Positions 1-64,000 of a stretch of DNA of 64,000 nt are shown here, one piece after another. This DNA is from Gari tellinella. Lineage: Eukaryota; Mollusca; Bivalvia; Cardiida; Psammobiidae. The notes beneath the pieces were generated by a model, which did no database searches, was not told the DNA's origin, and worked only from the letters and a program-made list of their open reading frames with translations. The stretch covers positions 101,239,038 to 101,303,037 of the forward strand of contig OV277856.1 in assembly GCA_922989275.2 (NCBI GenBank), in the 5' to 3' direction. The translations under genes were made by a program, and so were the position numbers. Every line of letters starts with the position of its first letter. The stretch's first letter is position 1.

Positions 1-36
1 TGATTAGGGTTTACACTTTTTGACATATTATAATAT

Positions 37-105
37 ACGGTGTTCCCTCCCTACAATGGCCTTCGGACAACAATTCCCTCCTTAGACTTACAACAATGTT
101 TCACA
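37..105. mobile_element. Family C MITE, left end fragment
   Basis: TACGGTGTTCCCTCCCTACA and a second TTCCCTCC block precede family A copy 1. Confidence 0.5.
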
Positions 106-125
106 AAACAGTACAATTATGTTTA

Positions 126-371
126 CAGTGGAGAATCTGTTATTCTTTCCCGTTTAAACGCAAACGTACGCAAACGCAAAACACTAAAACATAGAAAAGT
201 ACAACTTTTGGACAATTCTGATAATTCATGTTTATCTTGGTGGCAAACCGTTTGGAGCCTGATCAGACGCCGGGTTACCCGGTGTCTGATCTGGCTTCAA
301 ACTGTTTGCACTGCAAATAATAGTTTTAGCGTAAACGCGTTTATTGGGAAAGAATAACGTGTTCTCCACTG
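126..371 (+). mobile_element. Family A MITE, copy 1 (reference description)
   Basis: A 246-bp element ending CAGTGGAGAA / TTCTCCACTG with TA on both sides, so a Tc1/mariner-type MITE. Orientation is defined by the left arm (GTTTAAACGCAAACGTACGC) against the right arm (TTTAGCGTAAACGCG). The centre is a ~65-bp hairpin: GCAAACAGTTTGGAGCC, TGATCAGACGCCGGGTTAC, then the inverse. It has no coding capacity; open frames reading WWQTVWSLIRRRVTRR on either strand are hairpin translation. Confidence 0.9.
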
Positions 372-414
372 TAAGTCTAAATTTTAGGTAAAATTGCTAT
401 AGTAGTATCTTTAG

Positions 415-602
415 CCATTTGTGCCCACGATGGGACATATGCAAACAGTGTAGCCTCTGATCAGAGGTTACACTGTTTGCTGATAGGAATTTAAATATAA
501 AACAAAATGAAAATGAAAATTTTGACCAGGCGTCCCTTTGATAAAAAATGTACTAATCCAATATATAAACATGGAAGATTCCACTGGGCACAAATGGGTT
601 AA
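415..602. mobile_element. Family H MITE
   Basis: CCATTTGTGCCCACGATGGG on the left and ACTGGGCACAAATGGGTTAA on the right are inverted ends. The stem is AACAGTGTAGCCTCTGATC and its inverse at about 438-482. Confidence 0.72.
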
Positions 603-724
603 TGAGCGTCAAACAGTTTTAAACCTAATCAGACGCCGCGTTGAGTAACTTGCGTGTCGTCTGATCAGGATAAAAACTGTTTACATATAACCATTGTACT
701 TGGAGTAAGGCAGTGAATAGGTTT
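599..724. mobile_element. Short family B MITE
   Basis: Begins TTAA at 599 right after a family H end and contains the GATCAGACGCCGCG hairpin. It ends in the AAGGCAGTGAA..GGTTTA terminus seen in other short B copies. Confidence 0.6.
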
Positions 725-734
725 ACCTTTTCTC

Positions 735-805
735 CCTATTACAACTGCCTCCGAATAACACGCAAAATCTCCGACTGGGTGTTGTTGTAGAGAGGGTGCA
801 ATGTA
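735..805. mobile_element. Family C MITE, right end fragment
   Basis: TCCCTATTACAACTGCC and GTTGTTGTAGAGAGGGTGCA remain. The left part is replaced by a short family B copy. Confidence 0.6.
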
Positions 806-821
806 TTGCAAACCACAAATA

Positions 822-1068
822 CAGTGGAGAATCTGTTATTCTTTCCCGTTTAAACGCAAACGTACGCAAACGCAAAGCACTAAAACGTAGAAAAGAACAA
901 CTTTTGGACAATTCTGATAATTCTTGTTTATCTTGGTGGCAAACAGTTTGGAGCCTGATCAGACGCCGGATCACCCGGCGTCTGATCTGGCTCCAAACTG
1001 TTTGCACTGCAAATAATAGTTTTAGCGTAAACGCGTTTATTGGGAAAGAATAACAGATTCTCCACTTG
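822..1068 (+). mobile_element. Family A MITE, copy 2
   Basis: Full-length plus-orientation copy. The right end has one extra T (CCACTTG). It sits beside the right half of a family C element ending near 805. Confidence 0.88.
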
Positions 1069-1141
1069 TAAGCACCAACTGAGCTAGATTTATTTCGTAA
1101 TTATAATTGTCTATTCGCACTTTCAGGGGTCAGTAGATTAA

Positions 1142-1387
1142 TTAACTCTTTTACTGCCAAACGGCGCCAAATAGCGTCTTTGTAAACAGTTAAGAGCAGA
1201 TCAGACGCCGAGTAACGCGGCAGTTAATCAAGATTCAAACTGTATGACACTCATATCAATATTTCTTCATTCTAAAAAGCCTTAAATCTGACTTGAAAAA
1301 TATTGCAGACGACACTATCAATGTTGAGGGTGTTTTGGCGGTGAGATGTTTAAAACAGACGATAAAACTTGGCTTTGAAAGAGTTAA
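1142..1387. mobile_element. Family B MITE
   Basis: TTAA at both ends with left terminus TTAACTCTTTTACTGCC. The hairpin AGATCAGACGCCGAGTAACG is decayed on the right arm. Typical B features follow it (ATATTTCTTCATTC, then GCAGACGACACTATC). Confidence 0.7.
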
Positions 1388-2676
1388 AGTACGTCAAACA
1401 AGTCCACCTTGACGCACGGACCCAAACTGTTCATAATCGTAAACTAAGCTCGCCTGCAGTGGAGATAGCAAATTTAAATCCATTTAAATAAAACGTAAAC
1501 AAATGCAATTAAATGTTGAAAATTACAGACTCTTGAACATATTTACGATTCATTTACATCCAATCTGCCTCAAAACTGTTGGCAATGGACATACATTGTA
1601 AATTGCGGATTTCTTTATTTAGATGTGTATTGGGGACAAAGGAAATGTCTAGACGAAGCAAGGCAATTACTGTAGTGGAATGAAAATGAATTCCCTGACC
1701 CTGTCCCGGATTGTCTAAGCCATGTCATAAAAATGTAGCATGAAAGTGGGGTCGTCGACTCACACTCAGGGGTAGAACTAAATATTTCTCGGCAAACACT
1801 TGGTAACACATATAAAGAATACAAGTAATGTATTTATACAAGTTATGTTTATTTTAGTCTCACATTTCTTTTTTGTAGCGAAGAACTGACTTGATTCGGC
1901 TCGTTTATCCTTTATGGAATTACCATTTTATTAGCCCTTCAGTGATAATGTTTCAAAACATTAGAGTTTGCAAATAGTTAGGACCCTTATCACATGAAAA
2001 GTAACTCGATATTTGGTCAGAAAACAAAACAAACGATTATTGCCTTATGTAAAAGTGTAAACAAAAGAAATTTGATGACGAGTAAAACCACCGTCTTTTA
2101 ATGTTAAAAGCTAAGGGACTGACGGAATGCCATTGTTAGTGTTAGAACTAACTGTAATCCTAACCCTTTTATGTTATCAATATATACATACAGATGAAAG
2201 CATCAAATAACAAGACTGGTATTTGTATGTATTTATTGATAAAAACTAATTTTGTAACAGACTAGTACAAATAGTTTACCATCAAAGCTACGTGTATATC
2301 AAATGCTTTGGTGGTAAACTATTTGTACAACATGTTATCAAAATAGTGTTTTTGCTTTTTCTAAGAGTAAGGCAAATCTAACTAATTCTTTTTAGACAGT
2401 TCCATACAAAAGCTCTGAAGGCAAATCGAAGAGATAAGTTATAAAGTAACTATTTTCATGGTATGATGTAGCTGTTATATAAATGAAATAACGGGACGCC
2501 GTCCCTGCTGTATATTTTTAAATCACACATAAATAGATTTCTATTTTTCTAAATTCATATTCTGCACAAGACTAAGTACCAATATTCACCATCAAATATA
2601 AAAATACAAGATATTGCACAACCCTGTCCGATTCATCAGTGCAGTGCTGCAGCTTGCTACAGCAAAGGCAAATTTA
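1388..2676. other. Anonymous AT-rich sequence
   Basis: Apart from the stem-loop at 2265-2328, no gene, RNA or repeat end is recognised. Confidence 0.5.
2265..2328. repeat. 24-bp arm stem-loop
   Basis: GTACAAATAGTTTACCATCA.. and its inverse with one mismatch around a 16-nt loop. Confidence 0.75.
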
Positions 2677-2933
2677 CAGTGGAGCATGTGTTATTCTTTC
2701 CCAATAAACGCGTTTACGCTAAAACTATTATTTGCAGTGCAAACAGTTTGGAGCCAGATCAGACGCCGGGTAACCCGGCGTCTGATCAGGCTCCAAACTG
2801 TTTGCCAACAAGATAAACAAGAATTATCAGAATTGTCCAAAAGTTGTTCTTTTCTACGTTTTAGTGCTTTGCGTTTGCGTACGTTTGCGTTTAAACGGGA
2901 AAGAATAACAGATTCCCCCACTGTAATACCAAG
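2677..2933 (-). mobile_element. Family A MITE, copy 3
   Basis: Full-length minus-orientation copy, TA flanked. The ends carry small changes (GGAGCATGTG on the left, CCCCCACTG on the right). Confidence 0.88.
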
Positions 2934-3245
2934 CATGTCACATTTATACATCTCAAAGTTTAGCTTTTGGCTGATATAGTGATGGAACTGTTTCCCTTTG
3001 TACGGAGCAAATTTTGTTTCTTGACCCATATCAGCTAGAGAAACCAAATGATGTGTTTGAGTACATCTAAGTGTGACGTTCTGTCTCGTATAAGTTGACA
3101 TTGACCGTGACATTTGACCGCTATAGTATAGAAGAAGAAAAAGCTACATGTAGTTCGGAGTACATTTCCTATACAAAACCAGCTAGTCGACTGGGTCGCG
3201 GAGAAACAAGTAAAAATCACTGTGGCCTCTACCTTGAATTTTGAT

Positions 3246-4230
3246 CTAAATTATAAAACGAGAGGCCCATGGGCCATATTTCGCTCACCTGAGAATAGCT
3301 GACAAAATGGAGATCATGATCTATATCCTGGGCGGGGTCATTTTTTGCCCTATAGGGGCCACAATTCGTTCAATCTTGATTGAGGCCATTTGGATCATGC
3401 TATGTGACAAATATCTAAGCTCAGAGTACTAGGGTTTTCAGCTAGAATATTTTTTAAGTTTCCATTGAAAAAATCTATTTTTAGCTTCGGTGACCTCGAT
3501 ATGCAATAAACTGGACCGAACCATTTGAACAAACTATGTAAAGGACAATAAGAGGTGTCACCATGCCAAATATCAAAGCTGTTGCCATATTAGTTTCAGA
3601 GGAGAAGACATTGGAAAATTCACTATATAACTCTTTTTAAAACTGTGACCCCGAGGCGGGGCCAATTTTGACCCCAGGGGCAAAATTTGAACAAATTTGA
3701 TGGAGGACCTGCACATGTAGATGATGCTATGTGCCAAATATCTAAGCTTTGGCCCTCGTAGTTTTTACGAGAATAATTTTAAAGTTTTTTATTGAAAAAA
3801 TATATATTTAGCTCCTGTGACCTAGATATGCAACAGACCGGAATGATTTGAAACAAATACGTAATGGACATCTAGAAGTGTCACCATGCCAAATATCACA
3901 GATCTGGCCACATCAGTTTCAGAGCAGAAGATGTTTAAAAAATTCACTATAAAACACAATGTGACCCTCAGGGCGGAGCAAATTTTACCAAGGGGCATTA
4001 TTTAAACAAGTTTGATAGAGGACCTATAGGTGATGCTGTGTGCAAAATATCTAAGCTCTGAAGTTTTTGACAAGAAGAATTTTTAAGATTTCCTTATTTT
4101 TTCACTTTGGTTGCCATGGCAATCAGAGTTCTGCATTGTTTTTAATTCTTTGAATCAATTTGAAAGAGCTTGACCCAAGGAATATTTCTGTAAAGTTTGG
4201 TTGAAATTTGTCGTTCGGTATAGGAGGAGA
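3246..4230. repeat. Invertebrate dispersed repeat with ~310-325 bp internal units
   Basis: Starts GAGGCCCATGGGCCATATTT, then units marked by ATGCT-TGTG-CAAATATCTAAGC at about 3398, 3724 and 4033, with TGTCACCATGCCAAATATCA inside each. Ends near AAGTTTGGTTGAAATTTG. Widespread in mollusc genomes; origin not resolved here. Confidence 0.7.
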
Positions 4231-4299
4231 TGTCATTTGAAGCAATTGTTAACGACGACCAACGACGGACGACGACGGACACCGTTTGTATTGTGTATA

Positions 4300-4650
4300 G
4301 TGCTCCCTCCCTCTAACGGTACTCCCAACAACGACTCTTCCTACAACGACCATTGTCTCGGTTTCCCGAACAAGATATGTATATCCAACTGTTTCTTGGC
4401 TGCATTGTCGCAAGCTTAAAATTGTCGTCTGATGTTTTTCCCAAAATTGCGTAATGAACTTTTTGACAGAAAAAATCTTAATGACGTGTGACAAACAGCT
4501 TGAATCCAGATCAGACGACGCGTTACGCGGCGTCTGATTTTGGTTCAAGCTGTTTGCAAATGTAAGCCAATGTCCCTCCTTATAACGACTCCATCCGAAC
4601 AACGCACACAATTTTTGTCTCCGATCGGGTGTCGTTGTAGAGAGGGAGCG
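4300..4650. mobile_element. Family C MITE (reference description)
   Basis: Left end AGTGCTCCCTCC, right end GTTGTAGAGAGGGAGCG; the subterminal blocks are CTACAACGAC-like repeats. The central hairpin (4492-4560) is AACAGCTTGAATCCAGATC, then AGACGACGCGTTACG, then the inverse, the same design as family B. A TA-type target is likely from the flanks. Confidence 0.75.
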
Positions 4651-4943
4651 TATATTCCATGAACACTTAAGCTAGGGATATCGCATGTGGTGTGTGAGTA
4701 CACACCTATTGTCTGGGCTTTTTTCAAAATTCAGTTTTAATCATTTAAAATTAAGACAAAAAATTGATGAACAAACTGTTTGAAACCTACCACTCGGAAA
4801 ATAATCTAGATCCAAATGTTCGCACTTTATTTGTGCTAAGGAATCAGATGGAACATTATGCCTACTAAATACTCCTGGCAGAATCTTATTCGAAATAAAT
4901 GCGTCTGCAATTCTATTTTGTTGAAGCATAGCTAAACCTCTTA

Positions 4944-5184
4944 CAGTGGAGATTCTGTTATTCTTTCCCGTTTAAACGCAAACGTACGCAAACGCACTAA
5001 AACATAGAAAAGGACAATTTTTCGTCAATTTTGACTATTCATGTTGATCTGAGTGGCAAACAGTTTGGAGCCTGATCAGACGCCGGGTTACCCGGCGTCT
5101 GATCTGGCTCCAAACTTTTTGCAATGGAAAAAATAGTTTTAGCGTAAACACGTTTATTGGGAAAGAATAACGTTTTCTCCACTG
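4944..5184 (+). mobile_element. Family A MITE, copy 4
   Basis: Full-length, somewhat diverged in the left arm; ends and TA flanks intact. Confidence 0.88.
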
Positions 5185-5282
5185 TAAATATTGACGTAAT
5201 TAATACACAAAGCACGGCCACGGGCAATGTTTAACCCTGTTCAATTCAAAATAAATAGCACATGCTTGTCAGTGAGACTAAT

Positions 5283-5621
5283 TTAACCCTCAGCTTGCAG
5301 GTAACGACTTCACCAGATTTTCAAACAGTTTGAATCCAGATCAGATGTGCTGTTACTCGGCGTCTGATCTGGATACAAAGTGTTTGACACTCAGGTTTCT
5401 TCACTTCAAAACTGAATAGATCTTAATTTGAAAAACTTTGTAGATGACAAGTTCAAAGCTGTTACTATAATAGTGTCTCTTCTGATACACGGTGTTTAGA
5501 GGGCATGCCACATGTATCCGCATTCGACACTGTTTGGATTCTGTGTTTCTCGGCGTCTGATTTGGATCCGAGCTGTTTTCAAATGTCTAGACTATTTTGT
5601 TTTCCACTTTGAAAGGGTTAA
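5283..5621. mobile_element. Two nested or adjacent family B MITE copies
   Basis: Left TTAA at 5283, a first hairpin at about 5328-5392, a second half-hairpin at about 5540-5585 and a GAAAGGGTTAA right end at 5621. Confidence 0.6.
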
Positions 5622-6181
5622 TCATCATTTGTATCTAATTATGTGAGCTCAACCAGCCATGCTAGTTCAGGTTTAGACTATAATATAGCTTTATGGCCTT
5701 TCATTTGTCTTCCAACGTTCCGTTTGGAATCCTTAATACATAATAAAGATTCGAAATAAAAACAAACAAGTCTGATACGTAATAAACAATTAATTACCGT
5801 CTGCGATCCATTCACTTTCACAAGGTCAAAATTTTAAAACGAAACAAAAACAAACATCGCTGTAGTAGTTTTAAGATCGCCCATGTATATTTGCTAAACC
5901 ATTTAGGAAACGAAAAGAGATGTCATCCAATAGTTTTAATAAATTTAACTATATTTCTGCAGTGAGAAAGGATAAAGAATCAGATCTCTTTTTCGACAAT
6001 TCAGGTGTTAAAACAATAAAAGTTAAATGGTAAGCATTATGTACTCGTCAGTAGACAAACTCAGTTTCAAGTAGAAGCTACAAATAACAAATGATTGTCT
6101 GAAAAGAGGTAAGTTTGAAAATTTTACATTAGACAACTGTACTGTATAGACATACCTCGAGGTCGTGGAAAATTGGGGTTA
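5622..6181. other. Anonymous AT-rich sequence
   Basis: Nothing recognised between a family B end and family A copy 5. Confidence 0.5.
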
Positions 6182-6427
6182 CAGTGGAGAAAACGTTATT
6201 CTTTCCCAATAAACGCGTTTACGCTAAAACTATTATTTGCAGTGCAAACAGTTTGGAGCCAGATCAGACGCCGGGTAACCCGGCGTCTGATCAGGCTCCA
6301 AACTGTTTGCCACCAAGATAAACATGAATTATCAGAAATGTCCAAAAAGTGTCCTTTTCTATGTTTTAGTGCAATGCGTTTGCGTACGTTTGCGTTTAAA
6401 CGGGAAAGAATAACAGATTCTCCACTG
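6182..6427 (-). mobile_element. Family A MITE, copy 5
   Basis: Full-length 246-bp minus-orientation copy with perfect ends and central hairpin. Confidence 0.9.
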
Positions 6428-7417
6428 TACATTTTTCCGTTTAAAGTAATTTAAATTTCATATGTGTGTTGTGATCGCAAACCTTCTATACACATACATT
6501 ATTAAACTGTGAGGTGGTAACAATTCTAACATTAACATACATTCAACGATAGACTTTTTTAAAAATACGAAATTGTCCCACTGTACCAACTTATTCGACT
6601 CTCAACCATAAATAGAAATGAACCGTGCTATGAGAAAACCTGTCTTATAACATTTTAAACAGTGTAGATCAAAGACGCGGCGGCTTGCCTCGATTTTCAC
6701 TGTTCGACACCCACGTGTATCTAAAGCATTTTATGTAACTATATTATATATGGTATTGGGTATTGTAGACCAAACTCAGATACAAAGCCTCGGATGACAA
6801 CGGAGCTTGGTATGTACAATGTTGCAATGCCACAAGGCAGTGTCTGTCATGTCACGGCTCATTAAGGTAAAGGTAAAGGCTTTGTTTATTAAAGTGTCAC
6901 CCCTATTGAAAGAAATAATAATAGAAATGTTTACTATCTCACACACTTTGTCATTGTTTCCTTATATACAAGTGTCGTCTGCTTGCTATGAATTTGTCGT
7001 CTGTCAGACTATGTCGGTTGCATAAAATGTCTGAAAATATCCCAAGAGTGCCAAACAGTGAGGACCCGGAAGAGAAGTCGCGCATCGCTGCATTTCATCT
7101 TGATCAAACTGTTCGGTTTGCAACAGTAATTACACATTCTTCAGTAATGTGCGGAAGGTTTGTGATTGGTGTTTGTTAATACTTTTTATTATCTTTGAAC
7201 TTGCTTTTTTCTTGGTAATGGAAGGGGCTTTTGGGAATTTTGTTTCACTAAAAACACATTGCAATGAGTTTGGAACAGTTTGAATTCTGACTAGACGCTT
7301 AGTAACTGTTGATATGGACCAAGCGTGTTTTCAATGCCATTCATCTTAGGATAAGACAAGACACTGGTTGTAACCGGTTGACCCTGTTTTACACTTATTC
7401 ATTTGTTTTGGGTAGTT
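6428..7417. other. Anonymous AT-rich sequence
   Basis: Only a trace of a family B hairpin (GGAACAGTTTGAATTCTGAC) at about 7270-7330. Confidence 0.5.
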
Positions 7418-7759
7418 CAGTGTTCCCTCTCTACAACAAAACTCAATGGGAGACAAATAGTGTGTGTTGTTCAGAGGGAGTCGTTATAGGGAGGGAAACT
7501 GGCTTACATTTGCATACAGCTTGAATCCAGATCAGACGCCGCGTAAAGCGGCGTCAGATCTGGATCCAAGCTGTTTGTCACTCGCCATTATGTTTTTTCT
7601 GTCAAAATGTCCAATGTGTGACTTTGAGAAACACACCAGACGACAATTTTAAGGGGACGATATTGCAGCCGACAAAAGGTTGGACTAATTGTATTGTTTA
7701 GGGAACAGTGGCATTGAGGGAATCGTTGTTCAGAGGGTCATTGTGGGGAGAGAGTGCTG
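7418..7759. mobile_element. Family C MITE
   Basis: Left CAGTGTTCCCTCTCTACAAC and right GAGAGAGTGCTG, with the AGCTTGAATCCAGATCAGAC hairpin at about 7516-7580. Confidence 0.78.
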
Positions 7760-7850
7760 TACATGTATATCGCTGACGATGACGGCATGATAAATGTTAC
7801 GACAGTTGACAGCTTACAGAATGGTCGAAATAAAGCCACACACATCGACC

Positions 7851-8094
7851 ACTGTGGAGAAAACGTTATTCTTTCGCGTTTAAAAACAAACGAAACGCAA
7901 ACACAAAGCACTAAAAACGTAGAAAAGTACAACTTTTGGACAATTCTGATAATTCATGTTAATCTTTGTGTCAAACAGTTTGGAGCCTGATCAGCCACCA
8001 GGTTACCCGGCGTCTGATCAGGCTCCAAACTGTTTGCATTAGCTCAAATAGTATTAGCGTAAACGCGTTTATAGGGAAATAATTAAGTTTTACG
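7851..8094 (+). mobile_element. Family A MITE, copy 6 (decayed)
   Basis: The left end reads CACTGTGGAGAA; the right terminal repeat is lost after ATAGGGAAATAAT. It lies about 90 bp right of a family C end. Confidence 0.75.
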
Positions 8095-8414
8095 CAATTT
8101 AAGACTTCTGGTTTAGTTTCATCTTGTTCTATTTCATTTCTCTACATTTGTGTCGTAGAACGACCTTACCAGGCCCTGCCAAAGGTACACTGCATATAAT
8201 AAAAAAAATTATTTGCAGATTAAAGCAAATTAAATGTTAAGTATATTTCTACAGTAACATTCAGTTTCATACTCATCAACATTTTAGGAATACGCCTTCC
8301 TTATATACAGACGTGTTATATATGCCATAGTATGTGTAGATCTTCATACTTGGTTTGTAATAATGCATAAACATATATCTATCTTAATATATGACCTATG
8401 TATCAAAATAAGGT

Positions 8415-8647
8415 TTAACCCTTTCACTCTCAAAAACGCCTCAAAGCGGATTTGCAAACAATTTGGATCCTGATCAGACGTCGCGTAACGCGGCATCTAA
8501 TCAGGATCCAAATTGTATGAAACTCGTATCGACATTTTGTCAGTCATACTGCCTTAGATTTACCTTTGAAACGATAATTGAAGATGACGACAATAAAGCG
8601 GTGAAGGGGTAAAATTCTCCCCAATAATTTGTTCATGAAAGGGTTAA
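8415..8647. mobile_element. Family B MITE
   Basis: Left TTAACCCTTTCACTC, hairpin TTTGGATCCTGATCAGACG at about 8460-8520, then GCGGTGAAGGGG, and a right end GAAAGGGTTAA. TTAA on both sides points to piggyBac-type target choice. Confidence 0.78.
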
Positions 8648-8684
8648 ACAAACACAGTGGTGTAATTTAGCTGGTAAGGACTGT

Positions 8685-8915
8685 CATGGTATTGAGTCGT
8701 ATTTCAATCTGTCTTAACACAATTGCGTGTGATTAGCAGGGAACTTCCTCCAGTAATCATGTTTAATCTTTACATTTAATCGTTTAACCGTAGGGAATCC
8801 GTTCTACGGTATAAATTTTGGATTAACTGCGCTCAAATGAGTTCCTTACGGGAGAATGTTCTAACAGAGATAAAGCAATTTCACATCACAGAGCAAGTGA
8901 TAAAACTTCTCAATT
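8685..8915. repeat. Dispersed repeat F, copy 1
   Basis: Shares GTCGTATTTCAA, then GTGATTA-CAGGG, then CGTTTAACCGTAGGG, then CAAATGAGTTCCTTAC in the same order with the copy near 13.8 kb. Confidence 0.7.
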
Positions 8916-8932
8916 CTGTCTCACAAAAACAA

Positions 8933-9078
8933 CAGGCCCAGCGCTTAAAAAGCGTTTGAGTTGAGTCTGAGTGCGTTCTCAATAATTTGATTGGTCAGAT
9001 TTGAGCATAGGCTCAAATCTGACCAATCAAATGCTTGAGAACGATTTCAGACTCAACTCAAACGTTTTATAAGCATGG
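8933..9078. repeat. Foldback hairpin, family I, copy 1
   Basis: Two ~70-nt arms; the inner 40 bp (TTTGATTGGTCAGATTTGAG and inverse) are perfect. Arms extend to GAGTTGAGTCTGA. Confidence 0.85.
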
Positions 9079-9500
9079 ACCCTGATTGTTTTGTTTTTCC
9101 TCGTGTTCAATCTTATCTAAAATAAATTGCGAATCATATCGCTGATATAAGCTTTAAATATAAATTAACAGACAGCTATTTATCTCATCTAAATTAATAC
9201 ATTATAATACCTTCTCTGACACGCTATTGGCCGATATTTTTCAGATTTATTTATCCAGATTAGACGCCGAGTTACTCGACGTCTGATTAGGATAAGACAT
9301 ATTTGCAATATAGAAGAATACGGTTATTCACAAGCAGACACATTTAATGTCAGTGCTATGGTTATTTCATTAGCTTTGACACAATGAAGTTAAAAATAGA
9401 CCTGAACAAGTCTATTTGGAATAAGAGAACATACAAGATCTATATAAACACATTTCAGTCTGTATGTGACTGTCATCAGTATCGGGTGCTCTGATCAGCT

Positions 9501-9621
9501 ACCACACCAAGATAAACATGAATTATCAGAATTGTCAAAACGTTGTATTTTTCTACGTTTTAGTGTTTTGCGTTTGCGTACGTTTGCGTTTAAACGGGAA
9601 AGAATAACAGATACTCCACTG
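9501..9621 (-). mobile_element. Family A MITE, copy 7 (right half only)
   Basis: Starts abruptly after the position where the hairpin would end and runs to a normal CTCCACTG-TA end. Confidence 0.8.
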
Positions 9622-9723
9622 TACCAAGAATGTTGTATATTCGGTTTCAGTACCGTAATGGTTAAGGTTGATGTTCACAACAGGAACTATTCCAATTATC
9701 ATTACTTTCCTTAGTGTTGTGTT

Positions 9724-9926
9724 AGTTATTTGCGCCCAGTGGATTTATATATTGAATAAATCCATTTTTACCTAAGGATTGCCTGGTCTAAATTATCATT
9801 TTAGTTTTGTTTCATATTGAAAATTCTATCAGCAAACTCTGATCAGACGCCGCATCATCCGGCGTCTGATCAGTCTACACTATTGTCTATGTCCCATTTA
9901 TGGGACGCCAGGCACAAATGGGTTAA
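9724..9926. mobile_element. Family H MITE with a family B-like hairpin
   Basis: TTATTTGCGCCCAGTGG left and GGCACAAATGGGTTAA right. The centre carries TCTGATCAGACGCCGCATCA and inverse instead of the usual H stem, so end and core types are mixed. Confidence 0.7.
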
Positions 9927-10364
9927 TATGGTTCCACTTCGAAATTGTTTAATTGTTTTCTCAGCACCTCTAGTATATTATTTCCTTTACACATATATTG
10001 TACAACCTATTAACGTAATGAATGGTAAGAGAACACAGTTGTTTTGCGATTTGATAGGTGCATATACATTATATGTTGAACATGTAATGTGAAATGTATA
10101 GTGTTAAATGGTGATTATAGTCTCTTATAATTCTTTAAAGAATGGCATGGTTAACATCTTATGATATGAAATGTGATACAATGTATATATGTATATGAAA
10201 TGTAACCATGATGAGACTCAAATTAAGATTTAATTCTATACATGTCCCTGTCCCCTGCCATAAGTTCGTCTGCTTTGAAATTATCATCTAATTTATAATC
10301 GAGCAATTTTGGAAAAACGTCGATACGAGTGTAAAATAGAGGTGCTACATATGATGCGGCTGTC

Positions 10365-10490
10365 ATCTCTCCGTTTTTTCCGAAATTTTCGGATTCTTAT
10401 CCCTAGCAGAAAGTAGCTTAAAGCAGGCTGAGCGCATTCTGCTTTACTTTCAACCTGCTTTTAGTAACGCGCTTGAAAAATATAAAACTT
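10365..10490. mobile_element. Family E MITE, core
   Basis: GCTTAAAGCAGGCTGAGCGC and an approximate inverse ACTTTCAACCTGCTTTTAG; ends unclear. Confidence 0.6.
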
Positions 10491-10750
10491 GGAATTCTTA
10501 GGATTTTACATGATCAAGTTATGGCAGCCCTGTAAAAATGTCCATGTCTTATTTGGATCTATTTTATTCGCAAATGGTTCTTTCAAAGGACCTATAATGG
10601 AAGGTGTCAAAACATGACTTACATATATCACATTCCTGTAATTTACCTAGAAAAGGATGTAAATTATACTTACACGATGTTTGTTTCCCTTGATAATACA
10701 TTGACATGTTGACTTATTACTCTGATCAGTCGACACAAATAAAGCTTTTA

Positions 10751-10996
10751 CGGTGGAGAATCTGTTATTCTTTCCCGTTTAAACGCAAACCTACGCAAAC
10801 GCAAAACACTAAAACGTAGAAAAGTACAACTTTTGGACAATTCTGAGAATTCATGTTTATCTTGGTGGCAAACAGTTTGGAGCCTGATCAGACACCGGGT
10901 TACCCGGCGTCTGATCTGGCTCCAAACTGTTAGCACTGCAAATAATAGTTTTAGCGTAAACGCGTTTATTGGGAAAGAATAACGTTTTCTCCACTG
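10751..10996 (+). mobile_element. Family A MITE, copy 8
   Basis: Full-length, left end CGGTGGAGAA with one change, TA flanked. Confidence 0.88.
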
Positions 10997-11299
10997 TATC
11001 ATGCCGTTCAATCGCATGCTTAAACCCTTGACTGCCTTATAGCCCGAGTATAACAGTTAATTGAAAACAGTTTGGATCCTAATCAGACGCCATGTCATCC
11101 CCGTGCTGAGGATTATTTATGTAAAAAGCGTTCAGTTGACATTTTAAATACATTAAGCTTGAATGAATGTCACATGTGAATAGAACAAGCTTAAACTCAT
11201 TTACTTGTACCCCTGAAGCTATAAATCGACAATTCCAGTTTCATATTAAGTCCGGTTCATTTCTAAATATTTAGAGTTGATTTAAGCAATATATTGCCG

Positions 11300-11366
11300 A
11301 ATGACAAACAGTGTAGACCCTGATCAGATGCCTTTTTGGGAGCCTTCTGATTTTGCTCTACACAGA
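11300..11366. repeat. Family H hairpin core
   Basis: ACAAACAGTGTAGACCCTGA and an inverse ending at 11366, directly beside family A copy 9. Confidence 0.6.
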
Positions 11367-11368
11367 TA

Positions 11369-11624
11369 CAGTGGAGAATCTGTTATTCTTTCCCAATAAA
11401 CGCGTTTACGCTAAAACTATTATTTGCAGTGCAAACAGTTTGGAGCCAGATCAGACACCGGGTAACCCGGCGTCTGATCAGGCTCCAAACTGTTTGCCAC
11501 CAAGATAAACATGAATTATCAGAATTGTCCAAAAGTTGTACTTTTCTACGTTTTAGTGTTTTGCGTTTGCGTACGTTTGCGTACGTTTGCGTTTAAACGG
11601 GAAAGAATAACAGATTCTCCACTG
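11369..11624 (-). mobile_element. Family A MITE, copy 9 (expanded arm)
   Basis: Full-length but 10 bp longer: the GTACGTTTGC unit in the GTTTAAACG arm is present one extra time. Confidence 0.9.
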
Positions 11625-11670
11625 TACACTATTTGTAACGGACGAGTATACTTCCTAGGATCCTATGACT

Positions 11671-11903
11671 TTACTTTTTCGGCGCCAACTTATTTGGTAG
11701 ATTTTCCCCTTCATCTCTTTTGTGTCGTCTACTTCAATATTGTTGTCTGCAAACACGATTCATAGTTAGATTTAAGATTGAATGACTAGAAATAGAAATA
11801 CCATTGTCAAACAGTTTGGATGCTGATCATAGGGTGCGTTACGCCCAGGATTTAAACTGTTTGCAAAGTCGACTTTATGCGACATCGGCGCCAAAAGGGT
11901 TAA
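11671..11903. mobile_element. Family B MITE
   Basis: TTTTCGGCGCC left part and CGGCGCCAAAAGGGTTAA right end, with an AACAGTTTGGATGCTGATCA half-hairpin between. Confidence 0.65.
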
Positions 11904-12212
11904 GTTATATATAGTCGGTATAAATATGTGGGTTATCGAACATAGGCAAAAACTAGATGTGAGATAAAGAACATTTACACATTCTTTCTCAAATTATTCG
12001 TATGTCTACCCAAAATAGAAATAAAATTATTTATCGTCTCACAAGTTTGTTATTATTTCCGTCGTAGACTTTGTATAAAAACTAGTAATCGTTGTCTTTT
12101 AATTCGTTTTTATTTTCTTTGTGTTTGCTATTTTTCTGGGTAATGTAATATTTCGTGAAGCGTCATTAAAATACAACGTCTAGACGGATGTTCTCAAACC
12201 AATTACACTATA

Positions 12213-12270
12213 CTGTCAAAACTCGATACTTTGAACTCGCTTTAGTTCAAACATACCCATATTTCAAAGT
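12213..12270. mobile_element. Family G MITE, left end
   Basis: CTGTCAAAACTCGATACTTT start followed by CATACCCATATTTCAAAGTT. It leads directly into the 200-bp duplication. Confidence 0.55.
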
Positions 12271-12653
12271 TGAAATGTGGTGTAGAAATGTATGTTCGAC
12301 CTGAGAACGATCGAGTTATTGAAATTACAAGTTTGCAATATAAACTTGTCAATTTCAGCGAATTCGAAGTATCCTGTTTCGTCTGTAATTGAACCCTGCA
12401 CTGTCGTGACGTCATCAATTTGACACAATCGCCGCCTTCTTTTATCTCTGAAATTAAAGTGTAATGTAGTTGAAATGTGGTGTAGAAATGTATGTTCGAC
12501 CTGAGAACGATCGAGTTATTGAAATTACAAGTTTGCAATATATACTTGTCAATTTCAGCGAATTCGAAGTATCGAGTTTCGTCTGTAATTGAACCCTGTA
12601 CTGTCGTGACGTCATCAATTTGACACAATCGCCGCCTTCTTTTATCTCTGAAA
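12270..12653. repeat. Direct duplication with 200-bp period
   Basis: 12270-12453 and 12470-12653 are almost identical 184-bp copies; only a few single-base differences are visible. Each contains family G-like and family B-like (GTGACGTCATCAATTTG) pieces. Confidence 0.92.
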
Positions 12654-12754
12654 GTTTGAATCCTGATCCGGCGCCGCGTTATGCGGCGTCATATCAGGAT
12701 TCAAACTGTTTTCTAATATTCATTGTACTTGGGGCAAGGCAGAGAAGGGGTTAA
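12654..12754. mobile_element. Family B MITE, right part
   Basis: A compact hairpin (TTTGAATCCTGATCCGGCG and inverse) followed by a CAGAGAAGGGGTTAA end. It abuts the 200-bp direct duplication on its left. Confidence 0.65.
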
Positions 12755-13079
12755 TCTATTTACTATGGAAATGCCGTCTGTTTCACATATAACCCTGTCC
12801 ATTTCAAAAAGGGAATGTTCACTGATTCCCAATTACAGCACTCATTTTGGGGGTTTTACCCTACTAAAAACACCATTTTTTAATGAATCAAACGAAAGCA
12901 ACACAAAAAGGACTATATTGTCAGCTGTTTTTAACAATTGCGTTTGCTGGTTTGACCAAGGAAGCATTGACATGACATTTAATTTGAATCGAAACTGTTT
13001 TGAAATGTATTTCTACGGAGAATATGTGTATCACGTAACCGAACCTCCCCTATCACTTACATGTATCCAGTTATAATTG

Positions 13080-13207
13080 TTGGATCCAAACCTGTTTGAC
13101 GTTCAATTTGATATTTCTTATGTCAAAATACATAAAAATTGTATTTCAGAAATAAGAGCTGATAGCAAGTGTATAAAGCTGATGACGTCATGGCGGTGAA
13201 GGAGTTA
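13080..13207. mobile_element. Family B MITE, right half
   Basis: Starts at one hairpin arm (TTGGATCCAAACCTGTTTG) and ends GGCGGTGAAGGAGTTAA. Confidence 0.55.
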
Positions 13208-13269
13208 AATAATGACAATATGTACAAAAGAATGGTTAAAAGAATCACACTCATGTATTTCAGCTGGTA

Positions 13270-13515
13270 CAGTGGAGAATCTGTTATTCTTTCCCAATAA
13301 ACGCGTTTACGCTAAAACTATTAATTACAGTGCAAACAGTTTGGAGCCAGATCAGACGCCGGGTAACCCGGCGTCTGATCAGGCTCCAAACTGTTTGCCA
13401 CCAAGATAAACATGAAATATCAGAATTGTCCAAAAAGTTGTTCTTTTCTACGATTTAGTGTCTTGCGTTTGCGTACGTTTGCGTTTAAACGGAAAGAATA
13501 ACAGATTCTCCACTG
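13270..13515 (-). mobile_element. Family A MITE, copy 10
   Basis: Full-length minus-orientation copy, TA flanked, hairpin intact. Confidence 0.9.
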
Positions 13516-13554
13516 TAACAGTCATTGTAATGAGTCGTATTTCAAATTAATACC

Positions 13555-13785
13555 TTAACCCATTAACCCATATCATGTTTTGAAAATAGGTGACTACTTA
13601 AAGCAGGTTGAAAGTAAAGCAGCATGCGTCTTAAGGCGCTTACTACTTTACTTTCAGTCTGCTTTAAGCTATTGTTGGCTAGGATATTTGAAATATTTCA
13701 TAAATGGTACATATTGATGACTGTATAAATTGGAGCTATTTTCTTCAGTGGAGGGATAAATAAGAGGCGTAAAAAGTCGTATTTC
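13555..13785. mobile_element. Family E MITE with rearranged right end
   Basis: TTAACCCATTAACCC left end and intact stem (13600-13668). The right terminus is replaced by a second copy of the sequence left of the element (see findings). Confidence 0.75.
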
Positions 13786-13985
13786 AAATTAATACCTTAA
13801 CAAAGTTGCGGGTGATTAACAGGGCAATTCCTCCAAAGAATCATGTTTTATCGTTTAACCGTAGGGGTGCCGCACCGTAGCATTAAATGTGGATTAACTA
13901 CATTCAAATGAGTTCCTTACCGGTGAAATAATTTCGCAGAAAAAAATGCAGTTTCACACAATGACGCAAAAGATAAAACGTTCCT
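13776..13985. repeat. Dispersed repeat F, copy 2
   Basis: Second copy of the sequence at 8685-8915. Its first ~25 bp also occur at 13534-13559 on the other side of a family E element. Confidence 0.7.
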
Positions 13986-14072
13986 TTAGGTTACTTACAA
14001 GTTCAGCAGATGCCTAATCAGTCGGGAAGACCTGTTTTATATAGCTAAAACGTAACTAAAGGTGAATGTTTA

Positions 14073-14326
14073 TTAACCCGTTCACTCTCAACGACGCCAT
14101 ACAGCGCGTTTGCAACCAGTTTGGGTCCTGATCAGACGCCGCACAACGCGGCGTCTCATACATGTAAGGACCAAAACTGTTTGACACTCTTATCGTTATT
14201 TATTAAGTCATGCAACCTTAAATCTAATTTTGAAACGTGTCTTGCAGAGAACAATATTAAAGCAGACGACAATGAAGCGGTGAAGGGGTAAAACTCTCCC
14301 AAATAATTTGATTATGAAAGGGTAAA
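14073..14326. mobile_element. Family B MITE
   Basis: Left TTAACCCGTTCACTC, hairpin CCTGATCAGACGCCGCACAA with inverse, GCGGTGAAGGGG, and a right GAAAGGGTAAAA. Same two-step right end as the copy at 8.4 kb. Confidence 0.72.
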
Positions 14327-14647
14327 AATCTGAGTGTCAAACACATGAAGCATGCTCTGACACGAGTAACTTGTCATTGATAAGGCTCCAAACATTTTGC
14401 AACGAGCAAACTCGTAATCATTGTATTACTAGCGCGTTTATTTGAAAAATTAGCATATTCTCTACTTAAGTAGGACATATGCAAATTCACATCATGTAGG
14501 AACAAGAGATAAATTATCACGGGGGTTTCTTGTAATAACAGGTTTGTATTGTTTGCCTATGACTTCACTATTTGAATCAAGGTCTAACGAGTACACATGT
14601 ATACACATCAGTAATCTGGTCGCAAAACATTTGTGCAAACATCTAAT

Positions 14648-14763
14648 CACAGGGACCCGACAAGATTGATTTTTTTGTGAAAAGAAATTGTCATAAGGTA
14701 TATATAGAGACATACCTTATGACAATTTTTTTTCTCAAAAATCAATCGTGTCGGGTCCCTGTG
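14648..14763. repeat. Long foldback hairpin
   Basis: CAGGGACCCGACAAGATTGA.. pairs with its inverse; the centre is CCTTATGTC-like around TATATATAGAG. No coding content. Confidence 0.85.
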
Positions 14764-15416
14764 CATCTAATTTTATCCTGTCATGTGCCGATTTTCCTGA
14801 CGGCGAACAACTGACATTATATTTTTTGTTATTATGGCAGTTGGTCACCTGACCGATGCTATTATGTCAGTGTGTCACATGACCTATAATCTCTTTTTCA
14901 CGGAGATTATTTATTTTACCCGTTGTTAGGAAAGGTATTCTAAAGTTCTACCAACAGAATTCCGACGTGTGACGGCGCTTATTCGAAATATTCGTTGCAC
15001 AACAGTCGCTTGCTGATATACTTCTATAATTGCCAAAATGTTAGAAGTCCTGAGTGAAAAACACTAGACTGTAAAAAGTTCTTCTACTTCTTTTCAAATT
15101 ATCAGAATGTGACGTCACTGACATAATCTTTATAATAGCGCGCTTTCCTAGAGTTGCATGTCTTATTCTTCAGTAAGAATCTTAAAACAAAACTGAATCT
15201 AGCTTTTAAAAAAAACATTATCTATCTATCATATCTTACTGTCGTGACAACGATAAATAGAATATTTGGTTTCAAGCTTTGAATGAGAAATGTTATATGC
15301 CTCGGCTTCTAAAAAAAGCAGGCTCGCCTTCGGCTCACCTAATATATCCATCCGCCTTGCCAGATAACATTTCTCTTTCAAAACTAAGAATCAAATATTC
15401 TCTTTGGCTACATTTA

Positions 15417-15545
15417 CAGTGCTCCCTCTCTGCAACGAAACGCAGTTGGAGACACAGATTATGTGTGTCGTTACAGAGAGAGAAAATTAAGACTTGGCTT
15501 ACATTTGCAAACAGTTTGAATCCAGATCAGATACCAGTTTGATTA
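15417..15545. mobile_element. Family C MITE, left part
   Basis: CAGTGCTCCCTCTCTGCAAC start; it breaks off after the first hairpin arm (TTTGAATCCAGATCAGATAC). Confidence 0.7.
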
Positions 15546-15885
15546 TGCCTTTACACATGTTGTATGATGAAATAAGATCAGGTTACATTCTGTCAAATGA
15601 GTTACAAAATATTACACACTTTCGAAATCTCATTGGTCTACTTTAGTTGACACACTTACAACCATAACGTCTTATAAAACACTTACAATATAGTGAAAAA
15701 CAATACTTTTCCATATACACGCGTTTGTGCTACATTGTAATAGTATTATGAACATAGCCAATAGTTTTGAGCAGGTTCAGGCGCCAAAAGCTTGGATTAC
15801 TATTTACAATAAATATTTTAATAAATCGTGAACATTTGCAAAGAAACTGCACTTTTCTTTGAATCTTTAAACGTGAATTTTTGTT

Positions 15886-16040
15886 TACACCTTCACTGCC
15901 TAACCCCGAGTACCACAACTATTTTCAAAACTTTTGAATCCTGGTCAGACGCCGCGTAACGTCAAAGAATTTAAGATTTATAATTGAGAAATAAAAGCAG
16001 ACGATAAGATTTTGCAAACTATGATGTCATAGGATGTTTT
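15886..16040. mobile_element. Decayed family B MITE
   Basis: CACCTTCACTGCC start and one hairpin arm (CTGGTCAGACGCCGCGTAAC); the second arm is deleted. Confidence 0.5.
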
Positions 16041-16138
16041 GTGTTTCTTTACTGTAATAGTGTGATTTTAACCTTTGCATTCTGTTTTGTTTTCGTTATC
16101 AACAATTGTAGTCTACTACTATTATAAAATAGATTTTT

Positions 16139-16382
16139 TTAACCCTTTCACCGCCAAATTATTTTTGAGTTTTTTACCCCTACACCGTTATTGTGTCGTC
16201 TGCTTCAATATTGTTGTCTTCAATATCATTTCAAAGTTAGATTTAAGAAAGTTTGACATAAATATCGAAACGAGTGTCAAACAGTATTGATCCTGATCAG
16301 ACGCCGCGTAACGCGGCGTCTGATCAGGATCAAAACTGTTTGCAAATTCGACTTCAGGCAAATCCGGCGGTGAAAGGGTTAA
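16139..16382. mobile_element. Family B MITE, best-preserved copy
   Basis: Left TTAACCCTTTCACCGCC and right GGCGGTGAAAGGGTTAA are exact inverses and include TTAA on both sides. The hairpin TCCTGATCAGACGCCGCG with its inverse is intact. This copy defines the family as a TTAA-targeting MITE. Confidence 0.88.
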
Positions 16383-16507
16383 AAAAAAAAATCAAAACAG
16401 GATCAGAGTGTCAAACAGATTGGCGTTACGCGGCGTCTCATCAGGATCCAACCTGTTTGCAAAGGTATTAACTGTGGCACATCCGCCGCTAGCACGCAAA
16501 TAGTTAA
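16379..16507. mobile_element. Shortened family B MITE adjacent to the previous copy
   Basis: Shares or abuts the TTAA of its neighbour. It keeps GTGTCAAACAGATTGG, a CGGCGTCTCATCAGGATCC arm and a TTAA end at 16504-16507. Confidence 0.6.
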
Positions 16508-17127
16508 AAGCAGTATACATCCCACTCAGTTAGTTACAAACACGTGTACCATTATTATATGTTACATTCAATGTCCATTTACCTTATTTCCTCTTTTCTG
16601 AACCCCAGACGAGAAATGCGTTATAATTTTATTTAACCTTTCTCCTTCCAGCTACAACTAGACCAACGTTTGAAAACAGATTAAATTCAGATTAGAAACC
16701 AGTGAACTCGCCATTTCATCTAGATCCTTATACTGGCTGAAACTTGTTATAAGTTATTTGGTAATTAAATTACATAAACACCAATTTTAAAAACAATTTG
16801 CCGTTTTCAATTGGAGACCAACGCTACTGCTTCATGATAAGGATAATTCTCCAGACAGGGGTTGTTATAATCCATTTATGACAATTTTGGGTTGCTTAGT
16901 AGAATAATGCATGTTGTCCTGAAATATAAATATAATAAAAAAAACAGTATGCCTGAAACAGTAAATTACGTTTTATGCTACGGTCATAGTTTTTTTAAAA
17001 ACCCAAAACATTTTGAAATCAAGTATTATTGTACATCCTATAGAATATGTTTAGATCAAATTAGTTCCAGGAAACTTTAAGTATATAAATGTACTAGAAT
17101 CTACAAAAATACACTATTTTTATTTAG

Positions 17128-17345
17128 TCCATTACTCCACAGATACGCATTTCACGCTTTTAATTTATTCCTCCACTGATAATAGTTTTATACTGTCAAA
17201 TACATGTACCTTAAGGAAATATTTTCCATATGCTTGCAGATTATAGCTCAAATCAGACTGAAGTTGAAGCAAAATGCGCCTTAAGGCGTATTCTGCTTTG
17301 TTTCAACCTGCTCTAAGTGATCACCTGTATTCAAAACAAGAACAG
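17128..17345. mobile_element. Family E MITE, decayed
   Basis: TCCATTACTCCAC start, stem GAAGCAAAATGCGCCTTAAG with inverse near 17260-17320. Confidence 0.65.
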
Positions 17346-17814
17346 GCATTTGGAAAAGGGGTGAATCTTCGTTTACATCTACATGAAAAATACTGACACA
17401 TTCATCTAGTTAAAATCATGTCATAGGTGATGATTGGGTTGACGAGATATCAGGTGGCAGAGAATCCCAGTTCTAGGAAAGAGTGAGCATTTTCTTCATG
17501 AGAGAGTTTCGAAGGTGTGGATTGGCATATCTTGTGTTGCATTTTGGGTTGATGAGAATGTTTTTATGCCCCTAAAAGGCACATTGTCCGTCTGTCTTCT
17601 GTCTGTATGTATGTCTGTCCGCGCTAATATTTTGGGTATATGGGACTAGGTGACGTAACATAGAACAAAAGAAAACAATAGAGCTGTTCATTCCGTTAGT
17701 CCGTGTTGGGTTAATGTGGCTAGTTTGGTTTATGTGGCTTCTTTATGTGGCTTTTTCCCTTTTAACAATGGGAAAGTCACATAAACGTGAAATGTTAGAA
17801 CGTCCGTCCTTCTG

Positions 17815-19090
17815 TCCGTCCCAAATTTCGTGTCCGGTCTGTAACTTTTTATATCGGGTAACGAATTTCAAAATACTTTGAACAAATGTTCACCAGACAA
17901 AGATGATGTGCCGCATTTAATTCCTGTGTCCATGGATCAAAGGTCGAGGTCACAGGGTACGATTACAGTGTCCCAAATTTCATGTCCTGTCTGACTCTTT
18001 TTTATTGATAAAGATATTTCAAAATGATTTGAAATACATGATGACCAGACAAAAATAATGTGTCCCGTTTAACTCCCGTGTCCCTGGGTCAAAGGTCAAG
18101 GTCACAGAGTATGATTACGCTGTCAAAAAGTTTCTGTGCGGTCTGTAACTCTTTTATTGGTTAATGGATTTCTAAATAACATTAAGACAAATGTTCATCA
18201 GAAAAAAATGCGTCGTGTTTAACTAATGTTTCCCTTGCTCAAAGGTCAAGGTCACAAGGTACAATAGTAATGTTCAGTCTGTCACTATTTATCGGTTAAT
18301 TGCTTTCAAATTAACTTGACACAAAACTTTACCAGACAAAGACGACGTGTGGCATTTAACTCCTGTGTCCATGGGACAAAGGTTAAGGTCACATGATACG
18401 ATTACCTTATCACGAATTTCGTTTCCGGTCTGTCATTTTTTCATCGTTGAAAGGATTTCAATAACCTTGGCACAAATGTTCACCACACAAATACAATGAG
18501 TTGTTTTTACCTCCCTTGTCCAGGGAGCAAAAGTTAAGGTCACATGGTACGAATTTTGTGTCTGGTCCAAAATTTCTTTATCGATGAATGCATTTCAAAA
18601 TAACTTAACCCTTTACCTGATAGCCTATTTCTAGAATTGAAAATAGTTTACTACTTAAAGCAGGTTGAAAGTAAAGCAGAATGCGCTTAAGGCGCATTCT
18701 GCTTTACTTTCAGCCTGCTTTAAGCTATCCTGTGCTAGAATATATTGAAAATTGTTCCTATAATATATATTAAATTATTAAATTGGAACTATTTTCTTCA
18801 GCGGATGAATAAATCAGATTCGCTAAAAGTCGCTTCTATGGGGTAAAGGGTTAAAACACATATTCACCAGACAAAGACAATATGCCATGTTCAACTCCAA
18901 TGTGCATGGGTCAAAAGTCACAGATTACGATTTGGTTATTACAAATTTGTTGTCCGGTCTGTCATTTCTTTGTCTATGAATGGATTTCAAAATAATTTGG
19001 CACATATGTTCATCAGAGGAAGGCAACATATCCTGTTTAACTCTCATGGCCGTGAATCAAAGGTCAGAGTCAAAGGGTCTCAATATAATT
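17815..19090. repeat. Tandem repeat array, ~145-150 bp monomer
   Basis: About seven diverged monomers, each with TCCGGTCTGT, GGATTTCAAAATAAC, CACCAGACAAAGA and TGGGTCAAAGGTCAAGGTCA. The array is split by the family E MITE at 18605-18854. Confidence 0.82.
18605..18854. mobile_element. Family E MITE (reference description)
   Basis: TTAACCCTTTACC left and GGGTAAAGGGTTAA right, so TTAA targeted, 250 bp. A 70-bp perfect stem runs TTAAAGCAGGTTGAAAGTAA, AGCAGAATGCGCTTAAGGCG, then inverse. It sits inside a ~145-bp tandem repeat monomer, which dates it as younger than the array. Confidence 0.9.
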
Positions 19091-19337
19091 CATAACTAGT
19101 TGGTGTAATGTTCTACTTCATTATCTTAGTGTAAAAAACAAGGACATTGGTATAGACAAGAAGGCAGTTAGGGGCATTTGTCACACTACTGTGACGTTTG
19201 TCCTTCTTTAGTATTATTTTGTTATGGAATATTTTATGTAGAGTTGTAAACCGTGTGTTTCGTCTCCAAGTTTCCAATGACTGCCAGTCTAGATGGCCTA
19301 ACATGTCACAGACACTTGCTGAGTTTCGGAACGTATG

Positions 19338-19425
19338 ACACTGTTCTCTCTCTAAAACAACACACACTTGGAAACAAAACTTGTGTGTGTGTTCTTTGTA
19401 TGAGGTGGTTATAAGGAGGCAAAAC
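19338..19425. mobile_element. Family C MITE, left fragment
   Basis: TGTTCTCTCTCTAAAACAAC and a GGTTATAAGGAGGC block, just left of a family D copy. Confidence 0.5.
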
Positions 19426-19430
19426 TAATA

Positions 19431-19610
19431 CAGTGAAACCTCTCTATAACAGCCACTAATGTGTGATACTTTATTTGAGTTTTCGACAGGTGACTGCTTA
19501 AAGCATGGTGACAGTAAATGGTTTACTGTCACCTTGCTTTTAGCTGACACCTGTCATTTATACAATTAATTAGTCCTTGTTTTAGGGGCCGTTATAGAGA
19601 GGTTTTACTG
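19431..19610. mobile_element. Family D MITE (reference description)
   Basis: CAGTGAAACCTCTCTATAAC on the left and GTTATAGAGAGGTTTTACTG on the right, with TA on both sides, 180 bp. The inner hairpin is CTTAAAGCATGGTGACAGTAA and its inverse, a different core from A/B/C. Confidence 0.85.
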
Positions 19611-19977
19611 TACCCTTAAATTAAATTTGCAAACAGTTTGAACCTAGATCAACGCGGCTGTCATTATCTGTGTTTTTGATGTTTCCATTGCGTTAAGGAT
19701 CGTTTAAACTGACACAAATAAGGTTTTGTCAATTGTAATTGGTATTAACCGGGTGTTCACCTCACTGTTCATAACCCCAAGAACGCTTAAACTCATAAGG
19801 ATCGATTACTCCTAAGTACACTGGAGCCTTCCATAAAGCACAAAGCAGCATTCCAATTGAGATAGTAAAACTGGTATAAAATAAACACAATTTTCAACAC
19901 ACGTCACATAAAGAATATTTATTGCGCTCACAGCTTCGGCTTTACTAACGAGATACTGTTTGTGAGAAAACATAGTA

Positions 19978-20170
19978 CAGTAGAACCTTTCTATTACGAC
20001 CACTAAGTTGTGTCAAATATTAATCGGTTAATACAAATGACTGCTTAAAGCAATTTGAAAGTGAAACAGAAAGCTCGTACAGGAGCTTTCTGTTTCACTT
20101 TCACATAGCTTTAAGCTGTCACCTGTCCTTTATACGGACAATTAGCCTTATATTTAGTGGTCGTAAATTA
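19978..20170. mobile_element. Family D MITE
   Basis: CAGTAGAACCTTTCTATTAC start, stem with CAGAAAGCTCGTACAGGAGC; the right end fades after GTGGTCGTAAAT. Confidence 0.78.
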
Positions 20171-20199
20171 TTAATATTATTATTACATTCTCATCGTCA

Positions 20200-20430
20200 A
20201 ATTTAACCAATTGACTTGTTTTAATTGTTTCGCAGCCATAAATTCGTCTGCTAAACTTTGTCATCTTCAATCTAATGCAAAATTCAAAGTTTTGAATTTT
20301 TAACTAGAAATATTGACACCATTGCCAAACAATTGGATCCGGATCAGACGTGGCGTTATGCGAAGCCTAATTGTGATTGAAATTGTTTGCAATATCGACT
20401 TTAGTCGATTACTCCTTCACTACGTTTCCC
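20200..20430. mobile_element. Decayed family B MITE
   Basis: The order of internal blocks is B-like (CGTCTGC, TCTTCAAT, TATTGACAC, then GGATCCGGATCAGACG); the ends are blurred. Confidence 0.55.
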
Positions 20431-20445
20431 CGAGAACAATGGTTA

Positions 20446-20691
20446 CAGTGGAGAATCTGTTATTCTTTCCCGTTTAAACGCAAACAAAACGCAAACGCAA
20501 AGTACTAAAACGTAGAAAAGAACAATTTTGGTCAATTCTGATAACTCATGTTTATATTGGTGGCAAACAGTTTGGAGCAAGATCAGACGCCGGGTTACCC
20601 GGCGTCTGATCTGGCTCCAAATTGTTTGTAAACGAAAACATAGTTTTAGCGTAAACACGTTTATCGGGAAAGAATAACATATTCTCCACTG
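20446..20691 (+). mobile_element. Family A MITE, copy 11
   Basis: Full-length, older copy; the left arm has CAAACAAAACGC in place of CAAACGTACGC. Confidence 0.88.
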
Positions 20692-20699
20692 TACTTGCA

Positions 20700-20860
20700 A
20701 AGTGTTTGATCCTGATCCGATGCTGTGTAACTCATCGTCTGACCAGGATCTAACTCATTGACACTCATTACGATATTGCTTTGGTCAATTTATCTAACTT
20801 TTAATTTGAAAATCAAAGTAATTGACTTTTGTTTAAAGCCAATATCGTCATGGCAGTAAA
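20700..20860. mobile_element. Decayed family B MITE, right half
   Basis: Begins near the hairpin (GTTTGATCCTGATCCGATG) directly after family A copy 11 and runs to CATGGCAGTAAAAG. Confidence 0.5.
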
Positions 20861-20904
20861 AGTATGTTGTATACATGTCAAAAACTTAAAAAAAATCTAC
20901 TTTT

Positions 20905-21148
20905 ATTCAATCCATTACCCCATATTCTTTTTTTTTTAATTCTTAAAATTGGTTGCTACTTAAAAAAGGTTGAATGTGAAGCAGAATGCACCCTTAGGTG
21001 CTTTACTTTCAGCCTGCTTTAAGCTAAATTCTGCTTGGATGAAGACAGTATGTTTTGGTACATACTCATAATTGTAAAAAATGGAAATATTTTCTTCAAT
21101 GTAGGAATAATTTAAGCTGTAAAAAAGCGTATTTATGGGATAACGGGT
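20905..21148. mobile_element. Family E MITE, decayed
   Basis: TCCATTACCCCAT start, partial stem (GAAGCAGAATGCACCC..) and TATGGGATAACGGG right end. Confidence 0.65.
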
Positions 21149-22415
21149 GAATCGTAATAGTGGGACCTTACTGTATGCCCTATTGGCCTCCAATGTCCAA
21201 CTTAATGTCCAGCTTATTGCCTATACTTAATAATCCAATATGACAGCTGATTGATAATAATGATTTTCTTTATAGAAACTGACCATCCTTATATTGACCT
21301 ACTTATTAGGTAATATCTCATCTATAATATGTCATTTAGTAGAGAAATGTTTATCAATCAAATCCGTATGCGAAAAAGTTAACAAAAAGCCGATTGCTGA
21401 TTTTGTTTTGGTCAAATGCTGAGTTACCGGTCGTTTAATCAGGCTCTAAACTATTTGCCACACCCAAATACAAAACAATTATTTACTCTTTTAAGTACAT
21501 CTTACGAGCGTATACCGTATTTGCAAATATCAAGTACGGGGACCATTTTTAAGTGTTTTATACGAGTATACATGTGGGTTTGTGCATTAGGCAGATTTCT
21601 ACATTATTCCCTATTATCCTGCATGAAGCAGTTACATGTACATGCACTCGTCTTAAAAGATCCCCTCCGAATAGTACCGAACAATTGCTGTCCTCAAAAC
21701 TCTGGCTGTGATAATCGATTTAAATTATTAGTTCAGATTCCTACTTCTTCCAAACATCGTAAAAACGGTATGACCAGCTTATTTTTTACATCATAGACAA
21801 TGTTGTATTAAGCGATCATTTAATCCTTAAGAAGTAAAGCTTTCTAAATGAGGTATAACTATTAACTAACACAATAGAGATTATTCATATTAAATGCCCA
21901 GTTTGGGGAGATATAGAAAGAAAAAAGAACAATATAATATCTTTTTTTAGTCTCACCATGGTTCATAACACATACATATAAATTTAGTCATAACATTAAC
22001 AATGCTATTCAAATAAGAAATAAAAGATACTATAAAGTTATTACGACAAAATATTTTCCTGAAACTCATATTTTAAGTACCAGTAATTCACAGCAACCCA
22101 TCAAACTCAAACCATGTAAATAGTGCTAATCTCAAAACTAAAATCTGCGAAAGAGTTTATTAATAAAATCTTATATTCAAAATATGCATTAATATGCCTT
22201 ATTAAGTAATGTTTAAAAGAAATCCATTTTTACCATTGATCAGATCAACGACAACTTGATTAGTAGAATATACATACACGAAATGATAATAAGCTATCGA
22301 TTTAAACAAAACATATATACACACATAAGAGTTTCATATTTACATCACATAAACATGATCACTTGTATTTGTTATTGCAATCGTTTTGTATTATACATAT
22401 TAGCCCAGCGGATAG
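21149..22415. other. Anonymous AT-rich sequence
   Basis: A hairpin-core trace at 21418-21460 only; the 126-codon frame here shows no domain. Confidence 0.5.
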
Positions 22416-22620
22416 ATGAAAAATCGTGCACTTTGTGATAAAAGCATGAAACATGGCACACATGCATATCATGGCTGTCGGGATGGCGTAACGTCATGCG
22501 ACGTCGTGGCGCGACCGCCAATACGTCGCGCGTCGTTACGTCATATACATATTTATCACATAAACGTGCAAAATATAGAGGGCCGTAAAAATCGTATGGC
22601 CCACTGGGCATATATTTTAT
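22416..22620 (-). repeat. Dispersed repeat (GGCACACATGCATATCATGG type)
   Basis: The same block occurs in the opposite direction at 24536-24605 (TGCATGTGTGCCAGGTTTCA). Followed by CpG-rich GTCGTGGCGCGACC. Confidence 0.6.
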
Positions 22621-23164
22621 ACTAATTTTCGAATCACCAAAATAATGTACTACTACGCCGACTGTTAATCAGTTAAGAGAATCTAGACAAACATAGATCA
22701 CCACTAGGTATTGAAACATTTCGAAGTGTCCTAGAAACATTATCCCTAGCAGTCTCGCAAACTCAGGCTGCAAATCAGGCTAAACTTAATACCACGTAGA
22801 CTTTAGTATTAACAGTGACTCAAACTGTTTTTCAAATTTAGACGTTACAATGATAATGACGTCATGTTACGTCTTGACGTTATTTTGAAAACGAAACTAG
22901 ATTCTTAATGTCAAATGATCATTTTTAGTCAATTAGAACAACTTTAATTTAAATATTAATTTAAAATTTGAATACGGTATCAGAGAAGTCTTTTCACAAC
23001 GTAATGGTGTTGATTTTCGTTACGTTAATATGATTGGTGTTTTTATCTACGGATGAATAAAACCGAATATCACCTATGACGAATCGTTTACCTAAGAGCC
23101 GAGGGCAAAAGTGAAAGTAAGACCTTTCGGATTTTCGTGTCATTTGGTGTTTATGTGATAAATA

Positions 23165-23310
23165 GGATATTAAATTCGTGTTTTTTCAGTAATAAATTTA
23201 TTGAACTCGTTGGATAAAAATGATATGTTGCTCGCCAAGGCTCGCAAAATATCATTTTTATCCAACTCGTTCAATAAATTCATTACTGAAAAAACACTCA
23301 TTCAATATCC
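23165..23310. repeat. Long foldback hairpin
   Basis: GTGTTTTTTCAGTAATAAAT.. with an almost perfect inverse around GCTCGCCAAGGC. Confidence 0.88.
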
Positions 23311-23439
23311 TCTATAAACATGTTTTGGGAATCAGAGTAGTAGTTAGAGTTAACGAAGAAGATTGTGAATTAAAGAGTAAAGATTTGGAGACGTTTCAGA
23401 GTCATCTTGGTGCCGTGACGAAGTAACAATGCAGCTTTC

Positions 23440-23640
23440 AAAATAACACACACAACGCGAAGCGCAACAGAGAGTGATTTCGGCAACGTTTGATAAGTTA
23501 GAGAACGAAAACCTGCCGAAATCAGATTTCAAATCATCCGGATATAGAGGATTTAGTGACAGAACTTGTTGAAGGTGAAGAGTACATAATCAACCTTGAG
23601 TTAAAGGTCGATATCTTACGAGGGTTAAAATTGGCACACC
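23440..23640 (+). other. Coding-like remnant of unknown origin
   Basis: Two short open stretches in different frames look protein-like: VISATFDKLENENL, then EDLVTELVEGEEYIINLELK ending in TAA at about 23660. A decayed retrotransposon gag is possible, but I do not recognise it. Confidence 0.25.
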
Positions 23641-24449
23641 CAGTGTTAAATTCATGTTAAATGCCAGATAAACACACATTGACTAATATTTCATTCCCTC
23701 TGTTGAATTATTCTTGGTTTTAGTTTTGAGAGTGTAAATCAATGCCCATTACGGTAATGTTGTTACTAAAAGGGAGATAATTTGAACGTTTGTGACATTG
23801 TCTCTTCAAACCTATTCCAAATGTTATTGTTATATTTCTTTACTTAAAAGTTGAGGCAGGTTTGTTACTTTAAAACAAAATTTGCATAAAATGATTTGTC
23901 TAGATTCAAAATTACAACAAAATAGGAGAATTATCTCCCTATTCTAGGTAGATAACCCTAATAAAATTAACATGTGGGGTATTTTACCAACATATGAATC
24001 GATGTGAGATATTTGCACCTAGTTTAGGTTAATATTTCATATTTGAAAGTTTAATTGTGTACATATTGTCATTTTGACAAGTTTGGTATATTTAACTGAC
24101 GACCATCTTCGAAAATGGCCGCCATAGCCACACATGAAATTTTTCACGATGGCACTATAGCTAAAATTGTGTTGAATTATGTATTCTATACATATACAAC
24201 AAGTTATGTTTTCGCTATGTTTGGCATCTTTAGAAATATGACACCTTCTTACCCTGAATTTGGTGTAATTTATCGCGTTTTTGTAGGAAAAGCAAAATAA
24301 AAAGACCCCTGTGTAAATTTTTAAAGCACAATTGGTCCAAAAGTAACTAGATCTGATTTGCAAAGCATATTTCTATCTGAAACAAGCAATTACATGCAGA
24401 CATCCCACTGATTTAGACCCTGAAGTCTTTTTAAAGCCACCTAGTATTA

Positions 24450-24680
24450 CAACCATGGCGGCCATTTTTAAAAATGGCCGCCATGGAGGTCAGAGGTCGA
24501 ATCGAGCTTGGCACTATAGCTATTTTTCTGTCTTATGCCATAATATGCATGTGTGCCAGGTTTCATGCTTTTATCAAAAAGTGCACGATTTTGCCACTTT
24601 TTGCTTTGAGGCCGCCGGGCTATATGTGTGTACGACTAGAGCTTTAATAGAGCTTAGTGTGACAGTGGCTTAGTCCCTAT
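24450..24680 (+). repeat. Dispersed repeat with a GGCGGCCATTTT palindrome head
   Basis: Begins with the palindrome CATGGCGGCCATTTTTAAAA and its inverse, then the TGCATGTGTGCC block shared with 22.4 kb. Confidence 0.6.
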
Positions 24681-24777
24681 ACTACAATGATTCTATCTGC
24701 TTATACATTTGTAACAATTGCCACCTGCTTTCATTTATTAAATTTAAAATCAGAACAATATCCGAAAACAATATTCA

Positions 24778-24860
24778 AATACCTTTCAAACAGTTTGGAT
24801 CCTGAACAGACGCTGCGTTACGCGGCGTCTGATCAGGATCCAAACAGTTTGCAAACAATC
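24778..24860. repeat. Isolated family B hairpin core
   Basis: A near-perfect stem: TTTGGATCCTGAACAGACGC and its inverse around GCGTTACGC. Element ends are not visible. Confidence 0.7.
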
Positions 24861-25584
24861 TTTGTCCTCGATGTAAGACACTAAAAGGGAATTGAGTAAA
24901 CAATATCCCTTCAGCACATCATCGGAAAAGTTATGCCATATAGGTAGCGTCGATGATATGTTTATCACTCTGTTCAAACTCTTTCTTTGAATTTAAAGCA
25001 TTTATGATACTATAAAAGTCCATTCTCGATGCAAGCTGCCACTCAGAGTTCGAAAAACGTTTAACACTACGATTTGTGCCTTCAGTTTAAGTTAACTCAG
25101 TTTAAGTATCAATAATCTAGTTATACACAACACTCTTTTAAAGACACTGTAAAACTATATGTTGACTTTGCACAAGACATGAAAACACTCCAACAAAAAC
25201 AAAGGTGTGGCGTTTTCGTGCATATGGCACTGAGAAATATAATCGGTAAAAACAAATCATTTTCGCCGAAACTTAGGTGTTTAGCTATTTTCATTTCATT
25301 ATTCTACTGTGTTTCGTAGAAGGTGGTACAGGGAGTTTGAGCGTATGGTTATCATTTGGGGAGTAGTTTATTTTGCCTTCTGTTTCTTTTGCCAATCCCA
25401 AGCGAGTTATTTATATATTTACAATCAGTAATCGCTCCAGAGGGCTGTAGGGCTGTAAAATTTAAATGGTAATCGTGATCGGATTTTACAACAATCGTTA
25501 TTTTATCTACTGTTTTAACTATTCAACTCTCTCATCGCCACGGTCATAAGAATTGATACAACCCTATCTGGACAGTTTTATTGT
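24861..25584. other. Anonymous AT-rich sequence
   Basis: No feature recognised. Confidence 0.5.
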
Positions 25585-25780
25585 ACTATGGGAAAGACGG
25601 TTATCATTCCCCGTTTAAACCAACAAGGACACAGACACGACGTTATAAAATGGTGACAAATATCTGGAGCCTAATTAGACACAGGGTTACTGGCTAAACA
25701 CTGTTTGCAAGTAACTTTTGCTAGTATGAAGGAGTTTATTGTTGAAAGAAAAATGTCTTCCCTAATATATGCTTATATTG
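25585..25780 (+). mobile_element. Strongly decayed family A-like element
   Basis: Traces of the CCCGTTTAAAC arm, GGAGCCTAATTAGAC and ACTGTTTGCA in the right order; ends not recognisable. Confidence 0.5.
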
Positions 25781-26322
25781 TAAAATGCCGTTTAACTACG
25801 CAGCAACACCATTAAAAATGTTTTGCAGACACTCTATCCAATTGTAAATAATAAAATTGGGATTTGGAATCCTTATGCAGCGCGTTGTTTCACTAAATAC
25901 CAAAGACATATTAGATTTATATAGTCTAGTTAAATACGGTTCATATAGAAATCGTATATTGCTACATGGATATTGGATTATTAATGCAAATGCATTTTCG
26001 AAGTTCTTTGGTCTGTCTTACGAAACGGCGTACGACAAAAGCGCGGTCGTAAACCAAAACTTTAAAATACACATAGTATCTTATTTCTCCATCTTATCAT
26101 GTCTAGTGACATCTCTTTGGAATCGTCTTTTCAATTATTGATGTATAGACAAAAATACATTTTTCATTTCTCGATTTTATGCGTAAATACTGCAACAGGT
26201 CGTATTGACCATGTTCAAAACGAAATGGTATACTAATATGCATTTTAACTGTATCACACAATAAATATAGCACTATATAGTAATTATTCTCTGACTTTGT
26301 CTTGCTCCAAACTACCGCACTA
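25781..26322. other. Anonymous AT-rich sequence
   Basis: A 94-codon open frame at 25857-26141 has no domain. Near 26110 a short piece matches the 33.2-kb hairpin. Confidence 0.45.
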
Positions 26323-26568
26323 CAGTGGAGAATCTGTTATTCGTTCCCGTTTAAACGCAAACGTACGCAAACGCAATACACTAAAACGTAGAAAAGTACA
26401 ACTTTTGGACAATTCTGATAATTCATGTTTATCTTGGTGGCAAACAGTTTGGAGCCTGATCAGACGCCGGGTTACCCGGCGTCTGATCTGGCTCCAAACT
26501 GTTTGCACTGCAAATGATAGTTTTAGCGTAAACGCGTTTATTGGGAAAGAATAACGTTTTCTCCACTG
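26323..26568 (+). mobile_element. Family A MITE, copy 12
   Basis: Full-length 246-bp copy with perfect ends, TA flanks and an uninterrupted central hairpin. Confidence 0.92.
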
Positions 26569-26984
26569 TATCATACTAAGGTCAACTTGACTAACATTTG
26601 AAAACAAATTGGAACCAGACTCTGCCTAATTTGGAGACACACTGATTTGTATTCATATGCAACTTTTCTTCTATTCAAATAGCTTAAAATGATTTTTTGA
26701 TTTTTTAAAACTGTGATACATATGAAACAGATGGCAAGTATTATAATAAACATGATAAGGTTAACGAGCATAATGTTTCTTCAAAAATGGTCAGTTGACC
26801 CAGATCGTAGCTATCAGTTTTTGCGCATCCATCACTGTTTTGCACGCATATTTAAAGAAATATTCATATTTGGTATTTATCAGCTTTTTTATTTCTTTGA
26901 TCTCTAAGTGAACCCTATAAATTGTATATATGTTTGCAAAGTATGTTTGGTAACACTATTTGAATAGGAAATGTATACTATCCA

Positions 26985-27185
26985 TAGTTACACTGTAATG
27001 CAAAATGACAGACAGCCTTGAAACAGATCAGGTGACTCGTTTACGAGTCATCTGATCTGGAGCCACACTGTATGTATAGGACAAGTGTATTCGTCACTGT
27101 TACCTTATATTATATTAAAATAGTGCAGACCCTGACCAGAGGTTTTGGTTGAGAGGCCTCTGTCTAGGTCGACCAATGTGTTTCC
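26985..27185. mobile_element. Two family H-like hairpin cores
   Basis: A GAAACAGATCAGGTGACTCG stem with inverse at 27018-27072, and a second weaker stem (GACCCTGACCAGAGG to CCTCTGTCTAGGTC) at about 27125-27175. Confidence 0.55.
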
Positions 27186-27380
27186 TATTTTGTGGCCGCT
27201 TAATACAAGATTGTTCTATTTTGTTTCACCTCTGTTTTACTTGTACAGTGTATGTGCCTAGTTGATGTATGGCAAACAGGTTGTATAGTATAGCCATAGT
27301 TTCCTTTTGATTTGCTAGTCATCTAAATTCTTAGTTCGAAAATCTTTTCATTTCTCTCTGGTATAAACGTTTACAAGTCA

Positions 27381-27532
27381 AAACCCGGCGTCTGATCAGG
27401 CTCCAAACTGTTTGCCACCAAGATAAACAAGAATTATCAGAATTGTCCAAAAGTTTTTCTTTTCTACGTTTTAGTGCTTTGCGTTTGCGTACGTTTGCGT
27501 TTAAACGGGAAAGAATAACAGATTATCCACTG
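27381..27532 (-). mobile_element. Family A MITE, copy 13 (half)
   Basis: Begins inside the hairpin (ACCCGGCGTCTGATCAGG) and runs to the right end; the first half is absent. Confidence 0.82.
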
Positions 27533-27689
27533 TATCAAAGAGTTTCAAGTATGGACAAACACTTAAGTGCCATTAGATTACCATTGTATATCTACAGTGA
27601 AATTTTCCAGCAAAAATACAGGATGAGTTCATTGCAATATCCAGACATATTTTATTTGAAACAATGTGAAATTAAAACAGAAAGCTCCT

Positions 27690-27941
27690 TTAACCCTTTA
27701 ACCAATAGCCTGTTTCTAGTAGTTAAGATATGTGACATATTAAAGCAGGCTGAAAGTAAAGCAGAATGTGCCCTAGAGCACATTCTTCTTTACTTTCAGC
27801 CTACTTTAAGTTACTATCTGCTAGTGTATAGAAAATATTACTTATAGTACTTATTCATGACAATATACAAATGGAACTATTTCCTTGGCGGATGAATAAG
27901 ATGAATGCGCTAAAAGTCGCTTCTATAAAGGAAAGGGTTAA
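27690..27941. mobile_element. Family E MITE
   Basis: TTAACCCTTTAACC left, GAAAGGGTTAA right, stem around 27741-27810. Confidence 0.88.
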
Positions 27942-28247
27942 GCATCCACACATATTAAATACAATCTACCGGTATTAGCCTTCCCTTTAATGGTCGTGAA
28001 ATAGAAGGTTTACTGTAATGATAATAACTTACATTTTATTGAAAGTCAGTTCCTGTCCATACAGTACTGAACCTGTATGTTTCGAAGAATTGATTAACTA
28101 GGGTTAGCTTGTTAACCCCTGTTTTTTTCAATGATATATAGATTTGATCATTTTTTGTGGAATCGGCGATACGAGGGTGAATGTCTCATCAGCCGCACAA
28201 CTACAACATGTCGTGTGATTTAGATCCAATATGTTTGCAAATGCTAG

Positions 28248-28464
28248 TTAACCCATTCACTGCCGTGACGTCATCAAATTTAAACAATTGTCGTCTGTTT
28301 TTATTTTCAAAGTTAAGTTTTAGGTATTTTGACTTAAGAAATATTGACATGAGTGTCAAACAGTTTCGATTCTGATCTGACGCCGCTTTACGCGGCGTCT
28401 GATCAGAATCCAAACTGTTTGTAAATAACCACTGTACTGGGGGTAAGGCAGTGAAGGGGTTTAA
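28248..28464. mobile_element. Family B MITE, tandem unit 1
   Basis: TTAACCCATTCACTGCC start, hairpin with GATTCTGATC arms and a GTGAAGGGGTTTAA end. First of three consecutive units. Confidence 0.75.
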
Positions 28465-28486
28465 TTGGGGTTGGTATAGAAGAAAA

Positions 28487-28640
28487 TTAACCCTTTTCGG
28501 TATTTTGACTTAGGAAATATTGAAATGAGTGTCAAACAGTTTCGATTCTGATCTGACGCCGCTTTACACGGCGTCTGATCAGAATCCAAACTGTTTGTAA
28601 ATAAGCACTGTACTCGGGGTAAGGCAGTGAAGGGGTTTAA
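28487..28640. mobile_element. Family B MITE, tandem unit 2
   Basis: Nearly identical to the second half of unit 1, including the CGGCGTCTGATCAGAATCC arm, and joined to it by a ~22-bp spacer (TTGG-GTTGGTATAGAAGAAA). Confidence 0.75.
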
Positions 28641-28661
28641 TTGGCGTTGGTATAGAAGAAA

Positions 28662-28874
28662 TTAACCCTTTTACTGTCATGAGGTCATCAATTTTTAACA
28701 ATTATCGTCTACTTTTACTTTCTAAATTCAAAATTTAGGTATTTTGTCTTAGGAAATGTTGAAATTAGTGTCAAACGAGTTAGATCCTGATCAGACGCCG
28801 ATTTACACGTCTGATCAGGATCAAAAAGTTTTGCAAATGCTAATTTTACTCGGGCTAAGGAAGTGAGGAGTTAA
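28662..28874. mobile_element. Family B MITE, tandem unit 3
   Basis: A more diverged unit after the same spacer. Hairpin TAGATCCTGATCAGACGCC; TTAA at both ends. Confidence 0.72.
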
Positions 28875-29577
28875 CTTGGCGTTAGTAAAGAAGGGATTAA
28901 GGCGTGACATAGATATATTAACACCATGTAATTTACCAAGAAAAGATGTAAATTATACTTACACGGTGTTCGTTTCCCTTGGCAATGCATTGGCATGTTG
29001 ACTTATTACTGTGATCCGTCAACACAAATTAACCTTGACCTTGCGGCTGTACCGTCTGCTTAAATATCGACTGCATACATACTCAAAATCAGTAGTGTAT
29101 TTGTTTATTGATACAATTAGAAATTGTTTGGATCCTTGACAGGCAACGATTGTTTCGGTATATTTTCTGTAATCAAACTCTTTGCGAATGTACCACGAAT
29201 CGGGCTAAGCATGGCGAATTTTATCACGTTATCTAGAATGTTTATGCTTGCAATATCTGTGACTAGCATAAACTCCTACAATATACATTATATGCCATTT
29301 ATTTTAGGAACTATCACCACAGTGCCAAGTTGTTTTGGTCCAAATCAGACACCAGGTTAATCGGCGGTACTCAGCGTCCCATCTGGAAACATATTGTCTG
29401 CAACAATATTCACGACTTCTGTTGCCCTACTAAAGGACCGTTACAAAGAAAGGTATATATCTTACGTGTTTGTTTGATTGTATGGAATAAGGAATAATTT
29501 CCTACGGGAACTAAATAGAACCCTTGGCGAACTGAATGTCACTAGACCTATCTCTCTGCTGTGTCCGGTTAGTTATA

Positions 29578-29965
29578 CAGTGATCCCTCCCTCCAAACAA
29601 TAATTCACTTCCTACAAGAATGCTTGCCGCTTTTTCCTAAACACGACAATTATATCTTACGTTTTAATTGCCTGCTGCAATATCGTCTACTTACAATTGT
29701 CGTCTGCTGGTTTTTTCCTCAAATTTACGTTTTGAAAATTTGTCAGAAGAGATATAAAGATGGGTGGGAAACGGATTGATCCCAGATCAGACGCCGTTTT
29801 ACACGGTGTCATCCGATCTGAATTCAAACTGTTTGCAAATGTAAGCCAAGTGATACTTAGCACTCTAAAGATTTTAACTTTCCCTCCCTAAAACTACTCA
29901 CTCCGAACAACAAGCAATTTGTTTGTCTCCGAATGGGTGTTGTTGTAGAGAGAAAGAGAGAACTA
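29578..29965. mobile_element. Family C MITE
   Basis: Left CAGTGATCCCTCCCTCC; right GTTGTTGTAGAGAGAAAGAG. Hairpin TTGATCCCAGATCAGACGCC at about 29770-29835. Confidence 0.72.
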
Positions 29966-30229
29966 TATTCATATATCGAGGACGGCTATATTTTTTCCAT
30001 ATAAACGCATTTGTGCTCTGACAACTACATGTATTTCTATTAGAAAAAGCTTGGGTCAGAACAGATGTCGTCGAACGAGGCATCTAAACATGCTCCTAAC
30101 TACCTATTGTCAATCTTATTTAAGTCAAATGTCCCTACTTTCAAAAGCAGGCCATTTTCTACAATGTATTGCATTGAGGTTGCTTTTATCCTCATAATAA
30201 TGTAAACAAGAACGTCTTCCCCACTATAA

Positions 30230-30573
30230 TATAAAAATATACCAAGTTAAAGTCTACTTTCAGTCCGAATGACCGCTCAGCCGACTGTACATATACTCCC
30301 CTGATCATCGAGCCATCTTGCCTATGAGCACTGCTAACATATGGCGCAGTCAAATGCAGCCGCAGTACCGACTCAGACCCTTCACAGGTACCCATTTTAA
30401 CCCCTGGGTGGAGAGGAGCAATTCGCGGTACATGTCTTGCTCAAGCACATTCCTGTACATCATCGGGGATTCAGAAAAATCCCCTAGTAAGACCGCTGGT
30501 CCGGCGGGGGATCGAACTCACGACCCCTGGTACCGTAGTCCAATGTGTTAACCATTGGGCCACTACCGCCGGT
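30230..30573 (-). mobile_element. tRNA-derived SINE
   Basis: On the minus strand the head (near 30573) has an A-box-like TGGCCCAATGGTT and a B-box-like GAGTTCGATCCC about 40 nt apart, so the head comes from a tRNA. A ~250-bp body follows, with a conserved-looking stretch around 30380-30450, then an A/T-rich tail near 30230. The tRNA cloverleaf is not complete enough for a real tRNA gene. Target duplications are not clear. Confidence 0.72.
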
Positions 30574-30631
30574 AAATAATAATACTATATAAAATGCGTA
30601 AATTGTAATAAATAACAACAATAATGGCAGT

Positions 30632-30806
30632 TTAACCCTTTCGGCGCCAAGGTCGCATAACGTCGGTTTTGCAAACAGTTTGGATCATGATCCTAACTGT
30701 TTGACACTCGTATCGTCTCGTATTGACATTTCAAAGTCATACTAAACTGAAACGATCTTGCAAAACAAGAACATTTAAGCAGACGACAATAAAGCGATGA
30801 AGAGGT
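30632..30806. mobile_element. Family B MITE interrupted by a family A half-copy
   Basis: TTAACCCTTTCGGCGCC start and a shortened hairpin, then GCAGACGACAATAAAGCG. The right terminus is replaced by family A copy 14. Another B-like half-hairpin lies at about 30985-31035. Confidence 0.7.
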
Positions 30807-30807
30807 A

Positions 30808-30921
30808 CAGTGGAGAATCTGTTATTCTTTCCCGTTTAAACGCAAACGTACGCAAACGCAAAACATTAAAACAATTCTGATAATTCATGTTTATCTTGGT
30901 GGCAAACAGTTTGGAGCCTGG
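30808..30921 (+). mobile_element. Family A MITE, copy 14 (half)
   Basis: Left half only, ending after the first hairpin arm (TTTGGAGCCTGG). It lies in the right terminal part of a family B element. Confidence 0.82.
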
Positions 30922-31176
30922 ATAAACCCTACCATGTCAATCACAACCATACTGGTATTTTTAAACCAGTTACATATAAGCTCAAAATCAGACGCCGCAT
31001 TACTACACTACTGATATGGACTCAAACTGTTTGACATTAATCGTGTGGTTACTTCTATTCAAAAGTACAGAACAGTTAAGTTGACATATTTTGACACACT
31101 TTCATATATATATTAGACGATATTTCAAAAGGATAAGGGAACTAATCGGTAATATAGATGTATGCCTAGCTTTGTA

Positions 31177-31422
31177 CAGTGGAGAATCAGTTATTCTTTC
31201 CCGTTTAAACGCAATCGTACGCAAACGCAAAACACTAAAACGTAGAAAAGTACAACTTTTGGACAATTCTGATAATTCATATTTATCTTGGTGGCAAACA
31301 GTTTGGAGCCTGATCAGACGCCGGGTTACCCGGCGTCTGATCTGGCTCCAAACTGTTTGCACTGCAAATAATAGTTTTAGCGTAAACGCGTTTATTGGGA
31401 AAGAATAACAGATTCTCCACTG
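31177..31422 (+). mobile_element. Family A MITE, copy 15
   Basis: Full-length, TA flanked, followed within 6 bp by the left end of a family C fragment. Confidence 0.9.
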
Positions 31423-31428
31423 TACTTA

Positions 31429-31510
31429 CAGTGCTCCCTCTCTACAACGACATCCAATGGGAGACACAAATTATGTGTGTTGTTCGGAGAGAGTCGTTAT
31501 AGGGAGAGAA
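31429..31510. mobile_element. Family C MITE, left fragment
   Basis: CAGTGCTCCCTCTCTACAAC start and GTCGTTATAGGGAGAG block, then unrelated sequence. Confidence 0.65.
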
Positions 31511-32630
31511 AGGACAAGGTTAACGAAGGGTCAAAATTGGCCCTGTTACAAAAAATCATAAAAAATGTGTGTATGAATACAGGAAGTCTTTGTACATGTG
31601 AAAATGATAATTTTAAATTCGAATCTTCAAACATTGTTGCCATGGCAACCAGTTATTCAACAGCATACAAAACAAAGAAATTCCTCTATTGATGTGGTTA
31701 TGCGAGTATATATCGCATGTACATGAACAAAATAAGTGTTGGTATCAATATAGAATTAACAATTCCCCAGTATAGATACAAGTAAGATTTAAAACGATGT
31801 GACACAGTTGCTATGGTAACAAAAAATAAATTTATTTTATTTTCCATTCTAGTCTAACTAGACGATATGATGTAAAATCATATTTTCATTTGTTTACAGT
31901 TTTATCCAAATATTTAAAAAAAAAATTGCAAAATTTGTTAATTTTATCAAAATTGTTACCATGGCAACCAGTAAACCTGTTTCATGAAACCAAATATGAC
32001 ACTTTATTTCCAGTCATCACAAATTCTTGGACTCTGATAGGCTGAAACTGCACATGTGACCACTGTGTACGAGACCGTACACATTGATTTAGCCGGGTAG
32101 TACGGGTCACGTGACTAGTTAGATGTTGTTCTCTCGCTCGATTCGCGTAAACAATCTCTCTTTTTCGGTTTATCAAGCAGTTGTTTTCCAAGCAATCAAA
32201 AGAAATCTTATTTAAAAAATGTCGATCATGATGTGTAAATGTAATTTAGATATCGATAATTATGCTAGTTTCTTGTTTTGCTTTCCCTGATTACCCCACC
32301 CACATCGTCACCATGATAAACAAACGACTGGACGTGAAATAAACATTGCAAAGTATAACGGCCCTTGTCACTGGTCTGTAATGAAATTGACATTGGAATC
32401 AGGTTTATTTAGATCAATATGTTTATCGAAATCAACCAAAATAGGCAGAACTTGATATTCCTAGACACTGACCTACGTGTTTATTTGTTCGTTACTGATT
32501 ATTTCCGTTCATTTGTTATAATTAATCGTTACAGTGTTTCATAAAACGTAAATGTCCTCCGAGAACACCCAGGTAATGAATATTTTAAGGATGTTCACAT
32601 TCCAATGTGATGACGTAACCATGTTAGATA
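31510..32630. other. Non-coding stretch with three X-box-like palindromes
   Basis: GTTGCCATGGCAAC (31636-31649), GTTGCTATGGTAAC (31807-31820) and GTTACCATGGCAAC (31955-31968). The rest shows no gene, RNA or MITE that I can support. Confidence 0.6.
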
Positions 32631-32631
32631 C

Positions 32632-32840
32632 AGTCGATCTTCGATAGGGTCTATCTTGATTTCATTTCAGTCGAACATATCAGTAATTCAAAGTTAAATG
32701 GTGACTTTGTCACCTTTTAAACTTGAAATACGGAATATGTTAGACATAATGCGGTTTAGAAATTATTGCATTAAACTGTAGGAATGCAGATAAATTCTCT
32801 TTATGCGAGTTCCTGATATCGTCGAAGTTTAACTGTATAA
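32632..32840. mobile_element. Family G MITE
   Basis: CAGTCGATCTTCGATAGG start, GATATCGTCGAAGTTTAACTG end, stem around GGTGACTTTGTCACC. Confidence 0.7.
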
Positions 32841-32986
32841 CTATTGTACTACACCATCAAATAGCGCGTGAGTTTGAAATGTACTGATGTCAATTTAAAG
32901 TGTCAACTTTAGGGTCAAGACAGTAAAACTTTGTCAGATTATGCATCTTTCTTTTCTTGTATTGGATCTAAACTGGAAATAAATTC

Positions 32987-33084
32987 GTTACACGGCGTTT
33001 CGGCAGGGTGTACGGGCTTGTATGACGGTTTTGGATCCAAAACCGTCATACAAGCCCGTACACCCTGCCGAAATACCGTGTAAC
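32987..33084. repeat. Near-perfect 98-bp hairpin without loop
   Basis: TTTCGGCAGGGTGTACGGGC.. is followed at once by its inverse, centred on GGATCC. One or two mismatches near the base. Confidence 0.9.
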
Positions 33085-33180
33085 TAATATTATCAGCACC
33101 AAAATAAGTCATTCAGGGCTCCAGATCAGCGGCCCGCTTCATAGACAAATGTTGTAAGTCAAATTATTAATTATTATTTA

Positions 33181-33273
33181 TTTCTCCATCTAATCCTGTC
33201 TTGAAACATCTCTTTGGAATCGCCTTGAAAAGACGATTCCAAATAGATGGTACAAGACATGATTAGATAGAAA
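33181..33273. repeat. Foldback hairpin
   Basis: ATTTCTCCATCTAATCCTGT.. pairs with ACATGATTAGATAGAAAT. The inner part CTTTGGAATCG is also found near 26110. Confidence 0.7.
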
Positions 33274-33430
33274 TCAGAAATTAAATGTATTTCAAAGTTT
33301 TGACCTACGACCGTTTTTGTCGCACGAAGTTTTATGAAACGGGCCCCATGCGAGTTGATCTAGATCTAAATCAAAAATTAAAATATTTATTTCTGCATTA
33401 AACCCTTTGATGAGGCTACGCATTAGAATC

Positions 33431-33464
33431 GTCTCTTCGAGATGATTCTAATAAGTAGTCATAC
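33431..33464. repeat. Short hairpin
   Basis: ATTAGAATCGTCTC and its inverse GAGATGATTCTAAT around TTC. Confidence 0.65.
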
Positions 33465-33782
33465 TACAGTTTTTGATGATAATGTTTGATATTTTAGTTT
33501 ACTCTCTCTTATCTGGAGCCGACTCTTGTCTCGTAACAACTATTAACATTATTCCTTAATCCCAATGGAAGCACGTTTTTCAACCAAGGTTGTTGGTGCA
33601 ATTAAAAATCACTTTGAAAGTTGTATATTTTTCATGTCATGACATTGCATCATGACGTTACGTCATGACGACCCTAATGTTTACAAACAATGATGCTTCT
33701 GGATGATAAAACAATTTACATGTATAATAGTTAACCTACTTTACGTTAAGTAAAATCATTTATGTACAGTTAAACATCTTTA

Positions 33783-33985
33783 ACCGGACACTTGTAAAAC
33801 GACATTTTCGGTATCCAGGGCTGCCATTTCTACGAAATATTCGGATTTTTATCCTAGCAAATGGTAACTTAAAGCAGGTCGAAAGTAAAACAGAATGCGC
33901 CTTATAGGGGTGCATTCTGGTTGAATTTCAACCTGCTTTTATAGGGCACGTGTCTTCAAACTAGAAATAGACTATGGGGTAAAAG
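33783..33985. mobile_element. Family E MITE, decayed
   Basis: Stem CTTAAAGCAGGTCGAAAGTA to TTCAACCTGCTTTTA, right end ATGGGGTAAAAG. Confidence 0.65.
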
Positions 33986-34069
33986 TAAGGTCACCCGTAT
34001 TTCTTTCGTTATCTACATTGTTATCCAAGTTGTTGTATGATCAGTAATTTCTTTTTTACGAGAAATATG

Positions 34070-34320
34070 TCAGAAGTCATTTGAAATAAAATCCAGCATC
34101 AGAGACTTCCGCACTGAATGAATGGCTCTTCTGATGCTGGATATTGTACCTAGCAATTTGTCTGAAAGTCCAGTTCTTAGTTTCATTAAGAAAATCCCGA
34201 CAGTGGTAAGGAAACTTCTCGAAGGAGTAGTGCGTATGTTATTTTTTAAAAAGGTTACAATATCATATTGTGTCGTAAGTCTTGTCAAATTGAGTATGTC
34301 CTGGTCAGAGTAATGAATTT
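34070..34320 (-). pseudogene. Remnant of a PIF/Harbinger-like (DDE_Tnp_4) transposase N-terminal region
   Basis: The minus frame contains GIFLMKLRTGLSDKLLGT, then SSIRRAIHSVRKSLM. This resembles the helix-turn-helix block before the catalytic domain of DDE_Tnp_4 proteins common in molluscs. No catalytic part follows, and the upstream frame is broken by stops. The assignment is by recognition of this block only. Confidence 0.55.
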
Positions 34321-34553
34321 AAGTCGTCAAAGGAAAGTTTTGTCGATAATGACTGAACTCTCATCCGGAGTTTCTGAAAGAGATCTAAAACTGCTTTTCT
34401 ATTAAGAAAAACATGATCGACTGTTTTCAACAGGTCTATTGCTACAGCTGAGAAATCTCCACTGCTGTCGAAATGACCGGGACAACATCTACTTCTAGAG
34501 GAAAATCAGAACATTATGTTTAAGAAATATATCAAATTTTGTTGAAGGTGATA

Positions 34554-34799
34554 CAGTGGAGAAAGCGTTATTCTTTCCCAATAAACGCGTTTACGCTAAA
34601 ACTATTATTTGCAGTGCAAACAGTTTGGAGCCAGATCAGACGCCTGGTAACCCGGCGTCTGATCAGGCTCCAAACTGTTTGCCACCAAGACAAACATGAA
34701 TTATCAGAATTGTCCAAAAGTTGTACTTTTCTACGTGTTAGTATTTTGCGTTTGCGCACGTTTGCGTTTAAACGGGAAAGAATAACAGATTATCCACTG
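34554..34799 (-). mobile_element. Family A MITE, copy 16
   Basis: Full-length minus-orientation copy with TA flanks. Confidence 0.9.
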
Positions 34800-35694
34800 T
34801 ACAACAGTATTGGCCCGGGTTTCTTACTCACAAAGCAATAGGCAGGACATTTACTTTTACATGTAGTTTGGATTTTCAAATGCACTGACGGAGGACGGAG
34901 GGGTTGAATGTTGATCATTCTTTTCTTGTTGCTGTTGTTTCTGCTGTAGATACATAGGCCTAGTAAAAGTTGACTTGTCTCCAAGTGGAAGTTCATTTCT
35001 ATATGCGTGTCTGCTGCAATTGCCACATATAAGATCTTTACTTGTGGAATCTAGGAGAGAGGATTTCCTGAGATATTAAGCCACATGTTTATAAACTGGG
35101 CGTCTTTGGTTTAAATTCAATCTTTTTTTGCACATGATGCAGTTAAATGGCAATCTGAAAAAAAGACAATAAACATGGATCTATAGTAGGCTAAAGCAAG
35201 AATAAGACTCACCGTCATTATTTTGTTCAGATCATGATATATCGCTATTTATTTATTTTTTTTAATTAACGCAACATAAGTAAAGTAATCAGATCTAGAG
35301 AAGGTACGTTTTCTTAAGAAATTTTAAATTAAAAAAAATAAGATTCTTCTTCTGAGAATAGATCCAGCAAACTCTGTCACGCAAGCCCAGAGCTGTATCC
35401 ACTGAACTATAGAGGTCGATGTTACAAATGTTTTTAATGGTTGTGATAGATTCAAAGCGAACGGAAACTACGGAGACAGATCTAAAACATATTTCGAAGC
35501 ATAAACATTCATTTTAAAATACACTTACATAAAATTCAAAAATCTGAAGGACCATTCCCACAGCATTCCTATGTTTTACATAAAGTACGACAATTGTCGT
35601 GGTTTGTTTAGACCCAACACATGTTGACATACCTGTCAATCTCTAAATCTATATTTAGATCGATTGAAAAAGGCCGATCTACGTATAGTTTACT
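34800..35694. other. Anonymous sequence
   Basis: Nothing recognised between family A copy 16 and the 35.7-kb hairpin. Confidence 0.45.
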
Positions 35695-35861
35695 ATAGGA
35701 ATAAACAACATCTTTTTGACGTTCATGACGGTATGACTACATTAGCTTCGCAGGGGGTAAATTTTGTAAACGCCCGAAGGGCGTTTTCAATTTAATTTAC
35801 CCCCCGAAGCTAATGTAGTCATACCGTCATGAGCGACAAAAAGATGTTGTTTATTCCTTAT
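35695..35861. repeat. Long foldback hairpin
   Basis: AGGAATAAACAACATCTTTT.. with inverse ..TTGTTTATTCCT. The loop-side stem is ACGCCCGAAGGGCGT. Confidence 0.9.
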
Positions 35862-37572
35862 ATTTATATTTTTATTTTCTGTCATCCATTTAATGTGTAG
35901 TTTGACCAGATTTGTTTTCATGTATATGAATATACCATATACCGGCCAAATGGGTTTGATAGATGTAATATCGATGTAATAGCCATTCCAGTTTCTAAAT
36001 ATGGTGTCAAAAGTAGTCCTTACTACATGTACTGTATTTGCATGATAATTTCAGGGTTTTACGCAGTAAACTTTCTCGCTGTGCTTTAAGAACGCTCGTA
36101 AGAAATTAAAACAAAAATTTCAATCTGAATATCCATTATCAAAGCATATTTTAAACAATTAGGTGGCGCAAGTTTTTATACACGCTTTACACTTAGCAAC
36201 GCTGAAATGCGACTACATGTACACAGTCAGCGTGTACGCACACCCGCGGCTATCCGTGGCATATCCGATACACATAGGCTAGTTTAAATATGTCATAACG
36301 GAACATTACGTTACCAATTTAGTAAGTGTGAATGCATTATTTTGCTTTATGTTTGAGCGACTTTCCTATGTATTCTGGTGAACAAATTGTTTGAAATTGT
36401 CAATTTCAAACCGTAATTGGAAGACAACTTGTCTAATCTATAAATAGATCCCTGCTCACTCGGAGAAGGGAGAGAACGCGTACAGCTTTAATGACGGAGT
36501 GTAATATGATAACCTCCCTTAAAAACACCAATTCATTTTTTTTATCGCACATTGATTTTAATTGAACTGTCTGCGACTTTAAATAGGGGTTTCGAAATAC
36601 CCAAACGGATAATCTAAAAGTAGATCCTAACTTGGTCGGTATCTCTCCGCCGTATGGAAGATTTTCTTCGCGGCGGAGACTCCGCCCTCTTTCTAACTGG
36701 CTGGGACCGGATTCGATTCGTAGGTTCATCGAGAATTGACCTGCATATATTTAATACGATTACATAGAGACTTTACAGGTTGAATGTAAATATACACACT
36801 TTTACATCAGAAAAATATATAATGTACATACCTTCCTTTGTAGGGGGAAATAGGTTTAGCACAATTGGTTTATCTTCGCAGTTTTTGTATGTTCTGTCAG
36901 CTTCAACAATATTCTGGTCTACTTGACAGTGGTTTGTTTACATCAGAAGATAAAGCGTCCGTATCAACGGCTCTGATTCGGATTATACCTAGTTGCCGGA
37001 TACAAATTAAATCGTGGGTTTATGGTAAAAAAAGGGACTCAAATACACTCATAGTGGCACCAGATCAATAAATCGAACAGATCCTTTTGTGGCATTGACT
37101 TGTTTAATAAAAAAATGCTTTAGCTTTAGTTAACTGTTTATTTTGAATAAGTAATAAATAACCACCAAGCGTCTACACGGATACATGAAGATTGAGCCTA
37201 TTTGGCAGTTCTGCACTCTCGAAAATTACTTTTTTAACTATGAAGGCATTGATGCGACATTTCAAAATTTTGACATGTTACCTCTAACTAATTAATTATT
37301 CAGTGTTAAAAATATCTTTGTGTCGCATCAGTACCTGAATATTTTATTCCTAGGGTTTGTACCAGGAATTGCCAAATTTCTGCAGTTTTTGGCCTTCCGG
37401 CTCATTTTCAAGAAACTATATAATTGTCAAAAAACTTGAATTTGGGTTGATTTTGTGTATAGTGTATAGTATAAATATCTGAAATTGACAAGTAAAGAGA
37501 AAATAATAATAAAAAAAAATTAACAAAAAAAGATTTTTACAGGGCCAAAACAGTGGCTTCGTGAACCTTGTC
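35862..37572. other. Anonymous sequence
   Basis: A 98-codon frame on the minus strand (36433-36729) has no domain. One CTATAAATAG box lies at about 36437 without a gene. Confidence 0.45.
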
Positions 37573-37856
37573 CTTTAAGACTTGGCTTACATTTGCAAAC
37601 AGCTTGAATCCGGATCAGACGCCGCGTAACGCGTCTGATCTGATTAAAGCTGTTTGTCACTCGTCATTTTAGTTATTCTATCAAATTGTCCACTTATATG
37701 TAACTTTGAAAAAAACAGCAGACGACAATTTCAAATAGACACTTTTGCAACATTAAATGCGTTAGACATAACTTTCTTGTTTAGGGAACTGCGTCAAAGG
37801 TCGTTGTAAGGATGGAATCGTTGTTGGGAGGGCCGTTGTAGGGAGGAAGCAATGTA
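37573..37856. mobile_element. Family C MITE lacking its left end
   Basis: Starts AGACTTGGCTTACATTTGC before the hairpin (AGCTTGAATCCGGATCAGAC) and ends with three GTTGTAGGGAGG-like blocks. Confidence 0.7.
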
Positions 37857-38207
37857 CTAGTATTTTGACTAAACAATTTAATGGAAATTAAAATAAAATT
37901 ATAACAATGAAATATTTCTGTATTAATAACTTTACTCTCTATATTGAATCGTATTTCTATAAAAGACATACTTTTTGCATAAGTTGATCCTATCATTTTA
38001 TGAGAAAGCATTCGGGTCATAAAACAAATAGATGCAAAACCCCTGTTATCTGAAATACTCCCACTGGGGTTATTTGAACCGTACAATAAATATATCTATT
38101 TTGATAGTATCTTATTTTCTCTGTTAGTTTTCATTTGACCTTGTTCCATTGTTTACTTCTTTTTGCAGAATGATATGAACGGCGAAACCAGATAGCAGAT
38201 GGTATTA

Positions 38208-38453
38208 CAGTGGAGAATCTGTTATTCTTTTCCGTTTTAACGCAATCGTACGCAAACGCAAAACACTAACACGTAGAAAAGTACAACTTTTGGACAATTC
38301 TAATAATTCATGTTTATCTTGGTGGCAAACAGTTTGGAGCCTGATCAGACGGCGGGTTACCCGGTGTCTGATCTGGCTCCAAACTGTTTGCACTGCAAAT
38401 AATAGTTTTAGCGTAAACGCGTTTTTTGGGAAAGAATAACGTTTTCTCCACTG
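38208..38453 (+). mobile_element. Family A MITE, copy 17 with 15-bp flanking direct repeats
   Basis: Full-length copy. TAGCAGATGGTATTA is found immediately before and immediately after it, unlike other copies, which show only TA. Confidence 0.9.
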
Positions 38454-38906
38454 TAGCAGATGGTATTATGAGTAATTGAAACTGCGTAAATGTCTATTAA
38501 ATACATGTAATTTCTGCAAGAGGTTTTATTCGGTAGCTTGCGTAATGCGGAATCTGATCAGGATCCAAACTGGTTGATATTAATTATGACATGCCTTTAT
38601 TCAATGTCCTTTAAATTGAACTTTTGATAAATAGAAGCATGTCAAAATATTTAATAAAGTGGTTGAAAAAGATATGTTGAAGGTTAACAGAAAAACGTTT
38701 TATCAAGTTGATATGGGAGTTTGCAGTGTTACAAGTAAATCAATATTTAGCATGCAACAGAAAATTGTAACATTTCTGGAATCGTTGAATCCTTCCACAA
38801 TGAGAAAAAAGTACGTCTTTAAAAGGGTCGAGAATTGTTAAGACTCAATGGTCATTCAAAAGAATTTACATTGGCGGTAGTTTAAATGATAACTTCATAG
38901 ATACGT

Positions 38907-39121
38907 ACTGTTACGCCTTTAAATTTTTCTTCCACTTAAGAAAATGGTTGCTATTTTTACATTTATGAATATGCAACACAATTAATATTTTCTATATCCT
39001 ATTTTATGATAGCCTAAAGAAAAGTCAAAGTAAATCCTTAAGGTGCATTCTGATTTACTTAAAGCCTGTTTTAAGTGGTCGCCTGTCTTAAAACAAGAAA
39101 CAGGTTATGACTTAATGGGTT
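38907..39121. mobile_element. Family E MITE
   Basis: GTTACGCCTTTAAA start, shortened stem, and right end CTTAATGGGTTAA; family A copy 18 follows at once. Confidence 0.65.
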
Positions 39122-39126
39122 AAATA

Positions 39127-39372
39127 CAGTGGAGAAAACGTTATTCTTTCCCAATAAACGCGTTTACGCTAAAACTATTATTTGCCGTGCAAACAGTTTG
39201 GAGCCAGATCAGACGCCGGGTAACCCGGCGTCTGATCAGGCTCCAAACTGTTTGCCACCAAGATAAACATGAATTATCAGAATTATCCAAAAGTTGTACT
39301 TTTCTACATTTTAGTGTTTTGCGTTTGCGTACGTTTGCGTTTAAACGGGAAAGAATAACAGATTCTCCACTG
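39127..39372 (-). mobile_element. Family A MITE, copy 18
   Basis: Full-length minus-orientation copy, a few bases right of a family E end. Confidence 0.9.
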
Positions 39373-39589
39373 TATGTTGCTCCGTGTAAACCTATCTTCA
39401 CAAAATGGGTTGGAGTAAATTGAACAAACGAATTTTGGCCGAGGTTTGTGGAGTTTTACCGTTGTTAAAACACATTGAGCCTTAGAGACGAGTATACTAC
39501 CGTTGTCATTTACAAATAGTGTGTAAGTGAAAGAATACATTTGTTGTAGAGAACAGTGCGGATCCAGACAAGAGGACTCCCTGCAATAC

Positions 39590-39775
39590 AGTCGAACTTT
39601 GATATCTCGAACTCGGTTAAGTCAAACATACCCATATTTCAAAGTTAAAACGTGGCTGAGCCACGTTTTAACTTTGAAATACGGGTATGTTCGACATAAC
39701 CGAACATGAAAGAATGCAGTTCATGTGTCGACATATCGGATAGTTCGAGTGAGGCGAGTTCGAGATATTGAAGAC
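39590..39775. mobile_element. Family G MITE
   Basis: Starts CAGTCGAACTTTGATATCTC, ends GAGTTCGAGATATTGAAG, with a long stem (CATACCCATATTTCAAAGTT.. and inverse) at about 39627-39700. Confidence 0.75.
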
Positions 39776-40220
39776 GTAAACAACGAACAAGAGTTTATTT
39801 GGAACTGGAATCTTCCAGTCGGATTTCAGAGGTGAATAAGTTAAGGCAATTTGTTTTCAATCGTTGCACAGAAATTGAATACGCGAAGGTACTTAGAAAG
39901 CAATTCCATTCCTTATACAAATGATTTCTGTCTAGTACAGGCAAATTTACTTAAATTCAAAATCAAATTTCACGATTACTTACCATACTAAATTACATAC
40001 TTTCATCTGTGTCCATATTTTTATTGCAAGATTACAAGTAAGATTGTCAGTTCGTCAATTTTCTTGATATGGTTCCTGGCATCTTGTTCTTTTTCCTGTA
40101 GATTCAATCAGGTATTAGATATTGCTTGTCATTTATAATATCCCGGAATCGTTTAATAAAACTAGCATCGCTCCATTTTAAATTGAACTACATGTGGGTC
40201 ATTGATTTAAATGAGAACTA

Positions 40221-40429
40221 TTAACACTTTGCCTGCTAATCGCGGCTTTCCTGATTGTTGCAAACAGTTTAGATTCAGACCAGACGCCGTGTAACGCGGC
40301 GTATGTTCTGGATCCAAACAGTTTGACACTCGTCTTTAGGTTTCTTTACCTAATGTGTAAATCTAAATTTAATTAGTTTTGCAGCCGACACTTTCGAAGC
40401 AGGCGGTATCAACGTAGGATAAGGGTTTA
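40221..40429. mobile_element. Family B MITE
   Basis: TTAACACTTTGCCTGC start, hairpin CAGACCAGACGCCGTGTAAC with its inverse, TTGCAGCCGACAC and a GGGTTTA end. Confidence 0.65.
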
Positions 40430-40551
40430 CCCTCTGATAAATCAAACCCTATTGCTTTTAACACACCAGCTAAGTATAAGAAACGAACGCCCAGTGACGC
40501 GCATATAAGTAAATTATACATGTAACAGTACATATACATAGTACACTTGTC

Positions 40552-40625
40552 ATATTCAAACAGTATAGCCCCTGAGCCCTCTGATTGTACGTAATTCTAA
40601 TCAAATCGTACACTGTTTGCAATTT
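40552..40625. repeat. Family H hairpin core, decayed
   Basis: TCAAACAGTATAGCCCCTGA and GTACACTGTTTGC. It ends where the 75-bp tandem duplication begins. Confidence 0.55.
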
Positions 40626-40775
40626 GCCATTCGTTTTAAATGAAATAACCTAGAAAGATAAAAAAGGATTAGATATACTTGATAATTGGAAGTACGTGGT
40701 GCCATTCGTTTTAAATGAAATAACCTAGAAAGATAAAAAAGGATTAGATATACTTGATAATTGGAAGTACGTGGT
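40626..40775. repeat. Perfect 75-bp tandem duplication
   Basis: 40626-40700 is repeated exactly as 40701-40775. No function visible. Confidence 0.95.
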
Positions 40776-41243
40776 ACAGGGTCAATATGTTAGAAATGTT
40801 TCCCGTATAGGAATGTTAAGCAGCGAATTAGATTTTTTTTTTTTTTTTTCAGGCCTTGTCAATGAAGGACCTCGTTTATTTTCCCCGTCATAGGTGTGTA
40901 GAGGTCGGGGAACCATCCACCTACGCACCTTACAAACTTATGCATTGCATAATTGCGTACATATATTTACATATATTCTATTCATACATTGACTAAGGTC
41001 TAAAAAAAGAAAGAAAAAAAAAACCCAAAACCCCCCAATAAAAACCAACAACAAAAAAAACAGAAAAGTAGAAAAAGAAAAAAAATTGAAATTGTTGTAG
41101 CCAGGCATGTATATATTTCATAGCAAAAAGCAGTTCTGCATTTGTATGCATGTTCATATGAAAAACAGACATCGTTGTCTGTCTATACATTTATATACAA
41201 ATTAACATGTATATCTAAATATTTTATCTTATCTTAGGTTATA

Positions 41244-41483
41244 TTAGGTTTCAAATAGAATTTTATATTGGTCCCATTGATTATGAAAAGAATCTTCAGA
41301 ATCTTTTTCAATTGCTATTGAATTAAATAATTTATATTTAAAGGATAAGTAATGCTTTGTACCTAGTACTGTAGGTAAATATTTATTGTATCTACATTGG
41401 AAAATATACATTTTAAAAAGGATAAGAATAAGATTTTTAACCGTATCTGATGTATTTCTAAAACCAAATATCATTGTTTCCAT
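41244..41483 (-). pseudogene. Frameshifted C-terminal tail of the same LINE ORF2
   Basis: The frame METMIFGF..NLILILFKMYIFQCRYNK..FHNQW is the usual C-terminal tail of L1/Tx1 ORF2 proteins. It joins the upstream ORF if one frameshift at about 41485-41500 is allowed. So the copy has one visible disabling indel besides its 5' truncation. Confidence 0.75.
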
Positions 41484-41484
41484 A

Positions 41485-42968
41485 TCAAGATTTTGGAAAA
41501 AATTGTTTTAGGGGTGAAAAAAAGTTTATTATTATTTTCTTGCTGATGGGACAAAGCCAAAACAAATGGTTAATAGTTTCTGGATCTGTTTTGCAGAAGG
41601 TACATAATGGGCTATCAATATAATTAATTTTGTATAGATGATAGTTTGTGCCAAGTATTCTGTGAACTACTCTAAACTGAAACCATTGTATATCTGTATT
41701 TTTTGTTATAATAAAAGGTATCTCAAATATGCATTTCCACTCATTTTCCTTAATTTTCATTCGTAATGTTTTTTCCCACGTTTGTTTACAGGTCGGCTGG
41801 ATAGTATTTCTATTTAAACATTTGTAGAAGGATTTTGAACCTTTAGCATCTTTCAAAATTAATTTAATATAAGGTGGAAAAACTGGTTTCTGAACAGGAT
41901 TTAAATCTCCTTTTCCTACTTGTATATTTGTAAGTCCTTTCTCAATGGCTAGTTTAATTCCGTTATAAATTAGATAATTGATAGGTAGATTATATTTGAT
42001 TTTAAATTCATTAAAAGTCATGATTGCACCATTTTGATTTACCAAGTCTCCAATGCAATGTAAACCATATTGGAACCATGAGTTTAAGAAAACACTCTTG
42101 TGTCCAACTAAAATCATGTGATTATAAAATAATGGATAATCTTGAATGGCATCCTTATTAAAAATATGTTTATCTATTATATTTGAAAATGCCATAAAAG
42201 TTTCAGCCCAAAATCTATTGGTACATTTACTTGCAAATAGTTCATAATAGTGCTTTCCACAATTTAACATTTTGTTTACATCTATATAATTTTTTATTAT
42301 ATCCACCCATCCTCCATTATTCGTTATTAACCTTCTGATCCATGTTGTTTTGAGTGAGTCTATAAATGCTCTTAAGTTGACCATGTTTAAGCCCCCTTCA
42401 TATTCTTTTACAATAACAGATTGTTTTATTTTGTGACTTCCGCCCCAGATGTAGTTATAAAATATACTTTGTAAGTTGTTGATCATTGACTCTGTAGGCT
42501 TCGGCAAGGCAAGAAACAAATGATTTAGTTTAGCGACCAACAAACTTTTGATGACAGTTATTTTGCCTATAGGTGTTAATATTCTCCTGTTCCATTTTCT
42601 TATTGTTTCTTCTATTTCAGTTATTTTTGGTTTATAATTTAAATTAATAATCTTATCCAAATCAATATGAAAACGTATTCCTAGCATCTCAAATTGAGTT
42701 TGGTTCCATGTTAATTTCCATTTAGTTTTAATTGTGTCAGAACTATATTTCTTCTTACCTATCCAAACTACTTTTGTTTTTTCATAATTAACTTTTAGAC
42801 CGGAAATATCGGAAAATCTTGAAAGAGTATCGAGCATTTCATTAAGAGATTCGCTTGAACCATCTAAAATTACACTTGTGTCATCAGCAAACTGAGACAA
42901 TTTATATTCAGTTTGATTTATTGTTATACCTTTAATATTAGGGTTTGATCTTATTTTAATCGATAGGA
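41485..42968 (-). pseudogene. LINE ORF2 fragment: end of reverse transcriptase plus C-terminal zinc knuckle
   Basis: Open from about 42958 to the stop at 41485, with the first Met at 42900 (471 residues). It opens with QFADDTSVI, the catalytic reverse-transcriptase motif with F for Y as in L1/Tx1 elements. GLKVNYEKTKVVWIG, NLTPIGKITV-like and KLNHLF blocks of that clade follow. Near the end is C433-X2-C436-X8-H445-X4-C450, the knuckle found in these ORF2 proteins. A frameshift in the homopolymer-rich stretch around 41485-41500 moves the rest of the protein into the next frame. Confidence 0.88.
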
Positions 42969-43270
42969 TTCAGAAATGATTCAATAGCTGTCACCTATTC
43001 CAGTGGTACCTTGATATAGTAGGACGTGTCCCAAGGCTGTACTTGCTACTTTCTTAAATGGTTGATGAGGCAGTGCATCAAACGTTTAAGCGGGTCCGGA
43101 TTGCGTATGTTTCAGTTCTTTTTTACAGTTTATATTAGCATTAATCCTTATGAAAAGTCATTTGAAATATGTTCGGTTTCGAGATACAATATCTTTATTT
43201 TATGTGTTTCTCATATACCATCGGTTACATAATGATATGCACTCAAAAGGAAACCCATGTTTGTGTTAAC

Positions 43271-43424
43271 GACCTGGCTCCGAGGTTATAAAGATTTTGT
43301 CTTGAGTCTAAACTCGTTCCCAAGCATTTGATTGGTCAGATTTGAGCCTAGGCTCAAATCTGACCAATCAAATTCTTTGGAACACACTCAGACTCAACCA
43401 AAACGCTTTATAACCTCGGGGTCA
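43271..43424. repeat. Foldback hairpin, family I, copy 2
   Basis: Same inner palindrome as the 9.0-kb copy, with outer arms GAGGTTATAAAG / CTTTATAACCTC. Confidence 0.85.
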
Positions 43425-43482
43425 GTAGTGGCTGATTCTAAATTGTCTGCCAAGCAGTAAGATAACAATTAGCTTTAGTAAC

Positions 43483-43715
43483 TGTCGAGAAAACGTTATT
43501 TTTCTCCGTTTTTAAAAACGACATTAAAGGCATCACACAATGCACAAATATTTAGAAAAATGGCAATTCTTGAAAGTGTTGATGTTTGTTTTTAAATTAA
43601 ATGGCAAAAGGCTTGGAGTCTTATTAGATGCCGGGTTTACCTGGCGTCTGATCTGGCCCAACGTGTTTGCAACGGGCGGGCGTAAGGTATTGTGAAAGGA
43701 TAACGTTTTCTTTAG
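43483..43715 (+). mobile_element. Strongly decayed family A-like element
   Basis: GAGAAAACGTTATTTTTC start, CTGGCGTCTGATCTGGCC hairpin arm and AGGATAACGTTTTCTTTAG end remain. Confidence 0.6.
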
Positions 43716-43756
43716 TAATATCAAACGCAGGCATCCGTTTGGTTAGTCATTAAGCT

Positions 43757-43885
43757 ATTCGCTACCACGAAAGGTTATTACTGCCAAAACGGTAATCCAT
43801 CGCAAACATATTTGAACCAGATCATATACCGGCTAACACGGCTTCTGATCAGGTTCAAACTGTTTGTCGCTCAGATCAAATATAT
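43757..43885. mobile_element. Decayed family B MITE
   Basis: Hairpin arms TTTGAACCAGATCATATACC and its approximate inverse, with GTTTGTCGCTCAG after it. Confidence 0.5.
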
Positions 43886-44417
43886 TTTCAACAGAGACTG
43901 TCCCAAGAGACCCTCTTACCTTGCAGTGGTCCTGCGGCTAAGAGGGTGTCTTTTTCTTTGTATATCCCCTCCACCAAGAACTTAAAGGAAGGTAGTCCGG
44001 TGGTTCAGATCCCATGCGTTGTTTTGCAGCGAATGAGATTAGCCTAAATCATTTGCTTGAGAGCATCCTTCATCATCGTCTCATTGCACAATCTTCGGCG
44101 CTAATTTAGCTATTTTCCGTTGCAGTGGCGTAAAGCCAAACTCACTCACACTCAACAAAAAACTGTAAAATTTCTACGTTCAATAGTTTTGTTTTAGGGT
44201 CCATTGAAACGGGAAAGAAAATCGTTTTGCCAGCTAGATCTTGAGGTATATTTGATTAAGATCCATTACATATCCATTTCAGATTAAAAATAAAAATAAG
44301 CCATCCGCACAGCCATCAAACTCTCAAACCGATTCGATATACCAGTATACATGCATTTTAGTTTCATAATAAAAGTAAGAGATAACCCATTATACGTTGC
44401 CTCGTGATAAACAAGTA

Positions 44418-44663
44418 CAGTAGAGAATCTGTTATTCTTTCCCGTTTAAACGCAAACGTACGCAAACGCAAAGCGCTAAAACGTAGAAAAGAACAACTTT
44501 CGGACAATTCTGATATTTCATGTTTATCTTGGTGGCAAACAGTTTGGAGCCTGATCAGACGCCGGGTTACCCGGCGTCTGATCTGGCTCCAAACTGTTTG
44601 CACTGCAAATAATAGTTTTAGCGTAAACGCGTTTATTGGGAAAGAATAACAGATTCTCCACTG
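44418..44663 (+). mobile_element. Family A MITE, copy 19
   Basis: Full-length, left end CAGTAGAGAA with one change; TA flanked. Confidence 0.9.
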
Positions 44664-45236
44664 TACATGTAAAAGAAATGTAAAAACAACATTCAATTGT
44701 AGGAAATATCAACTTTAGAAGTATAACTGATATACGATTTTAGCAGTTACGTGCCTAAATATTGAGCGTTAACTTTGTTTTTGGTGGTCGCTGAGCATAA
44801 GTTTGACTGTCTAGTAGGTTATCTTTACCATAAAAATACGCTAAACAAGAAGCTTCAGCATAGTATTATGAAATACAAGTCAGTCGTGAGATATCATTAG
44901 TGCAGCTATAATGTCATCCCTCTTGAGCCACTGACCAGTAAGGAAGAATCGGATTGTTTTAAAGTCTAAAGTCTGTCCATGCTTTAATCAATTCATTATC
45001 GACTTAACAGCGTACGGCGAATGTTTGGCCGCAATCGTTTTATCTGTTATGATAATTTGCATGCACTAACATTTTTATTTAAGGCAATGTGACCTTAGTA
45101 ATATCATTTCCACTTACACATACATGTAGTTTTTATCCTTATCAGACATAGGGTTACTCAGGCTCTGATCAGGATCAACACTAGTTTCAAATTCATTTTT
45201 GTCAACTCAGATCGGCAGTTGACACATTAAACCCTG

Positions 45237-45470
45237 AAACTTCCAATGGATAAGTCCAGTTTGCAATCAGGGCTGGTCCATTTTCAATTATTTAGGGTTG
45301 TTTTTTTATAATATTTTACAAAAAGACAAACAGTGAAGACCCTGATCAGAGGACTCCTGCAGGAGCCCTCTGATCAGGGACTTCACTGTTTGCATAGGAC
45401 AAGTGTATTCTTCACAGGTACATTTTTAGTAAAAGACGCATATATGCGTCACTAGGGCTCAATGAGTTAA
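45237..45470. mobile_element. Family H MITE, complete
   Basis: TTAA at both ends. The stem AACAGTGAAGACCCTGATC, AGAGGACTCCTGCAGGAGC and inverse is almost perfect at about 45330-45398. Confidence 0.78.
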
Positions 45471-46278
45471 CTAGTTGCAAAGGACATAAGGGTTTCAGCA
45501 TAAACGCGGTTTATTGGGACAGAATAACGTCTTCATCACTGTAGATCGTCGTACGAAGAGACGAATCATAATTCAAACGTATCCAATTAATATCGCTGGC
45601 AACATTCTCGGTAGCGATCGATCTTACGTCAAAAACCACAATCGCAATATGTCAATACATGACTTTTCTTAATTCTCTCATTATTTGTGTTTGACCTCAC
45701 GTGATTCTAATCTAAAAGTATTATTATCATTTGCGGAGATATCAATTCAGCCTGTCAATCACACGGAATATTAATATTTGGACATATATAACATGAGCCT
45801 TTGTTATTAATGACCTAGGTTGTGTTAGTAGAAACAAACAAGGTCTCGCCGCCATCGACATTTCCAAAAAGTAACGCTAACCCGTTTTTAAAGACACAAA
45901 ACAAATACGACATCAGGAAATATTCCGTTCATTTAATAAAATATTATTTTATTTTTAATCCGATCATCAAATAGTTCGTAACTTGATCAATGGTGACCTA
46001 TGTCTCAAAACTATTTATGGTGGACAATAGTTCAGTGAGTAAAAATGCACTGTATAGCCGCATTAGCATTTTATTTAGGTTAGGAGTGTAAAACAAATAT
46101 ATAATCATTCTTTACTTAAGATTTTATAATGCAAATGTAACAATCTTAAATAGTAAGACTCAAAGGTCATGTTATGAAGCATGTGTGACAGTTTCAACTG
46201 TAGCAAATTAATACATGGCAATACAGAACAATAGCATTCTGCTGAAGCGTTTAACCGACGGTAGTCTTGCATTAAGTA

Positions 46279-46524
46279 CAGTGGAGAATCTGTTATTCTT
46301 TCCCATTTAAACGCAAACGTGCGCAAACGCAAAACACTAAAACGTAGAAAAGTACAACTTTTGGACAATTCTGATAATTTATGCTTATCTTGGTGGCAAA
46401 CAGTTTGGAGCCTGATCAGACGCCGGGTTACCCGGCGTCTGATCTGGCTCCAAACTGTGTGCACTGCAAATAATAGTTTTAGCGTAAAAGCGTTTATTGG
46501 GAAAGAATAACGTTTTCTCCACTG
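46279..46524 (+). mobile_element. Family A MITE, copy 20
   Basis: Full-length, TA flanked, hairpin nearly perfect. Confidence 0.9.
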
Positions 46525-46694
46525 TATCTATTTTATACAGAGACAGATAAACGTCTTCCTGTATTCCTTTGAAATTTGCGCAGGACATATTTGACAGTAT
46601 TTGTAGTAATTATGTTTTCATATGATTCCAAATGGCTATATGAAACTTAAAGTAATGTCAATAACATAGCTTAAGTTTTATTTCTAAAGACGGT

Positions 46695-46915
46695 GTAATG
46701 AAATATTGTGACCCCCGTAATAGAGTGACCCCCCGGTCGAAATATTTCAGACAAAGTGACTTTTGGCCGAAATAGAGTGACCCCTCTTGAAATATTTTGA
46801 TTCAAGGGGGTCACTTCATTTCAGGTATGACATGAAATAAAGTGACCCCCCATAATATTATGACCCCCTTCGAAATATTAGGAAAATGTGAATCCCTTGT
46901 CGTAATATAATGCAC
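46695..46915 (+). repeat. Left GTGACCCCC-rich terminus of a possible 3.8-kb element
   Basis: TAATGAAATATTGTGACCCC, then CGTAATAGAGTGACCCCCCG, then further AATAxxGTGACCCCC units. The first ~45 bp are the inverse of 50438-50487 but for one base. Confidence 0.75.
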
Positions 46916-47039
46916 ACACACCCACCCACCCAACGATCAAATCCGCTCTCCTCCCACCCCAAGTTGATACCGACATTATGCACATACATGTATATGCACT
47001 TTCAATTAAGTCCTTGATAAAGTTTATCTATAGTTTACC

Positions 47040-47175
47040 CTTACATCACTGAATACTCAAATGGACAATTATAGTTTTCAATTAAGTCTAGTCCATTTTT
47101 GACGTTTTAGTGTTGATTTTTTACAATATACTAGTATGTTTAAGTGACAAACAGAGAAGACCCTGATCAGGCTCT
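47040..47175. mobile_element. Family H MITE, left half
   Basis: Internal blocks match the 45.2-kb copy up to CAGAGAAGACCCTGATCAGG; the second arm is gone. Confidence 0.5.
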
Positions 47176-47784
47176 TTATTACATGTCACATTATAATAAT
47201 CGAGCGTTTCCGCATGTGTCTTCCCAGTAAAATACAAGAGTCAATATCAGCCACCTTGTATCAGCCACTTTGTATTTTTCTCCAACCTCGTTTTCGATTT
47301 AGCGTGATGTCAATTACGTACATGTACAAGTTTCGCGCTATTCTTTGTGACATACAAAAAATCTTGTTCTGCCTTAAATAATTAATGTTTCTGGATATAA
47401 TATGATTTAAACAACTATTAGCTGTTATGACTGATCTGCTGCAAAAGACAACAAGAGCCGTATACGGCCCTAAATCGCTCACCTGGAATGACTCCATGTA
47501 AATGAAATATCTTGGAACGCTGAGAAATTATGTTAATGAGTATATGCCCAGAGCAATGTTATGAACAAAAGAGATCATTTTTTAAAACATTTTAGTTAAA
47601 TTAGCGAGAATGTGAGAATATCCGGTCTTTTGAAGCGGTTAGCTCGTATTCTTCGGCATTTGTTGCAGTGTAACCTAGCCTTTCATCTCCTTTTTTAAAC
47701 GGCCGTTAACTTTTTCATTCATAAAACCTTAGTTTTCAATCGAGTCTATTTCATTTTTTACTATACGAGTTTGATTTTACAAGT

Positions 47785-47875
47785 AAGTGCAATTGACAAA
47801 CGGTGTAGACCCTGATTAGACGGCAACTTTAGGAGCCCTGTGATATGCGTCTACCCTGTTTGCACAGGACAAGTC
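47785..47875. repeat. Family H hairpin core
   Basis: CAAACGGTGTAGACCCTGAT and inverse GTCTACCCTGTTTGCAC around GCAACTTTAGGAG. Confidence 0.55.
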
Positions 47876-48040
47876 TTTTCTCTACTGAAGTATTCTCGTC
47901 GCTGAAAACACATGTATAGTATCACATGAAGATGATTGAATATGCAAGTTAGATTTCTAAATATAATTACATGTATGTTGAAGGAAAGCTAATTCATGGC
48001 GAGTGCTTCGTTGAAAGATGAAGCTATCGTGAGACAGTCA

Positions 48041-48212
48041 ATAAAAACGGAATATCACCACAGTGTGTGATCCGGGGTCTTGTATCACTTCGAGTTGGTT
48101 GTGTAATCCAGATCTCACGAGAGGCGCAGCCTCGAGTGTGATCTGGATTACACAACCAACGAAAACTGATACAAGACCCCGGATCACACACTGTGGTGAT
48201 GTTCCTTTTATT
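48041..48212. repeat. Long foldback hairpin
   Basis: CACCACAGTGTGTGATCCGG.. with inverse; a second stem TTGGTTGTGTAATCCAGATC lies inside, loop GGCGCAGCC. Confidence 0.9.
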
Positions 48213-49197
48213 ATATACCTCAACTATTTGGGACTAGATCTAGATCTATATGCTGTTCAACCGAATAATCAAATATACGCATACATGTACATGTATATGT
48301 AAAAAATCCTGAGTTCTATTTATTGAAGACATGTGACTACCATTAAATTACGTCATTTTTTATGACGTATTACTTTGTTCTCGATGGAATCCGTTATTTT
48401 AGAAGTGGCGTTTTGCAAATAACGGTCATTTAAGGGCTTCAGAGCATGAGTTGAACTGTTTTAAACTTTATCCTTTGGAGGAAAACATTAGTAAAAGTTG
48501 GTGTTGTGGGTTATTTACGCTTAAAATGGAAATTAACTATTCAAAGTTGACCAATTCTTAGTTTCAACTTTTTTTAAAAAAAATAGCATCGGACTTGGAA
48601 TTCCGAAACGTCACGCGCAATGCTTCTATATATTAATAGCTCGTGTACAACTTGTGTTGCATAAAAGCAGTGACGTCAACATTGTGTAGCATATTTGCCA
48701 TCTGATACGGACCATCTGATACGGAAAAAGATTGTTGGGCCTGTATTCGCTTGATTTTAGAATAGGTATATAATAAAGTTCTATATAACGTTCTTCTTTC
48801 AGTGTTGATGAAACTTAAAGAAGGCGCAATGCATTAAAATGAAGAACTGTTTATACCTTACAAATAGAAATAAATGTTTATTTTAGTTCGGAACAGTTTT
48901 TGAATCTTATTAGACGTCCAGTTGCTTGTTAGATTTGGTCCCAAAATATCTAAAATGACCACCAATTACGGTAACCCTGTAAGTGCCATGTTCTACAACT
49001 CTAAGACAGGCAAACAGTTTGGATCTAGATAAGAAATATGCACTTATGTAGAACATTGCACTTAGAGGGTTAGTTTTGACCTTTTTGCCGAAACGTATTT
49101 AACATTTTACCACCATAAGCATCTACAGTCGTTTTTGCAAAAGGTGTGGAGCTAGATCGGTCGCTTAGTAGTCTGTCGTCTGTTCAGTATACGGTAT

Positions 49198-49373
49198 ACA
49201 TTTGTTTCATAGGTACTGAGGGAACAGTCAATTCATTGACCCGAGGTAGCAGGGAAGACCTTGAGAACTGTTGCCCGAGGCCAACGGCCTCGGGCAATAG
49301 TTCTCAAGGTCTTCCCTGCTACCGATCGAGGGACAATGGTTTGACTGTTCCCGAAGTAACTATCAAACAAATG
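49198..49373. repeat. Long foldback hairpin
   Basis: ATTTGTTTCATAGGTACT.. and inverse; the inner stem GCAGGGAAGACCTTGAGAAC.. closes on GAGGCCAACGGCCTC. Confidence 0.9.
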
Positions 49374-50212
49374 ATTTATTACCCGACTCTCTATTTAAGC
49401 AAGGCTGAATGAATGGCTAGATCTATATCTACAAGGTTTGAACAAAACGTGTTTAGATTCTACAGATGATTTTATATTTAATCGTTATTAAATTAAATAC
49501 AACAACTGAATGTGAACATCACTGTTTTGTAAAAAGATTTCTCTACTATCACAGGGGGCCAACTAGGTATTACGTTGGAGTGTTTGTCTACGACAACATG
49601 TATTGGACTGGCTATATTCATTTTTCAATTACGATTGAAATTATCATTGTTTCTTTTTATAGACTGAAATTGGTTAGTTTAAACATATTTTATTCTTATA
49701 AACGTACAATACATGTTAATACATATCATAGTACAAAAGGATTAGGTCGAAAGCATAATGCTTATGGAGACCCTCTCCTCAACACTGATATTTTACACAG
49801 GTGGAACAAATTTGTACAATAACATCTCTCCATCACGACCACCTAAACTTTTCCAGTTGGAAATTTAATGGGCAGTGGAAGTCTCAGAGGAAGATGAAAG
49901 CAAAACAGAAGGCTAAATAAAGGTTCAAGCTTTTAAGATAAATGTCCTGTAGGAATTGAAAAGGTATTATTATTATAAATGCTTGAAAAAAATAAGAATG
50001 TTAGCACCTTTTATGTTTTCAATATTAAAACTGTTCAAAATGAAGCTCACACGGAGGGATCGAGGGTGTTCCTCTATGCGAATATGGACCGAGAGGTGAC
50101 AATACGACGGTAATAATACGACCGTTTAACTAAGACGTGATAACGCGACAGTACGAGTTATAATTCGACAGTAAGACGGGTGATAACGCTACAACGGTGA
50201 TAATGCTGTAAA

Positions 50213-50267
50213 GATGCGGTAATTAAATCACTCGGCCTACGGCCTCGTGATTTAATATTTACGCATC
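50213..50267. repeat. Short hairpin in a TACGAC-rich stretch
   Basis: GATGCGGTAATTAAATCAC pairs with GTGATTTAATATTTACGCATC. The ~120 bp to the left repeat GATAACGC/TACGAC motifs. Confidence 0.7.
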
Positions 50268-50356
50268 TCAACTCCTACCCGAGTTCTTTTGCACGATGAT
50301 ACACCAGTTCATGTAATTATTTCTTAAAATGATACTAAACAGACACACGTTTGTAT

Positions 50357-50487
50357 AGGGGGGGGTCATTTTATTACGGGGGATCACTTTATTTCATGAG
50401 CGGTCACTTTATTTCACGTAAGGGGGTCATACTATTTCGACCGGGGGGTCACTCTATTACGGGGGGTCACAATATTTCATTACAACG
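50357..50487 (-). repeat. Right GTGACCCCC-rich terminus of the same possible element
   Basis: Inverse-orientation partner of the 46.7-kb repeat, with four or five GGGGGTCA..TTAT units and outer end GGTCACAATATTTCATTA. Confidence 0.75.
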
Positions 50488-51645
50488 GCAAATATATGCA
50501 AAAGTCAGGCTGTCGTCAGTGAATTCGTTCGAAACACTTGAATGATCATTGTTTTGGTTGCGAATAAAATACTGTTACCGTTAATGAATTACACACAATG
50601 TTTACCTCAATCTAAAACTTCAGAGTTTCCAGAGGCATTCTTACCTTGAAGCGGTTCTGGGTCTTAGTTGTCATAGGGTTGTCATAGGGTATGTTTTTTG
50701 TTTATTTTAAGGAGAGTATCCCTCTGACAAGAACTATATATATTGAAAGAATTACAATAAGAATGTCTTCACTTTATTGTAAATGTAGTTATTTTTCTTT
50801 TCTCACTTTGTAAATACATTTATATGATTTCATGTGAAGCGCTTTTGAACGCACAAATCCTGTGTGAAAAGAGCGCTATTTAAATCTGGTATAATAATAA
50901 TAATAATATAACTAAACGGAAGGCAAGTTGATCATATATAATTGGCTGGCCTTTAATATCCAAAAAAGCCCATCTAGGATTGTTGTTGTAAGGGTAACTG
51001 GATAATTAACCCAAATCACGTTTCGTTTGACTTGACCTGCATAAACAAACATTTTAGATCCAGATCATATGTCGAGTTGCTCGATTTCTAACCTCATTCG
51101 TACTAACGATTCTTGAGTCAAATATATATACAACATGCAGACAACGATTCTTAACCAATGTAAAAGTTGTAACAATATAGCCAGGATCTACATTACGGTT
51201 TGCTATATGCATGCCCACGATTATACCGTTTTCTTGTCAACAGTAGATGACAGTATCACATCGATTTCCATTTCCCTTCCATCAAACCAACCTAACCCGT
51301 TACTGAGCGTGCATGTATTATACCTTTAGCACCATATGGACAAGTTATAAAATGTAGATATTGAAGACCTAATGATTTTCCTATAAAAGATGTGTGAAAA
51401 TAGAACTATTCCCGTTGCAAATTGTTATGAGCTAGTTCAGAAGCAGAATAGCCTAAGTGAATGCTGTTCGTATTGAAATAAGTCGTGAAACTCTGAATTA
51501 CCGGTAGCATCACTTTATTGAACATGGTATAGATAATATGTGATTATTAGACATCGCCAAAAAACTATATAACCAATTAAATAAACACTAATATACTCAT
51601 TTTCTACCATTACTTTGTTAAATAGCAGTTCCAGTACAATAGTTA
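50488..51645. other. Anonymous AT-rich sequence
   Basis: Only the retroposon tail at 50868-50908 is recognised. Confidence 0.45.
50868..50908 (+). repeat. 3' tail of a SINE/LINE: GCGCTATTTAAAT followed by (ATA)n
   Basis: This tail type is common in invertebrate retroposons; the upstream body (50800-50867) is not recognised. Confidence 0.5.
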
Positions 51646-51881
51646 CAGTGGAGAATCTGTTATTCTTTCCCGTTTAAACGCAAACGCAAAACACTAAAAC
51701 GTAGAAAAGTACAACTTTTGGACAATTCTGATAATTCATGTTTATCTTGGTGGCAAACAGTTTGGAGCCTGATCAGACGCCGGGTTACCCGGCGTCTGAT
51801 CTTGCTCCAAACTGTTTACACTGCAAATAATAGTTTTAGCGTAAACGCGTTTATTGGGAAAGAATAACGTTTTCTCCACTG
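51646..51881 (+). mobile_element. Family A MITE, copy 21 (contracted arm)
   Basis: Full-length but about 10 bp shorter: one GTACGCAAAC unit of the left arm is missing. Confidence 0.9.
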
Positions 51882-52399
51882 TAACTGTCTCCGTCAATAC
51901 GTTAAATGTGTGGAAAATCCATCCCATTCTGCACCTTACAATCGTTATACACGTATATATTGTTTACATCGTAATCTACAAAAGTAAATACTTTTGAAGT
52001 GTATGTAGAATTATAGTAAATGGGATCACTAGTCAATTAAATCATAAGAGGAAGTGAGAAAGCATACATCCATTTTATAACAAGAGTATTTCAATCTATA
52101 AAAGTTTGATACGTAGTTAAATAGTTTAAACCGAGGTTTTCTTACTATTTTTCAGTCAACTTCGAAGTTTACCGCTGTTTTATTGGTGTTTGATTTAAAC
52201 AGTTTATATCAATATTGAGTCCCACATGTTTAAATGCACATCATGTCAACTAATAATCATTTACTATCTCGAAAAGTGTGAACTCGTTCAACACTGAGAA
52301 ATTCTTTTGGGTTATTGGGTTTCTTGTGAATCGTTTTAGTTACCAAAACGTGAACCAGTCTCCTTGGAATTCTAGGTAGTTTAATAAATATTGGTCTAA

Positions 52400-52475
52400 A
52401 TTTGCACACAGTGTAGAATCTAATCAGAATGGGGGCCCTCTGATATTGGTCTACACTGGTTGCAAATGTAATGAG
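52400..52475. repeat. Family H hairpin core
   Basis: GCACACAGTGTAGAATCTAA and inverse GGTCTACACTGGTTGC. Confidence 0.55.
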
Positions 52476-52916
52476 TATACTTAAAACAGGTGTTGAAAGA
52501 GATCAAATCTAAGCATTTAATAAGTTGTGTGTGTTTATCATTCTATTTTCGCGGTGCCTTTCAATAAGTCACGAAAACGTAACAACATTTCGTAAGATCA
52601 GATGGTTCAAAAGAAGAAATATTTCTACAAATATAATTCGTAATAAAATCTAAAACAAATATTGAAGCTGACATAAAAGTGGAACTTGCAGGGCTACCAT
52701 CTGAGAATGGAAACGAGCTGTCTCCTCTCGCTCGTCAATCGATCTTTGTTCTGCACAAATAACGCACACCATGATTCAAAACAATGTATGATTAAAATGA
52801 CATCAAAAGGAAAAGATACTGACTCTTCAGCAACATTTTCACGATTTCTGTTCGAGTTGTCTGATCCTGTTTATGTGTTGATGTCTTTGATGACCGCATG
52901 TATTTACAGTAGAGAA

Positions 52917-53143
52917 TGTGTTATTCTTTCCCAATGCGTTTAGGCTAAAACGTATATTTCTACCGCAAACAGTTTGGAGCCAGATCAGGTAACCCGGCGT
53001 CTGATCAGGCTTCAAACTTTTTGACACACAGATAAAAATGAGTTGTAAGAAATATCTCAAATTTGACCATTTTCGACATTATTGTGTTCTGCGTTTGCGT
53101 TTCGTTTGCGTTTTAACGGGAAATAATAACGTTTGATCCACTC
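52917..53143 (-). mobile_element. Family A MITE, copy 22 (decayed)
   Basis: Diverged copy; the hairpin has lost part of one arm (AGATCAGGTAACCCGG) and the right end reads CACTCTA. Confidence 0.8.
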
Positions 53144-53559
53144 TATCAATATTATAATTTTACTCTTATCATGGGATTATATAAGTCATACATTTAAGAG
53201 TAAAGTATCATCACATCTGAAAAAATAATCCGTTTAGATTGCAGATAGTATTGGACTAGACTCTTTTAAAAAATAGTTCTACTGTTGAAAATTAAGTTTT
53301 ATTGTCATAAAAACCGGTGCTGTTGAAAGAAAAGGTTTTTGAATTCAAACTAATTTTCTTGTAAAAGTGAGAAAGTGGTGTTGCAGGACAATAACAGAAA
53401 GACTGAAACATTTATTGCAATTATTACAATAGTCTTGGTCTCAATATTAATTTTCTGCTGTATTAATTCACTCATACCTGAAACTTTTCTGACTTCTAAA
53501 GAAACAATTCCAGATTCCAATTATGCCAATTGTTTTACTATACGCGGTTGGTTAGTTTT

Positions 53560-53660
53560 AACAATAAATTGCAAAATGACAAACAGTGCATATCTTGAAA
53601 GGGGGTCCCTACAGGATTCCTCTGATCCGGATCTAAAATGCATAGGACAAGAGTATTTTT
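53560..53660. repeat. Family H hairpin core
   Basis: TGACAAACAGTGCATATC and an inverse ending TGATCCGGATCTAAAATGC. Confidence 0.5.
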
Positions 53661-54146
53661 ACGGCTACATTGATTGTCAATTACACGTATACTCGTCGCT
53701 AGGATTGAATGTGTTACACAAAATTTGACCATAAATGTAGTTAAATGTAATTCATAACAGCAATCATCAATAATGCCACTGCCAACATGATAGCATCTAG
53801 ATCAAATTCGAAAGTTATTAAACTGTGCTACCAGACCTAGAAGCATATCGGAATATTTCAGATACTGGCAGGCCTATGGAGACCATCAGTTTAATAAAAC
53901 GAATTGCTTGTCGTAATAGAGATTCATATCTTCCAGTTGTCCAACAACATTGTGTACACTGGATTGTACATTTGTACAGTGGGGAAGACGTTTTTCGTTC
54001 GCGTTTTTAGCGAAACCAAATACACATGCTTTGCCATGAAATGAAAAACTTGAAATATGTTTTACAAACGGGGACGATTTTAATCAGAATAGCAAACACT
54101 TTCAATCTTAAACAGATGCATACTTATTCGGTAACAGATCTTTCTA

Positions 54147-54393
54147 CAGTGGAGAATGTGTTATTCTTTCCCTATAAACGCGTTTACGCTAAAACGTTTA
54201 TTTCCACTGCAAACAGTTTCTAGCAAGATCAGACGCCGGGTCACCCGGCGTCTAATCAGGCTCCAAACTCTTTGCCACTTAGATAATAACGAATTGTAAG
54301 AACTATCTAAAAAATTACACTTTCTACGTTTTAGTGTTTTGCGTTTGCGTTCCGTTTGCGTTTAACCGGGAAAGAATAACGTTTTCTCTATTG
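54147..54393 (-). mobile_element. Family A MITE, copy 23
   Basis: Complete but diverged copy with TA flanks. A fragment of another A-like end lies upstream at about 53978-54012. Confidence 0.85.
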
Positions 54394-55364
54394 TATTACT
54401 GTTTTAGCACATACGTGCCGTTTTGGCAAATAATAACGTACTCCCAAAAGATATACATGTACATGTAGTAAAAGTAAAATGACAGGCTGTTTTAACAACC
54501 CCTGAGACATTAAGCATGACGACTGCAATCAAGTTTCAATTATTTTCGACATTAAATATTATTGATATTGTAGATAATGTAATGAAACAAATTTTTATTA
54601 TCATTATTAGATAATTTTTATAACATTTCGAAATCTATTCAATTCTACTTACCTTTGTCCTCTTATGACCGTTTAATGTGTTGCTGTGTCGTAAAATCCG
54701 ACTCAATCAATCAAACATTTAACTAACCTATGAAACCTGTTTGCATTCCGCTGGAATACTATTAGGAAAAGGGTTAAAAGGGACAGTTCACTGTGGTGGT
54801 GTAAAGAAAAAGAAAACCGCGCCTAACGAATGCGCCTTCTGTAATTAAAAAACATGTTGGCCTGAATCAGCGTTTATATTAAAACTATTGAAGATAAAGT
54901 GGGTGGTGTTTTAATATTTTACAATAACTATGTTTATGCTAAAAACGTTTACGTACATTGCAAACAATTTTAACAAGATCTCACACTGAGTCTTATGAGG
55001 TTTAAAACTTTTTTCTTTTCTGATTTAGATACATTGTCAACGTCTTTAAACAGAACATATACTTTTTTCCTAGTTTTTGAATTGCGTTTCGTGCCGTTTA
55101 GCCTTATCATGCTGAATTGTCGTATGCTTGAAATATATCGTTTGTGGAAAAAATATTAATTAAATTCGTTCTTTATTAAACTTGGAAAACTATTGGTATT
55201 GTACCAAACAGCTTGAATCCAGATCAGACGCCGCGTCACGGCTTGATCCAAGCTGTTTAGATTATAAGCCAACTTGCGCTTAAAACGATATGGGTTGTTT
55301 GAAATAAAAAGTCTTCCCTTGCTGTCCTTTCCCATATTACCATAACAATAGTTTTAGTATTGAG
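54394..55364. other. Anonymous AT-rich sequence with repeat traces
   Basis: A decayed family A-like piece at about 54925-55010 and a C-type hairpin arm pair (AACAGCTTGAATCCAGATC) at 55205-55260. Confidence 0.45.
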
Positions 55365-55570
55365 AATAGATGTTTTTTCAAAAAAGACGGAGAATAAAGC
55401 AGAATGATCCTTAATGAGCATTCTGCTTTTCTTTCAACCTGATGTATGATATCATTTTCTAAGATATATAACTATTTCTTATGGGGCATATTCATTACTG
55501 TATAATTTGAACTATTTTCATTAAGTGGTAGAGTAAAGTAAAGGCGTAAAACGACGTATATATGTAGTAA
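55365..55570. mobile_element. Family E MITE, decayed
   Basis: Stem AATAAAGCAGAATGATCC and inverse at about 55393-55435, then TTTTCATTAAGTGG as in other E copies. Confidence 0.6.
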
Positions 55571-55835
55571 TATATTAGGCTGGTGTTGACAAAAGCATAT
55601 ACGCAATGTTTTGATAGAAAGCGAGTAATGTTACGTCGGTTCGGTTCCTTTGTTAATGTCCGTTGTTGCCATCTCTGGGACGCCCTAATCGGACGCCCAA
55701 GAGAGATGAGAACGGACGTTACGTGGCTATACAGTAAACTCTGATAAATTAAACTTGGCTGCAGCTCGCCTATCAATGGGTATTATATGATACAGTAACA
55801 CATATATACAGCGACACTCAAATAAACCTTTACCC

Positions 55836-56020
55836 TTTCACTTATGTAATATCGTCTTCTTAAAAATCTCATTCGTTCTTTTTCCTCCAACATTACATAG
55901 TGGGCAGTTTGTCAGAGGAAGCATAGATACGAGTGACAAACAGTCTGACTTTAGATCAAACGCCGCGTTATGCAGTTTCTGAACTGGATTCAAACTGTTT
56001 GCATATGTAATCAAAGTCAC
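55836..56020. mobile_element. Family B/C hybrid MITE
   Basis: A B-like start (CCCTTTCACTTATG) with a C-like hairpin region (GAGTGACAAACAGTCTG, then GAACTGGATTCAAACTGTTTG). Confidence 0.45.
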
Positions 56021-56531
56021 AGTCAGTACGATAAGCGTTGACAGTGATGTTTAATAAAGTTGCAACTTTACAACAAATGATGAATTATGTTTGTTTTAGG
56101 TCGAATAAACACATATTTTAAAGGTTAATAGTTTCATTACTTCACATTCGTTCATGACAAGAGACGAGACTTTTTTTATATGAAAAAATTACGTAAGACT
56201 TGATAATAAACAAAATTACTATTTGTGACAGTTTGCAGATTATATTCCAGTGAAACGTCTTAGGAAAATCATTTGTTGATTTTCCGTACAAAATGGACCG
56301 TTTGGGGTGCTTAAAGGTGTCTACAAAATAGGAAACGGCGCCTTGTATCTATAAAATGTTTCTACCCCATCGTCAGGGGAAATATAACCTAAGTAAGCTC
56401 TCTTACATTGAAGTATAAAATAACATTCAAAACAAATAATGTCTAGTCAGTATAAACCTCAATCATATGTCGACAATAGATCAATACTTTAAAATAGGTT
56501 GAAATTGCATGATGTACAGAGTTGGACATTT

Positions 56532-56730
56532 CAGTGAAACTTCGATATTTCGAACTCACTCAAGTCGGACATATTCTTATTTGAAAGTTTTAAAAGGTAG
56601 CTGGGCCACGTTTTTAACTTTAAAATTACTATATGTTCGACATAAACAAGATAGAAATAAGAAGGTTTAACTGCAGAAATGTGGGAAAATTCGACTCAAG
56701 CGAGTTCGCGATATCGCAGTTTTGACTGTA
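56532..56730. mobile_element. Family G MITE
   Basis: CAGTGAAACTTCGATATTTC start, GAGTTCGCGATATCGCAG near the right end, a stem around CGTTTTTAACTTT. Confidence 0.72.
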
Positions 56731-56945
56731 AATTCGTTTACTGCCGACGGAAATTCCACTAGTGTTTTCAAACTGTTTGGATCCATACTAGAAGCCATTT
56801 TTTCGGCGTATTGTCCTGCTCCAAATTGTTTGACATGTGTGTGAATATTTCTCCAGTAAAATACAAAACAGTACATACTGGAAAACATTGTTGACATCAA
56901 CTTAAAATAACTTAAAAGCAGGCGACAAAATTGCAATACAAGAGT
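56730..56945. mobile_element. Decayed family B MITE
   Basis: TTTACTGCCGACGG start and a hairpin around 56769-56832 (CTGTTTGGATCC to GCTCCAAATTGTTTG). It directly follows a family G element. Confidence 0.5.
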
Positions 56946-57077
56946 TGAGAAATGAATTTATTTAAAAAGGTTGATGTCATAATGAACTGTATACCTCTTT
57001 ACAATATGTTAACAAATAAGCTGTCTTCTTCAAAACTGTTCTTTTTTAAAAGCTACTATCTTCTGTACATGCATGTA

Positions 57078-57702
57078 CAGGGTGTTAAGAAAGTTCGTTC
57101 CTATTTTTGCACACATGTCTAAAAAGAAAACTACAAGACGGTTACGACTGAAACCTTTTACTCAATGCCAAGAGGGTGCTCCCTTGCCTTTTAACTCATT
57201 TTTAAGACGCTTAGGCATAAAATGGATCAATGAAGTAAGGTGATCTGGAGACAAACTGTCCCAGGCGTGATGTAGGCGACGTCATGGGGCTTTCATTGTT
57301 CTAGGGGGTGGGTCATTGTACGCCTCGGTGTCCAGAATACTCCAGAGATTTCTATAACATTTAAATCTGGCGAGTTCCCTGGCTGGCCATTCTTCTTTGT
57401 CGAATAATTTCTCTAGATTGTCTCGACACCATTGCTGTTTGCTGGTGGTTGTGTGTGGTGGGGCACGATCTTGTTGAAAAACCGCTCGATTGGAATCTGG
57501 GACAAGTTTCCTACTGCTTATTTTACCGTCAGAAGCAGATTTCATGAGTGCAGGTTTAAGTTCTTTTTTAAGTATTTGACTATGATAGTACTCAGTGTAT
57601 AAAAATGATAGTACCACACTGTGAAAATATTACGTCGATCGGAAAGGTTTGGGGATGGAATTAAGGTAATCAAAAATAGGAACGAACTTTCTTAACACCC
57701 TG
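57078..57702 (-). mobile_element. Internally deleted Tc1/mariner element with intact 31-bp terminal repeats
   Basis: The left end begins CAGGGTGTTAAGAAAGTTCG (57078-57108) and the right end is its exact inverse (57672-57702). Both ends are flanked by TA (57076-57077 and 57703-57704), the expected target duplication. At 625 bp it is about half the length of a full mariner. It encloses the transposase remnant described next. Confidence 0.92.
57150..57617 (-). pseudogene. Tc1/mariner transposase C-terminal half, decayed
   Basis: The minus frame carries FQQDRAPPHT with the second catalytic aspartate (D50 of the frame) and ends LWSILDTEAYNDPPPRTMKAP. The usual NSPDLN-I-E segment with the third acidic residue is present only in another frame between WPA and LWSILD, so two compensating small indels flank it. 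An in-frame TGA at 57282-57284 then interrupts the C-terminus, which continues through a SPDHLT..MPKRL stretch to about 57152. The N-terminal DNA-binding half and first catalytic aspartate are missing. It cannot make active enzyme; its ends could be moved in trans. Confidence 0.88.
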
Positions 57703-58488
57703 TATATCCTTATATCTAGAAACAAGTTATTTCCCAATGCAAAAAAGAAATATTTTATTAAAACATGAAGCTATCACATCCCCTTCCCTGCAAATGCATT
57801 GTATTTGAAGTATCGGCTTAAGAACAGTTTATTTATTCATCCCCTTTTGCCGTGGAAGTATGGCAGTTTTTAAATACTGTTTGGATCCAGACGAGTTACC
57901 GAAATTATGCATTGAGTATGCACTGTTTACTTTTCTGAATTGCTATACATGTACAAGTATATGCAATATAACATCTTAAACAATGCTTTTAAAATTAATG
58001 TTATAACCCATAGTGGCAAAAGATTGATCGATTTACATAAATGAACAAAGCGTAAAATGGCAACAGCCTTATCGTTTATTTATTAAACATTTTGTGTACT
58101 GTATACAATGCAAGCTACCATATATGCTAATCGAATGGTAAAGTAACAAGAAGTTGAATTAGTAAACAAATTAGTAACTCAACTCGCGACGCTGTTTTAA
58201 CGATGCGCTGATCTTGGTCTTTAATGTTTACAATACCACAGGCGTGTGTTTTCTCGAGATGACTGATATTCAAGCTTTGTTTCTTAGTGTATGGTGCGTG
58301 TTGACGTTAAATAAGAAATACACCAGAAGAGACGAAAGTAGTTTATTCACAAATTTGTGTAAATAAATCGGTAATGAAAGACAAATAAGTGTAGACACCA
58401 CAACAGCATAGTAAATTGTACATATTTACAGTCAAGTCCCAATAACTGTAACCCGCCATAGTCGAACATAAACAGTGAAGAAGACGTA
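57703..58488. other. Anonymous AT-rich sequence
   Basis: Only a family B half-hairpin trace at about 57875-57900. Confidence 0.45.
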
Positions 58489-58668
58489 CAGTAAAACCTC
58501 TCTATTACGACCACTAAGTTGTGTTAATTATTAGGTGTTTAAAACAGATGGTTGCCTTAAAGCAAGGAGGAGCTTTCTGTTTTACTGTCACCTTGCTGTA
58601 AGTTGTCATCTGTCTTTTATTCAACTGATTACTTTCTTTTTAGTGATCGTTATAGAGAGGTTCTACTA
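58489..58668. mobile_element. Family D MITE
   Basis: CAGTAAAACCTCTCTATTAC start and TATAGAGAGGTTCTACTA end. One stem arm is mostly deleted. Confidence 0.8.
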
Positions 58669-58675
58669 TAGTTCA

Positions 58676-58795
58676 TTTCCGTTTAAACACAAACGCAAAG
58701 TAGTAAAATGTGGAAAATACATTTTTTTAGAAATTTCTTACGCTATATTTTAATCTGACGGCGTCTGATCTGGCTCCAAACTGTTTATCACAAAG
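58676..58795 (+). mobile_element. Family A MITE fragment left of copy 24
   Basis: Carries the GTTTAAACACAAACGC arm and one hairpin arm (CGGCGTCTGATCTGGCTCC) but no clear ends. It abuts family D on its left and the intact copy 24 on its right. Confidence 0.65.
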
Positions 58796-58801
58796 TATTT
58801 A

Positions 58802-59047
58802 CAGTGGAGAATCTGTTATTCTTTCCCGTTTAAACGCAAACGTACGCAAACGCAAAGCCCTAAAACGTAGAAAAGTACAACTTTTGGACAATTCTGATAA
58901 TTCATGTTTGTCTTGGTGGCAAACAGTTTGGAGCCTGATCAGACGCCGGGTTACCCGGCGTCTGATCTGGCTCCAAACTGTTTGCACTGCAAATAATAGT
59001 TTTAGCGTAAACGCGTTGATTGGGAAAGAATAACGTTTACTCCACTG
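58802..59047 (+). mobile_element. Family A MITE, copy 24
   Basis: Full-length copy. The last ~30 bp of the element are repeated immediately after it (to about 59080, ending TTCTCCACTGG). Confidence 0.88.
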
Positions 59048-59339
59048 TATTGGGAAAGAATACTGTCTTCTCCACTGGATGCCAGAATTACCGACACTAG
59101 GCTGTATGGTGTATCATCACTGTTATATGAAACGTGATAGTTCGTTAATTTCAGTGTACGAATTTCCTAGCACTGTTGATTGATTTATATTGAAAATAAA
59201 TATCAGTATGTCGGAACTTTGTTTTTGCTTTTATTCTAATATTCCCATTGCGTGTCCAGAGATACATTGCCTGATGACAGAAAGGTGATACTCTATACAT
59301 ATTTATCTTCTAGATAATATTAAGATAAGTATATATTAT

Positions 59340-59556
59340 AGTGGAGAAAACGTTATTCTTTGCCAATAAACGCGCTTACGATAAAACTATTATTTCCATT
59401 GCAAACAGTTTAGAGCCAGATCAGACGCCGGGGATCAGGCTCCAAACTGTTTGCCCCTCAGCTTAAAATAAATCGTGAGAAATTTCCTACATTTTACTGC
59501 TACGCGTTTGCGTTTCGTTTGCGTTTAAACGGGAAAGAATAACGGTTTCTCTACTG
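59340..59556 (-). mobile_element. Family A MITE, copy 25 (hairpin deleted)
   Basis: Both ends present, but the loop side of the hairpin is deleted (GACGCCGGGGATCAGG), leaving a shortened stem. Confidence 0.85.
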
Positions 59557-59925
59557 TAGTAGCAATAAGTCGGTTAACCTTCTGCATTCTGCGAACTAAT
59601 TTGTGATGAGTGCCGCAATAACTTTTTGATTTAGATGAGACTCCCAAGTATATATTGTCTCATTTGGATCGAAACGTTTGACATTTTCGTGAAAATTCCT
59701 TGAAAGGAAATCTGAATGAATTAACTACGAAAATGTAAGAAGAAGTATTTAAAAGTACTAAATGTTAAACAAGTATATCATATGGAAGGGACTGTTGTGT
59801 TAATATAATATCCAAATACGAATTACATGTATTTTAGAAAAAGATATTGTAAAGTAAAGACGATACATATTCACTGCTAAACATAACAGATCGTCAAGAA
59901 AAACACTACATGACGACCGCTAAAA

Positions 59926-60082
59926 TATAAGGTGTTTTATGCAGGCGACTGCTGTAAGTAAGGTAAATGTAAAACAGATCGTTCTGTTTTACGTTAACCT
60001 TGCTTGCGTAAAGGACTGCCACCTGTATTTCATTAAATCATTAGCCTTCGTTTTAGTGGTCGTAATAAAAGGGGTTTACTCG
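59926..60082. mobile_element. Family D MITE without its left end
   Basis: Stem GTAAATGTAAAACAGATCG and inverse, then TTTTAGTGGTCGTAATAAAA near the right end. Confidence 0.7.
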
Positions 60083-60549
60083 TTAAGTAGTTAACCACGT
60101 TGACCGTTCTTGTTTTCTATGTTTATCTTGAATTGTACTACTTGAAGCAATAGAATCGTAACGCAGATTCTGCTTTGCTTTTTTATGCTTAAAATTGCAT
60201 TTTTATTTTACCGGATGGTTAAGTTAGGGTCGGGGTTGCATAGGTTGAACCATTTAGCAAATAGTGTTTACGTTACACGTTTGCAAACAGTTTTAATTCG
60301 GTGACTTATCATAATCTAAACTGTTATTTTACCTATGTATTGATATTTTGGTAGTCAAGCCAAATTCAAACTGACATTGGCCTCTTTGCAGACGATAACA
60401 TGCCAATATAACTTTGGCAAACAACATACATCATATACGGATTTAAGTACTATACTGTCTATAACAGAATTATAAGAATGCTATTGGCAGAATTACTGCG
60501 ACATTTCCCCGTCCAATTTTTACGGAAGTAAATGTAAATACTTTACTTA

Positions 60550-60794
60550 CAGTGGAGAAAACTTTAGTCTTTCCCAATAAACGCGTTTACGCTAAATCTA
60601 GTATTTCCAATGCAAACAGTTCGGAGCCAGATCAGACGCCGGGTTACCGGCGTCTGACCAAGTTCCAAACTGTTTGCCACTCATATCAAAATGAATAGGT
60701 ATAACTATCCAAAAGTTGACATTTTCAACATTTTAGTTCAATGCGTTTGCGTTTCGTTTGCGTTGAAACGGGAAATAATAACTTTTCTCCTCTG
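60550..60794 (-). mobile_element. Family A MITE, copy 26
   Basis: Complete diverged copy. A further fragment with the CCCAATACACATGTTTGTGC arm follows at about 60805-60965. Confidence 0.85.
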
Positions 60795-60987
60795 TACATC
60801 ACATACAGTTTTCTTTCCCAATACACATGTTTGTGCTAAAACAACAATGTCCATTACTTATGTTTCAAACTGTTCAGATTTGGATAATTCACCAGACCCT
60901 CATTTTCGACATTTTCCTGCATTGCGAAAACGTTTAATTTCTTCTTCTCCAGTAAGAATAACTATTTCGCAACCGTATCTAACTTAA

Positions 60988-61195
60988 CAGTAAAACATCT
61001 CTATTACGGCCACTACATCGTAGGTTAATTGATTGTTATAAAAAAAAGCAGGCGACAGCTTAAAGCAATGTGACAGTAAAACAGAAAGCTCCTGAAGGAG
61101 CTTTCTGTTTTACTGTCACCTTGCTTTAATCAGTCTCCTGTCGTAAATTCTTATAATAAACACAATGACGTTGTCGTAATAGAAACGCTTTACTG
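60988..61195. mobile_element. Family D MITE, last MITE before the gene cluster
   Basis: CAGTAAAACATCTCTATTAC start. A perfect stem (GTGACAGTAAAACAGAAAGC, TCCTGAAGGA, then the inverse) fills about 61068-61130. Right end CTTTACTG. Confidence 0.85.
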
Positions 61196-61915
61196 CATAA
61201 TTACATTTGCCTTTAAGAAATAAATCAAAGTATTAGAGGGGTGAACAAAAGAGAGAGAAAGGCGTATTTAGTAACAGGATTAGAGTAATCTATTTTATGC
61301 AGTATGTTGTAATGAATCATTGAACATCGACTGTCAGTAGTATTAGGGTCTCTTTAGGTGTAAACAAAGATGATGTAATCGACGCCATTTTGGATGACCT
61401 ACTTTCTAAAAATAGAAAAAGCACGTGGGTCTATATTTAGCCCAGGGTGAAGGTCTTGTGGGGGTAGCCATATTGGATTTGGGTTTGAACGGGTAAAAAA
61501 AAGCGGCCATGTTGAATTATTGAATTTTCACGAATCTGGGTCTACACGGTATACAGAACTGACCTGTTAACGATCTGTTAAGATAGCCAGGGACATTGAG
61601 CGTCAGGTTCTTCCCTATCAGAGGGGAATCTTAGAGGTGTTGCATATAAGGTGTGTTCACATCGATGTTTTCAGTTCAAATGACTGAGATGTTTCTCCTT
61701 CATGCGCGGATAGAGGGCGCAATGTTTAAAATGACAGCATCGCTATATTTAGCTGGCCGGTGTTACAAGTATTGCATCAGCCGAGAAAAGGCCTAGAGCA
61801 TTAACCCCCGACCAGGGAGAGTCCGAAAACACATTCACTCCAGGAAATGGCAGTCAGGCGTACTATTTTACAAGTCCAAACATGTCTGATTCCATCAAAG
61901 ATCCATACATGTATG
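61196..61915. other. Non-coding left border of the compact gene cluster
   Basis: No open frame of note on either strand and no MITE. It contains three further CTA(A/T)nTAG boxes (61406-61415, 61431-61440, 61743-61752) like those in the promoters of the following genes. None is followed by a recognisable gene. It may be the untranscribed edge of the integrated element. Confidence 0.45.
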
Positions 61916-61992
61916 TCTATAAATAGAAAATGACGTTATGTTTGCCCACTCCAACTGGTATATAAGAGTGTAGGCAACAGTCATATTCATTC
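61916..61992 (+). promoter_or_regulatory. Promoter of the PC4-like gene
   Basis: TCTATAAATAGA at 61916-61927 matches the MEF2 consensus YTA(A/T)4TAR. TATATAAG at 61959-61966 is the TATA box and TCATTC at 61987-61992 is an initiator with A 30 nt below it. This predicts a 26-nt leader. The same order recurs before the next two genes. Confidence 0.65.
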
Positions 61993-62014
61993 ACAGTTAC
62001 GCGCATCGTACAGA

Positions 62015-62503
62015 ATGGATAACCACTCTAGCTTTGCCTTGGGGAATCAGCGATACGTAAAAGTGACTGAATGGAAAGGCGAAGTGAGAGTCGATCTAAG
62101 AGAATGGCTCAATGATAAACCCAGTAAGAAAGGCATCAGTTTACCCTTAAGGCGGTGGAAAATTTGGGTCGACTGCATCGAATGCTTAGACGAAGCCTTG
62201 GCAGAGAAGAAACACTACAGTAGTCACTTGGGAGGCAACGTTTATTGCACAGTAGACGAGGGCAGCGTGTGTGTGAGCATTAGACAATATTGGAAACCAC
62301 AGGACGAAGTGGTGCCGACTAAGAAAGGCTTGTGTTTAAGACCCAACGAATACGCCAAATTGAAAGAAATGATACCGGTCATAGGAAAACAATTGCCTGA
62401 ATTGAACTCGATTGTACCCTGTTACTTGCAGAGCGATCATATGAACCAGTTGGGCGCTTTGCGATGCGCCGAGTGCAACCCCAATTCACACGCGGACTGG
62501 TAA
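62015..62503 (+). CDS. Protein with two PC4/p15 coactivator-like domains
   Basis: An intronless 162-residue frame. PC4/p15 proteins bind single-stranded and melted promoter DNA and assist RNA polymerase II; a nuclear role is inferred by family. Residues 7-62 fit one PC4 unit (FALGNQRYVKV, then VRVDLREW, then KKGISLPLRRW). Residues 72-122 fit a second (GGNVYCTV, then VSIRQYW, then TKKGLCLRPNEYAKLKE), so the domain is duplicated in tandem, whereas animal PC4 has one. The C-terminus carries a CAEC pair of unknown role. The ATG has A at -3 and G at +4 and lies 26 nt below a predicted initiator. Only 20 nt separate the stop from the next gene's upstream box, and no AATAAA lies in that gap. Domain call firm; viral versus host origin uncertain. 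Confidence 0.82.
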   Translation: MDNHSSFALGNQRYVKVTEWKGEVRVDLREWLNDKPSKKGISLPLRRWKIWVDCIECLDEALAEKKHYSSHLGGNVYCTVDEGSVCVSIRQYWKPQDEVVPTKKGLCLRPNEYAKLKEMIPVIGKQLPELNSIVPCYLQSDHMNQLGALRCAECNPNSHADW

Positions 62504-62522
62504 TATCCAATCTGACACGGTT

Positions 62523-62596
62523 ACTATAAATAGTCCACCAATCAGAATGGAGACAGCAGTATAAAAAGGCAGAGGTGACTAAGATCCACTTCACTC
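62523..62596 (+). promoter_or_regulatory. Promoter of the BIR gene
   Basis: ACTATAAATAGT at 62523-62534, a CCAATCAG box just after it, TATAAAAAG at 62560-62568 and an initiator TCACTC at 62591-62596. The A of the initiator is 33 nt from the TATA start and 21 nt before the ATG. The upstream box starts only 20 nt after the PC4-like stop. Confidence 0.68.
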
Positions 62597-62613
62597 TTCA
62601 CTGAAACACCGAT

Positions 62614-63018
62614 ATGAATACTACAGATGCTTGTCTGGTAAACAACATGTCCCAGAACAAGTATTACGAACATAGACTGAAAACGTTTGACAGTTGGCCA
62701 AAACAGATGATTCCTAACAAATACGACTTGGCGAAATGCGGGTTCCTATACGCGGGTCACGGCGATCAAGTGAGGTGTTTTCAATGCGGTGTCGGTCTAC
62801 GTGATTGGGAACGAACGGACGACCCCTGGAAAGAACATTACAAATGGAGCCCAAACTGCGATTATTTGAAAATGGTTGGGTGGAACGATAACGTCAAGAT
62901 AGCCGACGTAGGATTTGGACAAGTTACCAAACCACCCAACAGTGGCTTTGGATTTGGAGTCACTCTGACAAATTCCCAGAAACCCTTTGGACCTAATACA
63001 AACTCAAATTTATTCTAA
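62614..63018 (+). CDS. BIR-only inhibitor-of-apoptosis-like protein
   Basis: An intronless 134-residue frame with one BIR domain at about residues 20-88. The zinc ligands are complete and canonically spaced: C55, C58, H75 and C82 (C-X2-C-X16-H-X6-C). The GVGLRDWE stretch followed by DDPW matches the groove of type II BIRs that bind the N-terminal tetrapeptide of caspases or IAP antagonists, so a cytosolic anti-apoptotic role is likely by family. There is no RING, CARD or second BIR; the C-terminal 40 residues are Gly/Asn/Pro-rich and low in complexity. A second ATG at codon 12 could also start the protein. An AATAAA lies 71 nt after the stop. Single-BIR proteins occur in viruses and in expanded bivalve IAP families, so origin is open. 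Confidence 0.88.
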   Translation: MNTTDACLVNNMSQNKYYEHRLKTFDSWPKQMIPNKYDLAKCGFLYAGHGDQVRCFQCGVGLRDWERTDDPWKEHYKWSPNCDYLKMVGWNDNVKIADVGFGQVTKPPNSGFGFGVTLTNSQKPFGPNTNSNLF

Positions 63019-63088
63019 ACTGTCCATGGTGTTCGTTTTGTAATATCAATGTATTGTACGATGTTATGTAATATTGGCGCTATATCGA

Positions 63089-63094
63089 AATAAA
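63089..63094 (+). terminator. Polyadenylation signal AATAAA after the BIR gene
   Basis: AATAAA 71 nt past the BIR stop, followed by a T/G-rich stretch. No such signal is seen between the PC4-like stop and the BIR ATG, so both transcripts may end here. Confidence 0.6.
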
Positions 63095-63135
63095 CATTAA
63101 ATCTATTTTATGCACTTGTGATTTGTCCAATTACC

Positions 63136-63157
63136 AGAGAGAGAGAGCGAGAGAGAA
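63136..63157. repeat. GA microsatellite
   Basis: Short GA run with one C interruption between the BIR polyadenylation signal and the death-domain promoter. Confidence 0.85.
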
Positions 63158-63173
63158 CATCCTCTGACGTAGT

Positions 63174-63300
63174 TCTATAAATAGATAAACAGGTCTGGGC
63201 ATGTATCAGTCAGATAAATGAGTGTAGCCAATCCCTATTCTTTTGATGACGTCATACAAAGCGTATAAAAAGAGACGTTTCTGGTGCCACAGTATCAGTT
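63174..63300 (+). promoter_or_regulatory. Promoter of the death-domain gene
   Basis: TCTATAAATAGA at 63174-63185, CCAAT at 63228-63232, a perfect CRE (TGACGTCA) at 63247-63254, TATAAAAAG at 63264-63272 and the initiator TCAGTT at 63295-63300. TATA-to-initiator distance is 33 nt, as in the BIR promoter. Confidence 0.7.
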
Positions 63301-63316
63301 CGACCTCGAGAGTACC

Positions 63317-63691
63317 ATGAGTAACAATCAAAGTATCGAGCACAGTACTTTAACAGACGACGAGTTGCTACAGTATTCTAAAGAACTCGGATTTAACTGG
63401 CAGCTCTTTGCGTTTCAGCTGGGTTATAAACTAACTCAAATAGACGCTTTGAAAAAGACATACTCTCAACATTACCAAACGTTATTGTATGTGATGCTGT
63501 TTAAGTGGTACGAAACAGTGGTAAATTGCTCCAAAGAAAATCCGAAGTGGCTTCTAGCGGCCGCTTTTTCACGCATCGACGACCAATGTACTGCCCTAAA
63601 GATTTTGGGGAGTTTTGACTTGATAAACACTGCGAAAACGCTCCGACCTTGTGTAGACACTGAACGTCATATACGTCAAATTCGCTTTTGA
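63317..63691 (+). CDS. Death-domain protein
   Basis: A 124-residue intronless frame starting at the ATG in context taccATGa, 20 nt below the predicted initiator; an upstream in-frame GTG is not needed. Residues 13-97 have the spacing of a six-helix death domain: DELLQYSKELGFNW, then FAFQLGYKLTQIDAL, then LLYVMLFKWYE, then PKWLLAAAFSRI. Such domains pair with death domains of adaptors and receptors in apoptosis or innate signalling. There is no enzyme or membrane segment, so it could be an adaptor or a decoy. The stop is TGA. The same frame then stays open into the TBP-like ORF after nine bases, which suggests a bicistronic message, stop readthrough or a broken fusion. Domain assignment rests on pattern, not a profile search. 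Confidence 0.72.
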   Translation: MSNNQSIEHSTLTDDELLQYSKELGFNWQLFAFQLGYKLTQIDALKKTYSQHYQTLLYVMLFKWYETVVNCSKENPKWLLAAAFSRIDDQCTALKILGSFDLINTAKTLRPCVDTERHIRQIRF

Positions 63692-63700
63692 GAAAAGAAA

Positions 63701-64000
63701 ATGATCACCAACGTTGTGGTGATGACCGAGACACATTGTGACATTGATCTAACAGTGCTAACCCGTAAAACTGAAAATATGATATACGATCCAGCCCGGT
63801 ACTCCGGTGCCCAATGGAAACATCGAAAGATAGGTGGACATTGCATGGTGTTTTCTACCGGAAAGTTAATGATCAACGGAAAGGTCCATTCTATTACTGA
63901 TGCCAAACGGAGACTTAGACGTTATGCCAGACGCATTCAACAACTAGGTTGGCCAGTCGCATTATCTACCATTCAAGTGGTGACCGTATCGGCTTCTTTC
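63701..64000 (+). CDS. TATA-binding-protein-like protein, partial (runs off the window)
   Basis: One hundred codons, open to the last base. The frame follows the first of the two direct repeats of the TBP core: ITNVVV and CDIDL, then ENMIYDPARY, then GGHCMVFSTGKLMINGK, then AKRRLRRYARRIQQLGWP. Of the two DNA-kinking phenylalanines of repeat 1, the second is kept (F51 in VFSTGK) and the first is tyrosine (Y34). Divergence from animal TBP is large, so it is not the host housekeeping gene. TBP-like proteins are known in some large DNA viruses, for example African swine fever virus. There is no TATA box, initiator or CTATAAATAG box between it and the death-domain frame. The second repeat would lie beyond the window. 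Confidence 0.8.
   Translation, partial: MITNVVVMTETHCDIDLTVLTRKTENMIYDPARYSGAQWKHRKIGGHCMVFSTGKLMINGKVHSITDAKRRLRRYARRIQQLGWPVALSTIQVVTVSASF

What the first reader, a model, noticed from the sequence alone, without database searches (positions are those of the whole stretch)
61916..64000. Compact intronless cluster of TBP-like, PC4-like, BIR and death-domain genes: likely edge of an integrated large DNA virus or virus-derived element
Four same-strand single-exon frames occupy 2 kb after 61 kb of gene-poor MITE-rich DNA. Two mimic RNA polymerase II initiation factors and two belong to cell-death control. Large DNA viruses often carry this mix; TBP-like and IAP proteins are both known in African swine fever virus. 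I do not recognise a described virus with this gene order. A host cluster of single-exon genes is possible. The element would extend right of the window.
Basis: partly seen in the sequence, partly recalled or inferred. Interest (0 to 1): 0.88.

Follow-up and report, generated by a model that had tools for sequence, protein, structure and literature searches.

The report
Jumping satellite carrying cell-takeover genes
The four genes sit in an 8.75-kb piece of jumping DNA of the virus-like Maverick type whose 2-kb gene block occurs at least 33 times almost unchanged across this genome; no copying or inserting enzyme was found in it, so it likely borrows those from larger relatives with matching ends, and it is predicted to bring its own gene-starting factor and cell-death blockers.

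Summary
The four frames are real, but they are not the edge of a large virus. Its family here has 486-bp inverted ends beginning AGTAGTATTAGGG, with perfect 6-base target duplications in 8 of 8 elements checked. The 2-kb block is full-length in 33 of 42 matches, 96-100% identical.
Elements with these ends fall into size classes. All 16 paired elements of 7.8-9.0 kb carry the block next to one end. None of the 42 listed matches falls in the 8 elements of 14.4-19.1 kb; polymerase B and integrase genes were found in pieces of those. The 8-kb class keeps a packaging-type ATPase only 36% identical to the large class's, although the ends match (98% where compared), so it looks like a long-standing satellite.
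PC4, BIR, death-domain gene and the large class's polymerase share one promoter plan (MEF2 site, TATA at -53 to -56); the ATPase and its neighbour use TTATAAGAG. I infer an early/late switch run by the element's own TBP and fused PC4 dimer. Binding, mobility and capsid are untested.

The parts
61330..61335 (.). Presumed 6-base target-site duplication, left side (ACTGTC)
   Evidence: Lies directly left of the terminus. The right end of this copy lacks its last 41 bases, so the duplication cannot be verified here; it is perfect in 8 of 8 other elements checked.
61336..61821 (+). Left terminal inverted repeat, 486 bp, begins AGTAGTATTAGGG
   Evidence: Copy alignments start at 61336 in four of seven other copies; inverted copies match positions 1-486; the own right end matches 42-486 inverted at 97.3%.
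61406..61415 (+). MEF2-consensus site CTAW4TAG in the inverted repeat
61431..61440 (+). MEF2-consensus site in the inverted repeat
61743..61752 (+). MEF2-consensus site in the inverted repeat
61917..61926 (+). MEF2-consensus site CTATAAATAG, -98 of PC4
61959..61966 (+). TATA box, -56 of PC4
   Evidence: a TATA at a similar position is compatible with 11 of 19 N-extended relatives
62015..62503 (+). Tandem-PC4 protein, 162 aa (predicted fused PC4 dimer, C-terminal conserved C/H/C/C cluster)
   Evidence: Pfam; 264 homologues; invariant columns; model pLDDT 81; fold matches
62524..62533 (+). MEF2-consensus site, -90 of BIR
62560..62567 (+). TATA box, -54 of BIR
62614..63018 (+). Single-BIR protein, 134 aa, only a BIR match
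   Evidence: Pfam; solved BIR domains
63089..63094 (+). AATAAA polyadenylation signal after BIR
63175..63184 (+). MEF2-consensus site, -142 of the death-domain gene
63247..63254 (+). CRE palindrome TGACGTCA
   Evidence: one site, not significant alone (102 of 2000 shuffles have at least one)
63264..63271 (+). TATA box, -53 of the death-domain gene
63317..63691 (+). Death-domain protein, 124 aa
   Evidence: Pfam 1.1e-5; PIDD/RIPK1 death domains 0.0019; no homologue in the protein search
63701..64000 (+). TBP-like protein; frame continues to 64210 outside the window (169 aa); nine bases after the death-domain stop, with no MEF2, TATAWAAR or TTATAAGAG site in the 160 bases upstream

Best explanation
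The four genes are cargo of an 8.75-kb Maverick/Polinton-type element in which no polymerase or integrase gene was found; it is likely a satellite that is copied and inserted by 16-kb relatives with the same ends, and is predicted to help take over the cell with its own transcription factors and cell-death blockers. Shown: inverted ends, 6-base duplications, many near-identical dispersed copies, size classes with different gene content, and two promoter types. Inferred: (1) the helper's integrase and polymerase act on the shared ends; (2) host MEF2 and host TBP start the early genes (PC4, BIR, death domain plus TBP, and the helper's polymerase); (3) the element's TBP and fused PC4 dimer then direct host RNA polymerase II to the TTATAAGAG promoters of the ATPase and its 117-aa neighbour; (4) the BIR protein binds caspase-type or IAP-antagonist peptides and the death-domain protein is a decoy, so the cell survives long enough; (5) the element's own ATPase loads its DNA into helper capsids.
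For: Termini AGTAGTATTAGGGYC: 59 forward and 53 reverse exact sites in 1.6 Gb, against 0 and 2 for the reversed pattern. Perfect 6-base duplications in 8 of 8 elements checked, five of them with the gene block. Block at full length in 33 of 42 matches, 96-100% (40 of 75 candidates scored). Of 42 paired elements (from 100 listed of 112 termini), all 16 of 7.8-8.95 kb hold the full block 513-565 bp from one end; none of the 42 listed block matches falls in the 8 of 14.4-19.1 kb. Large class, in pieces of five of those eight: polymerase B 3.2e-45 and 1.3e-38, integrase core 2e-12 with chromodomain; polymerase and integrase both in the 14.4-kb copy. Own element: ATPase above two Pfam cut-offs. ATPases 36% identical over 193 aa and 117/116-aa neighbours 57%, while both ends of the 14.4-kb element are 98% identical to the window's; none of 40 scored ATPase matches (109 candidates) lies in the eight large elements (one search compared by eye). 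Promoters: MEF2 at -98/-90/-142/-108 and TATA at -56/-54/-53/-54 for PC4, BIR, death domain and large-class polymerase; TTATAAGAG in 4 of 4 upstream 60-mers of the ATPases and their neighbours, chance 0.00025 each. PC4 fold: best viral hit adintovirus MOSUB.
Against: No capsid gene was identified in either class: the 418-aa large-class protein matched nothing usable. The protease match is just under its cut-off (20.9 against 21.3 bits). Dependence on the 16-kb class is inferred from shared ends only. After insertion the block decays close to neutrally: pN/pS against the window's copy 0.92, 0.80, 0.75 and 0.38 for PC4, BIR, death domain and the first 200 bases of TBP, and 7 of 16 other copies have at least one broken or truncated frame. 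So no copy is shown to serve the host, and function can only be argued from young copies and from conservation between species. The MEF2 reading was made after seeing the motif. In relatives with 100 or more bases of upstream reading frame a MEF2 site is possible in only 1 of 5, whereas TATA is possible in 11 of 19. The late motif is absent upstream of 8 of 8 other large-class frames tested. TBP has no clear promoter of its own here. The MOSUB match is at 18% identity. Block absence from the large class rests on a capped match list and on pieces.
Confidence: 0.66

Rival explanations
1. Passive deletion product: an ordinary non-autonomous Maverick derived from some larger relative, whose remaining genes are leftovers with no present role.
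For: Near-neutral decay after insertion. A graded series of smaller elements (3.7-7.3 kb), some with shortened ATPase frames, exists. Four matches hold only positions 1398-2001 of the block. The 14.4-kb large copy itself lacks part of what the 16-kb pieces hold.
Against: ATPase and 117-aa genes are strongly diverged from the large class (36%, 57%) and 0 of 40 scored ATPase matches lie in a paired large element, so the parent is not that class. All four frames are intact in 9 of 16 other copies (TBP checked over 200 bases). The listed PC4 relatives, 46-75% identical, keep one protein plan.
Confidence: 0.2
2. Second genome segment: the 8-kb and 16-kb classes are two segments of one multipartite Maverick-type virus, packaged apart and needed together.
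For: Near-identical ends and similar 3-kb non-coding end regions on both classes, different gene content and shared promoter types.
Against: Both classes encode a packaging-type ATPase and the 117/116-aa protein, which segments would not need twice. The 16-kb class has polymerase, integrase, ATPase and protease-like genes and may be self-sufficient. No particle or infection data.
Confidence: 0.09
3. Edge of an integrated large DNA virus (asfarvirus- or giant-virus-like).
For: The named viral TBP fold matches are mostly large DNA viruses, including the B263R homologue of abalone asfa-like virus.
Against: Both element ends found within 8.75 kb; dispersed copies of the same unit; Maverick-type ends and duplications.
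Confidence: 0.01
4. [quoted passage not shown]
For: Single exons; the hard clam paper reports 51 intronless IAPs and reads them as retroposition (PMC7831173, section 7 and passages).
Against: The promoters move with the genes (three TATAWAAR sites in 15 of 16 copies), four genes move as one block, and the block lies within inverted repeats with 6-base duplications. The modelled TBP relative is only 24-26% identical to eukaryotic TBPs.
Confidence: 0.02

Closest known systems
Maverick/Polinton elements and adintoviruses of animals
   Same: Inverted ends, 6-base duplications, packaging-type ATPase; larger relatives with polymerase B and integrase; a tandem-PC4 protein whose best viral fold match is MOSUB of Branchiostoma lancelet adintovirus.
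   Different: The window's class has no polymerase or integrase gene among its frames of 100 aa or more and adds TBP, BIR and death-domain genes; no named adintovirus TBP appears among the 50 TBP fold matches listed (several rows unnamed).
Viral TBP of beta- and gammaherpesviruses (UL87, ORF24) for TATT late promoters
   Same: Works-like comparison only: a virus-encoded TBP-type factor steering host RNA polymerase II to a variant TATA box of late genes (PMC7498053, PMC8360532; titles and start of abstracts seen in listing).
   Different: Here a minimal 169-aa TBP with a PC4 partner; preference for TTATAAGAG is inferred, not tested; no homology claimed.
Virophages and satellite viruses
   Same: Small element sharing ends with, and likely depending on, a larger one (recalled comparison).
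   Different: It is integrated in an animal genome and resembles its helper; no particle known.
Intronless single-BIR IAP genes and 'G3' BIR+PC4 type of hard clam and mussels (PMC7831173)
   Same: Single-exon BIR genes scattered over chromosomes, and a protein type joining BIR and PC4; here a BIR gene and a PC4 gene are neighbours.
   Different: That paper reads them as retroposed host genes and domain co-option; I infer that a gene model merging this element's PC4 and BIR genes (110 bases apart) could give G3. Not tested on hard clam DNA.

Membership tests
Maverick/Polinton (autonomous) | Long terminal inverted repeats beginning 5'-AG | tested here: met
   486-bp ends, AGTAGTATTAGGG; that 5'-AG is typical is recalled
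Maverick/Polinton (autonomous) | 6-bp target-site duplication | tested here: met
   8 of 8 elements with both ends intact that were checked; the window's own copy cannot be checked because its right terminus lacks 41 bases
Maverick/Polinton (autonomous) | DNA polymerase B in the element | tested here: not met
   None among the frames of 100 aa or more of the window's element; present in the large class. Hence filed as a non-autonomous Maverick-type element
Maverick/Polinton (autonomous) | Retroviral-type (rve) integrase in the element | tested here: not met
   Same calls; integrase with chromodomain only in the large class
Maverick/Polinton (autonomous) | Packaging-type ATPase | tested here: met
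   Adeno_IVa2 24.6 bits (cut-off 21) and Pox_A32 25.0 (cut-off 22.8)
Maverick/Polinton (autonomous) | Adenovirus-type protease | tested here: inconclusive
   Large class only: 20.9 bits against cut-off 21.3; none found in the window's element
Maverick/Polinton (autonomous) | Double-jelly-roll capsid and penton | tested here: inconclusive
Adintovirus | MOSUB (tandem PC4) accessory protein | tested here: met
   Foldseek E 1e-7, TM 0.66, 18% identity to Branchiostoma lancelet adintovirus MOSUB; rank 33 in the same list is a second adintovirus MOSUB at E 0.13. That MOSUB defines the group is not established
TBP | Two-lobe TBP fold | tested here: met
TBP | Binding to TATA-type DNA | not testable with these tools
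   The saddle phenylalanines appear kept in alignment (residue roles recalled), one as Tyr or Phe
PC4 | PC4 fold able to bind single-stranded DNA | tested here: inconclusive
   Fold met; binding not testable
IAP (BIR) proteins | BIR zinc-binding domain | tested here: met
   Pfam 5.7e-25; solved BIR domains
Large DNA virus (asfarvirus-like) | Large genome beyond the window | tested here: not met
   Both ends of the unit found, 8.75 kb

The most novel reading that the evidence does not exclude
A satellite (or second segment) of a Maverick-type animal virus that carries its own transcription-initiation switch, a minimal TBP plus a covalently fused PC4 dimer, turning host RNA polymerase II from MEF2/TATA early promoters to TTATAAGAG late promoters of both itself and its helper, while blocking cell death; bursts of this satellite are also a source of the intronless IAP expansion and 'BIR+PC4' genes reported in bivalves.
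Probability: 0.3. Interest if true: 0.92.

Novelty: new variant of a known kind. Interest (0 to 1): 0.8.

Why it matters
If right, animals host Maverick satellites in the way protists host virophages, with an early/late transcription switch made of only two proteins. It would also reassign part of a well-known bivalve gene-family expansion (intronless IAPs, read as host adaptation by retroposition) to a mobile virus-type element, which can be tested directly in published clam and mussel assemblies.
Full report
What is there. Four same-strand frames are confirmed: tandem PC4 (62015-62503), a single BIR (62614-63018), a death domain (63317-63691) and a TBP (63701 to 64210, the last part outside the window). 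The BIR and PC4 assignments are strong, the death domain modest (1.1e-5; PIDD and RIPK1 death domains at 0.0019), the TBP strong once complete (4.2e-22).

Element boundaries. In the window's own assembly (1.6 Gb, 80 contigs) the 2-kb block has 42 matches; 33, the window's included, span all of it at 96-100% identity on many contigs (40 of 75 candidates scored, so a lower bound). Against seven other copies, similarity to the window's copy begins at 61336 in four (L004, L005, L007, L008), at 61334 in L006 and further in for L003 and L009; the sequence at 61336 reads AGTAGTATTAGGG. The first 486 bases recur inverted at the far end of elements (40 of 318 candidates scored). Eight elements were checked and all eight have both exact ends and a perfect 6-base duplication. 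The window's copy ends at window-frame 70086, with the last 41 bases of its right repeat missing. These are hallmarks of Maverick/Polinton elements (recalled).

Size classes. The exact terminus occurs 59 times forward and 53 times reverse (reversed-pattern control 0 and 2). Pairing the 100 listed sites gives 42 elements with 16 sites left over: 17 of 3.7-7.3 kb, one of them with a 605-base piece of the block; 16 of 7.8-8.95 kb, all with the full block 513-565 bp from one end; one of 11.9 kb with a partial block; 8 of 14.4-19.1 kb, in which none of the 42 listed block matches falls. Of the 33 full blocks, 16 lie in such exact pairs; the other 17 have altered or unlisted ends, like the window's own.

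Gene content. Right of the TBP the own element has a 538-aa packaging-type ATPase on the minus strand (window-frame 64606-66222), a 117-aa frame (66317-66670) and about 3 kb without frames of 100 aa or more but with 198-bp and 152-bp tandem repeats. The large class was read in pieces of five of the eight elements: a polymerase B frame, a 116-aa relative of the 117-aa protein (57%), a 313-aa ATPase (36% over 193 aa to the small-class one), 121 aa, integrase with chromodomain, 136 aa, 418 aa, a protease-like 136-aa protein just below cut-off, and 111 aa. Polymerase and integrase occur together in the 14.4-kb copy, which lacks the 418-aa and protease-like region seen in the 16-kb copy on C13. Both ends of the 14.4-kb copy are 98% identical to the window's end; the non-coding end region is 97% identical to that of the 16-kb copy on C9 and 94% to that of the 14.4-kb copy. 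Near-identical ends beside strongly diverged genes argue for a separate lineage kept in step with a helper, not for a recent deletion; none of 40 scored small-class ATPase matches (109 candidates) lies in the eight large elements (one search compared by eye). In two elements of 6.6 and 6.7 kb (L039, L016) the gene block is absent and the region that follows the TBP lies close to the end repeat, so the block behaves as a cassette.

Promoters. Perfect MEF2 sites CTAW4TAG number 6 in the last 2.7 kb against 3 in the 61.3 kb before it (0.13 expected; 0 of 2000 shuffles reach 6); three lie in the inverted repeat. I noticed the motif first and tested after, but the three sites in the repeat have other letters than the three that caught my eye. 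PC4, BIR and death-domain genes and the large-class polymerase share MEF2 (-98, -90, -142, -108) and TATA (-56, -54, -53, -54). In relatives whose frames run upstream, TATA fits at 52-63 bases in 11 of 19, against 0.92 on average for shuffled peptides (highest 4, in 1000 shuffles); MEF2 fits in 1 of 5 long enough. The ATPase and 117/116-aa genes of both classes have TTATAAGAG at -36 to -54 instead; 8 of 8 other large-class frames lack it upstream; the 61.3 kb left of the element holds one TTATAAGAG. Death domain and TBP are nine bases apart, and TBP has no MEF2, TATAWAAR or TTATAAGAG site in its 160 upstream bases; one relative (P0133) could encode a TATA at -81/-79 of TBP.

How it likely works. 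Shown: mobility signature, copies, gene content, promoter types. Inferred: helper enzymes act on shared ends; host factors start early genes; element TBP and PC4 serve late promoters, as viral TBPs of beta- and gammaherpesviruses do for TATT promoters (start of abstracts in listing); BIR and death-domain proteins delay cell death; the ATPase packages satellite DNA. Copies decay almost neutrally after insertion (16 copies compared with the window's, 9 with all frames intact, 7 with at least one broken or truncated), as expected of a mobile element and not of host genes.

Link to bivalve IAP expansion. The hard clam paper (PMC7831173; section 7 whole, other passages) reports 51 intronless IAPs, 42 of the 49 in one clade being single-exon BIR genes, read as a retroposition burst, DNA transposons enriched around IAP genes, and a BIR+PC4 'G3' type called an innovation of hard clam and mussels. 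Another paper counts 7,091 and 6,453 Mavericks in two hard clam assemblies (PMC8905726, passage). An oyster study reports few intronless IAPs, and says that those of C. virginica lack retroposition machinery (PMC8917759, passages). I infer that relatives of this element explain part of the clam pattern; not tested on their DNA.

Noticed in passing
window 41485-42900, minus strand: 471-aa frame with reverse-transcriptase zinc-binding domain (1.6e-8) and the tail of RVT_1 (26.4 bits, below its cut-off 29.6): likely a 5'-truncated LINE-type fragment.
   Followed up: partly
window 57282-57617, minus strand: 111-aa frame with Tc1/mariner-like words by eye; no Pfam match.
   Followed up: partly
window 60612-60677 and 61012-61177; also about 19500-20130, 58490-58620: Palindromic MITE-like repeats recurring through the window; the peptide words TVWSQIRRRVTRRLI show in several frames.
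   Followed up: no
G000 C17:57015746, C8:84429418, C1:117914848, C1:1208379: Four matches begin at the same block position (1398, just before the death-domain gene), suggesting a subclass that carries only the death-domain/TBP pair.
   Followed up: no
L012:44-816 and L014:1629-2401 (G000 C11 14.4-kb element): Inverted, 99.9% identical stretch beyond the 486-bp ends: the 14.4-kb large copy has longer inverted repeats and a rearranged end.
   Followed up: no
L038:3090-3446 (+) and L038 3340 (-): 118-aa frame without Pfam match and a third TTATAAGAG, also in L040, in the end region of small elements.
   Followed up: partly
L001:10001-10174: A phage-like contig (IMG/VR) with a single-PC4 gene, 39% identical to the PC4 query.
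   Followed up: no
G000 C13:57892541 and C13:49268518: Two further copies whose end repeat matches only from position 42, as at the right end of the window's copy: a recurrent terminal variant or loss.
   Followed up: no
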